Source: Metabacillus sediminilitoris | GTDB taxonomy: Bacteria; Bacillota; Bacilli; Bacillales; Bacillaceae | Length of the DNA stretch: 64,000 nt | NCBI RefSeq assembly: GCF_009720625.1 | Contig: NZ_CP046266.1 | Coordinates: 2,923,501-2,987,500 of the forward strand | Direction: 5' to 3' | Shown here: positions 1 through 64,000 of the stretch, one piece after another | How the letters are laid out: each line of letters begins with the position of its first letter | Position numbering within the stretch: the first letter of the stretch is position 1 | Made by a program: the position numbers and the translations under genes | Notes under the pieces: generated by a model | The model's input: the letters and a program-made list of their open reading frames with translations, nothing else | Databases searched by the model: none | What the model was told of the DNA's origin: nothing

Positions 1-1
1 A

Positions 2-1225
2 AGTCCCTTTCGTTTTTTTCGAGGCAGTGCCTATTTATTTTATTATGATATGACGAAAATTCCTTTTTCTTATCATACTCCAGAAGATAAACCAACATGG
101 ATTCAAGGTGATTTACATATGGATAATTTTGGAGCATTTCAAAATGAGCTAGGGGAAATTGTATATGATGTAAATGATTTTGATGAGGGATATATTGGCT
201 CGTATTTATATGATGTGTTACGTATGTCTGTAAGCATTGCTTTGTTTTGTGACGCACTATCACTTAGTGAAGAAGAACAAAAGGAGAGAATCATTACATA
301 TCTTACATCATACTATCGTCAGTTAAACAGATTTGTAAAGTCAAAGGATGATCCATTCACATTGACGTTCACAAAGGATAATACAAAAGGACCTGTCCAG
401 AAAATTCTAAAAAAATTAGTTAAAAGACAGCGAAATCATCTTTTAAAAGATATAACGTATATAAATGAAGAAAACAAACGTGTTTTCGCTTGGTCTGATG
501 AGATACAGCCTGTGAGTGCTATCGAACGTGGAACACTTGACTCTATATCAGAGGATTATTTTCATTCATTAGATGATGATAACAAAAAGGATAGCTCTTT
601 TTATACGATAAAGGATGTGGCTCGTAAACATGGTTCAGGAACAGCCTCAATCGGACTTGATCGCTATTATATTTTGGTTGAAGGTGGAAAAGAATCTTAC
701 GGAATCGATGATTTAGTATTAGAAGTAAAAGAAGTACGTACGCCTATACCAGCATACTTTTTATTCTACAGGGAAAAATTTTGGCAGAAATATGAACATC
801 AAGGAGAACGGGTTGTTGCCACACAAAAAGCTATGCATCATCTCGAAGATCCCTATTTAGGCTATTTGACAATAGAGAACCGCCATTTCTATGTTCGGGA
901 GCGATCTCCTTATAAAAAGAAAGTAAAAGCACAACAACTGAAATCGATAGAAGATATTGATTTAACGCTTGACTGCATGGGGAGAATTACGGCGAAAATT
1001 CACGCTCGTTCAGATGTTGATTTTCAAGCTGATTTATTTTCACATCATAGTGAGGTAGAAATTTTAAAAGCTATTGGAAATGAATTCAATACATTCTGTG
1101 CTCAGATTGTTTTCTCTGCCATAACTTACAAGGAACAAGTTAAAAACGATTATGAAATATTTTTTCAGTGGGTGAAAAAGGAATTTAAAGATACAGAACA
1201 AGATCATCATTTAGGAGATAAATAG
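2..1225 (+). CDS. DUF2252 family protein, 5' end outside window
   Basis: The reading frame is open from base 2. The residues before the first internal ATG at 50 (SPFRFFRGSAYLFYYD) fit the family, so the true start lies upstream of the window and this is a 3' partial gene of 407 visible residues. GDLHMDNFG (near residue 38) and VNDFDE (near 57) resemble the catalytic loop and metal-binding Asp of aminoglycoside-phosphotransferase-like kinases, the fold to which DUF2252 proteins appear related. That is family knowledge plus inference, and no substrate is known to me. The gene is followed by a hairpin terminator at 1256-1290. It has no recognisable operon partner inside the window. Confidence 0.85.
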   Translation, partial: SPFRFFRGSAYLFYYDMTKIPFSYHTPEDKPTWIQGDLHMDNFGAFQNELGEIVYDVNDFDEGYIGSYLYDVLRMSVSIALFCDALSLSEEEQKERIITYLTSYYRQLNRFVKSKDDPFTLTFTKDNTKGPVQKILKKLVKRQRNHLLKDITYINEENKRVFAWSDEIQPVSAIERGTLDSISEDYFHSLDDDNKKDSSFYTIKDVARKHGSGTASIGLDRYYILVEGGKESYGIDDLVLEVKEVRTPIPAYFLFYREKFWQKYEHQGERVVATQKAMHHLEDPYLGYLTIENRHFYVRERSPYKKKVKAQQLKSIEDIDLTLDCMGRITAKIHARSDVDFQADLFSHHSEVEILKAIGNEFNTFCAQIVFSAITYKEQVKNDYEIFFQWVKKEFKDTEQDHHLGDK

Positions 1226-1255
1226 AAAGTTAAAAAAGAAGAATACTGTTAAATG

Positions 1256-1290
1256 AGAGGATTCCATACATTATTATGGAATTCTTTTGT
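1256..1290 (+). terminator. Rho-independent terminator after DUF2252 gene
   Basis: An imperfect inverted repeat (aggattccata / tatggaattct) is followed by TTTTGTTT, 30 bases after the DUF2252 stop codon. Confidence 0.6.
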
Positions 1291-1426
1291 TTAATATCGA
1301 AAATAATAAGTTAATAAATTGTCAAATGATCCATCACTTTTTTTACCTGCTAAGCATTTAAATTTGTTTCGGGAGCTCCACCTGTTACTATAGAATTGTA
1401 TTCTTACAAAGGAAGGATAAATTTAA

Positions 1427-2428
1427 ATGGTAAATTTACAAATACCCGTTTCTGTCTTAAATCTTGTGCCTATCCGTGAAGGGCAACAAACAAAAGAAGC
1501 TATTGATGCTATGGTGGATTTAGCACAAAGTACTGAAAAATTGGGATATAAACGATATTGGATTGCTGAACATCATAATACACCGACACTCGGTAGTTCA
1601 GCTACTTCCATTTTAATAAAGCATACATTGGAACATACCGAACATATACGAGTTGGGTCAGGTGGAATCATGCTTCCGAACCATTCACCATTGGTAATCG
1701 CTGAACAATTCGGAACAATGGCAACCATTTATCCTAATCGACTCGATCTTGGTCTCGGCCGTGCGCCTGGTACAGATATGATGACGGCAAGTGCATTAAG
1801 AAGAACACAAAATGATTCTGTCTACACATTCCCTGAGGATGTCAATTCATTGCTTACATATTTTGGACCTGAAGAGAAGCAAAGCTATGTAAAGGCTTAT
1901 CCAGGAGTTGGAACAAATATCCCACTATATATTTTAGGCTCTTCGACTGATTCTGCCTACCTAGCAGCCAAATTAGGCTTGCCATATGTATTTGCTTCCC
2001 ATTTTGCACCAAAATATATGGAAGAAGCGATTTCAATATATCGTAATAGATTCCAGCCATCTGAATACTTAGACACACCATACATGATTGTATGCTTAAA
2101 TGTAATTGCGGCTGAAAGCGATGAAGAAGCAAAATTTGAATCAACAACCATGCAGCAGTTTTTCCTGAATGTTGTTCGTGGCTCACAAATGAAGTTAAAA
2201 CCGCCTGTTGAGAGTATGGAGCACATTTGGAGACCTCATGAAAAAGAAATGGCATCGTCAATGTCTAGTGTTACTTTATTAGGAAGTAAAAATTCAATAC
2301 GAGATCAATTAACAAGTTTTCAAGAAAAATATAATGTCGATGAATTTATGGCAGTGTCTTATATATTTGATCCTGATAAACAAAAACGTTCTTATGAAAT
2401 CTTAAAAGAAGTTGTCGATGGAAGATAA
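1427..2428 (+). CDS. LLM-class flavin-dependent oxidoreductase (luciferase-like)
   Basis: A 333-residue protein of the bacterial luciferase-like monooxygenase superfamily, a TIM barrel that uses reduced FMN or F420. The sequence shows the early strand [13 protein letters not shown], the motif [10 protein letters not shown] (about residues 44-53), [13 protein letters not shown] (77-89) and [11 protein letters not shown] (107-117). All are typical of the MsnO8/YceB-type subgroup in Bacillus. The start ATG follows AAGGAAGG at 1410-1417. The gene is single and ends in a strong terminator shared with the convergent sirtuin gene. The substrate cannot be told from sequence. Confidence 0.9.
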
Positions 2429-2440
2429 GAAATGAAATTT

Positions 2441-2480
2441 CAAAAGCAAACTCCGTTAACGAAAATGGAGTTTGCTTTTG
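2441..2480. terminator. Bidirectional terminator between oxidoreductase and sirtuin genes
   Basis: A perfect 14-bp inverted repeat (caaaagcaaactcc / ggagtttgcttttg) lies between two convergent stop codons. Confidence 0.85.
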
Positions 2481-2484
2481 ATGT

Positions 2485-3198
2485 TTAAAAACTGTTATTA
2501 AGTTCTTTTAAAACTTCCCCAATACTTTTGTGATTAATTACCTCATCTGCATAAGGATCAAAGTCAGTTTTGTCCCTATTTACAATAACAAGTTTTGCTC
2601 CATTTTCTTTTGCAATCAAGGGGAATTGGTTTGCAGGTGTCACAGTTAAGGATGAACCAAGTACAATAAATAAGTCTGCCTTTTCTGATTCTTGTAAAGC
2701 AAATTGGAAAGCATCTTCTGGCAGCGCTTCTCCGAATAAAACGATCGACGGACGTAAAATACCCTCACATTCACAATAATAATCACGGTTTACATATTCA
2801 TCGCTGCTATAGCTTTTACCACAAGATTGACAGTGCAGCTTTTGCAATGTTCCGTGTAATTCAGCTACCTGCTTAGAGCCTGCTTGTTGATGAAAACCAT
2901 CTACATTTTGCGTGATAATAGACTTAATAATTCCTTGTTTTTCCCATTTGGCGAGTATGTAATGGCCCTGATGCGGTTTGTATTCTTTTACACCAAGCAC
3001 TCTCTCTCGATAGAACTCAATAAACTCATGAACATTTTGATTCAATGAATTTATAGAAGCAATTCGGCTTGGATCTTTTTCCTTCCATAAACCTTTAGAA
3101 GAACGGAAATCTGGAAGTCCACTTTCTGTAGACATCCCCGCACCTGTGAAGACAACTGTATAATTTGACTCGCCTAACAACTGTTGCAACAAAAACAT
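2485..3198 (-). CDS. cobB: NAD-dependent protein deacylase (sirtuin, Sir2/CobB/SrtN type)
   Basis: 237 residues, usual length for a bacterial class U/III sirtuin. The enzyme removes acetyl (or other acyl) groups from lysines at the cost of NAD. Visible motifs are GAGMSTESGLPDFRS (residues 19-33), QNVDGFHQQAG (97-107), the catalytic His in AELHGTL (113-119), a zinc-binding CQSCG ... CECEG module, and GSSLTVTPANQFP near 180-192. The ATG at 3198 follows AAGGAG closely. It stands alone. In Bacillus, sirtuins act on acetyl-CoA synthetase, but no such neighbour is present here. Confidence 0.93.
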   Translation of the reverse strand: MFLLQQLLGESNYTVVFTGAGMSTESGLPDFRSSKGLWKEKDPSRIASINSLNQNVHEFIEFYRERVLGVKEYKPHQGHYILAKWEKQGIIKSIITQNVDGFHQQAGSKQVAELHGTLQKLHCQSCGKSYSSDEYVNRDYYCECEGILRPSIVLFGEALPEDAFQFALQESEKADLFIVLGSSLTVTPANQFPLIAKENGAKLVIVNRDKTDFDPYADEVINHKSIGEVLKELNNSF

Positions 3199-3374
3199 TC
3201 ACTCCTTTAATCGATAGCATGTTGTCAAACTCAATTTGAAAAGAATCATGTTGAAAAAGCAGGTAACTTCCTATTCATTATTGTGACTCGTTATGACTGT
3301 CTTTGTCTAGAGAATATGCCCCCAAGGTAAAAAAGGGGACATACACAGGAAAGAAAAATACCTTTTTAGTGAAT

Positions 3375-3848
3375 TCATTTATTTTGTTTGTTTGGAATAG
3401 TGTCGTTTGTTTTAAATAAATTTTTTGATACTGCATTAAGCTTATTTAAAAACCTGTTAAAACCAAACCCAACAAAGAAAGCAATGCTTATTTGTGCAAA
3501 TGGGGTATCCTCATAGTCTGTGAATTGTATCAATAAGATGCCGCTTTCAATTAGGGTGACTGCAATTATTGCTGTCCCAGTTGCAAAAATCGGATAAAAA
3601 ATGTACATTATCCATTCTCTATAATTATTTAATTCATCTTTCATATAGTGTGAACAAAACATGTAAAGATGACGAAGGGATGCACCAATAGCTCCAGCGA
3701 AGAAATAATACAAAAAGATTTTTATTTCAGCAATGAGTGGAATCTTACTTTCAAAAGTACCAGTCCACAACATGCCAACCATAATAAAACTGCCAAAAAA
3801 CAATAAGGATAGATATGTTAAAATAACTCCTTTTAACCATCTCTTCAA
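3375..3848 (-). CDS. Uncharacterised four-helix membrane protein
   Basis: 157 residues that I cannot assign to a family. About four hydrophobic segments are visible (roughly residues 8-28, 43-62, 80-105 and 117-132), with a lysine/asparagine-rich tail. The start is TTG at 3848, chosen because GGAGGT lies 6 bases upstream and no ATG is suitably placed. It is a single gene with no clear terminator. A small integral membrane protein is as far as the sequence goes. Confidence 0.65.
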   Translation of the reverse strand: MKRWLKGVILTYLSLLFFGSFIMVGMLWTGTFESKIPLIAEIKIFLYYFFAGAIGASLRHLYMFCSHYMKDELNNYREWIMYIFYPIFATGTAIIAVTLIESGILLIQFTDYEDTPFAQISIAFFVGFGFNRFLNKLNAVSKNLFKTNDTIPNKQNK

Positions 3849-4221
3849 ATAAATTACCTCCGCTTCAGATAATTTATCCTATGAGATAATCTTTTTAATT
3901 GTTCAATCTGCTATTCTAACACAATAATAATACTATTTAGGACTGAGTTTGAAAAAGAAAAGTGTGGGTTTGGCTTCTTTCACACTGGAAGAGAAATAGG
4001 GAGTTAATCTGAAGCAATTAGTTGTTGGAATGAAACTGTTGGTAAAGAAACGTAGTATTCATTAATACTTAAATTTTTCATGCTAATGAGTTTTTTTCTT
4101 ATCAAGCAAGTTATTTTTTCACAGTGCGTTTAATCATTTCGTTTAAGTACTCTATGAGTGGGTAATAAAAATATAAGTATTTGATTGAAAAATCAGATAG
4201 AAGAGGGGGGAAGATCTTATT
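3849..4221. other. Gene-free stretch
   Basis: AT-rich intergenic DNA between divergent small genes. I see no ORF with a ribosome site, no strong hairpin and no recognisable regulatory motif, apart from the GAGGGGGG ribosome site of the next gene at 4203-4210. Confidence 0.5.
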
Positions 4222-4494
4222 ATGGAAATTTTAAGCTACTCTTACAAGCGAAAGGGAATTATCGAGTTTATGTTTGATAAATTTCCTCTTTCTAAAGTAG
4301 TTTTTTACCCAATAAAACAATATTACTTTATCAAATTTATAAAATGGGACCATCGTGACCCAGCTGTAAAGACTGAAGATCTGGAGGTAATGCAGCTGCA
4401 AGTTAATGAGTTTTTAGGTTGTCTTGATTATTACACGAAGCGTAAAGCATACAACGGTAATACACGATATCATTTAAATACTCTTCAAAAATAA
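4222..4494 (+). CDS. Small protein of unknown function, 90 residues
   Basis: An ORF with a good ribosome site (GAGGGGGG, about 11 bases before ATG). The protein is basic and aromatic-rich at its N-terminus (FMFDKFPLSKVVFYPIKQYY), then mixed and soluble. No domain is recognised. The coding call rests on the ribosome site and on codon use like the neighbours. It could be lineage-specific. Confidence 0.45.
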   Translation: MEILSYSYKRKGIIEFMFDKFPLSKVVFYPIKQYYFIKFIKWDHRDPAVKTEDLEVMQLQVNEFLGCLDYYTKRKAYNGNTRYHLNTLQK

Positions 4495-4593
4495 TACATA
4501 CAATCAGAAATAACTCACTCTTATTGGATGGTTGTTGCTTCAATGTTTTTCCGCATGTACAAAAGTTGTGAAATTTTATATAAGAAAAAAAGA

Positions 4594-4616
4594 AAAGCAC
4601 CCTTTATGAGTGCTTT
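4594..4616 (-). terminator. Terminator of the small membrane protein gene
   Basis: The inverted repeat aaagcac / gtgcttt lies just past the stop of the minus-strand gene. It is followed in that direction by a run of U (the A-rich block at 4583-4593). Confidence 0.7.
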
Positions 4617-4629
4617 CCATTAAACTCAT

Positions 4630-4815
4630 TTACTTACTGAACAAACCACGTACTCCTTTATAAATTAAGACGAGTGAGAAGACGAGAACAGTTAGTATGC
4701 CAAGTATATTAGTAATTGGTGAAACGCTTTCAAGAAATGAATCAGCTAAAGGAACCCTAATAAGTGCAAAACCAGCTAAAATCGAAGCAAGGAATAAGAA
4801 AATCCGATTATCCAT
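4630..4815 (-). CDS. Small two-helix membrane protein, 61 residues
   Basis: Two hydrophobic segments (residues 4-20 and 34-53) are separated by a short polar turn, with a basic C-terminus (YKGVRGLFSK). The ATG at 4815 is preceded by GGAAGGAGGGG at proper spacing, and a terminator follows. Function is unknown. Small membrane proteins of this layout are common in Bacillaceae. Confidence 0.65.
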   Translation of the reverse strand: MDNRIFLFLASILAGFALIRVPLADSFLESVSPITNILGILTVLVFSLVLIYKGVRGLFSK

Positions 4816-5180
4816 TGGTTTCCCCTCCTTCCTATTTGATTGATATAATATATGTCCTTATTCATTTATTTATGTCAGTTTTGAAAATAAGAACAAGCAG
4901 TTATTAGACTATTTTTGAAAATTTATGTATTTAAGAATAATTAAATAAACACAATGTATATATGAAGGAATTGATACTAAAATTGAGAGAATGTATAGGT
5001 ATTACTAGTAAGAATAAAGGAAAAGGGAGAGAAGCTGAATAACCATTTAGGTTTAATGGAATAATACAAGACTAGAAAAAGATAAAAATTTATGTAGGGT
5101 TTTATGTAAATATATTGATTGAATATGGACATTTCTTTTCCACTAGGTTTTTAAAGCTTTAAATTATTAAGGGGGAAAAT
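4816..5180. other. Gene-free leader region before TerC gene
   Basis: 365 bases of AT-rich sequence between divergent genes. I looked for the manganese-sensing yybP-ykoY element that precedes some TerC genes and did not find its conserved segments. No other structure stands out. Confidence 0.45.
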
Positions 5181-5924
5181 ATGGAATTATCTTTATTATT
5201 AGAGTATGGCTGGGTTTTACTTATTCTAATTCTTTTGGAAGGGTTATTATCTGCTGATAATGCTTTAGTTTTAGCAATCATGGCGAAGCATTTGCCAGAA
5301 GTACAGCAAAAAAAGGCAATTAATATTGGGTTGCTTTTAGCTTTTATTTTTAGAATTGGCGCAATATTTATTATTTCGTACCTATTCCATGTTTGGCAAG
5401 TCCAAGCGATTGGGGCTGCTTATTTAATTTTTATTGCTTTAAAACATTTACTAAAGAAGAAAGACGGCGAAGAGGAGAAAAAAGGGAAAAGCTATCGTAT
5501 GACCATCGCACAAATAGCTTTAGCAGATATCGCTTTTGCTGTTGACTCTATTTTAGCTGCCGTAGCTCTTGTCATAGCCTTACCGGATACACCAATGAAT
5601 GAAATTGGCGGTATGGATGGTGCTCAATTTATTGTTATTATAATAGGTGCTATCGCTGGTTTAATTGTAATACGTTTTGCTGCTGGATATTTCGTTAAGT
5701 TATTAACAAAACGACCTAGTTTAGAAACGGCCGCAATGCTTATCGTTGGTTGGGTAGGGGTTAAGTTATTAATGCATACTCTTGCACATCCAGCAGTTCA
5801 CATCATTTCCCACGAATTTGTTGAAGGACCTATTTGGAATACAATCTTTTGGAGTGTTATGCTTCTTATTGCTTTAGGTGGTTGGTTTTTATCTAAAGAG
5901 AAGTCAGAAGAAACGAGTGTATGA
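5181..5924 (+). CDS. TerC family integral membrane protein (YkoY/YceF-like)
   Basis: 247 residues with about seven hydrophobic segments. The family signatures are present in order: EGLLSADNALVLA near residue 20 and DIAFAVDSILAAVA near 115, each with the acidic residue expected to lie in the membrane. Bacillus TerC members are linked to manganese export and to metal loading of exoenzymes (established for YceF/YkoY). The role here is inferred. GGGGG precedes the ATG, and a terminator follows at 5982-6022. The middle loop (residues 92-103) is highly charged. Confidence 0.88.
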   Translation: MELSLLLEYGWVLLILILLEGLLSADNALVLAIMAKHLPEVQQKKAINIGLLLAFIFRIGAIFIISYLFHVWQVQAIGAAYLIFIALKHLLKKKDGEEEKKGKSYRMTIAQIALADIAFAVDSILAAVALVIALPDTPMNEIGGMDGAQFIVIIIGAIAGLIVIRFAAGYFVKLLTKRPSLETAAMLIVGWVGVKLLMHTLAHPAVHIISHEFVEGPIWNTIFWSVMLLIALGGWFLSKEKSEETSV

Positions 5925-5981
5925 AAATATTCATTAAAGATAAGAGTGGATTTCTCGTACGAAAATAAAAAGACATATCGT

Positions 5982-6022
5982 AAGAGTTGAAGATCAAAAT
6001 TACAGATCTTGAACTCTTTTTT
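5982..6022 (+). terminator. Terminator after TerC gene
   Basis: A 14-bp stem with one mismatch (aagagttgaagatc / gatcttgaactctt) is followed by TTTT. Confidence 0.8.
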
Positions 6023-6324
6023 ACGTCTTACATGAACTTGTTCGAGTAGTATGCTGTGAGCATTAGTGTAGATTAATATAACTATCAATTGTTCCCTGAA
6101 ACAATCACTTTGTCAAAAGAGATACTATTGATCTTATGTAAGCTGCTTCAGAATCGTATATATCGCTGACGGGCTATGGTGAACATAAAAACACGGTCAA
6201 TAAGTTGTATAAATCTGCTCCAAGGGGGGAGATAGCTCTAAAAGAAAAAGGACCAATTAAAATCAATTTAGGTATATAAATTACACTTAAGGCAAGTGAT
6301 GCCTACCGATGGAAGGTTTCTTTA
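6023..6324. other. Gene-free stretch with a short open frame
   Basis: No intact gene is present. From about 6137 to 6280 a frame without a start reads about 45 residues (...SYISLTGYGEHKNTVNKL...) and ends in TAA. It looks like coding debris, but I could not assign it. Confidence 0.3.
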
Positions 6325-6486
6325 TTAAAATTGCTTATATTCCTCTTTTGCCATATTAAGGAATGCTAGAACTGAAGCAGATAACATTTGCCCTTTTTTA
6401 TAACTAACGACAACAGTATTTTTATAGCTTGGGTTGCCTAAGGTGAAATAATTTGATTCTGTCTGAACAATATTCCTTGTAATAAT
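6325..6486 (-). pseudogene. Relic: C-terminal end of a LysR-type regulator
   Basis: The minus strand reads about 53 residues and ends in TAA at 6325. The sequence includes YFTLGNPSYKNTVVVSYKKG followed by an amphipathic tail ending KEEYKQF. This resembles the last strand and helix of a LysR effector-binding domain. An in-frame TGA at 6487-6489 cuts it off, and nothing upstream restores a DNA-binding domain. The family assignment is inference from a short stretch. Confidence 0.4.
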
Positions 6487-6489
6487 TCA

Positions 6490-6781
6490 TTCAAGAAGAA
6501 TGCTTATCAATTTAAAAATTAGTTCAATAACTCCTAAATCAGCTATTTTATCTAAAAAGAAGAGAGAATACAAAATTAAAAGTTGATTGAGTTAGTCCTA
6601 AAATGATATTCTTTGTTTACTAATGAAATTGAAAATAATGATTTTTTGTAAAATTGATTGACACTTTCATACGAACCGTGTTTAAATCATATTATATACA
6701 TTTTAGTACATAAAAGCATAAAAGCGAAAAAGCATCAGGTTAAAAATATGATTTGAAGATAAACAGAAGGAAGTGACGACC
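6490..6781. other. Gene-free leader before aldolase gene
   Basis: AT-rich region with a possible -35/-10 pair near 6657-6690 (TTGACA then TTATATA with imperfect spacing). It contains no ORF. Confidence 0.3.
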
Positions 6782-7741
6782 ATGGAAAATCGTAACAAAA
6801 TTATAGACTGTACCATTCGTGACGGCGGGTTGGTAAACAATTGGGATTTCAGTGTGAGTTTTGTGCAAGACCTATATAATGGACTGAGTGAAGCTGGTGT
6901 AGAATATATGGAGATTGGTTACAAAAATTCACCAAAGCTTCTTAATGCCACTGAGCCTAATCCATGGAGATTTCTTGACGATAACTTCTTAAAAGAAATT
7001 ATCCCTGAAAAAAAGTTCACAAAGCTGTCCGCTTTAGTGGATATTGGACGAGTTGATCCAAATGACATTCTGCCACGAGAACAAAGTGTTTTAGATATGA
7101 TTCGAATTGCATGCTACATCCGTGAAGTGGATAAAGGTCTGGAGCTTGTAAAAATGTTCCATGATTTAGGCTATGAGACTTCACTTAATATTATGGCTTT
7201 ATCAAGTGTTCCTGAACATCAGTTGATTGAAGCATTCGAAATGGTGAAGGAAAGTCCTGTAGATGTTGTTTATATCGTTGATTCCTTTGGAAGCTTAGAT
7301 CCAATGGATATTGAGCATCAGGTTAAAAAGTTTAAAGCGATGCTTCCTAACAAACAACTTGGTATTCATACTCATAACAACATGCAGTTAGCTTTCGCTA
7401 ATACATTAACAGCAATGCGAAATGGCGTATCTTTCCTTGATTCTTCTGTTTATGGTATGGGTCGTGCAGCTGGAAACTGTCACACAGAGCTTCTCGTTAC
7501 CCACATACAAAAACCAAGCTATGAGGTTAAACCAGTTCTTCGAGTAATAGAGGAGCACATGCTGGAAATGCGTCAAAAGTGGGAGTGGGGTTATATCATT
7601 CCTTACATGATCTCTGGTACATTAAATGAACATCCTCGAGTTGCCATGGCTTATCGCAACAGTGATGATCGTGACAAATTTGTAGATTTCTATGACAAGG
7701 TAACATCTCCGGAATCTTCTATTTCATCATTGTCAAAATAA
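6782..7741 (+). CDS. DRE-TIM metallolyase-type aldolase (HMG-CoA lyase-like)
   Basis: 319 residues of the HMGL-like TIM-barrel family that includes 4-hydroxy-2-oxovalerate aldolase and isopropylmalate synthase. The opening DCTIRDGGLVNNWDF carries the family Arg-Asp pair (residues 9-13), and the metal-binding HTHNN lies at about 198-202. The fold predicts a divalent-metal C-C bond lyase or synthase, but the substrate is unknown. I place the start at ATG 6782 and not at GTG 6773, because the ribosome site GGAAG at 6769-6773 would overlap the GTG. It is a single gene with a strong terminator. Confidence 0.85.
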   Translation: MENRNKIIDCTIRDGGLVNNWDFSVSFVQDLYNGLSEAGVEYMEIGYKNSPKLLNATEPNPWRFLDDNFLKEIIPEKKFTKLSALVDIGRVDPNDILPREQSVLDMIRIACYIREVDKGLELVKMFHDLGYETSLNIMALSSVPEHQLIEAFEMVKESPVDVVYIVDSFGSLDPMDIEHQVKKFKAMLPNKQLGIHTHNNMQLAFANTLTAMRNGVSFLDSSVYGMGRAAGNCHTELLVTHIQKPSYEVKPVLRVIEEHMLEMRQKWEWGYIIPYMISGTLNEHPRVAMAYRNSDDRDKFVDFYDKVTSPESSISSLSK

Positions 7742-7775
7742 ATTAGATTTCAAATGGAACTCCATATTATGTACT

Positions 7776-7824
7776 AAAGACTGTAGTCAAATTCGATTTT
7801 TATCGTTGTGACTACAGTCTTTTT
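7776..7824 (+). terminator. Terminator after aldolase gene
   Basis: A perfect 14-bp stem (aaagactgtagtca / tgactacagtcttt) is followed by TTTT. Confidence 0.88.
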
Positions 7825-8172
7825 TGCGTGCCAAGCAATACAGCTAACTATTTTCTTTTAATTTGTTATTTCACAACTAATTTTAGTAGTTCTTAGACAA
7901 TTTATTAAATTTGTTTGAACACATAGTTCTATCGTATTGAATTGGTTGGATTTGTTTTATTTCAAGATTGCTGGGTAAAAGAAAGACATAGTTAGAAAAT
8001 TTCATATAAAAAAAAGGAGGTACCTTACATATGGATCTAAGAAATACATAGACTTTACTTATTAAAAAGACCTTAGCTATGTAAACACTCAAATTCATCT
8101 GTTTTTTGATATTAGTAGTTTTAAAAATGAAGATAATTAGGAAAGGAAATATACCTTAAGGAGGAATTTGAT
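7825..8172. other. Gene-free stretch
   Basis: AT-rich. A ribosome-site-like AAGGAGG near 8015 precedes only a six-codon frame. The ribosome site of the following catalase (AAGGAGG) is at 8158-8164. Nothing else was recognised. Confidence 0.45.
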
Positions 8173-8971
8173 ATGTTTAGACATCAAAAAGAATTGCAGT
8201 TTGAAGTAAAGGTAGACAACCCCGATCCAATGCTTGCCCGCCAGATTCAGGAAATATTAGGAGGGCAATTTGGAGAAATGACCGTCATGATGCAATATCT
8301 TTTTCAAGGTTTTAACTGTCGTGGAGAAGAAAAGTACAAGGATATGCTTATGGATATCGGAACAGAGGAAATAGGACATGTCGAGATGCTCTGTTCACTT
8401 ATCAGTCAATTATTAGATAATGCTTCTCCCGAAGATCAAGCAGAAGCTGCGAAGGATAGTGAGCGGCCTCGGGGGTTTACCAACTAACTCAAATGAAGTG
8501 CCTTGGAATGGATCTTATATCGTTGCGAGTGGGAATTTATTAGCCGACATGCGTTCTAATTTACATGCAGAAAGTCAAGGACGACTTCAAGTCGCAAGGT
8601 TATACCATATGACAAAGGATGAAGGTGTCCGAGCAACATTCCGTAAAATGCTTGCACGTGATCGATACCATCAATATCAGTGGATGGCTGCAATTGAGGA
8701 GTTAGAAGAAAAGAACGGTGTTGTCGTTCCAGCCTCATTCCCACCAGAAGCAGAAATGGAATCTCAACCTGAAGCATATGAATTTTGGAATCTATCTGAA
8801 GGTGAAGAATCAGGAGAGGGTCCTTGGGCAACAGGAAGCGCGCCTGATGGAACAGGAAATTTCGTCTATGTAAAAGAACCTGTTGCAAAAGGACAAATAC
8901 CAAAACTAACCATTCCAAACACAGAGCTGCATCACGATCTTAAAGGCAAAACAACAAACTTACTAAAATAA
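8173..8971 (+). pseudogene. Manganese catalase, broken by an internal deletion/frameshift
   Basis: The first frame (8173 to about 8460) encodes the N-terminal half of a YdbD-like di-manganese catalase. It includes the ligand-bearing segments GEMTVMMQYLFQG and GTEEIGHVEM. After ...EAAKD it shifts and stops at 8487. The second frame picks up at about 8456 with IVSGLGGLPTNSNEVPW and runs to 8971, with NLHAESQGRLQVARL and ARDRYHQYQW carrying the remaining Glu and His ligands. The roughly 15 residues that normally join these parts are missing, and the loss is not a multiple of three. All expected metal ligands survive, so the lesion looks recent. A good ribosome site and terminator remain. Confidence 0.9.
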
Positions 8972-9017
8972 AAAAGAATCCTAAAGTAACAGAATACTGG
9001 TTTAATAAAATAGATTT

Positions 9018-9063
9018 AGAGCATGTTTTGATCAATCCTTTTTCAAAACATGCTCTTTCTTTT
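9018..9063 (+). terminator. Terminator after the Mn-catalase pseudogene
   Basis: A perfect 14-bp stem (agagcatgttttga / tcaaaacatgctct) is followed by TTCTTTT. Confidence 0.85.
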
Positions 9064-9434
9064 GTTTGTTTATCAAGGTTATTAGTATCAAATTGATCAA
9101 ATATTATTTTAAAGTGGCATCATTATTTTTATTGAAAAAACATTTTCAGATAGTGTTGGGATTTATGAACCCTTAAAAATCTTAATAACTAGCAAAGAGA
9201 TTGCTATATGGATTGGTTTGCGCAATTACTTGTTTGAATATTTTAATAATTACAACATTTCTTAATAAAGAAAATAATATTGTAATATATCAAAAAAATC
9301 ATTATAATACTATTTATCCGAAAGACACTTGTCTTTATGTGGTGGAATGTTATGGGAATGTCCATCCAATGAAGAAATTATTCATCTAGAAACCTATTTA
9401 ATTTTAGTAAGGATCTCTATTAGATATCTTTGGT
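9064..9434. other. Gene-free stretch
   Basis: AT-rich DNA. A 62-codon frame from TTG 9201 has no ribosome site and biased low-complexity composition, so I do not call it. Confidence 0.4.
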
Positions 9435-9491
9435 GATACGCTGCAAGTCTACCGAAGGAGAAAATCAAAAACCAATCTCTTGGTACGTATC
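9435..9491 (+). promoter_or_regulatory. Candidate structured leader RNA upstream of sstT
   Basis: Nested pairings can be drawn: gatacg with cgtatc, tacc with ggta, and aaggaga with tctctt, with a one-sided internal loop ctgcaagtc. The string ACCGAAGGAG and the 3' segment ending TTGGTA recall pieces of the glycine aptamer, but the usual P1 partner GGAGAG is absent. I therefore call only a possible cis-regulatory RNA. Confidence 0.25.
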
Positions 9492-9624
9492 AAATAAAAG
9501 TCATCTAGTATTAATCGATCGTAACTATTTGTAAGAGTCTTAAATCTCTCGTAGGTTTATGAAAAAATGAATAGTTCGTTATTTGAAATGTTACAATATC
9601 ATCTTAAACTATGGGGGAATATCC

Positions 9625-10863
9625 ATGAAAAATCTACTGAACAAGTGGAGTCAAATGAGTCTGGTAAAACAAATAATTGTTGGTTTAATTATTGGTATTA
9701 TTCTGGCTGTAACAATCCCAGATGTAGCAAAACCTGTTGTGATTTTTGGTACTTTATTTGTAGGTGCTTTAAAAGCAATTGCACCTGTGTTGGTACTCTT
9801 CTTGGTTATGTCAGCCATTACTCATCATAAGAGTGGTCAACAAACGAATATGAAATCCATTATTACACTTTACCTTTTAGGTACCTTTTTAGCCGGATTA
9901 ATTGCAGTTATTGTAAGTTTTATTTTTCCTGTAAGCTTAACTCTTGCAAAGGGCGCTGAGGGAGTAACTGCTCCTGGCGGTGTTGTAGAAGTTCTCAAAG
10001 CATTATTGCTGAACGTTGTTGATAACCCAGTTACAGCAATTTATAACGCGAACTATATCGGTATTTTAGCTTGGGCGATCCTCCTTGGTTTGGCTTTAAG
10101 AAATGCAGCTGATACGACAAAAACGATGATATCTAATTTTTCAGATGCTGTTTCCAAATTAGTTACATGGGTTATTAAGTTTGCTCCATTAGGAATCATG
10201 GGTCTAGTATTTGAATCTATTACGACAAATGGAATTGAGTCATTACTAAGCTATGGAAAATTACTTGCCGTTTTGATTGGTTGTATGGTCTTGGTTGCGC
10301 TGGTTGTCAATCCAATCATTGTTTACGCAGTTATGCGTCAAAATCCTTATCCGCTTGTATTTAAATGCTTAAAGGAAAGTGGTATTACAGCATTCTTTAC
10401 TCGCAGCTCAGCTTCAAATATTCCTGTTAATATGAGATTATGTGAAGATCTAGGGTTGAATAAGGATAGTTATTCAGTTTCCATCCCATTAGGTGCAACC
10501 ATTAATATGGCTGGGGCTGCTGTTACGATTTCTGTTTTAACACTTGCTGCGGTTCATACACTTGGCATTCAAGTGGATCTCCCAACAGCAATCATCCTCA
10601 GCGTACTGTCAGCTATATGTGCTTGTGGTGCATCAGGGGTTGCGGGTGGATCTTTATTACTGATTCCCCTAGCATGTAGCTTATTCGGAATCCCTGCTGA
10701 CGTCGCTATGCAGGTAGTTGGTGTAGGATTTATCATAGGTGTGTTACAAGATTCTTTTGAAACAGCACTTAACTCATCAACAGACGTACTTTTTACAGCA
10801 GCAGCTGAGTTTAAAGAGTGGCATAAAGAAGGAAAAAAAATAAATATCCATAAAGCAGGATAA
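9625..10863 (+). CDS. sstT: Serine/threonine:Na+ symporter SstT
   Basis: 412 residues of the dicarboxylate/amino acid:cation symporter (DAACS) family, imported-amino-acid branch SstT. The protein has eight transmembrane helices plus re-entrant hairpins. [13 protein letters not shown] (around residue 260) is the serine-rich hairpin, and [12 protein letters not shown] (around 285) and [14 protein letters not shown] (around 340) are the substrate/Na+ motifs. The ATG at 9625 follows GGGGGA at 9613-9618, and an upstream in-frame TTG lacks a ribosome site. It is monocistronic with a strong terminator. A possible leader RNA lies about 130 bases upstream. Confidence 0.93.
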
Positions 10864-10886
10864 AGAAAATCATTTGATTTATGATT

Positions 10887-10938
10887 AAGCTGCGCCTTAA
10901 TTGTTAGTATCTACTTACAATTAAGGCGCAGCTTTTTT
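10887..10938 (+). terminator. Terminator after sstT
   Basis: An 18-bp perfect stem (aagctgcgccttaattgt / acaattaaggcgcagctt) is followed by TTTT. Confidence 0.92.
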
Positions 10939-11273
10939 ATAGGATGATTATAAATTGCATAAAAACTTTTAAATGCAGGAAATCTTTGTTCAAAAATACC
11001 ACATATAAAATTAGGGACTATTCTAAGAATGTACATCAAGCCAGATTGTCAAAGGTCAAATGCAAAAGTGAAGGGAATATTTTTGTTAGTTAATATAAAA
11101 TATTGTAAGTTTTTACACTTAAACTTACTATAATAAAAACGGAAGAAGGAATGTGGTCAAATTAAGGTATCATGAATCAAATTTCGATGAATTCAATGGA
11201 TTTATGTTCCCAATTGATTTATTAACATTCAGATGTAAGCTAGATACCTAGGACCTAATATTAGTACACAAAA
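10939..11273. other. Gene-free stretch
   Basis: No frame with a ribosome site is present. A promoter-like TATAAT at 11130-11135 has no gene downstream before the terminator at 11274. Confidence 0.4.
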
Positions 11274-11310
11274 ATAGATACCCTTAACAGAGTATCTATC
11301 TTTCTTTTTT
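11274..11310 (+). terminator. Orphan terminator hairpin
   Basis: The stem atagatac / gtatctat is followed by CTTTCTTTTTT. No intact gene lies upstream, so it probably outlived the gene it served. Confidence 0.6.
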
Positions 11311-11367
11311 CGACAATATCTATTGTTTTGTTTTAAATCAAACAAAATGTATAGTCGGAGGATTGAC

Positions 11368-11478
11368 ATGGAGAATAATAGTAAAATAACGATTATCGGA
11401 GGAACAGGAAAAGTAGGTCGGTTACAACTAGATAACACAAAGAGAGCAATTATGTTCCCAAAATACGAAAACAATTAG
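11368..11478 (+). pseudogene. Relic: N-terminus of an NAD(P)-binding oxidoreductase
   Basis: A well-placed ribosome site (CGGAGGA) and ATG start 36 codons. They begin MENNSKITIIGGTGKVGR, a Rossmann-fold dinucleotide-binding loop (GGTGKVGR) as found in NmrA-like or saccharopine-dehydrogenase-like proteins. The frame then degenerates and stops at 11476-11478. No continuation is found in the next 500 bases. It is a truncated gene remnant; its exact family is unknown. Confidence 0.5.
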
Positions 11479-11607
11479 GACATTCGTCAATAAAACAGCG
11501 ATGATTTATACGAATATTAGAAATGATGATGAATGGAGCACAGTTGATAAAATGGATACACCAAAAGAATAATTAAAAATATATAAATACCTAAAACTTT
11601 AGGATTA

Positions 11608-11778
11608 TTATATGGAATCCATTTCTTCTTCAAAATAAAAGGTATTTTGGTGCTCTTTAAGGGTATAAGAGTATCTTTTCATGTTAGCAACATAACTACA
11701 TTTGTTTATTGTCACAGTTTCACCTGTAGCTTTAAGACATACTTTTTCATTTTCTTTAAATTTATTTTTGTTTTTCAT
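11608..11778 (-). CDS. Small conserved-looking protein, 56 residues
   Basis: The minus strand reads from ATG at 11778 to TAA at 11608. The first residues are MKNKNKFKENEKVCLK. A compact beta-rich pattern follows (ETVTINKC, SYTLKE) and an acidic end (TFYFEEEMDSI). It looks like a small beta-barrel/KOW- or SH3-like fold, but I do not recognise the family with certainty. The upstream AGAAGAAAG is a weak ribosome site. It lies in an otherwise decayed region. Regular composition and absence of stops favour a real gene. Confidence 0.5.
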   Translation of the reverse strand: MKNKNKFKENEKVCLKATGETVTINKCSYVANMKRYSYTLKEHQNTFYFEEEMDSI

Positions 11779-12096
11779 AACTAACCAACTTTCTTCTAAG
11801 TGATAATTTTATTATCCCATAAAATGAGTGGATATTAACGTTTTTGTTTGATTTTTTTAATAAAACATTGTTGGAATAAGCATGGTTGTTATATCAAATA
11901 TGAAATCACATTGGTTTTCTACTCGATTAATTATCTGTTAAATGCAGTAAAGTTATAAAAAGGGAATCATATTTAGTTAAATGCAGGAGTAATCGAATGT
12001 AATAAAAGAACTTGACTTGAAACTCAAAAGTTATCTAATCAATATTTACAAAAACTTTACACTAACTTACTTGATGAAATTAAATAAGCGAAATAT
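11779..12096. other. Gene-free stretch
   Basis: AT-rich DNA without ORFs or notable structure, ahead of the first ArsR-type dyad. Confidence 0.4.
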
Positions 12097-12118
12097 TATA
12101 TAAGTAAATGTTTATATA
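12097..12118. promoter_or_regulatory. Distal ArsR-like dyad (copy 1)
   Basis: TATATAA-N8-TTATATA, with both arms identical to those of the dyad at 12409. It is 346 bases upstream of arsR, too far for simple promoter repression, and may be the remnant of a second ars promoter. Confidence 0.4.
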
Positions 12119-12408
12119 TTAATATCTAAATAGAGAAGAGCTTATGAGGATGAACCTTGTGTTGGTTAATAAATCCATTCCAGATTTAAAAATATATTTG
12201 GTGTGAAGATTCACTTGACTGTCTTAAATAAGATTAGTATAGCGAGAAATACATTCATAAATAATTCTAATACTAATCATTAGTGTAATTTATTTAATAA
12301 TCCCAGTGTATAAGCTAAGGGAACAACAAAGGGCCAAAATCATATGACATTAACAGCATAACTTAAGACGTGGGTCTAATAATATAAAAATCACCATTAT
12401 TCATTGAA
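12119..12408. other. Spacer between twin dyads
   Basis: No credible gene. A 20-codon frame beginning MRMNLVLVNK near 12144 follows GAGAAGAG but ends quickly. Confidence 0.3.
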
Positions 12409-12430
12409 TATATAAGTAAATTGTTATATA
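12409..12430. promoter_or_regulatory. Probable ArsR operator upstream of arsR
   Basis: TATATAA-N8-TTATATA ends 33 bases before the arsR ATG. ArsR/SmtB repressors bind AT-rich dyads at their own promoters (established knowledge). The assignment here rests on position and symmetry. Confidence 0.6.
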
Positions 12431-12463
12431 GTAATCTACGCATGGATATTGGAGGTGTAAATA

Positions 12464-12808
12464 ATGTTAGAAACGTCGATTGAAATTGAAAAAGCTGCAA
12501 CAATTCTAAAACTTTTAGGTGATAAAACAAGGCTAACTATGGTAAAAATGTTAGATTCAAATGATTGCTGTGTTTGTGAGTTTGTTGAAATCTTTAAGGC
12601 TAGTCAGCCTGCCATTAGTCAACACCTTCGTAAATTAAAAGATGCTGGTATTGTGGGAGAAACAAGAAGAGGGCAATGGATCATTTATTCTTTAAATAAA
12701 AAGAGTGATTATTATCCAATTGTGCAAAACATACTTGAATATCTCCCTAATCAGGATTATCGAATAAAAGAATTAGAAGAACAAGGTTTACGTATTTCGT
12801 GTGAATAA
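12464..12808 (+). CDS. arsR: ArsR-family arsenic-responsive repressor
   Basis: 114 residues forming a winged helix. The segment DCCVCEFVEIF (residues 28-38) carries the ArsR inducer-binding CVCE(L/F) cysteines, and ASQPAISQHLRKLKDAG (46-62) is the recognition helix. The protein represses the operon until As(III) or Sb(III) binds. The ATG follows GGAGGTG. The gene is first in the arsRBC operon, with 15 bases to arsB, and a dyad lies just upstream. Confidence 0.94.
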   Translation: MLETSIEIEKAATILKLLGDKTRLTMVKMLDSNDCCVCEFVEIFKASQPAISQHLRKLKDAGIVGETRRGQWIIYSLNKKSDYYPIVQNILEYLPNQDYRIKELEEQGLRISCE

Positions 12809-12823
12809 TGGAGGGTTTGACAA

Positions 12824-14122
12824 ATGATTTCAGTAATTTTGGCATCAGTCATCTTTTTACTCACACTTACATTAGTTATATGGCAGCCTAAAGGACTATC
12901 CATAGGTTGGTCTGCATGTGGTGGAGCCATTTTAGCTCTTATTGTGGGTGTTGTAGATTTTAAAGATGTTATTGATGTAACATCTATTGTTTGGAATGCA
13001 ACATTAGCGTTTATTGCCATCATCATTATCTCTCTTATATTAGATGAGATTGGCTTTTTTGAATGGTCAGCTCTACATATGGCAAGAGCAGCTAAAGGAA
13101 ATGGAATAAAGATGTTTGTTTATGTAAGTATTCTTGGAGCTATTGTTGCGGCTTTCTTCGCAAACGATGGGGCAGCATTAATACTTACACCGATTGTCCT
13201 TGCGATGGTCAGAAATTTAAACTTCAGCGAAAAAATGGTCTTTCCATTTATTATCGCTAGTGGTTTTATTGCCGATACAACTTCACTTCCTTTAGTAGTT
13301 AGTAATTTAGTAAATATTGTATCAGCAGACTTTTTTGGTATTGGGTTTGTCGAGTTTGCATCTAGAATGATTATTCCGAACTTTTTCTCTTTAGGTGCAA
13401 GTATCTTGGTTTTATTTCTTTTTTTCCGTAAAAGCATTCCAAGAAATTATGACCTTTCACAATTAAAACAACCTGTTGAAGCCATTCGTGATGAACAGAT
13501 GTTCAAATTTTCATGGATCGTATTAGGTATATTACTAGTTGGGTATTTTGCAAGTGAATTCATTGGTATTCCGGTTTCGCTTATCGCTGGTATCGTTGCT
13601 ATCTTCTTCCTATTTATGGCGAAAAGAAGTCCTGCAATTAACACAAGAAAAGTTATCAAAGGCGCACCTTGGGCAATCGTATTTTTCTCAATAGGAATGT
13701 ACGTGGTAGTTTACAGTTTACGAAACGTTGGATTGACAAATGTTTTAGCTGACTTAATCCAAGTGACAGCTGAACAGGGATTATTTACTGCAACAGTTAG
13801 TATGGGCTTTATCGCTGCTATTTTATCTTCTGTGATGAATAACATGCCAACGGTTATGATTGATGCACTTGCAATATCTGATACGAATACAAGTGGGGTA
13901 ATTAGAGAAGCTCTTATTTACGCAAATGTGATTGGTTCTGATTTAGGGCCAAAAATTACACCAATTGGTTCTTTAGCTACTTTATTATGGCTTCATGTTT
14001 TGTCACTAAAAGGTGTAAAAATCTCTTGGGGCACTTATTTTAAAACTGGTATCATCTTAACCATCCCGACAATGTTCATTACACTTGTTGGTCTATATTT
14101 TTGGTTACTTATCATTCATTAA
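12824..14122 (+). CDS. arsB: Arsenite efflux permease ArsB
   Basis: 432 residues with about 12 hydrophobic segments. This is the ArsB branch of the ion transporter superfamily that exports As(OH)3/Sb(OH)3 across the cytoplasmic membrane. The conserved patches [18 protein letters not shown] (about 106-123), [17 protein letters not shown] (about 146-162), [13 protein letters not shown] and [19 protein letters not shown] are visible. It is not the unrelated Acr3 type. No arsA is present, so transport should be driven by the membrane potential. The ATG follows GGAGGG. Confidence 0.94.
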
Positions 14123-14147
14123 TCATACTTAAAAAGGAGCACTTAAC

Positions 14148-14567
14148 ATGTCTAAAAAAACACTTTACTTCTTATGTACTGGAAACTCTTGCAGAAGCCA
14201 AATGGCAGAAGGATGGGCAAAAAAACACTTAGGTGATGAGTGGGAAGTGAAAAGTGCAGGTTTAGAAGCACACGGTTTAAATCCGAATGCAGTAAAAGCT
14301 ATGAAAGAAACAGGAATTGATATTTCAAATCAAACATCTGATGTAATTGATCCTGAAATTTTAAATAATGCTGATTTAATCGTTACACTTTGCGGTCATG
14401 CGGCAGACAATTGCCCTGTGACACCTCCTCATATCAAACGCGAACACTGGGGCTTTGATGATCCAGCAAAAGCTGAGGGCTCTGAAGAAGAAAAATGGGC
14501 TTTCTTTCAACGTGTCCGTGACGAAATTGGAGAAAGAATTGAACGTTTCGGGAAAACGGGAGAATAA
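14148..14567 (+). CDS. arsC: Arsenate reductase, thioredoxin-coupled (ArsC)
   Basis: 139 residues with a low-molecular-weight phosphatase fold. The P-loop [13 protein letters not shown] (residues 10-22) holds the nucleophilic Cys10, and [10 protein letters not shown] (about 81-90) supplies the Cys82/Cys89 pair that completes the disulfide cascade of the pI258/B. subtilis type. It reduces arsenate to arsenite for ArsB using thioredoxin. It is the last gene of the operon; AAAAGGAG precedes the ATG. A terminator follows at 14646. Confidence 0.95.
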
Positions 14568-14645
14568 TAAGATAAGATAGATAAAAGCCGTGAGAAAATA
14601 TTAATGGATTCCGTTTTCAGGTGCTTTCTTAATAAATGACACTAG

Positions 14646-14680
14646 AAATGACGTATAGATTGGCATACGTCATTTTTTTA
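14646..14680 (+). terminator. Terminator of arsRBC operon
   Basis: A perfect 10-bp stem (aaatgacgta / tacgtcattt) is followed by TTTT. Confidence 0.8.
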
Positions 14681-15993
<1,313 letters not shown>

Positions 15994-16785
15994 TTATTTC
16001 CCTTGGCTTAAAAACTGTTGTTTATCATTAAAAAATGCTCGATATCCATAGTATGTAAAGATCATTACAGTTAATGCCACACTTCCGGCAATTCCTAATA
16101 ATATAGCTATTTGATATTCTATTGCAGTTAATGGACTTATTCCCGCCAAGATTTGACCTGTCATCATTCCGGGTAAAAAGACAATACCCATTCCTACCAT
16201 ATTATTTATTGTTGGTAAAATTGCTGAATCAAATGCTGAATTCACAATGGATTTTGTAGCTATTTCAGGCTTTGCTCCTAACATTAGCGCACCTTCTATA
16301 AGGTGTTTTTCTCTTTGCATGCCTTCAATTAAATTTTTCACACCTAGTGTAATTCCAGTCATCGAGTTCCCTATAATCATACCTGCGATTGGGATAAGAT
16401 ATTGTGGTTCATACCATGGCTGGAAATGGATGACAACAAGATTGAAGTAAATGAGTGTAATAAGTGAACCAGCTGCCATTGAGATTGCTATGATCTGCTT
16501 CAGTTTTTTACTTAGTGTTCCTGTCACTTGTTTATATGTATTGTTTATAGCAAACCAAAGCATAAATAATACAATTAAAATGATGAGATAAGGATTTGGT
16601 TGTTCAAATATATAGGTTAGAATGTATCCAACTAAAATTAATTGGATTGTCATTCTAGCTGTTGAAATGATAATTCTTTTTTCCCGCTTTATACCTCGCC
16701 ATTTAACAAATACAATTAGGATTAGGATAAAAATGTATGCTGCTGCAAGTCTCCAAAATTCAATATCTCTTATGACATTATCCAT
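15994..16785 (-). CDS. fetB: ABC exporter permease, FetB type (UPF0014; YjkA-like)
   Basis: 263 residues with about seven transmembrane helices. The UPF0014 signatures GNSMTGITLGVKNL (about 137-150), EGALMLGAKPEIATK (about 162-176) and GMGIVFLPGMMTGQILAG (about 197-214) are visible. In E. coli FetAB exports iron under oxidative stress. The Bacillus homologues are YjkA/YjkB, whose substrate I do not know. The start overlaps the end of the ATPase gene by 8 bases, with GGAGGGG inside that gene, so translation is coupled. Confidence 0.88.
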   Translation of the reverse strand: MDNVIRDIEFWRLAAAYIFILILIVFVKWRGIKREKRIIISTARMTIQLILVGYILTYIFEQPNPYLIILIVLFMLWFAINNTYKQVTGTLSKKLKQIIAISMAAGSLITLIYFNLVVIHFQPWYEPQYLIPIAGMIIGNSMTGITLGVKNLIEGMQREKHLIEGALMLGAKPEIATKSIVNSAFDSAILPTINNMVGMGIVFLPGMMTGQILAGISPLTAIEYQIAILLGIAGSVALTVMIFTYYGYRAFFNDKQQFLSQGK

Positions 16786-17410
16786 CTTGCCCCTCCTCTA
16801 TTTTATTTAATAGTAGAAGATTTTCTCCATATTTTTCTGCTATCTTTTGTGAATGAGTGATCATGATAATCGATTGTTCTTTTTCTTTGGCCTTTTTAAT
16901 GAAATTTCCAATAACCTCTTCCTCTGTTTCTTCATCAAGAGCTGACGTTGGTTCATCAAGAAGGAAAAACTCTGGATTCATGAGATAAACTCTTGCTAGT
17001 GCCAGTCGTTGTTTTTCACCGCCTGAAAGTGTCTCTGCATCGTCATTTAAGAGTTTAGATAAATGCACAATTTTTAGTGCTTCTTCCAATTCTTGCTCTT
17101 CTTTCAGCTTTTGTTCGGAAAAAACCAATCCTATTTGTAAATTTTCGCGAATCGTCCCTTCAAAAATTGTAGGCTGTTGCGCCAGCATAACTACATGTCT
17201 TCGATGTTGAATTGGGTCTTGTAGCTTTAGATTGTTTTTTTGATAATAAATATCTCCATGGTCAGGTGAAAGCATGATATTCAACATTTTTAGTAATGTC
17301 GATTTACCAGCTCCGCTTTCTCCGACAAGACATGTGATCGTTTTATCAGGGATTTTCATACTTTTAATATGTAATATATCTTTATACCTGACATCTTTTA
17401 ATTCGAACAT
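16778..17410 (-). CDS. fetA: ABC exporter ATPase, FetA type (YjkB-like)
   Basis: 210 residues with a complete nucleotide-binding domain: Walker A GESGAGKST (residues 29-37), Q-loop LAQQP, signature LSGGEKQRLALAR (about 129-141), Walker B EFFLLDEPTSALD, and switch His in MITHSQ. Short ATPases of this kind pair with UPF0014 permeases, and the partner gene is directly downstream. The ATG at 17410 is preceded by GGAGGG. No terminator separates the two, so they form one transcript. Confidence 0.9.
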   Translation of the reverse strand: MFELKDVRYKDILHIKSMKIPDKTITCLVGESGAGKSTLLKMLNIMLSPDHGDIYYQKNNLKLQDPIQHRRHVVMLAQQPTIFEGTIRENLQIGLVFSEQKLKEEQELEEALKIVHLSKLLNDDAETLSGGEKQRLALARVYLMNPEFFLLDEPTSALDEETEEEVIGNFIKKAKEKEQSIIMITHSQKIAEKYGENLLLLNKIEEGQDG

Positions 17411-17482
17411 ACATTCCCTCCTGCATTTAATCTAATACTATCTTGAATGATCTGTTTTTATTTGTAAACAATCCAAGCAACA

Positions 17483-17518
17483 AAAAAATCCCTATATATG
17501 ATAAATACATAGGGATTT
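17483..17518 (-). terminator. Terminator of opuA operon
   Basis: Stem aaatcccta / tagggattt; in the minus direction it is followed by a U-run (the A block at 17482-17488). It lies 9 bases past opuAC. Confidence 0.85.
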
Positions 17519-17526
17519 CAAGAAAT

Positions 17527-18429
17527 TTATTCTTTTAAATCTTCAATTGAATCAATCTCCATATATGACGGGACAACTAATCCGGTTTTAGCACCTTCAA
17601 GGTTTGAACCTAAGTCTTCGAAGTCACCTTCGTATTTTTCGTATTGATCAGCGTGAGTAAGTGGTAACCATCCAGCAACATGTGCATCTACACTTCCATC
17701 AGCAACACCTGCCCACATTGGACCTGCTTCGACTTGACTCATCGTTACTTCATAACCTAGATCATTAAGGACTTTTGCAACAACGTTTGTACTAGCAATT
17801 TCACTATCCCATGCGACATAAGCTAAACTTACTTCTTCTCCTTTGCCTTCCTTAGCACCTTTGGTCCATTCTGCTACTTTGTCAGCATTCTCTTCAACCC
17901 ATGTAGCAGCTGCTTCCTCTGGTGATGTACCTTCTTGAATACTACTCATAACAACTCCCATTTCATCTGGAGTCCAGTGAAATTGATCTAAAACAGTGTG
18001 TACACCAGGAAGCTCTTCAGCTAATCCGTTACGTACAATTGTATTAATGTTTTCTGCTTCACCATATGAACCTTTAGGGTCTTCTAAATATTTTAAGTCG
18101 AATTGTGAAAACATCCAGTGAGGTGTCCATCCTGTTATGATAATTGGCTCTTCATCATCATACGCTTTTTTCAGTGAAGCTGTCATAGCAGCACCAGATC
18201 CTTCTACCAATTCCCAATCGTTTAAATCATAATCTTCAATCGCTTTTGCAGTAGCTTTCATGATTCCTGCACCTGGGTCAATACCTGTAATTTTGTATTC
18301 AACTGCTTCACCAATTGATGCATTGCTGCCTGATTCTGCAGACCCGTTGCTTTTTTCACCACCACTACATGCAGCTAAAGCGAATGATAAGCCTAATACG
18401 AATGATACCTTTGAAATTTTTGTAACCAT
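17527..18429 (-). CDS. opuAC: Glycine betaine-binding lipoprotein OpuAC
   Basis: 300 residues. A signal peptide with lipobox LALAACSGG puts the lipidated Cys at residue 21. A type II periplasmic-binding fold of the OpuAC family follows. Tryptophans in GWTPHWMFSQF, FHWTPDEMG and AGWLPLTH supply the aromatic cage for the quaternary ammonium group (known for OpuAC; positions here by similarity). It delivers glycine betaine to OpuAA/OpuAB. The start codon overlaps the opuAB stop in the arrangement taATG, which indicates translational coupling. Confidence 0.94.
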   Translation of the reverse strand: MVTKISKVSFVLGLSFALAACSGGEKSNGSAESGSNASIGEAVEYKITGIDPGAGIMKATAKAIEDYDLNDWELVEGSGAAMTASLKKAYDDEEPIIITGWTPHWMFSQFDLKYLEDPKGSYGEAENINTIVRNGLAEELPGVHTVLDQFHWTPDEMGVVMSSIQEGTSPEEAAATWVEENADKVAEWTKGAKEGKGEEVSLAYVAWDSEIASTNVVAKVLNDLGYEVTMSQVEAGPMWAGVADGSVDAHVAGWLPLTHADQYEKYEGDFEDLGSNLEGAKTGLVVPSYMEIDSIEDLKE

Positions 18430-19277
18430 TATGCTGTTCCCCCTTTTTTTCTTTTCCCTATATTTTGAGTAATCCGGTCCAATATAATCGCAATGATTAC
18501 GATTGCTAACCCAGCTTCAAATCCAGTCCCAGTCTGTAACTGAGTAACAGCACGATAGACGTCAGCACCTAATCCTGGTGCACCTACCATTGAGGCGATA
18601 ACAACCATTGATAAGGCAAGCATAATACTTTGATTAATGCCAGCCATAATTGTAGGTAAAGCAAGTGGTAATTGAACTTTCAATAATTTTTGACTAGTTG
18701 TAGAACCAAATGCTTGTGTTGCTTCAACTAAATCTTCAGGCACTTGCTTAATTCCTAAGATCGTTAAGCGAATTGTTGGTGGCATGGCAAATATGACAGA
18801 TGCTACAACACCTGGAACTACACCAATATTAAAGAAAAAGATGGCTGGTAATAAATATACGAATGCAGGCATTGTCTGCATAAAATCAAGAATAGGTGTA
18901 ACAATTTTGCCAACTGTTTCACTTTGAGATGACCAAATTCCAATCGGAATACCAAGAATTATTGATATACCAACTGAGGTTAACACAAGTGCAATGGTAT
19001 CAAGCATATTCTCCCAGTAACCTAAATTATCTATTAGTAATAATCCTATAAATGTAAATAAAGCAATTCGCCAATTAACAACCTTCCATGCAAGTAAACC
19101 TACTAGTAAAGCTAGAATGAAAACAGGAATAAATCCTAATCCGGTGACAATTCCATCTACAAAGCTTTCTAACCCTGTTGCTATTCCTTCAAAAAAAGGT
19201 TCAAAGTTATCGACAAGCCAATCAATCATCATGTCGATCCAGCTTGCAATTGGCAGCTTTGGTAATAATCCTTCCAT
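18429..19277 (-). CDS. opuAB: Glycine betaine ABC transporter permease OpuAB
   Basis: 282 residues, the usual OpuAB length, with about six to seven transmembrane helices. The ATPase-docking EAA motif reads EATQAFGSTTSQKLLKVQLP (about 181-200). I set the start at ATG 19277 and not at the upstream ATG 19298, because GGGAGGTG sits 7 bases before 19277 (inside the opuAA end). The start then falls 1 base after the opuAA stop. It is the second gene of the osmoprotectant import operon. Confidence 0.93.
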   Translation of the reverse strand: MEGLLPKLPIASWIDMMIDWLVDNFEPFFEGIATGLESFVDGIVTGLGFIPVFILALLVGLLAWKVVNWRIALFTFIGLLLIDNLGYWENMLDTIALVLTSVGISIILGIPIGIWSSQSETVGKIVTPILDFMQTMPAFVYLLPAIFFFNIGVVPGVVASVIFAMPPTIRLTILGIKQVPEDLVEATQAFGSTTSQKLLKVQLPLALPTIMAGINQSIMLALSMVVIASMVGAPGLGADVYRAVTQLQTGTGFEAGLAIVIIAIILDRITQNIGKRKKGGTA

Positions 19278-19278
19278 C

Positions 19279-20523
19279 TTAAAGCACCTCCCTTTCATCC
19301 GTTATAGGAAGCTCTTTATCATTAATATACGTTTCATTTCCGGCAAGTGCCCCAATAACTGCTCCTCTAACAATAATACCTTTTAATCTATTATCAGAAT
19401 CTATTACTGCAACAGGGATTACTGCGCTTGAAACATCATCAAATAGATCAATAAGAAGTGTATCTTGTTGAACGGTTATAACATCCTTAGTTGCAACTTC
19501 TTCTAATGGAAGATTCTTCTCAATCGCTTCTTTCGCATCAGCAGCTGTTACAGCTCCTAATAATTTCTTTTGTTTATCAACGATATAAACTGTTGAAATT
19601 CCATTATCCTTCATCACCTTAAGAGCGATTCTTGCCCCTTTATCAAGATGAATGGTTTCTGCACGCTTCATGACATGACTGGCTGTTAATACTTTTGATA
19701 AATCAACATCTTCTACAAATCTCTCAACATAGTCATTCGATGGATTCATCAATATTTCTTCAGGTGTGCCAATTTGCACAATATTTCCATCTTTCATCAA
19801 TGCAATTCGATCACCAATTCGTAAAGCTTCGTCAAGATCATGTGTAATGAAAATAATTGTTTTTTCCATTGTCGATTGAAGATCTAGTAATTCGTCCTGC
19901 ATATCTTTTCTTATTAATGGATCAAGTGCACTAAATGCTTCATCCATTAATAAAATATCAGGATCATTGGCAAGTGCTCTTGCAAGACCTACCCGCTGCT
20001 GCATTCCGCCACTTAATTGGCTAGGAAATTGATGCTCATACCCCTCAAGACCAACTAGTTTAAGTGCTTCTAATGCTTTTCTTTGACGATCTTCTTTTGA
20101 AACACCTTGTACTTCTAATCCGTACTCTGTATTAGATAAGACGGTTCGATGCGGGAAAAGGGCAAAACGTTGAAACACCATGCTCATCTTTTTACGTCGA
20201 ACATCACGCAATTCTTCCTTACTCATTGCAACGATATCTTCACCATCTATTAATACTTGACCACTTGTAGGTTCTATCAATCGGTTGAACATCCGAACAA
20301 GTGTTGATTTACCGCTCCCTGATAGGCCCATTATGACGAATATTTCTCCAGGATACACTTCAAAATTAGCGCGATTAACACCGACTGTAGATCCTGTTTC
20401 TTTTAAAATTTCTTGTTTTGATTTTCCTTGTTTGAGAAGCTGAACAGCTTTTTTTGTATTTTTCCCAAAAATTTTCGATACTTCTCGAACAGTGATTTTT
20501 ACCGTTCTTTCATTTTTCTTCAT
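19279..20523 (-). CDS. opuAA: Glycine betaine ABC transporter ATPase OpuAA
   Basis: 414 residues comprising an N-terminal extension, an ATPase domain and two C-terminal CBS domains (about 280-400), which act as ionic-strength sensors in this family. Visible motifs are Walker A GLSGSGKST, signature LSGGMQQRVGLARAL, Walker B LLMDEAFSALDP and switch FITHDLDEALR. The start at ATG 20523 has AGAGGTG 5 bases upstream, while a longer reading from 20565 has no ribosome site. A sigma-A promoter lies at 20630-20658. Confidence 0.94.
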   Translation of the reverse strand: MKKNERTVKITVREVSKIFGKNTKKAVQLLKQGKSKQEILKETGSTVGVNRANFEVYPGEIFVIMGLSGSGKSTLVRMFNRLIEPTSGQVLIDGEDIVAMSKEELRDVRRKKMSMVFQRFALFPHRTVLSNTEYGLEVQGVSKEDRQRKALEALKLVGLEGYEHQFPSQLSGGMQQRVGLARALANDPDILLMDEAFSALDPLIRKDMQDELLDLQSTMEKTIIFITHDLDEALRIGDRIALMKDGNIVQIGTPEEILMNPSNDYVERFVEDVDLSKVLTASHVMKRAETIHLDKGARIALKVMKDNGISTVYIVDKQKKLLGAVTAADAKEAIEKNLPLEEVATKDVITVQQDTLLIDLFDDVSSAVIPVAVIDSDNRLKGIIVRGAVIGALAGNETYINDKELPITDEREVL

Positions 20524-20629
20524 CTTTTCACCTCTACCTTGATTCATTAAAACGCGACGAATCATCTATAACTACGAAATTCATTCCCTCTTTCATTGAT
20601 ATATTTGTCACGAACACTCTGCCTTATTA

Positions 20630-20658
20630 ATTATAGAAATAGTAAAAAATGATTACAA
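20630..20658 (-). promoter_or_regulatory. Sigma-A promoter of opuA operon
   Basis: TTGTAA (20653-20658) and a perfect TATAAT (20630-20635) are 17 bases apart on the minus strand, about 107 bases upstream of opuAA. The divergent regulator gene starts 170 bases away. Confidence 0.75.
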
Positions 20659-20828
20659 ATTGCATATAGGTTCATATTCAGTCGTAAACTTTGTACAGAA
20701 AATACTGTACGTACTTTATATACTTTATGCTTACATTTCCTCCGGATTCCTTTTTTTACAAAGACTTTACAAACAATTTATTAATATGTAGTCTGTATAT
20801 ATATCGTATTAATAGGATGTGACAAGGT

Positions 20829-21380
20829 TTGCAAGGTAAAGACGAACTTGAGAAAGCTCGAGAAAGAGTAATAGATGAAATATCTCAAAATATGAATTTA
20901 TATGGTGTAACACCATCTGTAGGAAGATTATGGGGTCTCCTTTATTTTCAAAATCATCCAATGACATTAGATGAAATGAAAAACGAATTAGGTATGAGTA
21001 AAACAAGTATGAGTACATCTGTTAGACATCTAATGGATTTAAATATGGTTGACAAGGTCTGGAAAAAGGGGAATAGAAAAGATTTATATGTTGCTGAAGA
21101 AGATTGGTATAAGACATTTGTTGACTTCTTTTCGATAAAATGGAGAAACAGTGTTGCAGATAATGTTAATGCCATTGATAAATCTTTGACTGAACTAAAT
21201 CAGCTAATTGAATCACCTGGAATTTCAGAAGAGATGAAAAGTGAAATTAAAAGTGATATTGATAAGCTCCATCAAGCACTAGATTATTATGAGTGGCTCA
21301 ATAGATTGATCGATAGCTTTGAATCAGAAGAAATTTTCAAATATATTCCAAAAAGAACGGAAGACCACACCAATTCATAA
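20829..21380 (+). CDS. GbsR/OpcR-type MarR-family regulator
   Basis: 183 residues. An N-terminal winged helix (GLLYFQNHPMTLDEMKNELG, then GMSKTSMSTSVRHL) is followed by a helical C-terminal half. This is the pattern of the GbsR/OpcR regulators that control choline and betaine genes in Bacillus. It is divergent from opuA and so probably controls it; that is inference from position. The start is TTG 20829 with AGGATG upstream; the in-frame ATG at 20817 is followed at once by TGA. A hairpin (aacggaa ... ttccgtt) overlaps the 3' end. Confidence 0.82.
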   Translation: MQGKDELEKARERVIDEISQNMNLYGVTPSVGRLWGLLYFQNHPMTLDEMKNELGMSKTSMSTSVRHLMDLNMVDKVWKKGNRKDLYVAEEDWYKTFVDFFSIKWRNSVADNVNAIDKSLTELNQLIESPGISEEMKSEIKSDIDKLHQALDYYEWLNRLIDSFESEEIFKYIPKRTEDHTNS

Positions 21381-21396
21381 GCGTGGGTTTCCGTTT
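21356..21396 (+). terminator. Terminator overlapping the end of the GbsR/OpcR-type gene
   Basis: The stem aacggaa / ttccgtt with inner accac / gtggg pairing is followed by TTCTCTTTTT. Confidence 0.6.
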
Positions 21397-21501
21397 TCTC
21401 TTTTTCTCATCTAATTTGACAATACTCTACAAAAATAGTTCTTTTCAAAACTAAAATATAGCGTTATGATATTCATATTATACGGCAAAGGGGTGACGGC
21501 A

Positions 21502-21849
21502 TTGAAACTTCGCTTGCTGCTTAAATTAATGATGATGCTTTTATTAATATTTGCAGGATTTCATTTCGTTTCAATACATCACTCTAGTCAACCTTTACAT
21601 GCTGGCAAAGAGGTAGCTGTTGAAGCTGAAGCATCATTAACTACAATTAATCTAGATGAAGATGATCAGAAGCATTACCTTCATTCGAACAGCAATTCGG
21701 TAAAGGATACATTAATCTTAGTTCTCATGATTTTATCACTCATCTTTTTCGCTAGCTATAAATCCAAGCGAAAAATGAGACATTTCCTTTACTCAGTTTA
21801 TTATCAATCATCCTATTTTTCTAAAAGTCATTTATTACCTAACTACTAA
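21502..21849 (+). CDS. Small membrane protein of unknown function, 115 residues
   Basis: An N-terminal hydrophobic segment (about 4-22), an acidic/polar middle with GKEVAVEAEASLTT, a second hydrophobic helix (about 69-85) and a basic, tyrosine/serine-rich tail. I prefer TTG 21502, which has AGGGGTG 6 bases upstream, over ATG 21466, which has no ribosome site. It is followed 25 bases later by another tiny membrane gene, so the two may be co-expressed. No family is recognised. Confidence 0.55.
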   Translation: MKLRLLLKLMMMLLLIFAGFHFVSIHHSSQPLHAGKEVAVEAEASLTTINLDEDDQKHYLHSNSNSVKDTLILVLMILSLIFFASYKSKRKMRHFLYSVYYQSSYFSKSHLLPNY

Positions 21850-21874
21850 TATTTTATTTAATAGGAGGTTTTAA

Positions 21875-21994
21875 ATGATGTTTTGGTTAAGATTAATTCC
21901 GATTGTAGTTTTTTCTTTTACGGCACTAAGTCTATTCACTTATCAAGGAATTGAAATTTTTCACGCTTTTACAAATTTATTTCAAAAAAAATAA
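21875..21994 (+). CDS. Tiny membrane peptide, 39 residues
   Basis: ATGATG follows TAGGAGG at ideal spacing. The peptide has one hydrophobic span (LRLIPIVVFSFTALSLF) and ends AFTNLFQKK. The strong ribosome site and adjacency to 21502-21849 support it as real. Its role is unknown. Confidence 0.55.
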   Translation: MMFWLRLIPIVVFSFTALSLFTYQGIEIFHAFTNLFQKK

Positions 21995-22007
21995 GCTTTT
22001 TCAGTGA

Positions 22008-22112
22008 AAAGGGTCTGACCCCTCAAACATACACAAATTTACTGAACTTTACTTATAAAAAGTTCGTAAATTGTGCACTTTGGGGTCTGACCCTTTGTTT
22101 TGAGTCAGCCTC
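22008..22112. repeat. Palindromic intergenic repeat, copy A
   Basis: A 15-bp inverted repeat (aaagggtctgacccc / ggggtctgacccttt) is followed by TGTTTTGAGTCAGCCTC. It aligns over most of its length with the element at 24913-25033, but lacks that element's left terminal arm. Confidence 0.65.
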
Positions 22113-22197
22113 ATTTATATTTTTAGTCATTCAGGTTGTCTTTCTGCACTTTGTTCCTTTCCACTACCTCTTATGTACCAAAACTAAACACACATCT

Positions 22198-22985
22198 TTA
22201 ATTCCACATATGATGCAATCGCTTTTTTGTCGGCATTGCTGCATGTTCTACATGGAATGTTGGTGCGTCTTTTACCCATGGTTCCTCTTTTGCAAATACA
22301 TTCACAATTTGGTCAACCGCATGATCACCCATTGCATGTACAGAAACATGTATACCTTTTTCTCGTGCTTCCGAAATTGCTTCTTCTAATATTTCATGTG
22401 TTGTCGTTGATAAACCGTAGTTATCTGCTTCTCCTTCAAACAAACGGTTCTGCTAGCCATGCAGTTCGACCTGATACGCTTCCATCTGCCAGCAGTTTAA
22501 TACCAGCAATAAAAATAGGATCATCAGGTGAAATATAATCTGGTGTTAACAGATTTTTAACCTTTAAAGCATTCAAATGATAGTACATGGGCGTCTTCTG
22601 TTTTAAGCCCGCTTCATAAGCCCGACGATATAAAGTTAACTAATCAGTCGGCTCCGATTCTTCGTACATTTCTGTCATACTTGTAATACCGTATGCACTT
22701 AATTGCTTTGAACAAGTTGACAAGCATATCAATATAAACCTTTTCTTCAGGTACTGGAATACGCTTCTCAATTAAAAAAACCGAGCCTGTTCACGCAAAA
22801 CTCCTGTTGGTTCGACAAAGACATCTCGATCTATCTGCCCACCTTCAGGATCTGGTGTGTCCTTTGTAATGCCAGCAATTTCAAGCTCCTTACTATTTAC
22901 AGAGATAATATGGAAACATGTACGTTTTACCATTATAGGTATATCTGTTGAAGCGTTGTCTAAATCAAATCAATTCGGAGTCCGT
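22198..22985 (-). pseudogene. Decayed amidohydrolase (YtcJ-like)
   Basis: The minus strand can be read, across at least three frameshifts and one stop (TAG at 22640-22642), as a metal-dependent amidohydrolase of the YtcJ type. Segments run from [13 protein letters not shown] (near 22830) through EKRIPVPEEK (near 22760), MYYHLNALKVKNLLTPDYIS (near 22570), GIKLLADGSVSGRTAWLAEP (near 22470) and HVSVHAMGDHAVDQI (near 22340) to FHVEHAA (near 22240). A 4-base duplication (caaacaaa on the plus strand) causes the break at about 22440. Both ends are missing. It is clearly dead. Confidence 0.85.
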
Positions 22986-23186
22986 CCTTCTACCAGGAAC
23001 TAGGAATTGTACTTAAATTATAGTTTTCACATGTTGAACCTCTCATTACCTAATCGTTACTTTTCTGAAATTACGACCTTAGACTAAGTAATTTATTTTT
23101 CGGATAAAGATTCAATGTTTACATATCCTAAATGAGAAAATAAAAGGGTATAACCTCACGATAAATTGATGTAAGGAGCTATGAAA
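22986..23186. other. Short gene-free stretch
   Basis: No feature other than the AAGGAG ribosome site (23173-23178) of the next gene. Confidence 0.4.
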
Positions 23187-23357
23187 ATGAAGAAACAATC
23201 AAATCATTTTACTAAAGGAAATACAGAACGAAATGAATTCAAAAATGTTGATACTCAAATCAAAATGGAATATCAAAAAAATATAAATCATGTTACAGAA
23301 GCGCAAAAGCAAATATCTTCACAGGAAACTGTAGGCGTTTATTCCGAACAGGAATAG
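23187..23357 (+). CDS. Small hydrophilic protein, 56 residues
   Basis: It starts MKKQSNHFTKGNTERNEF and is lysine/glutamine/asparagine-rich with no hydrophobic core, ending VGVYSEQE. The second of two nearby ATGs is chosen because AAGGAG lies 8 bases upstream of it and only 2 before the first. A strong terminator follows. The composition suggests a small spore or stress protein, but I do not recognise a family. Confidence 0.55.
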   Translation: MKKQSNHFTKGNTERNEFKNVDTQIKMEYQKNINHVTEAQKQISSQETVGVYSEQE

Positions 23358-23401
23358 TATGATCGTAGGGTTTCATAAAGTCTAACCTTATCAACTCAAG
23401 T

Positions 23402-23454
23402 AGACAAGAAAAATAGGAGTTGTAAGTAACTTCTATTTTTCTTGTCTGGATTTT
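23402..23454 (+). terminator. Strong terminator
   Basis: A 20-bp stem with one wobble (agacaagaaaaataggagtt / aacttctatttttcttgtct) is followed by GGATTTT. Confidence 0.75.
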
Positions 23455-23532
23455 ATTAATATAGACTTTAATTGTTTTAAATAAGCAATAGCAGTTTTAT
23501 ATCTTACTACTGATATTTTTAGTTGTGAGAAG

Positions 23533-23727
23533 CTATAAACAGAAAAAATCTATCAAAATTGACAGCCTGGTATAGATGATTCGGGAACTGCTTACTGCAA
23601 TAATAGTAAAACCAGCAGTCTTTTGTACAATACCTGCTGCCAGCCCGATACTTAAATAACCTAACAAAGTTGGAATACAATGTTTTATCCCGATTTTTAT
23701 GGATCCATTCGAGTGTTTAAGGTTAAA
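23533..23727 (-). pseudogene. Relic: N-terminus of AzlC-type amino acid permease
   Basis: The minus strand reads GIKHCIPTLLGYLSIGLAAG followed by IVQKTAGFTII, the typical first helix region of AzlC branched-chain amino acid exporters, then diverges and stops at 23533-23535. No further azlC or azlD sequence follows. Truncated remnant. Confidence 0.6.
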
Positions 23728-23789
23728 TTACTAGTTAAAAATAATATAAAAAATTGAGCTGTTTCGACAGCATATGATTTTCAAGCTAT

Positions 23790-24719
23790 TTAATTCGGTT
23801 TTCCGTTTTCATATGGCTTAAGAATGCCGTACAATGTTTCGATAACTGGAATATTCAGATTGTATTTACTTGCCAATCGAAGTGCTCCCCCGTGTAAGTG
23901 CTCAACTTCTAATGGCAGTCCTTTTCTCATATCTTGATGCATGGAAGATGTTGCTTCTGGGCGGAATCCCCTTAATCTATTTGCCATGATTTCCACTTCC
24001 TGCTCTGATAAATGAATCCCTACTTCTTTTGCAAGCGTATTCATTTCAAAGATTACGTTTCTAGCAACATGAAATGAAGCCTCTGAACTGGCTATAAAAC
24101 CTGCTGGAAGCTGCATAGCTGAAGTTATGCCTGACAATGCTGTGATAAAAATATACTTTTTCCACATATGTTTTAATATATTTTCTTCTCTTAGGAGACT
24201 TGTTTTAACCAGGTGATGTATTTTTTCTAATTGCTCACAAATTTGGATCTGCTCATTATGAAGAGCTCCAAATTTTATGGCACTACTATTGTTAGAATGC
24301 ACAACATGTCCTTGTTCATTTAATGTTGCAATGATTGAAGCGAACCCTCCTAATATTTTTTGTTCACCTACCTCAGTCTGCAGCAATTCTAAATGTTCCA
24401 TTCCATTTAACAAAGGCAGTACGAATGCACCTGTTTTTCTAACAATAGCATGAACCTGTGGGATTACTTGATCAAGATGGTACCCTTTTACTGCAAGGAT
24501 GACCAAATCTATATCATTCACTTGATCAGTTGATGTATAAACAGTTACATCTTTACATTCGAAGTTTCCTTCAGGGCTCGTTATTGTCAACCCTTCCTTC
24601 GTTAATTGAGCGGCTCTTCTATCTCGTACAAAAAAAGATACGTTAACACCGGCCTCAAGCATTCTCCCGCCAAAATAAGCTCCAAGTGCCCCTGCACCTA
24701 GTACTAAAATATTCATCAT
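23790..24719 (-). CDS. Ketopantoate reductase family protein (PanE-like)
   Basis: 309 residues. The N-terminal NADPH-binding loop reads LVLGAGALGAYFGGRM (about 5-20). LVILAVKGYHLDQV (about 72-85) and LPLLNGMEHLELL (about 100-112) are the family's central motifs, and KYIFITALSGITSAM (about 187-201) contains the catalytic Lys region of the all-helical C-terminal domain. It would reduce 2-dehydropantoate to pantoate for coenzyme A, although paralogues of this family act on other 2-oxo acids. The ATG doublet follows GTAGGAGGA. No pantothenate genes are adjacent. Confidence 0.82.
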   Translation of the reverse strand: MMNILVLGAGALGAYFGGRMLEAGVNVSFFVRDRRAAQLTKEGLTITSPEGNFECKDVTVYTSTDQVNDIDLVILAVKGYHLDQVIPQVHAIVRKTGAFVLPLLNGMEHLELLQTEVGEQKILGGFASIIATLNEQGHVVHSNNSSAIKFGALHNEQIQICEQLEKIHHLVKTSLLREENILKHMWKKYIFITALSGITSAMQLPAGFIASSEASFHVARNVIFEMNTLAKEVGIHLSEQEVEIMANRLRGFRPEATSSMHQDMRKGLPLEVEHLHGGALRLASKYNLNIPVIETLYGILKPYENGKPN

Positions 24720-24912
24720 ATTTTTATCCTCCTACTCTATCCTTTTTATGTTATCATGAAATCGCTTAATATTGGATTTAAACAATTCATATTAATTTTT
24801 TCTTACTAAAAACATACAATGATAATCTATTAGTTTTATAAAAATTAGTAAATGGCAGACTAGATAATAATCGGTGCTACATGAAAATGGAAACCATTAA
24901 TAAGAACGAAAA

Positions 24913-25033
24913 GAGGCTGTCTCAAAAAGGTTCGACTCCACAAACTAACACACATCTATTTTACTTTTTACAGGTAAAAAGTAAAATATATAGTGCCTCT
25001 GTAGGGTCTTACCATTTGTTTTGAGTCAGCCTC
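24913..25033. repeat. Palindromic intergenic repeat, copy B, with terminal inverted repeats
   Basis: Bounded by gaggctgtctcaaaa and ttttgagtcagcctc, inverted with one mismatch. An inner hairpin ttactttttac / gtaaaaagtaa sits in the middle. It lies just past parC and could serve as its terminator. It is related to 22008-22112. No flanking target duplication was found. Confidence 0.7.
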
Positions 25034-25047
25034 GGTCTTTTGAAATG

Positions 25048-27495
25048 TTAACTTTCTTTTTTGCTTTCATCTTCAGTAATCGATAACCAAACCTTATTTA
25101 CTGTACCAGCTTCTTGTTCATCAATGAGAAATGATCCGTTGCTATATCTATCATTTGCTCTTAAGCTTGAAACATCAACACTTCCAATAACACCTTTTTC
25201 TGTTTCAATATAAAATTCTCCTTGAGCATGTACGATCTCTGCCCCGACTACTCTGTGAGGATTGTTTTTTAATTCTCTGAGCATAATTAAACCGCGTTTT
25301 GCACGTGATGTTTTTTCAAACTCAGTCAAGTTCATTTTCTTTACTGCACCTCTTTGAGTAGCAATAATTAAGAATTCTTTTTGATCCCGTTCAACTATTT
25401 TTCCACTTACAACATAATCATCAGGTTTTAAATTAATACCTTTTACACCAGCTGCTCTAGGTCCAACAATATTAACCTCTTCTTCTGCAAACCATAAACC
25501 ATACCCAAGATGTGTCACTAGAAATAAATCATTTTCTCCTGAAGTCACATGGACATCAACAAGAATATCATCACCCTTTAAATTAAGCGCCACAAGTGGT
25601 TTAGAGTATCTTTGTGCCTTATATTGTATAAGTTCAGATTTTTTCACCATACCATCTTTTGTAATAAAGGTTAAAAAGGCCTTTTCTTCAAAATCCTTAA
25701 TAGGTATAGCTTTTATAATCTCTTCGTCTCTATCGATCGGGATAATATTAGCGATATGTTGCCCAACATCTTTCCAACGAATATCAGGCAATTCATGAAC
25801 AGGACAATATAAGTAATTACCTTTATTCGTGAAGAGTATCACAACATTTGTCGTATTTATTTCAAATTGAGCTAACAAGCGATCTGTATCCTTCATTCCG
25901 AAGTCCTGTCCGTTTGATGCTGCATAAGATCTGAGACTTGTACGTTTCACATAGCCATCCTTTGTAACTGTCACGATTACATCCTCTGACGCAATCATAA
26001 CTTCAAGATTGATCTTAATTTCAGAAATTTCCGCTTCAATCACAGAACGACGCTCATCTGCATACGTTTTTTTCACTCTTCTTAAATCATTTTTAATGAC
26101 TTTTAATAATACTTTTTCATCGTTTAAAATACTTGTTAATTCTTCTATTTTTTTTGCAAGCTCTTCAGATTCGTTTTGCAACGCTGTAATATCTGTATTT
26201 GTTAAACGATAAAGCTGTAAAGAAACAATTGCTTCAGCTTGCGGCTCAGTAAATTGGAATTTATTGATTAAGTTGTCCTTTGCATCGCGTTTATCTTTAG
26301 ACGCACGAATAGTTGCAATCACTTCATCTAAAACCGATAAAGCTTTCATTAAACCTTCAACAATATGTTGACGTTCACGTGCTTTTCGAAGTTCATATTT
26401 TGAACGATTTGAAACAACTTCCTTTTGATGTCCAATGTAAGCATCAAGGATTGCCGGTAAACTCATTTGCATTGGTCGGCGATTGTGGATGGCAACCATA
26501 TTAAAATTATACGTGATTTGCAGGTCACTATTTTTAAATAAGTAGTTTAGGACACCTTCCGCATTTGCATCCTTCTTTAATTCAATAACGATTCGTAAAC
26601 CAGTACGGTCCGTATCATCACGTACTTCTGCAATTCCTTCAACTTTTCGTTCAATTCGGAATTCATCAATCCGTTTTACAAGATTGGCTTTGTTCACTTC
26701 ATAAGGAATTTCGGTAATGACAATTTGGTGTTTTCCGCCGCGTATTTCTTCAATCGTTGATTTAGCTCGGATAATGATTTTGCCTTTACCAGTTTCATAT
26801 GCCTTCTTAATGCCATCAATACCTTGAATAATCCCACCTGTAGGAAAATCAGGACCTTTCATGACCGTCATTAAGTCATCAACTGTACATGTTGGATGGT
26901 CCATTCGCTTTATCACAGCATCAATCACCTCACCTAAGTGATGAGGGGGAATATCTGTTGCATATCCAGCTGATATTCCTGTTGATCCATTTACGAGTAG
27001 ATTAGGAAACATAGCAGGTAATACTAATGGTTCATTACTTGTATCATCAAAGTTTGGGACAAATTCAACTGTTTCCTTATCAATGTCACGAAGCAATTCA
27101 GAAGCAATGGCAGATAACCTTGCTTCTGTATAACGCATAGCAGCCGGTGGATCACCGTCAATACTACCGTTATTTCCATGCATTTGAATAAGTACATTTC
27201 GAACCTTCCAATCCTGACTCATTCGAACCATCGCTTCATATACGGATGAATCTCCATGCGGATGGTAGTTACCAATTACATTACCTACTGTTTTAGCTGA
27301 CTTACGATAGTTTTTATCATTTGTATTTCCCTCTACATGCATTGCATATAAGATTCTTCGTTGTACAGGCTTCAAGCCATCTCGTGCATCTGGAAGTGCA
27401 CGATCTTGAATGATGTATTTACTATAACGTCCAAAACGGTCACCTATTACATCTTCAAGAGGTAAATCACGAAATATTTCAATTGAATCTGCCAA
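25048..27495 (-). CDS. parC: Topoisomerase IV subunit A (ParC/GrlA)
   Basis: 815 residues, full length. This is the DNA cleavage-religation subunit that decatenates daughter chromosomes. [20 protein letters not shown] (about 32-51), the quinolone-determining region [15 protein letters not shown] (Ser and Glu wild type) and RYTEARLS with the active-site Tyr (near 120) are intact. Six C-terminal beta-pinwheel repeats follow. It starts 3 bases after parE with its ribosome site inside parE, so the pair is coupled. In the core gene order it matches ParC and not GyrA. Confidence 0.97.
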
Positions 27496-27498
27496 AAT

Positions 27499-29466
27499 CT
27501 ATACCTCCTCTGCGACCGATAAATGCTCGTTTTCTAATATGTTTGTATCCTCATCAAGACCGAATGCAACATTATTTTCAATCCATTTACGTCGCGGTTC
27601 TACTTTGTCTCCCATAAGGGTAGTAACCCGACGCTCAGCACGTGCTGCATCATCAATCTTTACCCGAATTAATGTTCGTGATTCTGGATTCATTGTTGTT
27701 TCCCAAAGCTGATCAGCGTTCATCTCACCTAAACCTTTATAACGCTGGATCATATACCCTTTACCGACTTTGGATATGGCATCATTTAATTCATCATCAG
27801 ACCATGCATATTCAATAACTTCTTTTTTTCCTGAACCCTTACTGACCTTATAAAGAGGCGGCAATGCAATAAATACTTTTCCATTTTCAATTAACGGCTT
27901 CATATATCGATAAAAGAAAGTTAAGAGTAAGACTTGAATATGTGCACCATCTGTATCAGCATCAGTCATTATAATAACCTTATCATAATTTATATCCTCA
28001 ACTAAGAATTCGGAACCGACACCACCGCCGATGGCATGGATGATTGTATTAATCTCTTCGTTTTTAAAAATATCAGCTAACTTTGCCTTTTCCGTATTAA
28101 TAACTTTACCTCTTAGTGGCAATACAGCTTGAAATCGGCGATCCCGTCCTTGCTTAGCTGAACCACCTGCAGAATCACCCTCTACAAGATATAATTCATT
28201 TTTTAATGGATTACGGGATTGAGCCGGTGTTAGCTTTCCGCTTAATGTTGTTTCCGAACGTTTCCGTTTTTTCCCGCTTCTTGCTTCTTCACGAGCTTTA
28301 CGGGCCGCTTCCCTTGCTTGGAACGCTTTAATAGCTTTTTTTACAAGCAGTGTTCCTGAATCAGGGTTTTCTTCTAAGAAATAAGAAATGTTTTCTGAGA
28401 CGATCGCATCTACAGAAGACCTTGCTTCACTTGTACCAAGCTTACCTTTCGTTTGTCCTTCGAACTGCAAAAGATCTTCCGGAATACGGACTGATATGAT
28501 TGCGGCAAGACCTTCACGTATATCTGAACCCTCTAAGTTTTTTTCCTTTTCTTTTAACAGGGCAGTTTTTCTTGCATATTCATTAAATGCTCTTGTTATG
28601 GCAGTTTTTGCTCCAGCTTCATGTGTACCGCCATCCTTCGTTCGAACATTATTTACAAAAGACAGAATGTTTTCCGAATAACCATCATTAAATTGAAAGG
28701 CAAAATCAACTTCAATTCCGTTTTGCTCACCTTCAAAAGAAACAACGGGATGAAGGCTATCCTTCTCTTCGTTTAAATAAGTGACGAAAGCTTCAATACC
28801 AGTCTCATAATGATAAACCTCGTGTTGGTCATGTCTTTCATCAATGAGCTCAATTTTGAAACCTTTTAACAGAAATGCCGACTCTCTTAATCGTTCACTC
28901 AGTGTTTCAAAATTATAGACTGTTGTACTAAATATATCCGGATCTGGTTTAAAATGAATCTTTGTTCCGGTTTTAGTTGTTTTCCCCTTTTTTTCAAGGG
29001 TAGTAGCAGGTTTTCCACCATCTTCAAATCGTTGTTCATACATAAATCCATCACGTTGAATCGTTACAACTAACCATTCAGACAGGGCATTTACAACAGA
29101 AGCACCTACACCGTGCAGTCCTCCACTTGTTTTATAGCCACCTTGACCGAACTTACCACCAGCATGAAGGATCGTCAATATTACTTCAGGTGTAGGCTTC
29201 CCAAGCTTATGCATGCCTGTTGGCATTCCACGACCTTTATCTTGAACAGATATACTGTTATCTTTATGTATTTTTACAATGATTTGATCACCATAACCTG
29301 CTAAAGCTTCATCAACAGCGTTATCGACGATCTCATATACGAGATGATGCAAACCTCGGCTATCGGTACTTCCAATATACATACCGGGACGTTTTCTTAC
29401 GGCTTCTAGTCCTTCAAGAACCTGTATAGCATCATCATTATAATCAAATTGTTGCTTATTTCCCAA
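27499..29466 (-). CDS. parE: Topoisomerase IV subunit B (ParE/GrlB)
   Basis: 655 residues. The ATPase subunit has a GHKL domain with YEIVDNAVDEALAG (about 44-57), GGLHGVGASVVNAL (about 115-128) and the TOPRIM motifs LVEGDSAGGSA and MTDADTDGAHI. It forms the A2B2 enzyme with ParC, which is the next gene. The start ATG 29466 is preceded by AAAGGGG. Length and synteny separate it from GyrB. Confidence 0.97.
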   Translation of the reverse strand: MGNKQQFDYNDDAIQVLEGLEAVRKRPGMYIGSTDSRGLHHLVYEIVDNAVDEALAGYGDQIIVKIHKDNSISVQDKGRGMPTGMHKLGKPTPEVILTILHAGGKFGQGGYKTSGGLHGVGASVVNALSEWLVVTIQRDGFMYEQRFEDGGKPATTLEKKGKTTKTGTKIHFKPDPDIFSTTVYNFETLSERLRESAFLLKGFKIELIDERHDQHEVYHYETGIEAFVTYLNEEKDSLHPVVSFEGEQNGIEVDFAFQFNDGYSENILSFVNNVRTKDGGTHEAGAKTAITRAFNEYARKTALLKEKEKNLEGSDIREGLAAIISVRIPEDLLQFEGQTKGKLGTSEARSSVDAIVSENISYFLEENPDSGTLLVKKAIKAFQAREAARKAREEARSGKKRKRSETTLSGKLTPAQSRNPLKNELYLVEGDSAGGSAKQGRDRRFQAVLPLRGKVINTEKAKLADIFKNEEINTIIHAIGGGVGSEFLVEDINYDKVIIMTDADTDGAHIQVLLLTFFYRYMKPLIENGKVFIALPPLYKVSKGSGKKEVIEYAWSDDELNDAISKVGKGYMIQRYKGLGEMNADQLWETTMNPESRTLIRVKIDDAARAERRVTTLMGDKVEPRRKWIENNVAFGLDEDTNILENEHLSVAEEV

Positions 29467-29691
29467 ACGACTAAACCCCTTTCAACTAACAAACAATCAA
29501 TTAACGCTCAACATTAGAACGCATGTTTTAGTATTTTATACAATAATTTATCTTACGACAACCCGCACTTTCAATGAAAGGCTTTTCATCCTTACGCAAC
29601 TTTTATTAAGATTAGGTCAAATTACATTTTATCCACGCTTTATTGTATATTGTAATTTACATTTAGCAAAGATTATTCGTGTAATAAAGTA

Positions 29692-29722
29692 AAAAATCCT
29701 TGTTTATTACAAGGATTTTTCC
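29692..29722 (-). terminator. Terminator after yneT
   Basis: aaaaatccttg / caaggattttt hairpin with a U-run on the minus strand, 18 bases past the stop. Confidence 0.85.
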
Positions 29723-29739
29723 AAAATTGAACATAAACT

Positions 29740-30153
29740 TTATTTCGTCAAAGCATGCTCAACCTTAATACATCGATTCATGACAACAGTTTTATTATTC
29801 TTCTTCAATAAATCGTATGCTTCCTCGTTCTCAAGTCCTAATTGTGCCCAAAAAACATCTGAATCAATTTCAAGAAATTCTTTCGCAACATCTAACAAGT
29901 GTTCAGATCGGCGAAAAACATTAACTATGTCTACATGTCCATCAATATCTTTCAAAGAACCTACAGCTTTAACACCCAGGACTTTATCAACAGTTGGATT
30001 TACAGGAATAATCTCATAACCTGCATCCTGCATCGCTTTACTAACCATGTAAGAGGTTCTTTCAGGATTATCTGATAAGCCTACAACAGCAATTGTTTTA
30101 CTCTTTTTTAAAATATTACCCGTTTCTTCTCTTGTTGGATATTCAATAGCCAT
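29740..30153 (-). CDS. yneT: CoA-binding domain protein (YneT/YccU family)
   Basis: 137 residues. A CoA-binding Rossmann-like domain of the YccU family, with IAVVGLSDNPERTSY (about 19-33), PVNPTVDKVLG (about 48-58), VNVFRRSEHL and VFWAQLGLENEEA. Its biochemical role is not established. The start is taken at ATG 30153 (MAIEYPTREE), which matches homologues. ATG 30159, two codons upstream, is an equal possibility because the ribosome site AAAGGAG lies between the ideal distances. Synteny with parE and plsY as in B. subtilis. Confidence 0.88.
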   Translation of the reverse strand: MAIEYPTREETGNILKKSKTIAVVGLSDNPERTSYMVSKAMQDAGYEIIPVNPTVDKVLGVKAVGSLKDIDGHVDIVNVFRRSEHLLDVAKEFLEIDSDVFWAQLGLENEEAYDLLKKNNKTVVMNRCIKVEHALTK

Positions 30154-30403
30154 AATCATCAAGCTCCTTTCAATTATCATACCAGGAACACATGTTCGAT
30201 TCAACATATTTACTATTCATTTGTGATTACTTTAATTTTTGTCATGTATTAGTTCGTATGGAAAAACTTATAATATGAGTGAATTCCTTTTCTATACTAT
30301 CTTATCAATTAAACTGTATCTTTTCATGTTTTTTTATTCTCTCATAGAGTTTTTCTCATATCTCGTGATAGAATATAGGGAGATTATAAAAAGGAGCACC
30401 AAA

Positions 30404-31003
30404 ATGATTGAAATCTTACTATTTATTTTAGCTTATTTACTAGGATCAATTCCCTCAGGACTAATTGTTGGAAAAGTAGGCTATGGAGTTGATATTCGTG
30501 AACATGGTAGTGGCAATTTAGGCGGTACAAATACTTTTCGAACGCTTGGAGTTAAAGCAGGTCTAATCGTTACCATATCAGATATTTTAAAAGGAACTCT
30601 TGCAGCATCATTACCAATATTATTAAATGTAGATTTACATCCATTGCTGGTTGGGATCTTTGCAGTAATTGGCCATACATATCCGATCTTTGCGAAATTC
30701 AAAGGTGGAAAAGCTGTAGCTACCTCTGCTGGATTGCTTTTGTTTAGTGAACCAATCATGTTTATTACCATGATTTTATTCTTTTTCCTAATTCTTTTTA
30801 TTACAAAATATGTATCTTTATCATCAATGCTTGCTGGTGTATACGGAATTGTATATAGCTTGTTTACAAAAGATATCCCATTAATAATCGTTATTTCCCT
30901 CTTAACGATCTTTGTTATTTATCGACATCGGGCTAATATTAAAAGAATTATGAATAAAACTGAACCAAAAGTAAAATGGTTATCTTTTAATAAAAATAAA
31001 TAA
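30404..31003 (+). CDS. plsY: Glycerol-3-phosphate acyltransferase PlsY
   Basis: 199 residues with about five to six transmembrane helices. It transfers acyl groups from acyl-phosphate to glycerol-3-phosphate, the first step of phospholipid synthesis. [11 protein letters not shown] (about 15-25), [15 protein letters not shown] (about 32-46) and [14 protein letters not shown] (about 98-111) are the three PlsY motifs. The start ATG 30404 has AAGGAG 7 bases upstream; the open frame continues further upstream without a ribosome site. It is divergent from yneT. Confidence 0.96.
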
Positions 31004-31154
31004 TTATCTAGTTTAACGATTTCATTTAAAGATTTAAGACCTTATTAGTTTCGATAATCATTCTTTATGTTAATATAAAATTGTAAATACAAAATAGCTT
31101 TGTTAAAAAGTTTGTCAGGTATTAATAAGTATTGAGGTACAAGGAGTGAAAACG

Positions 31155-31454
31155 TTGGAATTATTTGTTGATGATAAAGCTGCAAGCTGGTATATAAATG
31201 AATTACAGCTTCAAAAAGGTGATACTGTAAAATTTTTTGTGCGCTATGGCGGTTGTAGTAATGTCCAAAAAGGATTTTCACTTGGAGTTGTCAAGCAAGA
31301 ACCTGAAGATGTAGGTTCTAGTATCGTTGCCCAAGGTATCACTTTTTTTGTTGAAAATCGTGATTTATGGTATTTTGACAACCATAACCTGCAAGTTGAA
31401 CTTGATGAAGAAGTTGATGAACCAATATTTAACTACATAGAACCTGTAAATTAG
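31155..31454 (+). CDS. yneR: HesB/YneR family Fe-S assembly-like protein
   Basis: 99 residues with the HesB-like fold (FVDDKAASWYINEL, then VKFFVRYGGCSN). Only one Cys is retained in the middle, and the C-terminal CxC of true A-type carriers is absent, which is the YneR pattern. The role is therefore uncertain. The start is TTG 31155 with AAGGAG 9 bases upstream, since the in-frame GTG 31146 overlaps that site. A terminator follows at 31463. Confidence 0.83.
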   Translation: MELFVDDKAASWYINELQLQKGDTVKFFVRYGGCSNVQKGFSLGVVKQEPEDVGSSIVAQGITFFVENRDLWYFDNHNLQVELDEEVDEPIFNYIEPVN

Positions 31455-31462
31455 TCCAAATG

Positions 31463-31505
31463 AAGGTCAAAGTCTATATAAAAAATAGATTTTGACCTTT
31501 TTTAT
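31463..31505 (+). terminator. Terminator after yneR
   Basis: A 15-bp stem (aaggtcaaagtctat / atagattttgacctt, one wobble) is followed by TTTTT. Confidence 0.8.
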
Positions 31506-31654
31506 TAAGGATTCTAATTCACTCAATTTTCCATACATCATTCTAATGTCACGTAACTCTGCAAATGAATAGAATTGAATGTTCACATTCTTTTCCTATG
31601 TTTTTCATTACACATGATTGATCTTTACCATCTTGCGCATAAACATTTGATAAG

Positions 31655-31966
31655 TCATTTTTCATTATGTAAATTAAAACGCTTAATATGATCATCAAGT
31701 CCGTAGAATTTTAAGATTTTTAATTGTATTTCGCCTAATAAATCAAAATGTGGATAGTTATCATAATGATGAATCCAGTCTTTATTTAAGCCGAATTTTT
31801 TACCCCAATTAGCTAATTTTTCGATATCTTTACAACCTACCTTTGTTACACAGTGTGAATTCGGAAATCGATCATCTAGCCAAAAATGAGTAAGAAATGA
31901 AATTTCACCCTTTTGAACTTCTTCTTTCCACTTTGTTAACTCCTTGCGAGAAATACCAAAAGCCAC
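31655..31966 (-). CDS. yneQ: YneQ-like protein of unknown function
   Basis: 103 residues, soluble, with HFWLDDRFPNSHCVTKVGC near the middle and a His/Tyr/Asp-rich HHYDNYPHFDLLG. Matched to YneQ by synteny (directly after yneP) and length; function is unknown. The start is GTG at 31966, immediately following the yneP stop with no gap, so it is probably translated by coupling. Confidence 0.78.
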   Translation of the reverse strand: MAFGISRKELTKWKEEVQKGEISFLTHFWLDDRFPNSHCVTKVGCKDIEKLANWGKKFGLNKDWIHHYDNYPHFDLLGEIQLKILKFYGLDDHIKRFNLHNEK

Positions 31967-32383
31967 TTATTTCTTCGCCTTTTCATATGCTTCATGCCAA
32001 TCTGGGAAGCGTTTTCTAAGAGTTATTGGTTTAAATGTGTCCTTTTTTACACAAACATGACTAGATTTAGCTTGTACCGCTAATTCCCCAGCTGAGGTAT
32101 AAATTTCATAACCATAGACACTTTTTAAACCGTTATATTCATCGATCCATGTGTGAATTATTGCTATATCACCATACCGAAGTGGCTTTTTATAAGAAAT
32201 TTCAAGGTCAACAACAGGCGAAATAATCCCTTCTTCTTCCATACCTGCATAGGAAAATCCTAGGTCTTGAATTAGCTTTGTCCTGCCAACTTCCATCCAT
32301 ATTAAATAATTTGCATGATAAACGACACCCATTTGGTCAGTTTCAGCATATCGTACTTCAATTTCTTTTTTAGATACAAGCAT
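31967..32383 (-). CDS. yneP: Hotdog-fold acyl-CoA thioesterase (YneP, YbgC/4HBT type)
   Basis: 138 residues. The active-site block reads VRYAETDQMGVVYHANYL (about 9-26), the 4-hydroxybenzoyl-CoA thioesterase signature with catalytic Asp. It hydrolyses acyl-CoA thioesters; the natural substrate is unknown. I use ATG 32383, which has AAGGAGAG upstream, and not an ATG seven codons earlier. It is followed without a gap by yneQ. Confidence 0.88.
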   Translation of the reverse strand: MLVSKKEIEVRYAETDQMGVVYHANYLIWMEVGRTKLIQDLGFSYAGMEEEGIISPVVDLEISYKKPLRYGDIAIIHTWIDEYNGLKSVYGYEIYTSAGELAVQAKSSHVCVKKDTFKPITLRKRFPDWHEAYEKAKK

Positions 32384-32505
32384 GTTTTTCTCTCCTTGTT
32401 GCACACATTTTGAAAATTCTTCTAACTATCATACCATACAACAAATTATTAATGAACGAAAATGACTTTTACAAAGTATCGGAGGGTTCTAATTCACGTA
32501 ATAAA

Positions 32506-32532
32506 AAAAATCAGGCTATAGCCTGATTTTTT
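32506..32532 (-). terminator. Terminator of the sspN-tlp unit
   Basis: An 11-bp perfect stem (aaaaatcaggc / gcctgattttt) overlaps the tlp stop codon and has U-runs on both strands. Confidence 0.85.
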
Positions 32533-32776
32533 ATTGATCGTTACGATAACCATTTTCTCGTGCTTGAGCCTCATCTTTAATTTCTTCACGTAGAGCATGA
32601 ATACTTTCTTCACGACGGGCATTTTTTGCTTCGATTAATTCCCGTTCCTCTGGTGATGCAAATTGTAGTGTATCATGTGCTTCTTCAATGTTTTCAATCG
32701 TGTTTTGGACCATACTTTGAAGTTTTTCAACGTTGTCTGTACGATCATCTGGGTTTGGACGATTTTGTTTTGTCAT
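32531..32776 (-). CDS. tlp: Small acid-soluble spore protein Tlp
   Basis: 81 residues, very hydrophilic and helical. The start MTKQNRPNPDDRTDNVEKLQ and SPEERELIEAKNARREESI are typical of Tlp, a minor forespore protein made with SspN under sigma-G. GAAAGGAAGGATGC precedes the ATG. sspN lies upstream on the same strand. Confidence 0.95.
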   Translation of the reverse strand: MTKQNRPNPDDRTDNVEKLQSMVQNTIENIEEAHDTLQFASPEERELIEAKNARREESIHALREEIKDEAQARENGYRNDQ

Positions 32777-32859
32777 TATGCATCCTTCCTTTCATCATAA
32801 CCTATGGAACAATTTTAGTCTGCTATTTTGAAGGGATATTTAAACACGTTTAAAAGAAA

Positions 32860-33003
32860 TTACTCACCTTTTGTTTGCATAACTTGAGGATGATGTCCGG
32901 ACTTATCTTGCATTTTTTTTCCTTTATTTCCACCAAATCCACGTGATTTAGTTCCAATATGATTTGGGTTGAAATGTGATTGTTTATCATTTGAATTTGT
33001 CAT
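32860..33003 (-). CDS. sspN: Small acid-soluble spore protein N
   Basis: 47 residues, starting MTNSNDKQSHFNPNHIGTKS and followed by GGNKGKKMQDKSG, which matches the SspN pattern. It is found only in the forespore/spore core. GGAGGCG precedes the ATG. It is about 80 bases upstream of tlp, as in B. subtilis. Confidence 0.93.
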   Translation of the reverse strand: MTNSNDKQSHFNPNHIGTKSRGFGGNKGKKMQDKSGHHPQVMQTKGE

Positions 33004-33067
33004 TTTTATCGCCTCCTCAAAGGATAGAATACCCTTCTATAAGGTATTAAATGACTAGAAAAGCTTG

Positions 33068-33199
33068 TTAATCTAATTTCTTTAGCATTCGTTGCTCCCA
33101 TCGATCCTCAATACGTTCGAGTGCCGCTTGATCTTGTAAAAGTTGTTGTTTATTTTCCATGACTAATTCTTCAAATGTTCTTTTCTTATTTTTTCTCAA
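33068..33199 (-). CDS. FbpB-family small basic protein
   Basis: 43 residues from TTG 33199 (GGAGGTG 5 bases upstream): basic start LRKNKKRTFEELVMENKQQL, then ALERIEDRWEQRMLKKLD. It resembles the Fur-regulated basic protein FbpB family, which helps RNA-based iron-sparing in B. subtilis. I see no convincing Fur box upstream, so iron control is not shown. Sandwiched between sspN and yneN. Confidence 0.7.
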   Translation of the reverse strand: MRKNKKRTFEELVMENKQQLLQDQAALERIEDRWEQRMLKKLD

Positions 33200-33339
33200 A
33201 CTGTTCACCTCCACTTATGTAAATAGAAGGATTCCCAAAATCTTAACAATTTAATACAATTTTTAGAAAATAAATGAAAGTGTGATGATATAGATAATTT
33301 ACTTTTGAAGTATCCATTTTGTTTTATTTTCAATAAAAA

Positions 33340-33364
33340 TAGACCGAGACATATACTCGATCTA
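33340..33364 (-). terminator. Terminator of yneN
   Basis: tagaccgag / ctcgatcta stem overlaps the yneN stop codon and is followed on the minus strand by TTTTTATTG. Confidence 0.6.
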
Positions 33365-33871
33365 CTTAAGCTTTAGAAAATCTTTCATCTGTTCATAGTT
33401 CATAGCACCTATGAACTTAGTAGTTATTATTCCATTTTCATTTACAATGTACGATGTTGGATACGACATTACCTCATATTGTTTATTAATATCACCTTTT
33501 TTATCCAATAAAACAGGAAATGATAACCCAAGTTCATCGATAAATCCCTTAATAGAATCTATACTCTTTTCCGAACTTGTAAGATTGACTGCTGCAACGA
33601 CGACTTTATCGCCATAAGTATCATGGATTTTTTGCATATCAGGCATTTCGGCACGACATGGAGGGCACCAAGTTGCCCAAAAATTTATAATGACCTTTTT
33701 CCCCTTTAGACTCGATAAACTTATTTGTTCTCCTTCTAATGTCGTTAATTCAAAGTCTGGTGCAGCTTTTCCTTCTGCCACACCTACCTTTGCATCAGCA
33801 GGTGAAATGGCATGATAAATTCCGTATCCCACTAATAAAACTAATACTGAAATGGCTATTATTTTCTTCAT
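33362..33871 (-). CDS. yneN: Membrane-anchored thiol-disulfide oxidoreductase (YneN, ResA/TlpA-like)
   Basis: 169 residues. An N-terminal anchor (about 4-20) precedes a thioredoxin-fold domain facing outward. The redox motif WATWCPPC is at about 66-73 and the cis-Pro loop SYPTSYIV near 135. ResA/TlpA proteins reduce disulfides, for example in apocytochrome c. The role of YneN itself is not firmly known. The start is placed at ATG 33871 (MKKIIAISV); ATG 33880 has the same ribosome site (AAGGAGG) but at only 2 bases. Syntenic with citB. Confidence 0.87.
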   Translation of the reverse strand: MKKIIAISVLVLLVGYGIYHAISPADAKVGVAEGKAAPDFELTTLEGEQISLSSLKGKKVIINFWATWCPPCRAEMPDMQKIHDTYGDKVVVAAVNLTSSEKSIDSIKGFIDELGLSFPVLLDKKGDINKQYEVMSYPTSYIVNENGIITTKFIGAMNYEQMKDFLKLK

Positions 33872-34082
33872 TTTTATCATGACCTCCTTAACCAAAAGAA
33901 AAAATGAGCTTTATGTATATGAAAGAAATTATTACTTCTTTTATTTAATCATGGATAATTAAAAAGGACAATGTATATCACTTACTTGAATAAGCGTGTT
34001 AACCAGTAAGATTAGTTATAAGGTAGACACAGAAAACTAATTAATCAGAAGCATATTAAAGTTCTTGAGCTTTTGCTAATAG

Positions 34083-34111
34083 AAAAAAGGAGCGAAATTT
34101 CCGCTCCTTTT
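34083..34111 (-). terminator. Terminator of citB
   Basis: aaaaggagcg / cgctcctttt hairpin with a minus-strand U-run, 12 bases past the stop. Confidence 0.88.
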
Positions 34112-34122
34112 AACGATCATAA

Positions 34123-36849
34123 TTAGCCTTTTAATTTGTCACGTAATACCATTTGAAGAATTCCACCATGACGGTAGTAATCAATTTCAACTTCACTATC
34201 AAAACGAACTAATACTTCAAATTCTTTCTTGTTGCCAGCCTCATCAGTTGCTGTAACTTTTACAAAATCACGCGGCTTAACCGTTTCATCAATCTCAACT
34301 TCAATTGTTTCTTTACCTGTAAGACCTAATACATCTGCGCTTTCTCCAACTTTAAATTGAAGTGGAAGAACACCCATTAAAACTAGGTTACTACGGTGAA
34401 TACGCTCAAAGCTTTCAGCAATAACAGTTTTAATACCAAGAAGGTTTGTACCTTTAGCTGCCCAGTCACGTGAACTTCCCATTCCGTAATCTTTACCAGC
34501 TAATACAACAAGTCCAGTACCATCTTGTTTGTAATTCATACATGCATCATAAATTGATTTTACTTCACCTGTTGGCCAGAAAGTTGTATATCCGCCTTCT
34601 GTACCAGGTGCAATTTGATTTTTAATACGGATATTTGCGAACGTACCTCTCATCATAACTTCGTGGTTACCACGACGAGACCCATAAGAGTTAAATTCTC
34701 TTGGTGTTACACCATTCTCTTGTAGGTAACGACCAGCAGGTGTATCTTTACCAATTGAACCAGCAGGAGAAATATGGTCAGTTGTTACAGAATCACCAAA
34801 TTTCGCAACAACACGTAAATTAGATAATGTTTCAACTTTACCTGGCTCTGCATCTAAACCTTCAAAGAAAGGAGGGTTTTGAATGTATGTTGAAGACTCA
34901 TCCCATACATATAACGCTTCATCCGTTGTTTCAATTTCATTCCAACGAGCATTATCATCAAATACTTGCTCATATTCTTTTCTGAATAGTTCAGGTGTTA
35001 CAGTTTTGTTAACAACTTCATTGATTTCATTTGTTGAAGGCCAAATATCTTTAAAGTATACGTCTTTACCATCTTTTGTTTTACCTAAAGAATCACTTTG
35101 TAAATCAATATCTACTGTACCAGCCAATGCGTAAGCTACAACTAATGGTGGTGAAGCAAGGTAGTTGCCTTTTACAAGCGGGTGAATACGACCTTCAAAG
35201 TTACGGTTACCAGATAATACAGATGTTACTAATAAATCGTTAGCAGCTACTGCTTCTTCGATTTCATCTGCAAGAGGTCCAGAGTTACCAATACATGTTG
35301 TACAACCATAACCAACTAGATTGAAACCTAATTTTTCTAAGTGTGGTAGAAGGCCAGAGTTTTCTAGGTACCCTGTAACTACTTTTGAACCAGGTGCTAA
35401 TGATGTTTTGACGTATTTAGGAACTTCAAGACCTAATTCAACTGCTTTTTTCGCAACTAAACCTGCAGCAACTAATACGTATGGATTTGAAGTATTTGTA
35501 CAGCTTGTGATTGCCGCAATTGCAATCGCACCTGTTTTCATATTAACTTCATCACCAGTATTGAATTTAACAGTGATTTCTTTGTTAATTTCAGTAGGCT
35601 CTAAACCAAAACCTTGGTTACCTGCTGGAGCTACTAAATGCTCATGGAATGTATCCTTCATCATAGAAAGAGGAATTAAATCTTGTGGACGTTTAGGACC
35701 AGAAAGATTTGCTTCAATTTCTGATAAATTAATTTCTACAACTTTTGTAAAAATAGGATCTTCATTTTCAGGTGTGAAGAATAATCCATTTGCTTTGCAA
35801 TACTCTCCAACGATTTGAATTTGTTCTTCGTCACGGCCAGTTAAACGCATATAGTTAAGTGCTTCTTCATCAACTGGGAAGAATCCGCATGTTGCACCAT
35901 ATTCAGGAGCCATGTTTGCAATTGTCGCACGATCTGCAAGTGGAAGCTGTGCAACACCTGGACCAAAGAACTCAACAAATTTACCAACTACACCTTGTTG
36001 GCGTAATACTTGTGTTACTTTTAATGCTAAATCTGTTGCAGTTGTTCCATTTGGAAGTTCTCCAATTAATTTAACACCGATAACTTCTGGCACTGGGAAG
36101 TATGAAGGTTGTCCAAGCATTCCTGCTTCTGCTTCGATTCCACCAACACCCCATCCTAGAACACCAATACCGTTAATCATTGTTGTATGTGAATCTGTAC
36201 CAACTAATGAATCCGGGAACGCTTCATATTCACCATTTTCATTCTCAACTGCGTGAACTACATTTGCCAAGTATTCTAAGTTTACTTGGTGAACAATACC
36301 TGTTGCAGGTGGAACAGCACGATAGTTATCAAATGATTTTCTCGCCCAGCTTAAGAATTTGTAACGTTCTGCATTACGTTCAAATTCAAGGTCCATATTG
36401 AATTGTAGTGCATCTGCAGTTCCAGCTCTATCAACCTGAACGGAATGGTCAATAACTAGGTCAACTGGTATTTCCGGATTGATTTTATCAGGATCTCCAC
36501 CTAAATCAGCCATTGCTTTACGTAGTGATGCTAAATCAACGACAGCTGGAACACCTGTAAAGTCTTGTAAGATAACACGGGAAGGCTTGAATGGAACATC
36601 GATTTCCTTTTGCTCGCTTGTTCCCCATTTTGCTAGATTTTCAACATGTTCTTTCGTAATAACTCTTCCGTCTACTTGACGTAATACAGATTCTAAAAGA
36701 ACTTTTACTGAATATGGTAAACGTGAAACGTTTCCAATTCCCGCATCTTCTAATGCTTGTAATGAATAGTAATTAAATGTTTTTCCGTTTACAGTGAAGT
36801 TTTTACGTGCTTGGTAAGCATCTGTTTTTGTAGTTACTTGATTAGTCAT
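34123..36849 (-). CDS. citB: Aconitate hydratase (aconitase), AcnA/IRP type
   Basis: 908 residues, full length. It isomerises citrate to isocitrate in the TCA cycle and binds mRNA when its cluster is lost (known for B. subtilis CitB). The [4Fe-4S] ligands lie in [11 protein letters not shown] (about 450-460) and [12 protein letters not shown] (about 516-527), and the C-terminal swivel domain has [16 protein letters not shown]. It is monocistronic with its own terminator. A dyad resembling a CcpC site lies upstream. Confidence 0.97.
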
Positions 36850-36947
36850 TTACTTTCTCCCCCTTAATAAGATCAAGATCGACTCTTGTCGAAGGATGAT
36901 ACCCCGAATTTTATTAATTCTACAATAAAATTTTAATACACCTTATA

Positions 36948-36998
36948 ACATAAGTAAATAACAATGATGTTATTGATATTAATAAGTTTTACTTATGT
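36948..36998. promoter_or_regulatory. Dyad upstream of citB (possible CcpC site)
   Basis: acataagtaaa (36948-36958) and tttacttatgt (36988-36998) form an 11-bp inverted repeat with a 29-base spacer, about 100 bases upstream of citB. CcpC, the citrate-responsive LysR regulator, binds a dyad of this kind in B. subtilis. The link here is inference from position. Confidence 0.4.
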
Positions 36999-37152
36999 AA
37001 GCGTACAATTTTACTTTTTTACTATATCAAATTTTTAACTATATAGGGATAGTTTGTTCAAAAAAATATCTAAAATTTACAAAAACGTAAGTTTTTTGTA
37101 TCGTAATTTATCCTTTGACGCAAAATAGTTTTATGGGGGTGAAGTTACACTT

Positions 37153-37302
37153 ATGGCTAAACGTAAAGCAAATCACTTAATACAAGGTATGAATAATGCC
37201 AGCGCTCAAGGGGTAGGTACAGGTTATAATGAAGAGTTTTCAAATGAGCCCTTAACAGCAGCACAAAAACAAAATAATAAAAAACGCAAGAAAAATCAAT
37301 AA
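37153..37302 (+). CDS. sspO: Small acid-soluble spore protein O
   Basis: 49 residues: [20 protein letters not shown], then [17 protein letters not shown] and a basic tail. This is the SspO (formerly CotK) pattern. It is divergent from citB as in B. subtilis. GGGGGTGA precedes the ATG by about 11 bases. Expected to be made in the forespore under sigma-G. Confidence 0.95.
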
Positions 37303-37328
37303 TATTTCTTTTAATAGTACTTAATCGG

Positions 37329-37359
37329 CAAAAAACGACGGAATTACCGTCGTTTTTTG
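37329..37359. terminator. Bidirectional terminator between sspO and the 87-residue gene
   Basis: A perfect 13-bp stem (caaaaaacgacgg / ccgtcgttttttg) between convergent genes. Confidence 0.88.
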
Positions 37360-37361
37360 TT

Positions 37362-37625
37362 TTATGTGTTCGACTGATTAACATCATTTACAATTTTTTG
37401 GAGATCTCGTTGATATTGCTCAAGTCTTTGTCTTTGTGTTTCAGATGCATTTTCTAAAGCATTATTAATTTGTTGATATGCTTCATTCACTTCTTCTGTC
37501 AAATGTTTGAGTTGTGATCCATAATCCGCTCCATCTTTCACAATATTTTCATATGCATCAAACGCATCAGTTGCGCCTTGTTGAGCGGCTTGGAAAGATT
37601 GTTGCTTGTTTTTATTGTAAGGCAT
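37362..37625 (-). CDS. Small hydrophilic protein between sspO and sspP, 87 residues
   Basis: Soluble, glutamine/asparagine-rich, strongly helical, with a likely coiled coil over residues 38-82 (LKHLTEEVNEAYQQINNALE). The ATG at 37625 follows AAAGGAATG. It sits antiparallel between two spore protein genes, which hints at a spore role. No family is recognised. Confidence 0.65.
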   Translation of the reverse strand: MPYNKNKQQSFQAAQQGATDAFDAYENIVKDGADYGSQLKHLTEEVNEAYQQINNALENASETQRQRLEQYQRDLQKIVNDVNQSNT

Positions 37626-37757
37626 TGATTGTCACATTCCTTTCATTGCATGTATAAAACCATATATTATTATGTCCTTTTCACACAAAAAATATTCACA
37701 TTTTCATATGAATGTTTTTACGAAGTTAAACCATTCTAATTGTTAGGAGGGATTAAA

Positions 37758-37904
37758 TTGACAAATAAAAATACAGGTAAAGACATGAGAAAAAACGCTC
37801 CTAAAGGGAACAATCCTGGACAACCAGAACCTCTAGATGGCTCAAAAAAAGTTAAAAACGCAAATCATACACGTCAAAAACATAATTCAAGTCACGATAT
37901 GTAA
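37758..37904 (+). CDS. sspP: Small acid-soluble spore protein P
   Basis: 48 residues from TTG 37758 (TAGGAGGG upstream): [20 protein letters not shown], then [19 protein letters not shown] and ending SHDM, closely following SspP (CotL). It is followed by a short terminator and then by a mobile repeat element. Confidence 0.95.
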
Positions 37905-37934
37905 GGAATGGGGCCTCCCCGTTCCTTTTCTTTT
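37905..37934 (+). terminator. Terminator of sspP
   Basis: ggaatgggg / ccccgttcc stem with a 3-base loop, followed by TTTTCTTTTT. Confidence 0.85.
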
Positions 37935-37940
37935 TCATTT

Positions 37941-38148
37941 AGGCTCTTTTCGTAAAGATTGTTGTTTTTAAAACGAAAACTATTTAAGGTTGATTGGAGC
38001 AGATTGCGCGACTCCTGCGGGAGCAGCGGAACAGGCGTTTACGCCAAGGAGGCTCACCGCCCGCCCCGCGGGAAAGCGAGCATCTCTCGCTGCAATCAAC
38101 CACACCGCATTACTTGGTAAATGGCAACAAAGTATGCTAAAACAGCCT
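37941..38148 (+). mobile_element. MITE-like GC-rich palindromic element, copy 1
   Basis: 208 bp with imperfect terminal inverted repeats (aggctctttt at the left, aaaacagcct at the right), flanked on both sides by the 6-base direct repeat tcattt (37935-37940 and 38149-38154). The interior is far richer in GC than the surroundings and contains several hairpins: ctcctgcgggag, ggcgtttacgcc, cccgcggg and agcgag..ctcgct. It encodes no protein. Copy 2 lies at 56915-57102 in reverse orientation. Confidence 0.85.
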
Positions 38149-38307
38149 TCATTTAAAATCATTAACTCTTGCTTCTAAGCGATTTATTCATTTAACTTTC
38201 CTTTGGACAATTTCGCTCACACAAAAAAAGATTCTGAATATTATTGGTACTGGGGGTATTTACTTTTTTGATTAAAGGGAGTTTTCGTTCGATGGAGGTC
38301 AAGCAAA

Positions 38308-38721
38308 ATGAATATGAAAAAGTGTTCAAATCCAATGAATATTGATGGAATTGAAGAATGGATGACTCAATTCTTTACAGATCCGTTTACAACCCTTCTG
38401 GATGAGCACACATTTCGAGTCGACTTATTTGAAACGAGTGAAGAATATATAATAGAAGCAGAACTAGGAGAAAAGATAAAAAAAGAAAATATTCAAATTA
38501 CGACTTGTAATGAAAAAATAAAAATCTTAGTCTGTCCTGATAATAATAATCAAGATAAAGAACAGAGTATCAATGATGAATTATCAAGGAACATTAAATT
38601 TCCATTTATAGTAGAAGAAAAAGTGATTAAAGCAACATTAGTTAACGGAATTTTAGAGATCAAAATTTGCAAAGATGGTCAATTGAATCATAAAAACATC
38701 AAAATTACGATTAATAGCTGA
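38308..38721 (+). CDS. cotM: CotM-like spore coat protein (Hsp20/alpha-crystallin family)
   Basis: 137 residues with a C-terminal alpha-crystallin beta-sandwich (FRVDLFETSEEYIIEAELGE, then KFPFIVEEKVIKATLVNGIL ending in IKITINS). CotM is a coat assembly protein in the outer spore coat of B. subtilis, and the position after sspP agrees. GATGGAGGTC precedes the ATG region. Sigma-K control is expected but I could not identify the promoter with certainty. Confidence 0.85.
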   Translation: MNMKKCSNPMNIDGIEEWMTQFFTDPFTTLLDEHTFRVDLFETSEEYIIEAELGEKIKKENIQITTCNEKIKILVCPDNNNQDKEQSINDELSRNIKFPFIVEEKVIKATLVNGILEIKICKDGQLNHKNIKITINS

Positions 38722-38773
38722 CAAAGGATCAAAAAGGAGTACCACCTTAACCTATCATATACCTTAATAGTCG

Positions 38774-38803
38774 ATCAGGAATAATACATTTTTAATTCCT
38801 GAT
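38774..38803 (+). terminator. Hairpin after cotM
   Basis: atcaggaat / attcctgat with a 12-base loop; U-run weak and displaced. Confidence 0.4.
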
Positions 38804-38823
38804 TGGCTAGGCCTTTTTACATA

Positions 38824-38850
38824 AAAATGACAGTCAATAACTGTCATTTT
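38824..38850 (-). terminator. Hairpin at end of the zinc-ribbon mini-gene
   Basis: aaaatgacagt / actgtcatttt, perfect 11-bp stem overlapping the stop of the 45-residue gene. Confidence 0.65.
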
Positions 38851-38981
38851 ATTTTATCATCATTTGATTGTTGATTTTGAACACTTATTCTTATTGGTTT
38901 AAGTTCGCGATTACCACATTGTATACAAGATATGTTTTCATCATTCAATAGCATACATTTTGCACAATAATATTTTTCCAT
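38844..38981 (-). CDS. Cys-rich mini-protein, 45 residues (zinc ribbon)
   Basis: The minus strand reads from ATG 38981 (AAAGGGGT upstream) to TGA 38844. The protein begins MEKYYCAKCMLLNDENIS and has two CxxC knuckles (CAKC at 6-9, CIQC near 19-22), then a basic/polar tail. A single zinc ribbon is predicted. The function is unknown; similar small ribbons are often unannotated in Bacillaceae. Confidence 0.65.
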   Translation of the reverse strand: MEKYYCAKCMLLNDENISCIQCGNRELKPIRISVQNQQSNDDKIK

Positions 38982-39043
38982 TAGCCAAACCCCTTTTCTA
39001 ACAATATATGTTGAAAAAGGTCGGTTGTTTCAATTAATTATTA

Positions 39044-39081
39044 ATAAAAAAATATGCTGGGAGTTTTAGCTCCCAGCATAT
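39044..39081 (-). terminator. Terminator of the glutamine synthetase gene
   Basis: A perfect 12-bp stem (atatgctgggag / ctcccagcatat), with a minus-strand U-run from the A block at 39044-39051. Confidence 0.9.
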
Positions 39082-39092
39082 CACTCAAAGAA

Positions 39093-40457
39093 TTAAAATT
39101 TAGCTTGATAGTTTGTTAGTTCCCAAGTGTGTACAGCAGTACGGTAGCTGTCCCACTCTGATTTCTTAGCTGCAACATACTCACCGAACACATGTTGCCC
39201 AAGTGTTTTAAGACCAATTTCACCATTTACTAATTCTTTAACAGCATCTTCTAAGCTTCCTGGAAGATTTTCAATTCCTAATTCAGCTCGACGCTCTTCC
39301 GTCATATGGAAAATATCTTCATTAATTGAAGCTGTAACTTGTAGATCTTTTTCAATTCCGTCAAGTCCCGCAGCAGCAATGACAGCAAAAGTTAAGTATG
39401 GATTTGCTGATGGATCTGGACAACGTAGTTCAACACGAGTTGCCATACCCTTTTTAGCTGGAATACGAATTAATGCAGAACGGTTAGAAGCCGACCAAGC
39501 AATATAACATGGTGCTTCATATCCCGGAACTAAACGTTTATAAGAGTTTACTAGTGGATTTGTAATAGCCGCAAAACTTTTTACGTTTTCTACTAATCCA
39601 GCAATGAATTTGTAAGCTTCTTCTGATAATTGTAGTTCATCTGTCGGATCATAGAATGCATTTTCACCATCTTTGAAAAATGACATATTAACATGCATAC
39701 CTGAACCATTAATTCCAAAAACAGGTTTTGGCATAAACGATGCATGTAATCCAAATTTTTGAGCGATTGTTTTTACAACCCATTTGTAAGTAGTCGCTAA
39801 GTCTGCCGCACCGAGTGCATCTGCATACTTAAAGTTAATTTCATGTTGTCCTTCTGCCACCTCATGATGTGATGCTTCAATTGTGAAGCCCATTGCTTTC
39901 AAAGCTCGGTAGATCTCTAAACGAACACGCTCACCAAGATCTTTAGGTGATGGTTCGAAATATCCACCATTATCACTTAATTCAATTGTTGGATTTCCAT
40001 TTTCATCCGTTTTGAATAAAAAGAATTCTAATTCAGGACCTACAGAAATTGTATATCCTTTATCTGCTGCACGTTCAACAGTCTTTTTTAATACGTTTCG
40101 AGTATCGCCTTCAAAAGGAGTTCCGTCTGGATTAGCTGCCGAACAAAGGAAACGTGCTTCTGAATATCCTTCTTCAACAGTCCAAGGTAATACTGCAAAC
40201 GTAGAATAGTCTGGAATTAAGTAAAGATCTGATTGATTGATTGGAGAAAATCCTTTAACAGATGATCCGTCAAACATTTGTTTACCTTGAACAACATCAT
40301 CGAATTGCTCAACAGTCACTGTAATACTTTTTAAAATACCCTCTATGTCTACAAATTGAAGATGAATTAATTCAACATTTTTAACATTTATAATTTCTTT
40401 AATTTGTGCTAGTACTTCTGTATCGTTTTTTGCATTTGAAATAACCGCTTCTGCCAT
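39093..40457 (-). CDS. Glutamine synthetase, type I, stand-alone paralogue
   Basis: 454 residues. It makes glutamine from glutamate, ammonia and ATP. All core motifs are present: MFDGSSVKGF (about 60-69), PELEFFLF, ASHHEVAEGQHEINFKYAD, FMPKPVFGINGSGMHVNMSF, NSYKRLVPGYEAPCY and the NRSALIRIP loop. Where B. subtilis GlnA has FVRIEESD with the feedback-control Arg62, this protein reads FSPINQSD. There is no glnR beside it, so it is probably not the housekeeping glnA. The start ATG 40457 has GAGAGG 9 bases upstream. A sigma-A promoter lies at 40504-40532. Confidence 0.9.
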   Translation of the reverse strand: MAEAVISNAKNDTEVLAQIKEIINVKNVELIHLQFVDIEGILKSITVTVEQFDDVVQGKQMFDGSSVKGFSPINQSDLYLIPDYSTFAVLPWTVEEGYSEARFLCSAANPDGTPFEGDTRNVLKKTVERAADKGYTISVGPELEFFLFKTDENGNPTIELSDNGGYFEPSPKDLGERVRLEIYRALKAMGFTIEASHHEVAEGQHEINFKYADALGAADLATTYKWVVKTIAQKFGLHASFMPKPVFGINGSGMHVNMSFFKDGENAFYDPTDELQLSEEAYKFIAGLVENVKSFAAITNPLVNSYKRLVPGYEAPCYIAWSASNRSALIRIPAKKGMATRVELRCPDPSANPYLTFAVIAAAGLDGIEKDLQVTASINEDIFHMTEERRAELGIENLPGSLEDAVKELVNGEIGLKTLGQHVFGEYVAAKKSEWDSYRTAVHTWELTNYQAKF

Positions 40458-40503
40458 GTTAGAAAACCTCTCATTCATATGTCTATTTTTATAACATGGG
40501 TTT

Positions 40504-40532
40504 ATTATATTTAATGTTTGTCGATTTGACAA
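40504..40532 (-). promoter_or_regulatory. Sigma-A promoter of the glutamine synthetase gene
   Basis: TTGTCA (40527-40532) and TATAAT (40504-40509), 17-base spacer on the minus strand, 46 bases before the ATG. Confidence 0.8.
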
Positions 40533-40575
40533 GAGTTTTTCTAGTATATTTTCTGTATTTTTATAATTCTCTAAT

Positions 40576-40589
40576 AGAAAGCGCTTACC
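40576..40589. promoter_or_regulatory. Possible CcpA (cre) site
   Basis: AGAAAGCGCTTACC resembles the catabolite-responsive element consensus TGAAAGCGCTTTCA at 11 of 14 positions. It lies about 45 bases upstream of the -35 of the glutamine synthetase promoter, a position more typical for activation than repression. Confidence 0.3.
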
Positions 40590-40820
40590 TTACCAATAAC
40601 CACTCAATTCTATTAAAATGCATGATAAACGCGTGCATTTTAATGTATAAAAACGAAGATTAATGTATTCTTATTCAAAATGCAGTTCACATGTTTGTAT
40701 GAATCATGCTAATTAACATAAACTAAATCAACGTCTTTCCTCGTAATTAGACAAAAATCTCTCCGAACTCAACTTTTATATGATCAAACAAAACTTTTCA
40801 CCTATTTTTGTTTATTGTGG

Positions 40821-40849
40821 TTTACTTTGTGCAAAATTTAACATATAAT
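40821..40849 (+). promoter_or_regulatory. Promoter of the NAD salvage operon
   Basis: TTTACT (40821-40826), a 17-base spacer and a perfect TATAAT (40844-40849), 60 bases before the first ATG. Confidence 0.65.
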
Positions 40850-40858
40850 CCAATTAAC

Positions 40859-40877
40859 AATTAACAGTTTGTTAATT
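40859..40877. promoter_or_regulatory. Palindromic operator candidate of the NAD operon
   Basis: aattaaca-gtt-tgttaatt, a perfect 8-bp dyad with a 3-base centre, placed 9 bases after the -10 box. This is ideal for repression by the Nudix-wHTH regulator encoded by the first gene (inference). Confidence 0.55.
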
Positions 40878-40908
40878 AATAATTTTAGGTTAATAGGAGC
40901 TCTGTACC

Positions 40909-41688
40909 ATGTCTAATAAAGAAGCTTTAGAAAGTTATGATCAAACACCATTCCGCACACCTGATGGGTACACTTCTGACATTGCTGTTTTTACCATACT
41001 TTCATCAAAGGTTGGTGAATTTAAACCACCGCATATGACATTAATGCTTATGCTAATAAAAAGATCTTTCTATAATGCAGAAGGTCAAGTTAACATTGAA
41101 GCCGGAAAATGGGCATTACCAGGTGGATTTGTACAGCCGGATGAATCAGGATTTGATGCAGCCAAGCGTGAGCTAGAAGAAGAAACAAATGTAAACTGCA
41201 TTCATCTAAAGCACTTTGGGGTATATGATAAACCAGGTAGAGACCCCCGTGGATGGATTATTACGAATGCACACTATGCCATCGTACCTGAACACGAATT
41301 ATCAAGACGTAAAGCAAATGATGATGCAGAAGATGTCAAATTATTTTCCGTTGAAGAAGTTTTAAACCTTGATTTAGCATTTGATCATCAAGAAATTATT
41401 GAAGACGCAATCGCCGTTATTAAACATGATTTACTGCACACAACTGTTGCAAAAAACTTTTTACAGAAACAATTTACGTATTCAGAATTACAAGCAGTAT
41501 TAAAAACTGTTACAAATGATCCTGCTGTTTTAAGTGAACAAGCATTTTCTAGAAAAATCAAAACTCTTCCCTTTATTGAGGAAGTTTCAGGGCAAAAAAC
41601 GCAGCGAACTTCTAAGACCCCTACCCAATTATATCGATTTGCTGATGATATAAATATTGTTAGACCGATTTATACCGCAAGATATTAA
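40909..41688 (+). CDS. Nudix domain / winged-helix protein, NrtR-like regulator of NAD genes
   Basis: 259 residues. The N-terminal half is a Nudix domain with GGFVQPDESGFDAAKRELEE (about 67-86), matching the Nudix box except Asn for the final Gly of REUXEEXGU. The C-terminal half (about 180-255) has FTYSELQAVLK, FSRKIKTLPFIEEVSG and TPTQLYRF, the pattern of the NrtR winged helix. NrtR proteins sense ADP-ribose and repress NAD synthesis genes. Here the protein heads such an operon and a palindrome lies at its promoter. The box looks nearly catalytic, so hydrolase activity is possible too. TAGGAG precedes the ATG. Confidence 0.82.
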   Translation: MSNKEALESYDQTPFRTPDGYTSDIAVFTILSSKVGEFKPPHMTLMLMLIKRSFYNAEGQVNIEAGKWALPGGFVQPDESGFDAAKRELEEETNVNCIHLKHFGVYDKPGRDPRGWIITNAHYAIVPEHELSRRKANDDAEDVKLFSVEEVLNLDLAFDHQEIIEDAIAVIKHDLLHTTVAKNFLQKQFTYSELQAVLKTVTNDPAVLSEQAFSRKIKTLPFIEEVSGQKTQRTSKTPTQLYRFADDINIVRPIYTARY

Positions 41689-41703
41689 GAGGAGGTATTT
41701 AGG

Positions 41704-42252
41704 ATGGTAAAAGCATTAATTAATATTGATTACACAAATGATTTTGTCGCTGATCAAGGTGCATTAACGTGTGGTAAACCCGGACAGGAAATTGAAGGGG
41801 CAATTGTCCGAGTAACAAATGATTTTATTACAAACGGGGATTTTGTTGTATTTGCAATCGATATGCATGAAAACGATGATACATTTCACCCAGAATCCAC
41901 ATTATACCCTCCCCACAATATAAAAAGCACTGAAGGTAGAAATCTATTTGGAAAACTTGCTAATACTTATGAAAAAAATAAAGAAAAAGAGAATGTGTTT
42001 TGGATGGATAAAACTCGCTATAGTGCGTTTGCGGGAACAAATCTTGAAATAAAACTAAGAGAACGTGGAATTACTGAAGTCCACCTTGTTGGTGTTTGTA
42101 CTGATATTTGTGTCCTTCATACAGCTGTTGATGCATATAACAAAGGTTTTTCAATTGTTATACATGAAAATGCAGTTGCAAGCTTTAAAGAGCAAGGTCA
42201 TCTTTGGGCAATAACTCATTTTAAAGCATGTTTAAATGCAAAAGTCGTATAA
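41704..42252 (+). CDS. pncA: Nicotinamidase PncA
   Basis: 182 residues of the isochorismatase-like hydrolase fold. It converts nicotinamide to nicotinate plus ammonia. The catalytic triad is visible: Asp in NIDYTNDF, Lys in DKTRYSAFAG, Cys in GVCTDICVLHTA. GAGGAGG precedes the ATG, 15 bases after the regulator gene. It is the second gene of the salvage operon and feeds PncB directly downstream. Confidence 0.95.
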   Translation: MVKALINIDYTNDFVADQGALTCGKPGQEIEGAIVRVTNDFITNGDFVVFAIDMHENDDTFHPESTLYPPHNIKSTEGRNLFGKLANTYEKNKEKENVFWMDKTRYSAFAGTNLEIKLRERGITEVHLVGVCTDICVLHTAVDAYNKGFSIVIHENAVASFKEQGHLWAITHFKACLNAKVV

Positions 42253-42320
42253 TACTGATTTTATATGTTTAGGTATCCCCATTACTATTTTTTAATTAGA
42301 AACTCTTGGAGGACATTTTT

Positions 42321-43799
42321 ATGAAAAACACTTATAGTGATGATAGTTTAGCGCTTCACACTGATCTTTATCAAATCAATATGACTGAATCATATTGGGA
42401 AGATGATATCCACAACCGTAAAGCGGTATTTGAAGTATATTTTCGAAAGCTTCCGTTTGGAAATGGATATGCTGTTTTCGCCGGACTTGAGAGAATTATT
42501 CAATATCTTAATAATTTTCATTTTAGTGAAACGGACCTCGCCTATTTAAGTGATGAATTAGGCTATGATGAAGATTTTTTATCTTACTTGAAAACCCTTC
42601 GCTTTACTGGAAATGTTTATTCTGTCTTAGAAGGCGAAATGATTTTTGGAAATGAACCAATCGTTCGTATTGAAGCACCACTAGCAGAAGCACAACTAAT
42701 TGAAACTGCAATATTAAATATTGTCAATTATCAAACCTTAATAGCTACGAAAGCGGCAAGAATTAAACAAGTTGCCGGCAACGATACTGTGATGGAATTT
42801 GGAACTCGTCGAGCACAAGAAATGGATGCTGCTATCTGGGGTACTAGGGCTGCATTTATAGGTGGTTTTCAAGCGACATCAAATGTAAGAGCAGGAAAAT
42901 TGTTCGGTATCCCTGTTTCTGGCACACACGCTCATTCTTTTATCCAAGCTTATAAAGATGAATATATTGCTTTCCATAAGTATGCTCGTCGTCATAAGGA
43001 TTGTGTTTTTCTAGTCGACACTTATGACACATTAAAATCAGGTGTTCCAAATGCAATCAGAGTTGCCAAGGAATTAGGAGACAAAATAAACTTTATCGGT
43101 ATTCGTCTTGATAGCGGAGATTTAGCCTACCTCTCAAAAAAGGCAAGAGTTATGTTAGATGAAGCTGGTTTCCAAGATACAAAAATTGTTGCATCAAATG
43201 ATTTAGATGAGAATACAATAATCAATTTAAAATCACAAGATGCAAAAATAGATATTTGGGGGATCGGAACAAAATTAATTACAGCATATGATCAGCCAGC
43301 TCTAGGTGCTGTTTATAAACTCGTTTCAATCGAGAATGAAGATGGACAAATGATTGATACAATTAAAATAAGCGCAAATCCAGAAAAGGTATCGACACCC
43401 GGCCTGAAAAAAGTTTATCGAATTATTAATAGGTTAAATAATAAATCTGAAGGTGACTATATTACTCTCTCCGATGAAAACCCAGAAAGAGAACAAAGAA
43501 TAAAGATGTTTCACCCTGTCCATACTTTCGTCAGTAAATTTGTTACAAATTTTTATGCAAAAGAGCTACATCACAAAATATTTGAAAATGGGAAACTCGT
43601 ATACGATACCCCCTCTTTATTGGAAATGCAAAATTATACACTGGAAAATTTACAATTACTCTGGGATGAATATAAGCGCTCCCTTCACCCTGAAGATTAT
43701 CCAGTAGATTTAAGTCAAGCATGCTGGGATAACAAAATGAAAAATATTAATGAGGTTCAACAAAAGGTTTCAGAGATGATCTCAAGAAATACAAAATGA
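42321..43799 (+). CDS. pncB: Nicotinate phosphoribosyltransferase PncB
   Basis: 492 residues. It makes nicotinate mononucleotide from nicotinate and PRPP, coupled to ATP hydrolysis. Motifs: LHTDLYQINM at the N-terminus (about 12-21), MEFGTRRAQ (about 158-166), SGTHAHSFIQA (about 202-212), FLVDTYDTLKSG and GIRLDSGDL (about 250-258), and GIGTKLITA. The start is at ATG 42321 with TTGGAGG upstream. It is the third gene of the operon. Confidence 0.95.
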   Translation: MKNTYSDDSLALHTDLYQINMTESYWEDDIHNRKAVFEVYFRKLPFGNGYAVFAGLERIIQYLNNFHFSETDLAYLSDELGYDEDFLSYLKTLRFTGNVYSVLEGEMIFGNEPIVRIEAPLAEAQLIETAILNIVNYQTLIATKAARIKQVAGNDTVMEFGTRRAQEMDAAIWGTRAAFIGGFQATSNVRAGKLFGIPVSGTHAHSFIQAYKDEYIAFHKYARRHKDCVFLVDTYDTLKSGVPNAIRVAKELGDKINFIGIRLDSGDLAYLSKKARVMLDEAGFQDTKIVASNDLDENTIINLKSQDAKIDIWGIGTKLITAYDQPALGAVYKLVSIENEDGQMIDTIKISANPEKVSTPGLKKVYRIINRLNNKSEGDYITLSDENPEREQRIKMFHPVHTFVSKFVTNFYAKELHHKIFENGKLVYDTPSLLEMQNYTLENLQLLWDEYKRSLHPEDYPVDLSQACWDNKMKNINEVQQKVSEMISRNTK

Positions 43800-43879
43800 A
43801 GCAATAGATCGATTTATTAATCCGACTTTCTAGTATACTTCGACTTTTTTCGTTATGACCAACATTTTGGAGGAGAACA

Positions 43880-44494
43880 ATGGGGAAAATCGGAATTTAC
43901 GGATCGTCCTTTGATCCAATTACAAATGTACACCTTTGGACTGCAAATACAATCCTGAACAGATGCAAACTTGATCGAGTTATTTTCTTACCTTGTTCAA
44001 GTAAGCGGAGAGATAAAAAAATGCAGATAGAAGATGTTCACCGACTTAATATGCTTCATTTTGCTATTGAGAACAATGAAAAGTTTATTGCTGATGATTA
44101 CGAAATGAACCAAAATGCATGGAATATTTCGACTTACGAAACACTGAAATACTTTAAGAGCAAATATAAACATGATACGATCTATTTTATAATGGGTGCA
44201 GATTTATTAATTGATATCGGAAATGGTAAATGGGGTAATTCAGATCTTTTAGTAAAAGAAAATAAGTTCATTGTCATGGCGAGAAATGGAATTAACATGT
44301 TGAAAGCCATTAGTACTTCTCCGATTTTAAGAAATAATGATGATGGCGAAACATTTCATTTAATTGACAAGGGTCTTGCGATGGAAATAAGTTCCAGCTA
44401 TATCAGAGACGAGTTTTCGTTAGGAGGAGACCCGCGATATCTATTACCTGAAGCGTGTTACAGATATATTAAAGAACAATCCTTATACATTTAG
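43880..44494 (+). CDS. NadD-like nicotinate-nucleotide adenylyltransferase, diverged paralogue
   Basis: 204 residues with the nucleotidyltransferase fold. The N-terminal nucleotide motif, usually GGTFDPxHxGH, reads YGSSFDPITNVHLW here, so the first His is Thr and the Gly is Val, while the second His is kept. The C-terminal ISSSYIRDEF loop is canonical. Position between pncB and nadE implies conversion of nicotinate mononucleotide to deamido-NAD. The usual chromosomal nadD lies elsewhere in Bacillus (with yqeK), so this is probably an extra copy. TTGGAGGAG precedes the ATG. Confidence 0.85.
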   Translation: MGKIGIYGSSFDPITNVHLWTANTILNRCKLDRVIFLPCSSKRRDKKMQIEDVHRLNMLHFAIENNEKFIADDYEMNQNAWNISTYETLKYFKSKYKHDTIYFIMGADLLIDIGNGKWGNSDLLVKENKFIVMARNGINMLKAISTSPILRNNDDGETFHLIDKGLAMEISSSYIRDEFSLGGDPRYLLPEACYRYIKEQSLYI

Positions 44495-44506
44495 GAGGAA
44501 TCAGAA

Positions 44507-45325
44507 ATGAATTTACAAAAACAAATTATGAGCGAATTGCATGTAAAAGAAACAATCGAACCAAAAGAAGAAATAAAAGCTCGAATTACATTTTTAAAAG
44601 ATTACTTAAGAAAAACAGGTGCAAAGGGGTTTGTATTAGGGATTAGCGGCGGTCAAGACTCTTCCCTTGCCGGCCGTCTTGCACAACTTGCTGTAGAGGA
44701 TTTACGTACAGAAGGTTATGATGCTAAATTTATCGCAGTTCGCCTTCCTTACGGGATTCAAAAAGATGAAGATGATGCACAATTAGCATTATCTTTCATT
44801 AAACCTGATAAAAGCATTGCATTTGATATATTGGAAACTGTTGATTCTTTCACTAAAAGCTATAAAGCAACGACTGACGATGCCCTCTCAGACTTTAATA
44901 AAGGGAATGTAAAAGCGAGAGTTCGAATGATCACACAATATGCAGTTGGAGGTCAAAATGGACTCTTAGTTATTGGAACAGACCATGCAGCAGAAGCTGT
45001 TACAGGATTTTTCACAAAATATGGCGATGGTGGAGCTGACCTCCTTCCGCTGACAGGTTTAACAAAACGACAAGGAAAAAGCTTGCTCAAAGAATTAGAT
45101 GCACCTGAGCGATTATATCTCAAGATACCGACAGCAGATTTACTTGATCATACTCCCCTACAAGCTGACGAAACTGAGCTGGGCATTACCTATGATCAAT
45201 TAGATGACTACCTAGAAGGCAAGAAGGTTGAGAAAGAAATTGCTGATAAAATTGAAAATCGCTATTTAATTACTCAACATAAACGTCAACTTCCAGCTTC
45301 TATGTTCGATACTTGGTGGAAATAA
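44507..45325 (+). CDS. nadE: NH3-dependent NAD synthetase NadE
   Basis: 272 residues, the short ammonia-using form with no glutaminase domain. It amidates deamido-NAD to NAD with ATP. The pyrophosphatase P-loop reads [15 protein letters not shown] (about 45-59), and [30 protein letters not shown] and KIPTADLLD follow. TTAGGAGGA precedes the ATG, 12 bases after the adenylyltransferase gene. Last gene of the operon. Confidence 0.96.
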
Positions 45326-45335
45326 TAAAAAGAAG

Positions 45336-45364
45336 ACCCCGAATGGTTCGCTACCACTCGGGGT
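45336..45364. terminator. Stable hairpin after nadE
   Basis: accccga...tcggggt with inner tggt/acca. GC-rich and stable but without a U-run on the plus strand; an A-rich block precedes it. Confidence 0.45.
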
Positions 45365-45446
45365 AAAATCACAAAAACATAAAAAATAACAATAAACGCA
45401 GTATTGGACGTTCTAAAAAATATAAATATACCAGGAGCGAGCACAC

Positions 45447-45953
45447 ATGAATGAAAGAACAGCTAAAACATGTAAAGAATCACTTGTCATTAAGACTAGC
45501 CGAGTATTCCCGTTGGATACAAATCATCACAATACCCTATTTGGGGGAAAACTTATGAGTTATATAGATGATGTGGCATCCATTTCAGCAGCAAAACACT
45601 CACGCTTTGATGTTGTCACAGCTTCAACAGATTCTGTTGATTTTTTAAGGCCTATTCGGCAAACCGATTCCGTCAGTGTTACATCATATGTTTCATATGT
45701 TGGCCGTTCGTCAATGGAGGTTTTTGTCAAGGTTATTGCGGAGGATTTAAAATCAGGTGATCGCAAGCTTGCAGCAACTTCGTTTTTAACGTTTGTAGCA
45801 TTAAATGAACAAGGGAAACCCGTGCAAGTTCCAAAAGTCATCCCGGAATCTGATGAAGAAATCATGCTGTATAATACGGCACCGCAGAGAACTAAAGTCC
45901 GCCAGGAACGTCGCGAACACAGTGAAGCATTTGCTGCTGTAGTAACATTATGA
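45447..45953 (+). CDS. Acyl-CoA thioester hydrolase, YkhA/YciA-like hotdog protein
   Basis: 168 residues. The HGG-type hotdog motif reads NHHNTLFGGKLMSYIDDVA (about 26-44), followed by TASTDSVDFLRPI and YVGRSSMEVFVKV, the pattern of broad-range acyl-CoA thioesterases of the YciA/YkhA class. The C-terminal tail is charged. CAGGAGCG precedes the ATG. It is a single gene with a terminator at 46010. Confidence 0.88.
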   Translation: MNERTAKTCKESLVIKTSRVFPLDTNHHNTLFGGKLMSYIDDVASISAAKHSRFDVVTASTDSVDFLRPIRQTDSVSVTSYVSYVGRSSMEVFVKVIAEDLKSGDRKLAATSFLTFVALNEQGKPVQVPKVIPESDEEIMLYNTAPQRTKVRQERREHSEAFAAVVTL

Positions 45954-46009
45954 ACTGAGATTTTAATATGTAATAATAAGAGATTTTATCATTAAATCTG
46001 ATAACAAAA

Positions 46010-46056
46010 AGCCAAACTTCTCAAACGATTGCTAATTAGTGAGAATTTGGCTTGCT
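46010..46056 (+). terminator. Terminator after the thioesterase gene
   Basis: agccaaa-cttctca pairs with tgagaa-tttggct around a 16-base loop; U-run weak. Confidence 0.5.
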
Positions 46057-46176
46057 ACACCTTAAATATAGAAGAAAATTTTTTTAAGATTTAACACACG
46101 AGCATTTTTTGAAGACTTACCATTTGAGTGGTTATCCTTCACACTGGAAATAACTAATTTATTCTAATTAGGTTAA

Positions 46177-46638
46177 CTATTTTTCTCCCTTTTCTGCCAG
46201 CTCTTTTACAATCGGTAAGACTTTGTCCCAAATTTCTGCACTTAAATCACGGTACTTCTCTCCATCTTTCATGACAGAAAAATCTCCCTGTAATATATGT
46301 AGTGTCGTTTTAGTTGAATTTCCAATTAATTGAAAGGTAATCCCATCTTCATCAGTAACCTTTGGTCTCTCCTCACTTCTTACATCAAAAACAGTAAAAC
46401 GAAGAAGTTTATTTTTTTCAATAGATGTTACAGCTCCTTCTACAATAACTGTGCCATCCTGCGCTTTCCATAGAACAGAACTGCCTAGTTTCCATTCAGA
46501 CTCTAAACGGAACTGAGGGCCTCCACTTGAAAATTCACTCGCCCAATTTGTTGTATATTCAGGCATGGTGAGAATTTCCCAAATCTTTTCTGCAGGTGTA
46601 TTTATTTCAATTGATTTATCAACAAAAAGCTTTTTCAT
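46177..46638 (-). CDS. SRPBCC-superfamily protein (polyketide cyclase/START-like)
   Basis: 153 residues with a helix-grip fold: SIEINTPAEKIWEILTMPEY (about 9-28), a central beta sheet, and a C-terminal long helix (YRDLSAEIWDKVLPIVKELA). The family binds hydrophobic ligands in a deep cavity; no substrate can be inferred. GGAGGGTAAT precedes the ATG. Monocistronic. Confidence 0.85.
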   Translation of the reverse strand: MKKLFVDKSIEINTPAEKIWEILTMPEYTTNWASEFSSGGPQFRLESEWKLGSSVLWKAQDGTVIVEGAVTSIEKNKLLRFTVFDVRSEERPKVTDEDGITFQLIGNSTKTTLHILQGDFSVMKDGEKYRDLSAEIWDKVLPIVKELAEKGEK

Positions 46639-46805
46639 ATTACCCTCCTATTTTGTATTCATAAAAAATTTATTGTTTGTCTATTATTATACATGGGGGA
46701 AAATCTTCCTTACATATTTAGATACGAAGTTTAATTGAAATTCATTAATTTCACCACAAAACGAAGCTGAAAAAGCTCATTTTTCTGTTATCTTTTTCCA
46801 TAATC

Positions 46806-46835
46806 AAAAGCACCCTAATCAAATTGGGTGCTTTT
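46806..46835. terminator. Terminator of katA
   Basis: A perfect 10-bp stem aaaagcaccc / gggtgctttt, about 70 bases past katA on the minus strand. Confidence 0.8.
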
Positions 46836-46902
46836 AAATGAGAATAAATGAGTATTTATTGAGAATTAAGATAATAATTTTATGATCAACTAATCTAGTA
46901 AA

Positions 46903-48357
46903 TTATTTTACTGCTTCTGGAACAGATAATCCTAATCCTTCAGCAATTCGTGTTCCATATTCCGGGTCTGCTTTATAGAAATGAGCGATTTGACGAAGTT
47001 TAATATCCTCTTTTGTTACAGGCATCATAGCCCCAACAATGTTAGAGACAAGATGTGCACGTTGCTCCTCAGTCATTAAACGATATAGGTCACCAGCTTG
47101 TGTATAGTGATCATTATGATCATAAGTAACACTTTCAGCTACCCCAGTAATAGGAAATGCAGCTTGTTTATCTTCAGGTGATTCAGTTGGACCACCAAAG
47201 CTATTAGGTTCATAGTATACAGACTTACCACCATTACCATCAAAACGCATTTGACCATCACGTTGATAATTTTTTACTTCATTTCTTGCACGGTTGATCG
47301 GAAGGGCTTGGTGATTAGCACCTACACGGTATCGATGTGCATCATGGTATGCGAATAAACGACCTTGAAGCATTTTATCTGGTGAAAAATCAATACCAGG
47401 AACAATTGTACCAGGTGAGAATGTCGCTTGTTCTACTTCTGCAAAGTAGTTTTCTGGATTTCTGTTTAATACCATACGACCAACTTCAATTAATGGATAG
47501 TCTTTTTGTGACCATACTTTTGTTACATCAAATGGGTCAAAACGGTATGTGTTTGCATCTTCTAAAGGCATAATTTGAACATATAATTTCCATGCTGGGA
47601 AATCGCCTTTCTCAATTGAATTAAATAAATCTTCCGTATGATAATCTGGATTTTCTCCTGCGATTTGTGCAGCTACTTCTGGACTGAGGTTTTTAACACC
47701 TTGTTCTGTTTTAAAGTGATATTTGATCCACACACCATCACCCTCGGCATTTGTCCATTTGAATGTATGGCTCCCAAAACCATGCATGTGGCGTAATGTA
47801 GCTGGGATTCCACGATCAGACATTAGAATTGTTACCTGGTGTAAAGACTCTGGAGATAATGACCAGAAATCCCATACAGCAGTTGGATTTTTCAAGTGTG
47901 TTTGTGGATCTCTTTTTTGTGTATGAATAAAGTCAGGAAATTTAATAGCATCTCGAATAAAGAATACTGGTGTATTGTTCCCTACAATATCATAGTTACC
48001 TTCTTCTGTATAAAATTTAACTGAAAATCCGCGTGGGTCACGAACAGTATCTGCTGATCCTAATTCACCAGCTACGGTTGAAAAACGAACAAATAAAGGA
48101 GTCTGCTTTCCTACTTCAGAAAAAAGTGCAGCTTTTGTATATTTTGTCACATCATTTGTTACTTCAAAGTAACCGTGAGCTCCAGCACCTTTCGCATGAA
48201 CAACACGCTCTGGAACACGTTCTCTATTAAAATGTGCTAATTTCTCTAAAAGGTGTACATCTTGTATTAATGTTGGGCCGCGCCCTCCTGCTGTAATTGA
48301 ATTTTGGTTGTCCCCTACAGGAGCACCCCAACTTGTAGTAAGTTTATTATTAGTCAT
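46903..48357 (-). CDS. katA: Heme catalase KatA
   Basis: 484 residues, small-subunit monofunctional catalase that turns H2O2 into water and oxygen. The distal His is in [17 protein letters not shown] (about 51-67), the distal Asn in [15 protein letters not shown], and the proximal heme Tyr in [12 protein letters not shown] (about 335-346). The gene is preceded by an exact PerR-type box (48431-48445). With the manganese catalase at 8173 broken, this is the only intact catalase in the window. Confidence 0.97.
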
Positions 48358-48394
48358 GTAAAAATCACCTCATAAATTTTTTGAATATGTGTAT

Positions 48395-48423
48395 TATAAT
48401 ATCATCTATTAATTAAAAATCAA
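48395..48423 (-). promoter_or_regulatory. Likely katA promoter
   Basis: TTGATT (48418-48423) upstream of TATTATAAT (minus strand, near 48395-48402); the exact -10 could be TATTAT or TATAAT. The PerR-type box is directly upstream. Confidence 0.5.
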
Positions 48424-48430
48424 TACTTTT

Positions 48431-48445
48431 TTATAATAATTATAA
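48431..48445. promoter_or_regulatory. PerR box of katA
   Basis: TTATAATAATTATAA fits the published PerR consensus TTATAATNATTATAA at every position. PerR represses katA until peroxide oxidises it. Confidence 0.85.
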
Positions 48446-48581
48446 TTTAATATTTAAAATCATTATTAAATCATTTTAAATTACCAATTTTTTGATAAAC
48501 ACTACTTATACTATGAATAGAAACAGAACTCTATTACTACATTATTGGTGTAATACTTGAAAAATGATTTCCCTATCTTGT

Positions 48582-48622
48582 AAAAAAAAAAAAAAACACT
48601 ACTTACTTAATAGTAGTAGTGT
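48582..48622 (-). terminator. Terminator of metE
   Basis: aacactac / gtagtgtt stem followed on the minus strand by 14 U (A14 at 48582-48595). Confidence 0.85.
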
Positions 48623-48645
48623 TAAAAGGTGCAAGCATATTCCTT

Positions 48646-50931
48646 CTATATAGAAACTGTATTAAGTTTTTCACGGTAAATTTGTGCAGCTTTAACCATA
48701 ACTTTAATCGCCTCAACTGTCTCTACTTCACCTCTTGTTTTTAACCCACAATCAGGGTTAACCCAAAAAGCACGATAATCCAAGACTTCAAGAGCTCGTT
48801 TTATATTTTGTGATAATTCCTCTAATGTTGGAACACGCGGACTATGAATATCGTATACGCCCAAACCAATCCCTTTGTTATAATGATGTTGTTCGAAAGA
48901 TGTAATTAATTCACCATGACTCCGTGATGTTTCAATGGATATAACATCAGCATCAAGTGCATCAATTGCATGAATGATATCATCAAAATTTGAATAACAC
49001 ATATGCGTATGAATTTGTGTATCATCATTTACAGAGGATGTCGCTAATTTAAACGCATAAACAGCAGCATTTAAGTAATCTTCTGTCTTTTCTTCTTTTA
49101 AGGGCAACCCTTCCCGTAATGCTGCTTCATCAACTTGAATCATAGTAATTCCATTTTCCTCAAGTGCTTCAACTTCTTTTCGTATTGCTAATGCTACTTG
49201 GTTTAACACATCAACCCTGCTAATATCATCCCTCACAAATGACCAATTTACGATGGTAACAGGACCTGTCAACATTCCTTTTACAGGTTTTTTGGTAAGT
49301 GATTGTGCATATACGGTTTCCTTAACAGTCATATTTTCTAAGCAATACACATCACCAAAAATAACAGGTGGTTTCACACATCGTGAACCATATGATTGAA
49401 CCCAGCCAAATTTGGTGATGGCAACTCCTTCTAATTTCTCTCCAAAAAACTCTACCATATCTGTTCGCTCAAACTCACCATGAACTAAGACATCTAATCC
49501 AAGTTCTTCTTGTATTTCGATCCATTTTTTTATTTCTTTTTTAATATATTCTTCATATTGATCATTAGATAATTCACCTTTTCTCCATTTTAACCTCTGG
49601 CTGCGAACTTCCTTTGTTTGCGGAAAACTTCCGATCGTTGTCGTAGGCAGGATAGGTAAATTCCAGCGATTTTCATGTAATTCTTTTCTTTCAGCAGCAT
49701 CAATACGTGTTGCAGAAAAGCTTTTAAGATTTTTCAATTTTTCTTTTACATCTTTTACGTTTCGATGGGCAGAATTTTTTAGAGAACGTATGGAATGATC
49801 ATGCTGATCCAGTTCAGTAACAGATATTTTTTTATTTACAAAATTTGTTAACAGTACAACTTCTTCTAATTTTTCATCTGCAAATGAGAGTCCATTTTTC
49901 ACTTGAGTGTCTAAGTAGTGCTCATTTTTTACAGTTACTGGAACATGTAGCAGGCTACATGATGGTTGAATAAATAGACGTTCTTCATCAATGAATTCCG
50001 TAAGAGTTGAAAGTAATGTTGATTTTTCCACCAGATTAGCTTTCCAAATATTACGACCGTCAATGACACCTGCAAACAAGACTTTATCACTTGGGAATCC
50101 ATGTTTCTTGATTTGTTCGAGATTGCCCCCGTCATCATGTACAAAATCAAGACCGATACCTTGCACAGGTAATTGAATAATTTCCTCATAAAATTCAATT
50201 TTTTCAAAATAGGTTTGAAGGATAATATTTACATCCTTTAGACCTTCATGAAAAACAGTGTAAACTTCTTTAAACTCATTGATTAAATCTTTCTCAACAT
50301 TCTTAACTAAAATAGGTTCATCAATTTGAATCCATTTTGCCCCAGCATCCTTAAGCTGATTAAATACCTCAAGATACAACGGAATTAACGAATGTAATAA
50401 CTCCGCTTTTTGTTGCTCATTATATCCTTTAGATAAAGATAATAAGGTAATTGGACCAAGAATAACTGGTTTTCCATTAATACCTAACTTTTCTTTTGCT
50501 TCTTGAAATAATGATAATATACGATTTTCTAGTAATCTAGGTTTTGCGTGCTCTAGCTCAGGTACAATATAATGATAGTTCGTATTAAACCACTTCGTCA
50601 TTTCTGCAGCCACTTTACCTTTGCTGCCTCTTGCAATCTCAAAATATGTTTTTAGTGTTACGTTTTGCACTTCATTTTTAAATCGCTCAGGTATTAAACC
50701 AAACATAACGGCAGTATCTAATACTTGATCATAGTAGCTAAAATCCCCAATTGGAATGAGATCGATTCCTTTTTCTTGTTGTTTTTCAAGATGTGATAAG
50801 CGTATTTTTACCATTTCATTGTTGAACTGTTCTTCATTTATTTGATCTGACCAAAATAATTCTAAAACCCTTTTCCACTCGCGGTTCTCACCAATTCTTG
50901 GATAACCTATATTTGAATTTTTTATTTTCAT
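48646..50931 (-). CDS. metE: Cobalamin-independent methionine synthase MetE
   Basis: 761 residues, two-barrel enzyme that methylates homocysteine from methyltetrahydrofolate-triglutamate. The zinc site is visible: HTHMCYSNF and NPDCGLKTRG in the C-terminal barrel, with TTTIGSFPQTKEVR opening that barrel (about 431-444). The start MKIKNSNIGYPRIGENREWK is typical. A cobalamin riboswitch lies upstream, with a terminator hairpin between, so expression should stop when B12 is plentiful and MetH can work. Confidence 0.97.
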   Translation of the reverse strand: MKIKNSNIGYPRIGENREWKRVLELFWSDQINEEQFNNEMVKIRLSHLEKQQEKGIDLIPIGDFSYYDQVLDTAVMFGLIPERFKNEVQNVTLKTYFEIARGSKGKVAAEMTKWFNTNYHYIVPELEHAKPRLLENRILSLFQEAKEKLGINGKPVILGPITLLSLSKGYNEQQKAELLHSLIPLYLEVFNQLKDAGAKWIQIDEPILVKNVEKDLINEFKEVYTVFHEGLKDVNIILQTYFEKIEFYEEIIQLPVQGIGLDFVHDDGGNLEQIKKHGFPSDKVLFAGVIDGRNIWKANLVEKSTLLSTLTEFIDEERLFIQPSCSLLHVPVTVKNEHYLDTQVKNGLSFADEKLEEVVLLTNFVNKKISVTELDQHDHSIRSLKNSAHRNVKDVKEKLKNLKSFSATRIDAAERKELHENRWNLPILPTTTIGSFPQTKEVRSQRLKWRKGELSNDQYEEYIKKEIKKWIEIQEELGLDVLVHGEFERTDMVEFFGEKLEGVAITKFGWVQSYGSRCVKPPVIFGDVYCLENMTVKETVYAQSLTKKPVKGMLTGPVTIVNWSFVRDDISRVDVLNQVALAIRKEVEALEENGITMIQVDEAALREGLPLKEEKTEDYLNAAVYAFKLATSSVNDDTQIHTHMCYSNFDDIIHAIDALDADVISIETSRSHGELITSFEQHHYNKGIGLGVYDIHSPRVPTLEELSQNIKRALEVLDYRAFWVNPDCGLKTRGEVETVEAIKVMVKAAQIYREKLNTVSI

Positions 50932-50965
50932 CTTATTTACTCCTCCATGTCAATTTATCCAACAA

Positions 50966-50992
50966 AAAAGCCTCTCTAATGAATAGAGAGAC
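50966..50992 (-). terminator. Riboswitch-controlled terminator before metE
   Basis: cctctcta / tagagag(a) hairpin, followed on the minus strand by TTTTTT, between the B12 aptamer and metE. Confidence 0.7.
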
Positions 50993-51079
50993 GATTGATA
51001 GACATAATTAACTAGAGTTGAAATAAATCGATTTTTTCAACATGACCACCACTCTCCCTATTTCGCGTAGGTAATAAGT

Positions 51080-51256
51080 GCATACAATAGGCAGGTCTCC
51101 TGACTTAGGTTCCTCACTTCATATCCCTTCCCATTTCTTTATGAAACAGTGGTTTATGATAAGAAGCTCCCCTTTACAGTGGCGCGACCGTGTCGGAATT
51201 ACACCGACTTCCCTTTTAAGTTAAAAGAATTTAATCATTTAACACCCATTGCCTGA
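51080..51256 (-). promoter_or_regulatory. Cobalamin riboswitch upstream of metE
   Basis: On the minus strand the conserved core reads GTCGGTGTAATTCCGACAC, then GCGCCACTGT and the B12-box AGTCAGGAGACCTGCC. These are the class I cobalamin aptamer segments in the right order and spacing, with a terminator hairpin downstream. It is an OFF switch for metE by inference. Confidence 0.95.
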
Positions 51257-51614
51257 ACATTATTAAATTTTGAAATATTAAAACTTGAGGTTTAGATTAT
51301 ACCATTTTTCGAGATTAAGCAAGGTTTTTCTAATAATATTTTTCAATTTTAAGATTTGTCCCTATGCGAAAGACCATTATTCGTACAAAATAAAATAAGT
51401 AAAAATACACTTGTTAAAATGACTAGTTTTTTATTAAATGAATATAAATATTAATTCACTTGTTTTTACAATAAATTATTAGTATGATCTTAGGACTTTA
51501 ATGCTATAAAAAAGAGTAATCTATGTAGATCTGCTTTTGAAGTTCTAGCATTTTTTCCAATTCATTTAAATGTAATATGTGTTCATTATTACATAAAGAA
51601 GGGGTTATTCCATC
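51257..51614. other. Divergent intergenic region
   Basis: 358 bases between the riboswitch and yebE. It holds the promoters of both presumably; no ORF or further structure was seen. Confidence 0.4.
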
Positions 51615-52187
51615 GTGTTATTAGAAGCTTTATTGATTTTTATCCTTCAGCTAATTTATGTACCAATTTTAACGATTAGGACAATTCTTCTTGTAAAAAA
51701 CCAAACAAAGTCAGCAGCTGGCGTCGGTTTGTTAGAAGGAATCATTTATATCGTTAGCTTAGCAATCGTTTTTCAAGATCTATCTAATTTATATAACATC
51801 ATTGCTTATGTTGTAGGTTTCAGTATTGGCTTACTATTAGGCGGCATGCTGGAAAGAAAATTAGCCATTGGTTTTATTACCTATCAAGCTAATATTCTTA
51901 ATAAAAATCTTGACCTTATAAATGCGTTACGTACAGCTGGTTTTGGTGTTACTGTTTTTGAAGGAGAAGGCATCAATACAGTACGCTATCGATTAGATAT
52001 CGTTGCAAAGCGGTCTCGAGAAAATGAGCTACTGGAAATAATTAACAGTTATGAACCCACAGCATTTCTAATGTCGTATGAGATACGATCTTTCAAAGGC
52101 GGCTATTTAACAAAGTCGATGAAAAAGAGAGCAATCTCATTTAGAAAGCAAAAGGAAAAAATGATCGTCCAAAAAGAACAGCAATAG
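51615..52187 (+). CDS. UPF0316 membrane protein YebE-like (DUF5698-DUF2179)
   Basis: 190 residues. Three hydrophobic helices fill the N-terminal half (about 2-22, 38-54, 62-80), including [13 protein letters not shown] cytoplasmic ferredoxin-like DUF2179 domain follows ([19 protein letters not shown], about 103-121), and the tail is basic. DUF2179 modules are thought to bind small ligands. The start GTG 51615 has AAGAAGGGG upstream. A terminator follows. Confidence 0.87.
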
Positions 52188-52212
52188 AAAATTTGGTAAA
52201 TTCTCAAAGTAA

Positions 52213-52250
52213 AAAAAGCAAACAAGTGATTCATCTTGTTTGCTTTTTTA
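52213..52250 (+). terminator. Terminator after the YebE-like gene
   Basis: A perfect 14-bp stem (aaaaagcaaacaag / cttgtttgcttttt) with a U-run. Confidence 0.88.
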
Positions 52251-52332
52251 GGCATTTGCCGTGGCACTCCGCACTCACCTACATACACATATATGGATTT
52301 CATCCAATTAAAAATTAAGGAGTGTTTCCTTC

Positions 52333-52737
52333 ATGAATCCATATGGTCCTTATAATCACTTTTATCCGCTGCAAGATAATCAATATATTCATTATCAAGC
52401 TGATCCTTATCTTCCATACCAAGCCAATGTTGATTCCTTTAGACAGCCACCAGCAGTTGAAAGAAGACTATCAGCACTTGAAAGACAAAATGAACGACAA
52501 GCAAGAGAATTAACAAGACTTAATAATGAAGTGAAAAGACAAAATGAAGAGAATAACCGCATGAATAGAGAAATTAATAGAATAAACCGCGAAATCAACC
52601 GTTTAAATGACCAAGTAACACAAATAAATGAAAGAGTTGAACAACATACACGTCGTCTCAATCGATTAAATCAACGACTTCGTGCTGTTGAACAAAAATT
52701 CAGTCTACCATTTACTCCAGGTGAAGGTGGATTTTAG
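52333..52737 (+). CDS. Coiled-coil protein of unknown function, 134 residues
   Basis: The N-terminal 40 residues are rich in Tyr, Pro, Asn and Gln (MNPYGPYNHFYPLQDNQYIH). Residues 42-122 form a long heptad coil with near repeats such as NREINRINREINRLNDQ. The C-terminus ends LPFTPGEGGF. The sticky head plus coil recalls spore-surface or coat-associated proteins, but I know no family. AAGGAGTG precedes the ATG. Confidence 0.75.
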   Translation: MNPYGPYNHFYPLQDNQYIHYQADPYLPYQANVDSFRQPPAVERRLSALERQNERQARELTRLNNEVKRQNEENNRMNREINRINREINRLNDQVTQINERVEQHTRRLNRLNQRLRAVEQKFSLPFTPGEGGF

Positions 52738-52833
52738 GACAAAGCTTGCGACATAAAGACAGTTTCTATAATAAATAAAAACCTCCTCATTGGGCAAATT
52801 AGTGATGAAACTACCTGAGGGGAGGTAAGCAAG

Positions 52834-52959
52834 ATGACAAACCGAAACGATAACCGTGAACGTAAAAACAAGTATCCTAACAACAAAAAACAGGATACAG
52901 AATTTTCAAAGGATACAAATATTAGAAGTGAAATAACTAAGAAGGATATGCAAAAATAA
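52834..52959 (+). CDS. Small basic protein, 41 residues
   Basis: It starts MTNRNDNRERKNKYPNNKKQ, contains DTEFSKDTN and ends KKDMQK. Hydrophilic, in the style of minor spore or small stress proteins; no family is recognised. GGGGAGG precedes the ATG, but the same bases can pair with acctcctca at 52781-52789. Confidence 0.6.
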   Translation: MTNRNDNRERKNKYPNNKKQDTEFSKDTNIRSEITKKDMQK

Positions 52960-53065
52960 AGCTAGTTTATCACGCTTAAAATGCCATATCCTGTAGCTTG
53001 TCTGCGTTGTTGGACATTTACATTTACTGAACTGTTATCCCTACTGCCGTTTATTACGGGATAAG

Positions 53066-53104
53066 AAAAGAGGATGTCAAATAATTTTTTGACATCCTCT
53101 TTTT
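53066..53104. terminator. Bidirectional terminator before the helicase gene end
   Basis: aaaagaggatgtcaa / ttgacatcctctttt, 15-bp perfect stem. Confidence 0.88.
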
Positions 53105-53112
53105 AAACTTAT

Positions 53113-54423
53113 TTAACGAGTTCTTCTTCTTGAATTCTTGGAATTTGTTGACTTCTTATTTTGTCTTTGAACAATCGGTTTCTTATTTGAATTTTTATGA
53201 GAATCCTTTCTTCCCTCATTCCTCATAGCTATGGAACGGCCTGCTTTTTTCGTTTGTTCTTGTCTCTCTTTTTGATAGTCTTCACGATCAGGAATGCTAA
53301 TCCCTTTAATTACTTGTTTTTCTAACGTTTGATTAATTCCCTTCTCAATCATATGTAAGAAGTCATAATCCTTTGGAGCAACTAACGTGAAAGCAACTCC
53401 GTCTCCTCCTGCACGTCCAGTTCTCCCAATGCGGTGCACATAGCTTTCAACATCTTGAGGTATATCATAGTTAAATACATGTGTTATACCCTCTACATCA
53501 ATACCTCTTGCAGCCACATCTGTAGCGACTAAAAATTGAATCTTTGCTTCGCGGAAACGCTTCATTGCTTTTTCACGTTTGGCTTGAGTTAAATCACCAT
53601 GTAGTTCGTCAGCTTCATACCCGTTTGCAATTAAAGCATCATAAAGCTTTTTCGCACGAATTTTAGTTCGACAAAAGATAATTCCTAAAAATGGACGGTG
53701 TTCTTGTAATAAATGAAATAATGTTGCCTGTTTTCGACGGTCAGTTGTTTCGACGACCACTTGTTTAATCTCGTCAACTGTTATTCGTGTCTTTTTCACT
53801 TGAATATTTTCAGGTTCGATCATATATTTTTTTGCAAGACTTTTGATTTCACTTGGCATCGTTGCAGAGAATAACATCGTTTGACGAGTAGACAGTGTTT
53901 CATAAATAATATCATCAACCTCTGGTAAAAATCCCATATGCAACATTTGATCAGCTTCATCTAAAACTAACATCTGAACAGTAGAAAGATCAATTGTTTC
54001 ACGACGTATGTGATCCAATAACCGTCCAGGAGTCGCAACGACAATATGCTGGGCACCCTTTAATTTTTTCAGCTGATGTGCTACATCCTGACCGCCATAA
54101 ACAGCTAATACATTCACTTCATCTAAGTTCTCAATCATTTTTTTTATTTCTTTTGTAATTTGCTGCGCTAATTCACGTGTTGGAGTTAAGATAAGTGCTT
54201 GAATATCAGAGCTGTTCGTATCAATCTTTTCCAAAATTGGCAGGACAAAAGCTAGTGTCTTACCTGTACCAGTTTGTGCTTGTGCAATAACATCTTTCCC
54301 AGAGATAATCGTAGGAATTGTTTTTTCCTGAATAGGAGTAGGTGTCACTAGTCCCAATGATTTTAATGTATAGTTTATTTCTTTTCTAATTCCGAGTTGT
54401 AAAAAATCAGTCAAGGTAATCAC
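53113..54423 (-). CDS. DEAD-box ATP-dependent RNA helicase
   Basis: 436 residues with all helicase motifs: Q motif [15 protein letters not shown] (about 50-57), Ia PTRELA, Ib [52 protein letters not shown]. The C-terminal tail (about 370-436) is basic and low complexity, a likely RNA-binding extension. It is of the CshA/CshB/YfmL group for ribosome assembly or mRNA decay at low temperature, and I cannot choose between these. GTG 54423 has only a weak ribosome site; TTG 54414 is an alternative start. Confidence 0.92.
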
Positions 54424-54618
54424 GTCTCATTTCTTTTAGTAATACGTCCATTCATACAAAGGCTTACTTACTATAGCATATTGATTAGTATTTTTCAGTT
54501 TTTGTTACATTATTAATTAGTACACAACAAAATGAATTTTTCTTTCACATCCTCTCCTATATAATAATGGTAATTATGTTATGATAATATCGTGGATAAA
54601 AAATAGAGGGTGAGTAAA

Positions 54619-55458
54619 TTGAAAGACGAATTATATTATATTGGTCAGAAAATAATCAAAAATAAAGAAATTTTAGCTAACAATGTTTCTGAATTACTTA
54701 ATGAGTTATATTCTAATGATGTAAATAAATTTATGAACCTCGAAGATGAAAGTTTTAATAAACATTCGTCTAATTTGATTGAAATATTGGGTAAATCACT
54801 AATAGATTCTCAGCAAGTATCAGAGGAATTAAAGGATTGGGCTACTTCTGAAGCGGGTTATCTGGTCAATAACATTTCATTATCAAGAGCACTAAGATCA
54901 CTTGCATTTTATCGAACAGTGATTTGGGATGTTTTTACAGTTGAATTAGAACAAAAACAATTTGCTGCTATCACCATGTTAGATGTTAGTAAAATCATTG
55001 ACCCATTACTTGATGAAATTAGTGCAGAATTTGGCAGGGTTTATGAAGAATATAGTAATAAATTAATGAAAATTGCCTATACAGCCTTGGAAGAGCTTTC
55101 CGTACCAGTTGTGCCAATAAATAAAAGTGTGGCTGTTGTTCCGATTATTGGTGAAATAGATACACATCGCTCTCAATTAATACTGGAAGTAACCATGGAA
55201 GAATCTTCAAGACTCAAACTCGAATATTTAATTTTAGATGTAACGGGAGTCCCTGTAATTGATACAATGGTCGCTGATAATTTATTTAAGGTTATTAACG
55301 CGCTTAGATTGTTGGGTGTAGAGACAATTATTACAGGAATACGACCAGAAATTGCTCAAACCATCGTATCAATAGGTGTTAACTTTAAGGGGATCACTAC
55401 ATTTGCAGATTTACCTACAGCTTTAGCCAGTATCGATCTTAAAGTCGTACATAAATAG
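54619..55458 (+). CDS. RsbR-type stressosome protein (N-terminal RsbR domain + STAS)
   Basis: 279 residues. A helical N-terminal non-heme-globin-like sensor domain (about 1-150) precedes a C-terminal STAS domain (about 160-275). IGEIDTHRSQ and VPVIDTMVAD hold the two threonines phosphorylated by RsbT in B. subtilis RsbRA (Thr171 and Thr205 equivalents), so it looks like a working stressosome subunit. No rsbS or rsbT is adjacent. I choose TTG 54619 (GAGGGTGAG 6 bases upstream) over GTG 54610, which overlaps the ribosome site. Confidence 0.86.
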   Translation: MKDELYYIGQKIIKNKEILANNVSELLNELYSNDVNKFMNLEDESFNKHSSNLIEILGKSLIDSQQVSEELKDWATSEAGYLVNNISLSRALRSLAFYRTVIWDVFTVELEQKQFAAITMLDVSKIIDPLLDEISAEFGRVYEEYSNKLMKIAYTALEELSVPVVPINKSVAVVPIIGEIDTHRSQLILEVTMEESSRLKLEYLILDVTGVPVIDTMVADNLFKVINALRLLGVETIITGIRPEIAQTIVSIGVNFKGITTFADLPTALASIDLKVVHK

Positions 55459-55469
55459 TTATACGCCTA

Positions 55470-55505
55470 AAAAAACCGTGAAGATTATACATCCTCACGG
55501 TTTTT
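55470..55505. terminator. Bidirectional terminator
   Basis: aaaaaaccgtga / tcacggttttt stem with further inner pairing; it serves the RsbR-type gene and the convergent 70-residue gene. Confidence 0.85.
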
Positions 55506-55518
55506 CAGTTACTCATCA

Positions 55519-55731
55519 TTAGCTTCCCATTTTTCTACGTGTATTACTAGCCTTTTTTGTTTGCTGGCTTTTCATCTTTTGATTTGCAGCCATTCCCTTA
55601 TTTAATTGTTTCCCATTTCCTTGAGCTTGTTTTTTATTTTCAAGTTGTTTTTTCATTAATTCCTGTAAGCTAACTTTCTTTTTTTCTGTTGGTTGTGTAT
55701 CTGCATTTTGGTTTTGATCGTTATTTTGCAT
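55519..55731 (-). CDS. Small Lys/Gln-rich hydrophilic protein, 70 residues
   Basis: A disordered, highly charged protein (KKKVSLQELMKKQLENKKQA, ending NTRRKMGS). AAAGGAGA precedes the ATG, and a terminator follows, so it is likely real. No domain is recognised; possibly nucleic-acid binding by charge. Confidence 0.65.
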   Translation of the reverse strand: MQNNDQNQNADTQPTEKKKVSLQELMKKQLENKKQAQGNGKQLNKGMAANQKMKSQQTKKASNTRRKMGS

Positions 55732-55807
55732 ATTAAAATCTCCTTTTAAAATAGCTGTTGATTTTCTTATTATAATATATAGAAATAAATATCACAGCTA
55801 TTACTAG

Positions 55808-56650
55808 TTATTTTTTGCTGTTTAATTTTATGATTATATCCTGATCAATATTATGTTTAAGAGGCAAATCTACTTCATAGATTCCTTCAACAACTAAATA
55901 AGCGATAAGTTGGGCCCCATATTCTTGAAAATGTGTATTATCTGTTATCCCCATTGGATAGTTAGGATTCATTCCAGCATCTAACCACATGAAAACCTTT
56001 TTGGTTTTTTTGGGCCCTAATCGATCATACATCGCTTTGCTTTTTTCTGTTAAATCGATAAGAGGAACATTCTCTTCTTTTGCTAACTCCTTCATAGCAA
56101 GAGGATACTTTCCATGAGAATATAAAGCATGTCCATCCGGAGAAAAACGCCTTCTCTCGACAGGGGTAATAAGCACTGGTATTGCACCTTTTGACCGAGC
56201 ACCATTGATATACTGTTTTAAGTAACTTTTATATGTTGTATCAGGTAATGTATATCTTGTGGGATCTTCTTCCTTTTCATCATTGTGTCCAAATTGAATG
56301 AAAAGATAATCTCCCTTTTTAATGTTTTTGAGTAAATCAGTTAATCTGCCTTCATGAATAAAACTTTTTGAACTTCGCTTTGGAACCGCATGATTCTTAA
56401 TGATAATATTTTCATTAAACAATTGTGCTATTTCTTGCCCCCATCCTTTTCTAGGAGCTAAAGTAATTCCATAATGTGAAACGGTAGAATCCCCTGCTAA
56501 ATAAATCGTGATGATCGCTTCTTCCTCTGAGGCAAATTTAGATGCTTCTGAGGCTTTGGATATATTTACGTGAATGATGATGGCAATTGATATAAAGATA
56601 ATCAATAGTAATGATATTATTTTACTAAACCATTTTCGAATCTTTATCAC
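55808..56650 (-). CDS. Exported SGNH-hydrolase, rhamnogalacturonan acetylesterase-like
   Basis: 280 residues. An N-terminal hydrophobic signal/anchor (about 10-28) is followed by an SGNH fold: block I LAGDSTVSHYG (catalytic Ser), block III FIQFGHNDEK, block V DNTHF (Asp/His). The layout matches RhgT/YesT-type esterases that deacetylate pectic rhamnogalacturonan, but no pectin genes lie nearby. The start is uncertain: GTG 56650 abuts AAGGAG with no spacing, while an ATT three codons later has ideal spacing. Confidence 0.83.
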   Translation of the reverse strand: MIKIRKWFSKIISLLLIIFISIAIIIHVNISKASEASKFASEEEAIITIYLAGDSTVSHYGITLAPRKGWGQEIAQLFNENIIIKNHAVPKRSSKSFIHEGRLTDLLKNIKKGDYLFIQFGHNDEKEEDPTRYTLPDTTYKSYLKQYINGARSKGAIPVLITPVERRRFSPDGHALYSHGKYPLAMKELAKEENVPLIDLTEKSKAMYDRLGPKKTKKVFMWLDAGMNPNYPMGITDNTHFQEYGAQLIAYLVVEGIYEVDLPLKHNIDQDIIIKLNSKK

Positions 56651-56914
56651 TCCTTATTGTTCTATACACTTTATTTAAGGACTTTAAACTTATCTAAAAT
56701 TTGAAATTTTAAAATAGCTTAATTGCCTTTATTCATTAAAATTCTAATGAATCATACACTTATTTTACCTAAATATGTATCCATTCATGTAAATAAAGAG
56801 TTTATGTAAAACGAAAAGATACTGGTCTGAAAAGTAATTTTTCAAACCAGTATCTAATGTCGTTAACGTGCTATTAAATAAGTATATAGCTTCAACAAAA
56901 AATGATATAAGATA

Positions 56915-57102
56915 AGGTTGTTTTTTCTTATACTTTGTTGCTATTTACCAAGTAATACGGTGTGGTTGATTTCCCTTCAGTTGCTCGCTTTCCTCCGCGG
57001 CGTAAACGCCTGCATGAGTCTCACCTTCCCCGCTGCTCTCGCAGGAGTCTCGCAATCTGCTCCAATCAATCTCAAATGTTTTCGCTCGGGAGAAAAGAGC
57101 CT
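56915..57102 (-). mobile_element. MITE-like GC-rich palindromic element, copy 2
   Basis: 188 bp in the opposite orientation to copy 1 (37941-38148). Its terminal inverted repeats are aggttgtttt (left on the plus strand) and gaaaagagcct (right), flanked by the 6-base direct repeat aagata (56909-56914 and 57103-57108). It shares with copy 1 the blocks ttgattggagcagattgcg, gactcctgcg, aggcgtttacgcc, aaagcgagca, atcaaccacaccg and attacttggtaaat, but the central segment differs. Confidence 0.85.
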
Positions 57103-57143
57103 AAGATAAAAACCCTATTAACTTTTCTAATGCAAATAAAACT

Positions 57144-57287
57144 TCACTCTTCTAAAATCTCATAAGAATCTGAACGACATGAAAAACAATAAAGGATCTT
57201 ATCTTCTGTTATAATTCCGTCTAAAAAACCATCCAAGCAATAGATTGTTTTATTGCATTTAACACATCGGCCTACTTGCTCTCTCAT
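57144..57287 (-). CDS. Cys-rich mini-protein, 47 residues
   Basis: The minus strand reads from ATG 57287 (TAGGAGGT upstream) to TGA 57144. Cysteines lie in RCVKCNKTIYC and YCFSCRSD, two CxxC pairs spaced like a zinc ribbon. The function is unknown. It lies 42 bases from mobile element copy 2, whose insertion is just downstream of the stop codon. Confidence 0.65.
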   Translation of the reverse strand: MREQVGRCVKCNKTIYCLDGFLDGIITEDKILYCFSCRSDSYEILEE

Positions 57288-57422
57288 CTACCATACCTCC
57301 TAGAGGTTAGAATATATGGGGGAAGACAAAACTGTATATCATAGCGGTCTTAACTGAAAGATGAGTTATCTTCATTGATTTGTTTTAATAAGAAAAGAAA
57401 TCAGATAATTTCAAATGAAAAA

Positions 57423-59082
<1,660 letters not shown>

Positions 59083-60891
59083 TTATGATACCACATTAAC
59101 TTGGTTTCCTTTAATGATAAAATGAACAAAAAATGTTGTCCCCTGGTTACTCGTATTAATCTTAATTGTAGCGTTATGTTCAGAAGCAACTTTATGACAA
59201 ATCGATAAACCAAGACCTGTGCCATCTTTCTTAGTACTAAAGAAAGGTGTACCAATTTTATCTATAACTTCTTTCTTTATTCCGCAACCTTCATCTTGTA
59301 TAGCCAAAATTACTTCATTATCTTCTTGAAATGTTTTGATTGTCAATGTACCTCCAGCTGACATTGCATCAAGTCCATTAAGTGCAAGGTTTAAGATTAA
59401 TTGTCGGATTTCCCTTTCATTTATTTGTAATACAGGGCATAAATTCAAATCAAGATGCACTTGAAGATCTGAGTACAGGGCTTTCGCCTGGATTAGTGGA
59501 AACAAGAGCTCGATAATTTCATTAAGATCTTTTGAAATTCGTTCAACGCTGTTCGTTTTTGATACAGAAAGAAATTCAGTAATAATATTATGTGCTCGAT
59601 CAAGCTCTTCAATCATAATATCTATAAACTCATGTGACGGAAAATCCTTAGACATTTGTAAAAATCCACGAACAGTTGTCATCGGATTGCGTACTTCGTG
59701 AACGATCCCTGATGCCATTTCACCGACCAAATTTAGACGATCTAATCGAGCCATTTCTTTTTCAACCAATACTCTTTCAGTAATATCTGTTATGACAGAT
59801 AAAAGGCATCTTTCTCCGTGTAAATCCATATACTCAGTCGACAATAACCCTTCTCGTAATTCTCCAGATTTGTTTAGATATTTAATCCTACTACTCTGGA
59901 CAGGATGGTGAAGATCTGACATATCGACAACTGTTTCACCACTTTCATTTAAATGAAAAATATATTTTAGAGATACAGATGTTTGATTAATTACTTCCTC
60001 ATATTCGTTATAACCAGAATATGTTAACCAACTCTTATTTACATTAATATAGCGCCAATCAACTACTGATTGTAACGATACAAGGCAAGGTGTTGCTTCA
60101 AATATTTTACGAAAACGTTCTTCCTCAAGCAGTTTTCTCTCAGTGACATCTCGAATTGAACAAACATAAATAAGTTGATCTTCAATGCTTGCCTCACCTA
60201 TTTGGATGTCTGCAGGAAAGATGGATTTATTCTTTCGAGAAGCAGAAACTTCAATAATTCTCCCTAGTTTCTTTGATTTCGTAAAAAATCTTGATAAATC
60301 CGGAACAATAACTTTAATTGGATGACCAATTAATTCCTCTTCTGTATAGCCAAACATTTTTGTAATTGCTGGGTTAATTGTTACCATTCTGCCTGTTTCA
60401 TCAAATGTAACAAGTGTATCCTCCAACGTCTCACCGATTACATTCAATACTTCATTTTGCATCTTAATTTGTTCTTGGTATTTGTAAATTTTAATGAAAG
60501 CCTCAATTTTCATCTTTAATGTTTCTGGGTGGAATGGTTTAAATATATAATCGATCGCACCAGCATGATATCCTTCTTTAACATGCTCTAAAGCCTGACT
60601 AATAGCTGTTATGAAAATAATAGGAATTTGTTTTGATTTCTCACGAGACTTTATCATTTTTGCTGTTTCAAATCCATCTAATCCTGGCATTTGTACATCA
60701 AGTAAAATAACCGCTATATCGTACATTAGTACATACTTTAATGCCTCTTCTCCTGAATTAACACTAATTAAATGATATTCCGGTGAGGAAAGTACACTTT
60801 CAAGCACTAGTAAATTTTCAGGACGGTCATCTACTAATAATATATTTATTTTTTTATCAGGCTTGATCCATTTTTCGGTATAGTTTCTCAT
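59083..60891 (-). CDS. REC-PAS-PAS histidine kinase (sporulation-kinase-like)
   Basis: 602 residues. An N-terminal receiver (about 14-130; phospho-Asp in VILLDVQMPGLDG, Lys in FKPFHP), two PAS domains (about 150-255 and 258-375), then HisKA with VGEMASGIVHEVRNPMTTVR (phospho-His) and a HATPase (NLALNGLDAM, DEGCGIKKEV, GTGLGLSICHKV). The His box resembles the KinA-class kinases that phosphorylate Spo0F. It starts at ATG 60891 (GAGGAG upstream), overlapping the CheR gene by 35 bases. As a receiver-input kinase it probably takes phosphate from the hybrid kinase two genes upstream (inference). Confidence 0.88.
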   Translation of the reverse strand: MRNYTEKWIKPDKKINILLVDDRPENLLVLESVLSSPEYHLISVNSGEEALKYVLMYDIAVILLDVQMPGLDGFETAKMIKSREKSKQIPIIFITAISQALEHVKEGYHAGAIDYIFKPFHPETLKMKIEAFIKIYKYQEQIKMQNEVLNVIGETLEDTLVTFDETGRMVTINPAITKMFGYTEEELIGHPIKVIVPDLSRFFTKSKKLGRIIEVSASRKNKSIFPADIQIGEASIEDQLIYVCSIRDVTERKLLEEERFRKIFEATPCLVSLQSVVDWRYINVNKSWLTYSGYNEYEEVINQTSVSLKYIFHLNESGETVVDMSDLHHPVQSSRIKYLNKSGELREGLLSTEYMDLHGERCLLSVITDITERVLVEKEMARLDRLNLVGEMASGIVHEVRNPMTTVRGFLQMSKDFPSHEFIDIMIEELDRAHNIITEFLSVSKTNSVERISKDLNEIIELLFPLIQAKALYSDLQVHLDLNLCPVLQINEREIRQLILNLALNGLDAMSAGGTLTIKTFQEDNEVILAIQDEGCGIKKEVIDKIGTPFFSTKKDGTGLGLSICHKVASEHNATIKINTSNQGTTFFVHFIIKGNQVNVVS

Positions 60892-61711
60892 TAGAATCCA
60901 TCTCCTCATAACACATACTGTGGCTGGTAAATGCTATATCTTCCTTCTTACCTATTCCTAATACTCCAGATAAAACAAGACTATTATAGAACAATTCGTG
61001 CACACGATTTTGTAATGTTGAATTAAAGTAAATCATGACATTTCGGCAAATTATTACGTGAAACTCATTAAATGAGTGGTCTACCGCTAAGTTATGTTGA
61101 GCAAAAACAATATTTTCTCCTAAAAAAGTATGAAAAATTGCGTTCTCATCTTTGACGGTGTAATATTCACTAAATGCTTTAGTCCCACCAGAGTGTAAAT
61201 AATTCTTAGTGTATATTTTCATTTTTTTTAGTGGAAAGACACCTTGCTTAGCTGTTTCTAATGCTGACTCATTTATATCAGTAGCGTAAATTCTAGCATT
61301 CTTGTAAATACCCTCTTCATATAAAAGAACAGCCATAGAATAAACCTCTTCACCTGTAGAACAACCTGCATGCCATATCCGAAACTCAGGATATTTCTTT
61401 AATATCGGAATAATTTTTTTTCGAAATGCTATGTAGAAACTAGGGTCACGGAACATCTCAGTTACAGTAATTGAGAAATCTTCCAGAAGACTTTTCATCA
61501 ATAATGGATCATGTAGTACCTTTTCTTGTAACGCCGAAACTGTTGATAAATTTTCAGTATACATCCGATGCCAAATGCGTCGGCGTATCGAAGATAACAC
61601 ATAATTTCGAAAATCAAATCCATAATGTCGATAAATACCTTCTAATAATAAGTCAATTTCGATTCTTTCAAGATCGTTAGGTTCTATTTCATTCGTTATC
61701 ATTTTAACCAT
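60857..61711 (-). CDS. CheR-type protein-glutamate methyltransferase (RsbM-like)
   Basis: 284 residues. The CheR N-terminal helical domain (YRHYGFDFRNYVLSSIRRRI, about 29-48) and SAM-dependent domain (WHAGCSTGEEVYSMAVLLYE, about 119-138; ICRNVMIYF near 222-230) are intact. There is no chemoreceptor or CheB beside it. It sits between a hybrid kinase and a REC-kinase, like RsbM, which methylates the hybrid kinase RsbK in the Bacillus cereus group. I use ATG 61711 with AGGTGG 5 bases upstream; it is 9 bases after the kinase stop. Confidence 0.9.
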   Translation of the reverse strand: MVKMITNEIEPNDLERIEIDLLLEGIYRHYGFDFRNYVLSSIRRRIWHRMYTENLSTVSALQEKVLHDPLLMKSLLEDFSITVTEMFRDPSFYIAFRKKIIPILKKYPEFRIWHAGCSTGEEVYSMAVLLYEEGIYKNARIYATDINESALETAKQGVFPLKKMKIYTKNYLHSGGTKAFSEYYTVKDENAIFHTFLGENIVFAQHNLAVDHSFNEFHVIICRNVMIYFNSTLQNRVHELFYNSLVLSGVLGIGKKEDIAFTSHSMCYEEMDSNEKLYRKMDQA

Positions 61712-61720
61712 TGTTACCAC

Positions 61721-64000
61721 CTATCTGTATAACCAAACTTGAATTAATGACAGTAACTGATCTAAAAATATTGGTTTGCTAATGTAGTCAGATGCACCGG
61801 CTTCAATACATTTGTCTTTGTCAATTTTCATGGCTTTAGCCGTCAATGCAATAATTGGTAAGTCTTCGAATTCGGGCATCTTACGAATTGTACGTATTGT
61901 TTCATATCCGTCCATCTCAGGCATCATAATATCCATTAGAATAATATCAACGTCCGGATTTTGTCTTAAAACATTAATTCCGTTCTTACCATTCTCAGCA
62001 AAGACAACGGTCATTTGTTTACTTTCGAGTGCCGTCGTGATAGCAAAGATGTTACGCATATCATCATCTACGATAAGAATTTTTTTACCATTTAACAAGG
62101 AATCTTCTTTTTGTAAAGTGATATCCTGCTCCTTGTTTTCATCAACAATCTCTAATGATGTTGCCGCTTCTAATCTATGAGGATCTGTTTCTTTCAAGCT
62201 ATTTTTCTCGAAGACTGGTAAGTATAGTGTAAAGGTACTTCCCTTTTCAGGAACACTTTCAACATCAATACTTCCGCCTAATAAGTGAGCAATTTCTCGA
62301 CTAATGGATAGACCTAATCCTGTTCCACCATATTTTCTACTTGTTGTCCCGTCTCCTTGCTGGAAAGCTTGAAAAATTAGCGATTGTTTCTCTTTTGAGA
62401 TCCCGATACCAGTATCTTTTATTGAAAAGGCCAAAATCGTTTTGATCGTATGAATCGCAGGATGAATATCGATCTTTGCTTTATGGATATGCATTGTGAT
62501 TTCGCCTTTATCTGTAAATTTAAAAGCGTTTGAAAGTAAATTTCTTATTACTTGTTGCAATCTCTGCTGATCAGTCCAAATACTTTCCGGGAGATTATCC
62601 TCAATAGAAATTGATAGCTTTAGTCCTTTCTGATTAGCAAGTTGAAGAAATTGACGTTCTGCAAAAAGACAGACATCCCTCAAATTGACTTTATTAGGAA
62701 AAATGTCGATCTTACCTGATTCAATTTTCGATAAATCTAACACTTCGTTGATTAGCTGTAAAAGTTCATTTCCAGACTTATATATTGTGTCTGCAAAAAT
62801 AACTTGTTGATCTGTTAGATTTCCTTCTTTATTTTCTGTAAGCAAATGAGCAAGAATTAGTAAGCTATTTAACGGTGAACGTAATTCATGAGACATGTTG
62901 GCAAGAAATTCAGATTTATACTTCGAATTAAGTTCCAATTGTAAAGCCTTTTCTTCAAGTTCTATTTTTGTATTGTTTAGGTCGTTCGTTTTTTGCTCTA
63001 ACCTCTTATATTGTTCTTCAAGCTTTTCATTCATACTAATTAATTCTTCGTGTTGCAGCTGCAGCTCTTCAGACTGACTTTGCAATTCTTCCGTTAATGC
63101 TTTCGATTCAATTAGTAGAGTTTCTACTTGCATACGTCCATTAACACTTTTTACTGTGATCCCAATTTGGTTAGCTACTTGTTGTAATAAGGTTTCTTGA
63201 ATAGCAGTAAATTTCTTAAATGATGCTATTTCAATTACGACTGTAATTTCTCCTTCAAATTCAACCGGTATTACAATTATGCTTGCTGGTGCAGCTTCAC
63301 CTACACCAGAGGCAATTTTTATATAATTTTCAGGGATATCTGTTAGATGAATCGTCCGCTTTTCAAGGGCTGCTTGTCCTACAATTCCTTCACCGAAACG
63401 GAAGCTTGATGCCCCCATCTCTTGTCCATTAAATGCATATGCTGCAATCGTATAAAACCTCTGTTCTACTGTTCCTTGTCTAGCATAAAAAACACCGTAA
63501 TTTGCTCCAATCATTGGTGTGATTTTATTAATAAATTGTTGCCCCAATGTTTGAAGATCATGAATTCCTTGATACATAGTTGCCATTTCTGCAATACTTG
63601 TTTCTAACCAGCTTTTTTCCTTGAGGGATTGTGTCATATTATTAAACGCCATAGCAATATCTTGAATTTCATCACGTGATTTTACCTCAATCTGGGGCAA
63701 TTGCTTAACAGCGTTAGATTCAGTAGTCAACCTTTTGATAACTCTTGTAATTTTAGTAAGATTATTTGTAATATTCTTAGATATAATAAGTCCAATCAAA
63801 ATATTTAATAATAATGCTAGTACACTGAAAAAAATAGTCATCTTTTTCATTTGTTTTACATGTTCGGTATTTTCCACTCTTGATTCATTCATCAATTGCT
63901 GCTGTCGTTCAGTAAGATACTTCGTTAATGGAGAAAACTGAGTCCCGATAGGTAGCACATCTGTCTTAAAATATTCTGAAGCTGCTTGTTTACTGGCATT
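61721..64000 (-). CDS. Hybrid histidine kinase (TM-HAMP-GAF-HisKA-HATPase-REC), RsbK-like, 5' end outside window
   Basis: 759 residues are visible and the frame is still open at the window edge (NASKQAASEYFKTD), so the N-terminal sensor is cut off. In order: the end of an extracellular CHASE3-like region, a TM helix (about 57-75), HAMP, GAF (about 145-285), a long coiled coil with EELQSQSEELQLQHEEL, HisKA (FLANMSHELRSP), HATPase (NLLSNAFKFTDKG, DTGIGISKEK, GTGLGLSISREI) and a C-terminal receiver (IILMDIMMPEMDG). It is the first gene of the operon; the cheR gene follows after 9 bases. The layout fits RsbK. Confidence 0.88.
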   Translation of the reverse strand, partial: NASKQAASEYFKTDVLPIGTQFSPLTKYLTERQQQLMNESRVENTEHVKQMKKMTIFFSVLALLLNILIGLIISKNITNNLTKITRVIKRLTTESNAVKQLPQIEVKSRDEIQDIAMAFNNMTQSLKEKSWLETSIAEMATMYQGIHDLQTLGQQFINKITPMIGANYGVFYARQGTVEQRFYTIAAYAFNGQEMGASSFRFGEGIVGQAALEKRTIHLTDIPENYIKIASGVGEAAPASIIVIPVEFEGEITVVIEIASFKKFTAIQETLLQQVANQIGITVKSVNGRMQVETLLIESKALTEELQSQSEELQLQHEELISMNEKLEEQYKRLEQKTNDLNNTKIELEEKALQLELNSKYKSEFLANMSHELRSPLNSLLILAHLLTENKEGNLTDQQVIFADTIYKSGNELLQLINEVLDLSKIESGKIDIFPNKVNLRDVCLFAERQFLQLANQKGLKLSISIEDNLPESIWTDQQRLQQVIRNLLSNAFKFTDKGEITMHIHKAKIDIHPAIHTIKTILAFSIKDTGIGISKEKQSLIFQAFQQGDGTTSRKYGGTGLGLSISREIAHLLGGSIDVESVPEKGSTFTLYLPVFEKNSLKETDPHRLEAATSLEIVDENKEQDITLQKEDSLLNGKKILIVDDDMRNIFAITTALESKQMTVVFAENGKNGINVLRQNPDVDIILMDIMMPEMDGYETIRTIRKMPEFEDLPIIALTAKAMKIDKDKCIEAGASDYISKPIFLDQLLSLIQVWLYR

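What the first reader, a model, noticed from the sequence alone, without database searches (positions are those of the whole stretch)
37935..38154. Mobile GC-rich palindromic element with perfect 6-bp target duplication (copy 1)
The 208-bp block between sspP and cotM is bounded by aggctctttt and aaaacagcct and flanked on both sides by tcattt. A second, independently inserted copy in this window has its own different duplication (aagata). Two copies, terminal inverted repeats and two distinct target duplications show transposition and not chance. It codes for nothing, so it must be moved by a transposase elsewhere (a MITE). GC-rich intergenic repeats with similar motifs seem familiar from Bacillaceae genomes, but I cannot name a described family with these ends.
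Basis: seen in the sequence. Interest (0 to 1): 0.8.

Follow-up and report, generated by a model that had tools for sequence, protein, structure and literature searches.

The report
Hitch-hiking hairpin inside a mini-transposon
The block is a genuine mini-transposon without a transposase of its own, traced here to a known transposase family found in related bacteria; at its centre sits a conserved folding module that also rides inside unrelated transposons of the same bacterial order.

Summary
The element is real, but its borders need correcting. It is 206 bp (window 37942-38147, GGC...GCC) with a perfect 8-bp, not 6-bp, duplication (TTCATTTA). Copy 2 (56916-57101, minus strand) has TAAGATAA, 8/8. 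The 5.6-Mb genome has 178 matches to the end motif, reversed control 0; of 72 distinct copies with both ends read, 58 have a duplication of at least 7/8 (shuffled 4.5%). In 19 of 20 relatives sspP stands before cotM, and none has this insertion; one keeps the empty site. The partner is an IS1595-family transposon: six copies elsewhere have the same ends, 8-bp duplications and an uninterrupted transposase. The own genome has none. The unexpected part is the GC-rich ~130-bp centre: absent from 9 of 9 transposase-bearing type A elements checked, yet present in 101 of 150 genomes of the order, inside elements with ends of two IS1595 and three IS1182 kinds. Its borders are sharp and its hairpin is kept by compensatory changes. 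I read it as a structured module captured by several transposon families. Its function is not shown; the searches made found no description of it.

The parts
37942..38147 (+). MITE copy 1 (type A ends GGCTCTTTTCG...CTAAAACAGCC), 206 bp
37934..37941 (.). left copy of the 8-bp target duplication TTCATTTA
38148..38155 (.). right copy of the 8-bp target duplication TTCATTTA
37942..37964 (+). left terminal inverted repeat GGCTCTTTTCGTAAAGATTGTTG
   Evidence: exact match to the end motif; 17 of 23 positions agree with the right end
38125..38147 (-). right terminal inverted repeat GGCTGTTTTAGCATACTTTGTTG (read on the minus strand)
   Evidence: 1 mismatch to the end motif
37989..38100 (+). GC-rich hairpin module GTTGATT...AATCAAC, 112 bp in this copy, which lacks a stretch around AGGTGAGACCCC that the other 52 aligned cores have
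56916..57101 (-). MITE copy 2, 186 bp, shorter inside and with a worn right end
56908..56915 (.). target duplication TAAGATAA of copy 2
57102..57109 (.). target duplication TAAGATAA of copy 2
37903..37927 (+). terminator-like hairpin behind sspP; the element lies directly behind its T-rich tail
   Evidence: consensus match only

Best explanation
The block is a non-autonomous IS1595-type transposon (MITE). Shown: its ends, its 8-bp AT-rich target duplications and its high copy number are those of a transposon family whose members in related bacteria carry an IS1595-family transposase. Inferred: such a transposase, now absent from this genome, bound the ~23-bp ends and moved the MITE in trans by the usual DDE reaction. 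The centre of the MITE is not transposase remnant but a separate ~130-bp hairpin module with sharp borders. Shown: the same module sits inside elements with two IS1595 and three IS1182 end types; in D-type IS1182 copies (L271, L274 and a Peribacillus plasmid copy) it lies between the left end and the transposase gene, on the opposite strand. Inferred: transposons of different families captured the module, and its folded form is what is kept, perhaps as RNA read from the GTTGATTGG strand. My best guess for its use is to shield the transposon or its surroundings, that is to damp transcription or translation running across the insertion, so that insertions are tolerated. My odds: MITE of IS1595 type 0.95, capture of a separate module about 0.7, shielding about 0.2. 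The confidence figure is for the account of what this block is, not for the shielding guess.
For: Ends with duplications of at least 7/8 in 58 of 72 distinct own copies. Niallia plasmid: 1765 bp, one end identical to the motif and the other with 2 mismatches, duplication TTTTTAAA 8/8, IS1595 transposase above cut-off. Of 30 transposase loci of relatives scanned with the type A pattern, 9 with transposase matches of 61-98% identity have type A ends on both sides and duplications of 7/8 or 8/8 (transposase frame uninterrupted in 5, broken or partial in 4); 4 with 39-42% identity have the different ends GGCTCTGTTAA (one letter off in L167) with 8/8 duplications. No IS1595 transposase in the own genome. 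sspP stands before cotM in 19 of 20 relatives, none with this insertion; without element and one duplication the own interval would be 192 bp, and the relative with the best cotM match (L208) has 182. Empty TTCATTTA in a relative. Module: in 0 of 9 type A transposase-bearing elements checked; in 101 of 150 genomes; 85 non-own copies sorted as A 15, B 11, C 3, D 2, C2 1, unassigned 53; C, C2 and D ends on both sides of IS1182-type transposase genes. Fold: 85 cells with double changes against 17 in shuffles, 94.7% paired against at most 50.6% when slid.
Against: 53 of 85 non-own module copies could not be given an end type at the thresholds used, so other carriers, or movement of the module alone, remain possible. 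No transposition was observed. The shielding idea has no support from gene context: of 17 own copies between co-directional genes, 10 lie with and 7 against them; a consensus scan found no promoter-like and no terminator-like site inside the element. The tree of 31 cores mostly keeps end types together (6 changes, least possible 4, weak support), so few captures are needed. 14 of 72 own copies have duplications below 7/8.
Confidence: 0.9

Rival explanations
1. The module is itself an independent mobile element (for example one that moves through an RNA or a single-stranded hairpin) which inserts into or next to transposons and elsewhere.
For: Borders at GTTGATT/AATCAAC: between end types the letters just outside agree at 0.18-0.29 (left) and 0.18-0.45 (right), those next to the anchor inside at 0.59-0.93; 53 of 85 copies without recognised ends; D-type IS1182 elements exist with it (L271, L274) and without it (L265, L266).
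Against: No target duplication of the module itself was noticed in the D-type leaders printed (by eye); at least one unassigned copy (L231) looks by eye like a worn type A element.
Confidence: 0.2
2. The centre is the shared relic of one old ancestral element; the ends drifted apart in different lineages, without capture.
For: The core tree groups mostly by end type.
Against: The ends coincide with those of present-day transposons of two transposase families, IS1595 and IS1182; drift does not turn one into the other. Cores of different end types can be 90-92% alike while their flanks are near chance (two of the three C2 cores were typed by one end only).
Confidence: 0.12
3. The block is a host regulatory RNA or terminator element, spread by other means.
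For: Strong conserved fold; none of 26 own copies with long flanks interrupts a frame of 100 codons or more.
Against: Target duplications, absence at the site in 19 relatives, no clear orientation preference relative to genes, no Rfam match.
Confidence: 0.05

Closest known systems
IS1595 family transposons (NF033547, PF12762)
   Same: Terminal repeats, 8-bp duplications, AT-rich targets; relatives with the same ends carry this transposase.
   Different: The window element has no transposase and carries a GC-rich module that 9 of 9 transposase-bearing copies checked lack.
Prokaryotic MITEs in general (e.g. QMITE2 of Coxiella; review PMC10969869, passages seen)
   Same: 50-500 bp, inverted ends, 7-9-bp duplications in the example, AT-rich intergenic targets, folded transcript.
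   Different: The passages seen explain the small size by decay of transposase and core sequence; here the core is GC-rich, conserved and shared between carriers of two transposase families.
bcr1 of the Bacillus cereus group
   Same: Short mobile repeat of Bacillaceae with a conserved fold (table rows and reference title in PMC2267715 seen).
   Different: Sequences were not compared here; that they differ is my recollection.
Bhal-1 of Bacillus halodurans (74 bp, 36 copies; table rows of PMC2267715 seen)
   Same: Stem-loop repeat of a related Bacillus; could be a fragment of the module.
   Different: No sequence was available, so identity is not tested.
IS1182 family (NF033551)
   Same: Some members carry the same module before the transposase gene (L271, L274, Peribacillus plasmid).
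   Different: Other ends; not the mobiliser of the window element.

Membership tests
MITE | short, no transposase gene, terminal inverted repeats | tested here: met
   206 bp; only short frames inside; ends agree at 17 of 23 positions
MITE | many copies with target duplications | tested here: met
   178 end matches; 58 of 72 duplications at least 7/8
MITE | autonomous relative with the same ends | tested here: met
IS1595-derived element | ends and 8-bp duplication shared with IS1595 transposons | tested here: met
   L147 and 9 of 30 loci
IS1595-derived element | mobilised by an IS1595 transposase | not testable with these tools
   needs a transposition assay
ISL3-derived element | ends shared with ISL3 transposons | tested here: not met
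   no ISL3 gene in the own genome; 3 of 21 genomes of the genus have one; the two loci searched for GGCTCTTT and GGCTGTTT (L135, L136) have neither
IS1182-derived element | ends shared with IS1182 of the own genome | tested here: not met
   the uninterrupted own copy (L037) has ends GGGGCTGTTGACA read by eye, and no type A end pair nearby
IS6-derived element | ends shared with IS6 elements of the own genome | tested here: inconclusive
   only partial or broken matches, no matching end pair near them
known structured RNA | Rfam match | tested here: not met
   window at gathering cut-off, and L003 at E up to 1: no match on the element
conserved structured module | compensatory base changes above controls | tested here: met
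   53 sequences, 30 pairs: 21 pairs with double changes (shuffled mean 8.4), 0 of 500 shuffles as high

The most novel reading that the evidence does not exclude
The GC-rich hairpin is a satellite one level below the MITE: a folded RNA or DNA module that spreads across this order (Bacillales, inferred) by entering transposons of unrelated transposase families, in some as leader of the transposase gene and in others as the whole cargo, because its fold helps carrier or host to tolerate insertion.
Probability: 0.35. Interest if true: 0.82.

Novelty: new variant of a known kind. Interest (0 to 1): 0.6.

Why it matters
MITEs are usually explained as transposons that lost their middle. Here the middle is a conserved folded module shared by carriers of two transposase families, found in 101 of 150 sampled genomes of the order. 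That turns the question of what MITE cores are for into a testable one, and gives a family with at least 72 copies in one genome a named mobiliser.

Tried and rejected
ISL3 was my first guess from the 8-bp duplication and the GGCTCTTT ends; rejected. IS6: only partial or broken copies in the own genome. IS1595 by Pfam in the own genome gave nothing, which at first seemed to exclude the right family; it was found through plasmids. Own copies with one recognised end were printed and one without the core, L118, was read for a hidden transposase; none of its frames was recognised by me, and they were not searched against a library. A viral-contig scan with the end motif gave 3 stretches; frames of one (L144) were listed and no transposon was seen. 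Gene orientation showed no clear bias. Strand of the fold: G-U/U-G cells 45 against A-C/C-A 14, but by pair 12 with only the first, 4 with only the second and 5 with both, so only a hint. The type call L190 (A, duplication 0/8) is probably false and is left in the count of 15. Three loci were dropped as refetched duplicates before the count of 85 (L187, L244, L252). The pair caller found no pair in 17 of 90 own loci; one duplicate was removed to give 72. An error of mine: one search read minus-strand loci from the wrong side and reported no sspP for them; one search repeats it correctly and replaces it. One search likewise did not turn L273 and L286; one search does. One search printed nothing, probably because of an unsupported scoring option, and was repeated.

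Literature: nine searches (listings seen). Passages were read in PMC2267715 and PMC10969869; no other paper was opened. Nothing seen there described this element or module; most subscription journals and ISfinder are not covered.

Full report
What is there. The block between sspP and the next gene is a mobile element, with corrected borders. Read over many copies, the letter next to GGC and GCC varies and belongs to the target. The element is GGCTCTTTTCG...CTAAAACAGCC, window 37942-38147, 206 bp, flanked by TTCATTTA on both sides, 8 of 8. Copy 2 is on the minus strand at 56916-57101, 186 bp, flanked by TAAGATAA, 8 of 8. The element follows the T-rich tail of a terminator-like hairpin behind sspP.

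The family in the own genome. A search with copy 1 lists 41 matches; 40 of 152 first-look candidates were scored. The 23-base end motif has 178 matches with up to 3 mismatches and none for the reversed motif (100 places listed). I read 90 stretches, 30 and 60 fetched mainly around listed ends. A caller found a pair of ends in 73 and none in 17; 72 are distinct. Of these, 40 have a duplication of 8/8, 18 of 7/8 and 14 less; pairing left flanks with right flanks of other copies gives 4.5% at 7/8 or better. The caller weighted the duplication when choosing pairs, so the figure leans upward. The left copies of the duplicated sites are 92% A+T. The GC-rich core was found in 67 of the 73. Lengths run from 87 to 341 bp, 48 of 72 lying between 215 and 236 bp; the one of 341 bp holds a nested repeat. 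In 26 copies with at least 600 bp on both sides none interrupted a frame of 100 codons or more in the joined site; 17 lay between co-directional genes, 10 with and 7 against them, 6 between convergent and 3 between divergent genes.

Insertion at this site. The downstream gene was found in 21 of 21 genomes of the genus, the own one included. Read in the right direction, sspP stands before it in 19 of 20 relatives; in the other (L227) only 164 bases lie before the gene in the stretch held (which replaces). None of the 19 has this insertion. Seventeen have neither the core nor a type A end within 4 mismatches in the interval; L218 has two elements with type A ends and no core match, L220 a diverged core match (70%) in other surroundings. 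The own interval is 406 bp; less element and one duplication it is 192, against 182 in the relative with the best cotM match, L208. L212, and the named uncultured Metabacillus L184, have the uninterrupted TTCATTTA behind the sspP hairpin; Metabacillus bambusae (L183) and Bacillus sp. SA1-12 (L185) lack the element. The genus is probably Metabacillus, inferred from these hits.

The mobiliser. ISL3 transposases, my first guess, are absent from the own genome, and the two loci of the genus that were searched have other ends. Searching plasmids with the ends alone led to a Niallia plasmid: 1765 bp between GGCTGTTTTCGCATAGATTGTTGC and GGCTCTTTTCGTAAGAATTGTTGC, duplication TTTTTAAA 8/8, an IS1595-family transposase and a DinB-like passenger. 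With this transposase, 49 of 100 genomes gave matches and the own genome none. In 30 loci scanned with the type A pattern, 9 had such ends on both sides with duplications of 7/8 or 8/8: L153, L154, L155 (right end 6 mismatches in an ungapped comparison, apparently one base missing), L156, L157, L158, L161, L170, L174. Their transposase matches are 61-98% identical to the query; the frame is uninterrupted in L153, L154, L156, L157 and L158 and broken or partial in the other four. L157 is from the same genus. L169 has a pair with 6/8. Four loci with 39-42% identical matches (L166, L167, L171, L176) have the ends GGCTCTGTTAA, one letter off in L167, and duplications 8/8. The remaining 16 gave no full pair at that setting. 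So, where seen, the ends follow the transposase clade, and the window element belongs to the first clade. Transposases of L147, L153, L157 and L166 are IS1595 family above the NCBIfam cut-off.

The core is something else. Nine type A elements with a transposase and defined borders were checked, six with an uninterrupted frame (L147, L153, L154, L156, L157, L158) and three broken (L155, L161, L170); none contains the GC-rich core, and matches in L156 and L158 lie outside the transposon. Yet the core is in 101 of 150 genomes and 57 of 84 genera of the order, the own genome included. I sorted 85 copies from outside the own genome by ends on both sides: A, GGCTSTTTTC, 15 (13 with duplications of at least 7/8; L190 is probably a false call); B, GGCTCTGTTAA, 11 (8 with at least 7/8); C, GAGGYTGRRACRNAA, 3; D, GACTGTAGRCAAA, 2; C2, GGGGCTGTCTAAAAAGT, 1; none, 53. 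A and B are the ends of the two IS1595 clades. C, C2 and D occur on both sides of DUF772 transposase genes: in 30 such loci, D pairs in L265, L266, L269, C2 pairs in L280, L282, C pairs in L285, L287; the transposases of L274, L285 and L282 are IS1182 family above the NCBIfam cut-off.

The module beside IS1182 transposases. The core matched in 6 of the 30 loci at first look. Turned to the direction of the transposase, 5 have a nearly full core before the transposase frame and on the opposite strand: L271, L273, L274, L279, L286; L278 has partial ones, and L269 a 30-base remnant. A D end lies beyond the core in L271 and L274. In L286 a type A end lies between core and gene, so a type A MITE has probably landed there; L273 and L279 show no recognised end next to the core, and the frame in L279 is short. 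A Peribacillus plasmid copy annotated as IS1182 has the D layout too, with an inner copy of the end sequence before the gene. D elements L265 and L266 have no core. The 30 loci are among the best-scoring ones of 59 genomes with a match, not a random set.

Borders and fold. In 25 copies of the five end types aligned at GTTGATT and AATCAAC, letters just outside agree between types at 0.18-0.29 on the left and 0.18-0.45 on the right; the seven anchor letters agree largely by construction, and the three letters next to them inside agree at 0.93, 0.59, 0.93 and 0.70, 0.70, 0.61. Cores with A and C2 ends reach 92% identity, A and B 90% (two of three C2 cores typed by one end only). An alignment of 53 cores (8 own, 45 others) folds into one long hairpin; of 25 predicted pairs 18 show double changes. 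For a 30-pair structure, 94.7% of cells pair, 85 cells show double changes against 17 in shuffles, 0 of 500 shuffles are as high on any of five measures, and slid structures pair at 50.6% at most; the structure was derived from the same alignment, which favours it. Seven single cores fold with z from -3.7 to -5.7, one of them on its reverse strand at -2.9; the window element has z -4.2. G-U cells outnumber A-C cells 45 to 14, a hint of RNA from the GTTGATTGG strand, but by pair the split is 12 to 4 with 5 mixed. A tree of 31 cores (two C2 labels set by one end) needs 6 changes of end type, with weak support.

Reading. Shown: a MITE with IS1595 ends, most duplications still readable, absent at the orthologous site in relatives, mobiliser family identified, mobiliser not found in the host genome. 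Shown: a conserved folded module inside carriers of two transposase families. Inferred: mobilisation in trans, and capture of the module by several transposons. Guess: that the fold shields carrier or host from transcription or translation across the insertion.

Known and new. A MITE with IS1595 ends is a new member of a known kind. The module shared between IS1595- and IS1182-type elements is the new part; I found no description in the searches listed under Tried and rejected. Bhal-1 of Bacillus halodurans may be a piece of it; this was not tested.

Noticed in passing
L116 and L091 (own genome); also L183 in the sspP-cotM interval: A second GC-rich hairpin repeat (GGAAGCGCCT...AGGCGCTGGAGC type) is nested inside the module at what looks like the same point in two own copies, and a similar-looking one sits between sspP and cotM in Metabacillus bambusae (by eye).
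   Followed up: partly
L005, L045, L193, L195, L198 (alignment A1): A block variant with TTAGAG or TGAGAG replaces the usual GGGAG in cores of type A in one genus and in cores of another genus (L193 type B, L198 C2 by one end, L195 untyped); shared by exchange or arisen twice.
   Followed up: no
L037, own genome 20230-23601: An IS1182 copy with an uninterrupted frame seems to sit inside a terminator-like hairpin, with the arms on both sides (by eye); L265 also has palindromic flanks.
   Followed up: no
L147 2501-4265: The Niallia IS1595 transposon carries a DinB/mycothiol-transferase-like passenger gene.
   Followed up: no
L265, L271, L274, L034: D-type IS1182 elements begin with a ~40-bp hairpin made of the end sequence and its inverse.
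   Followed up: no
window 51073-51264: Cobalamin riboswitch on the minus strand.
   Followed up: no
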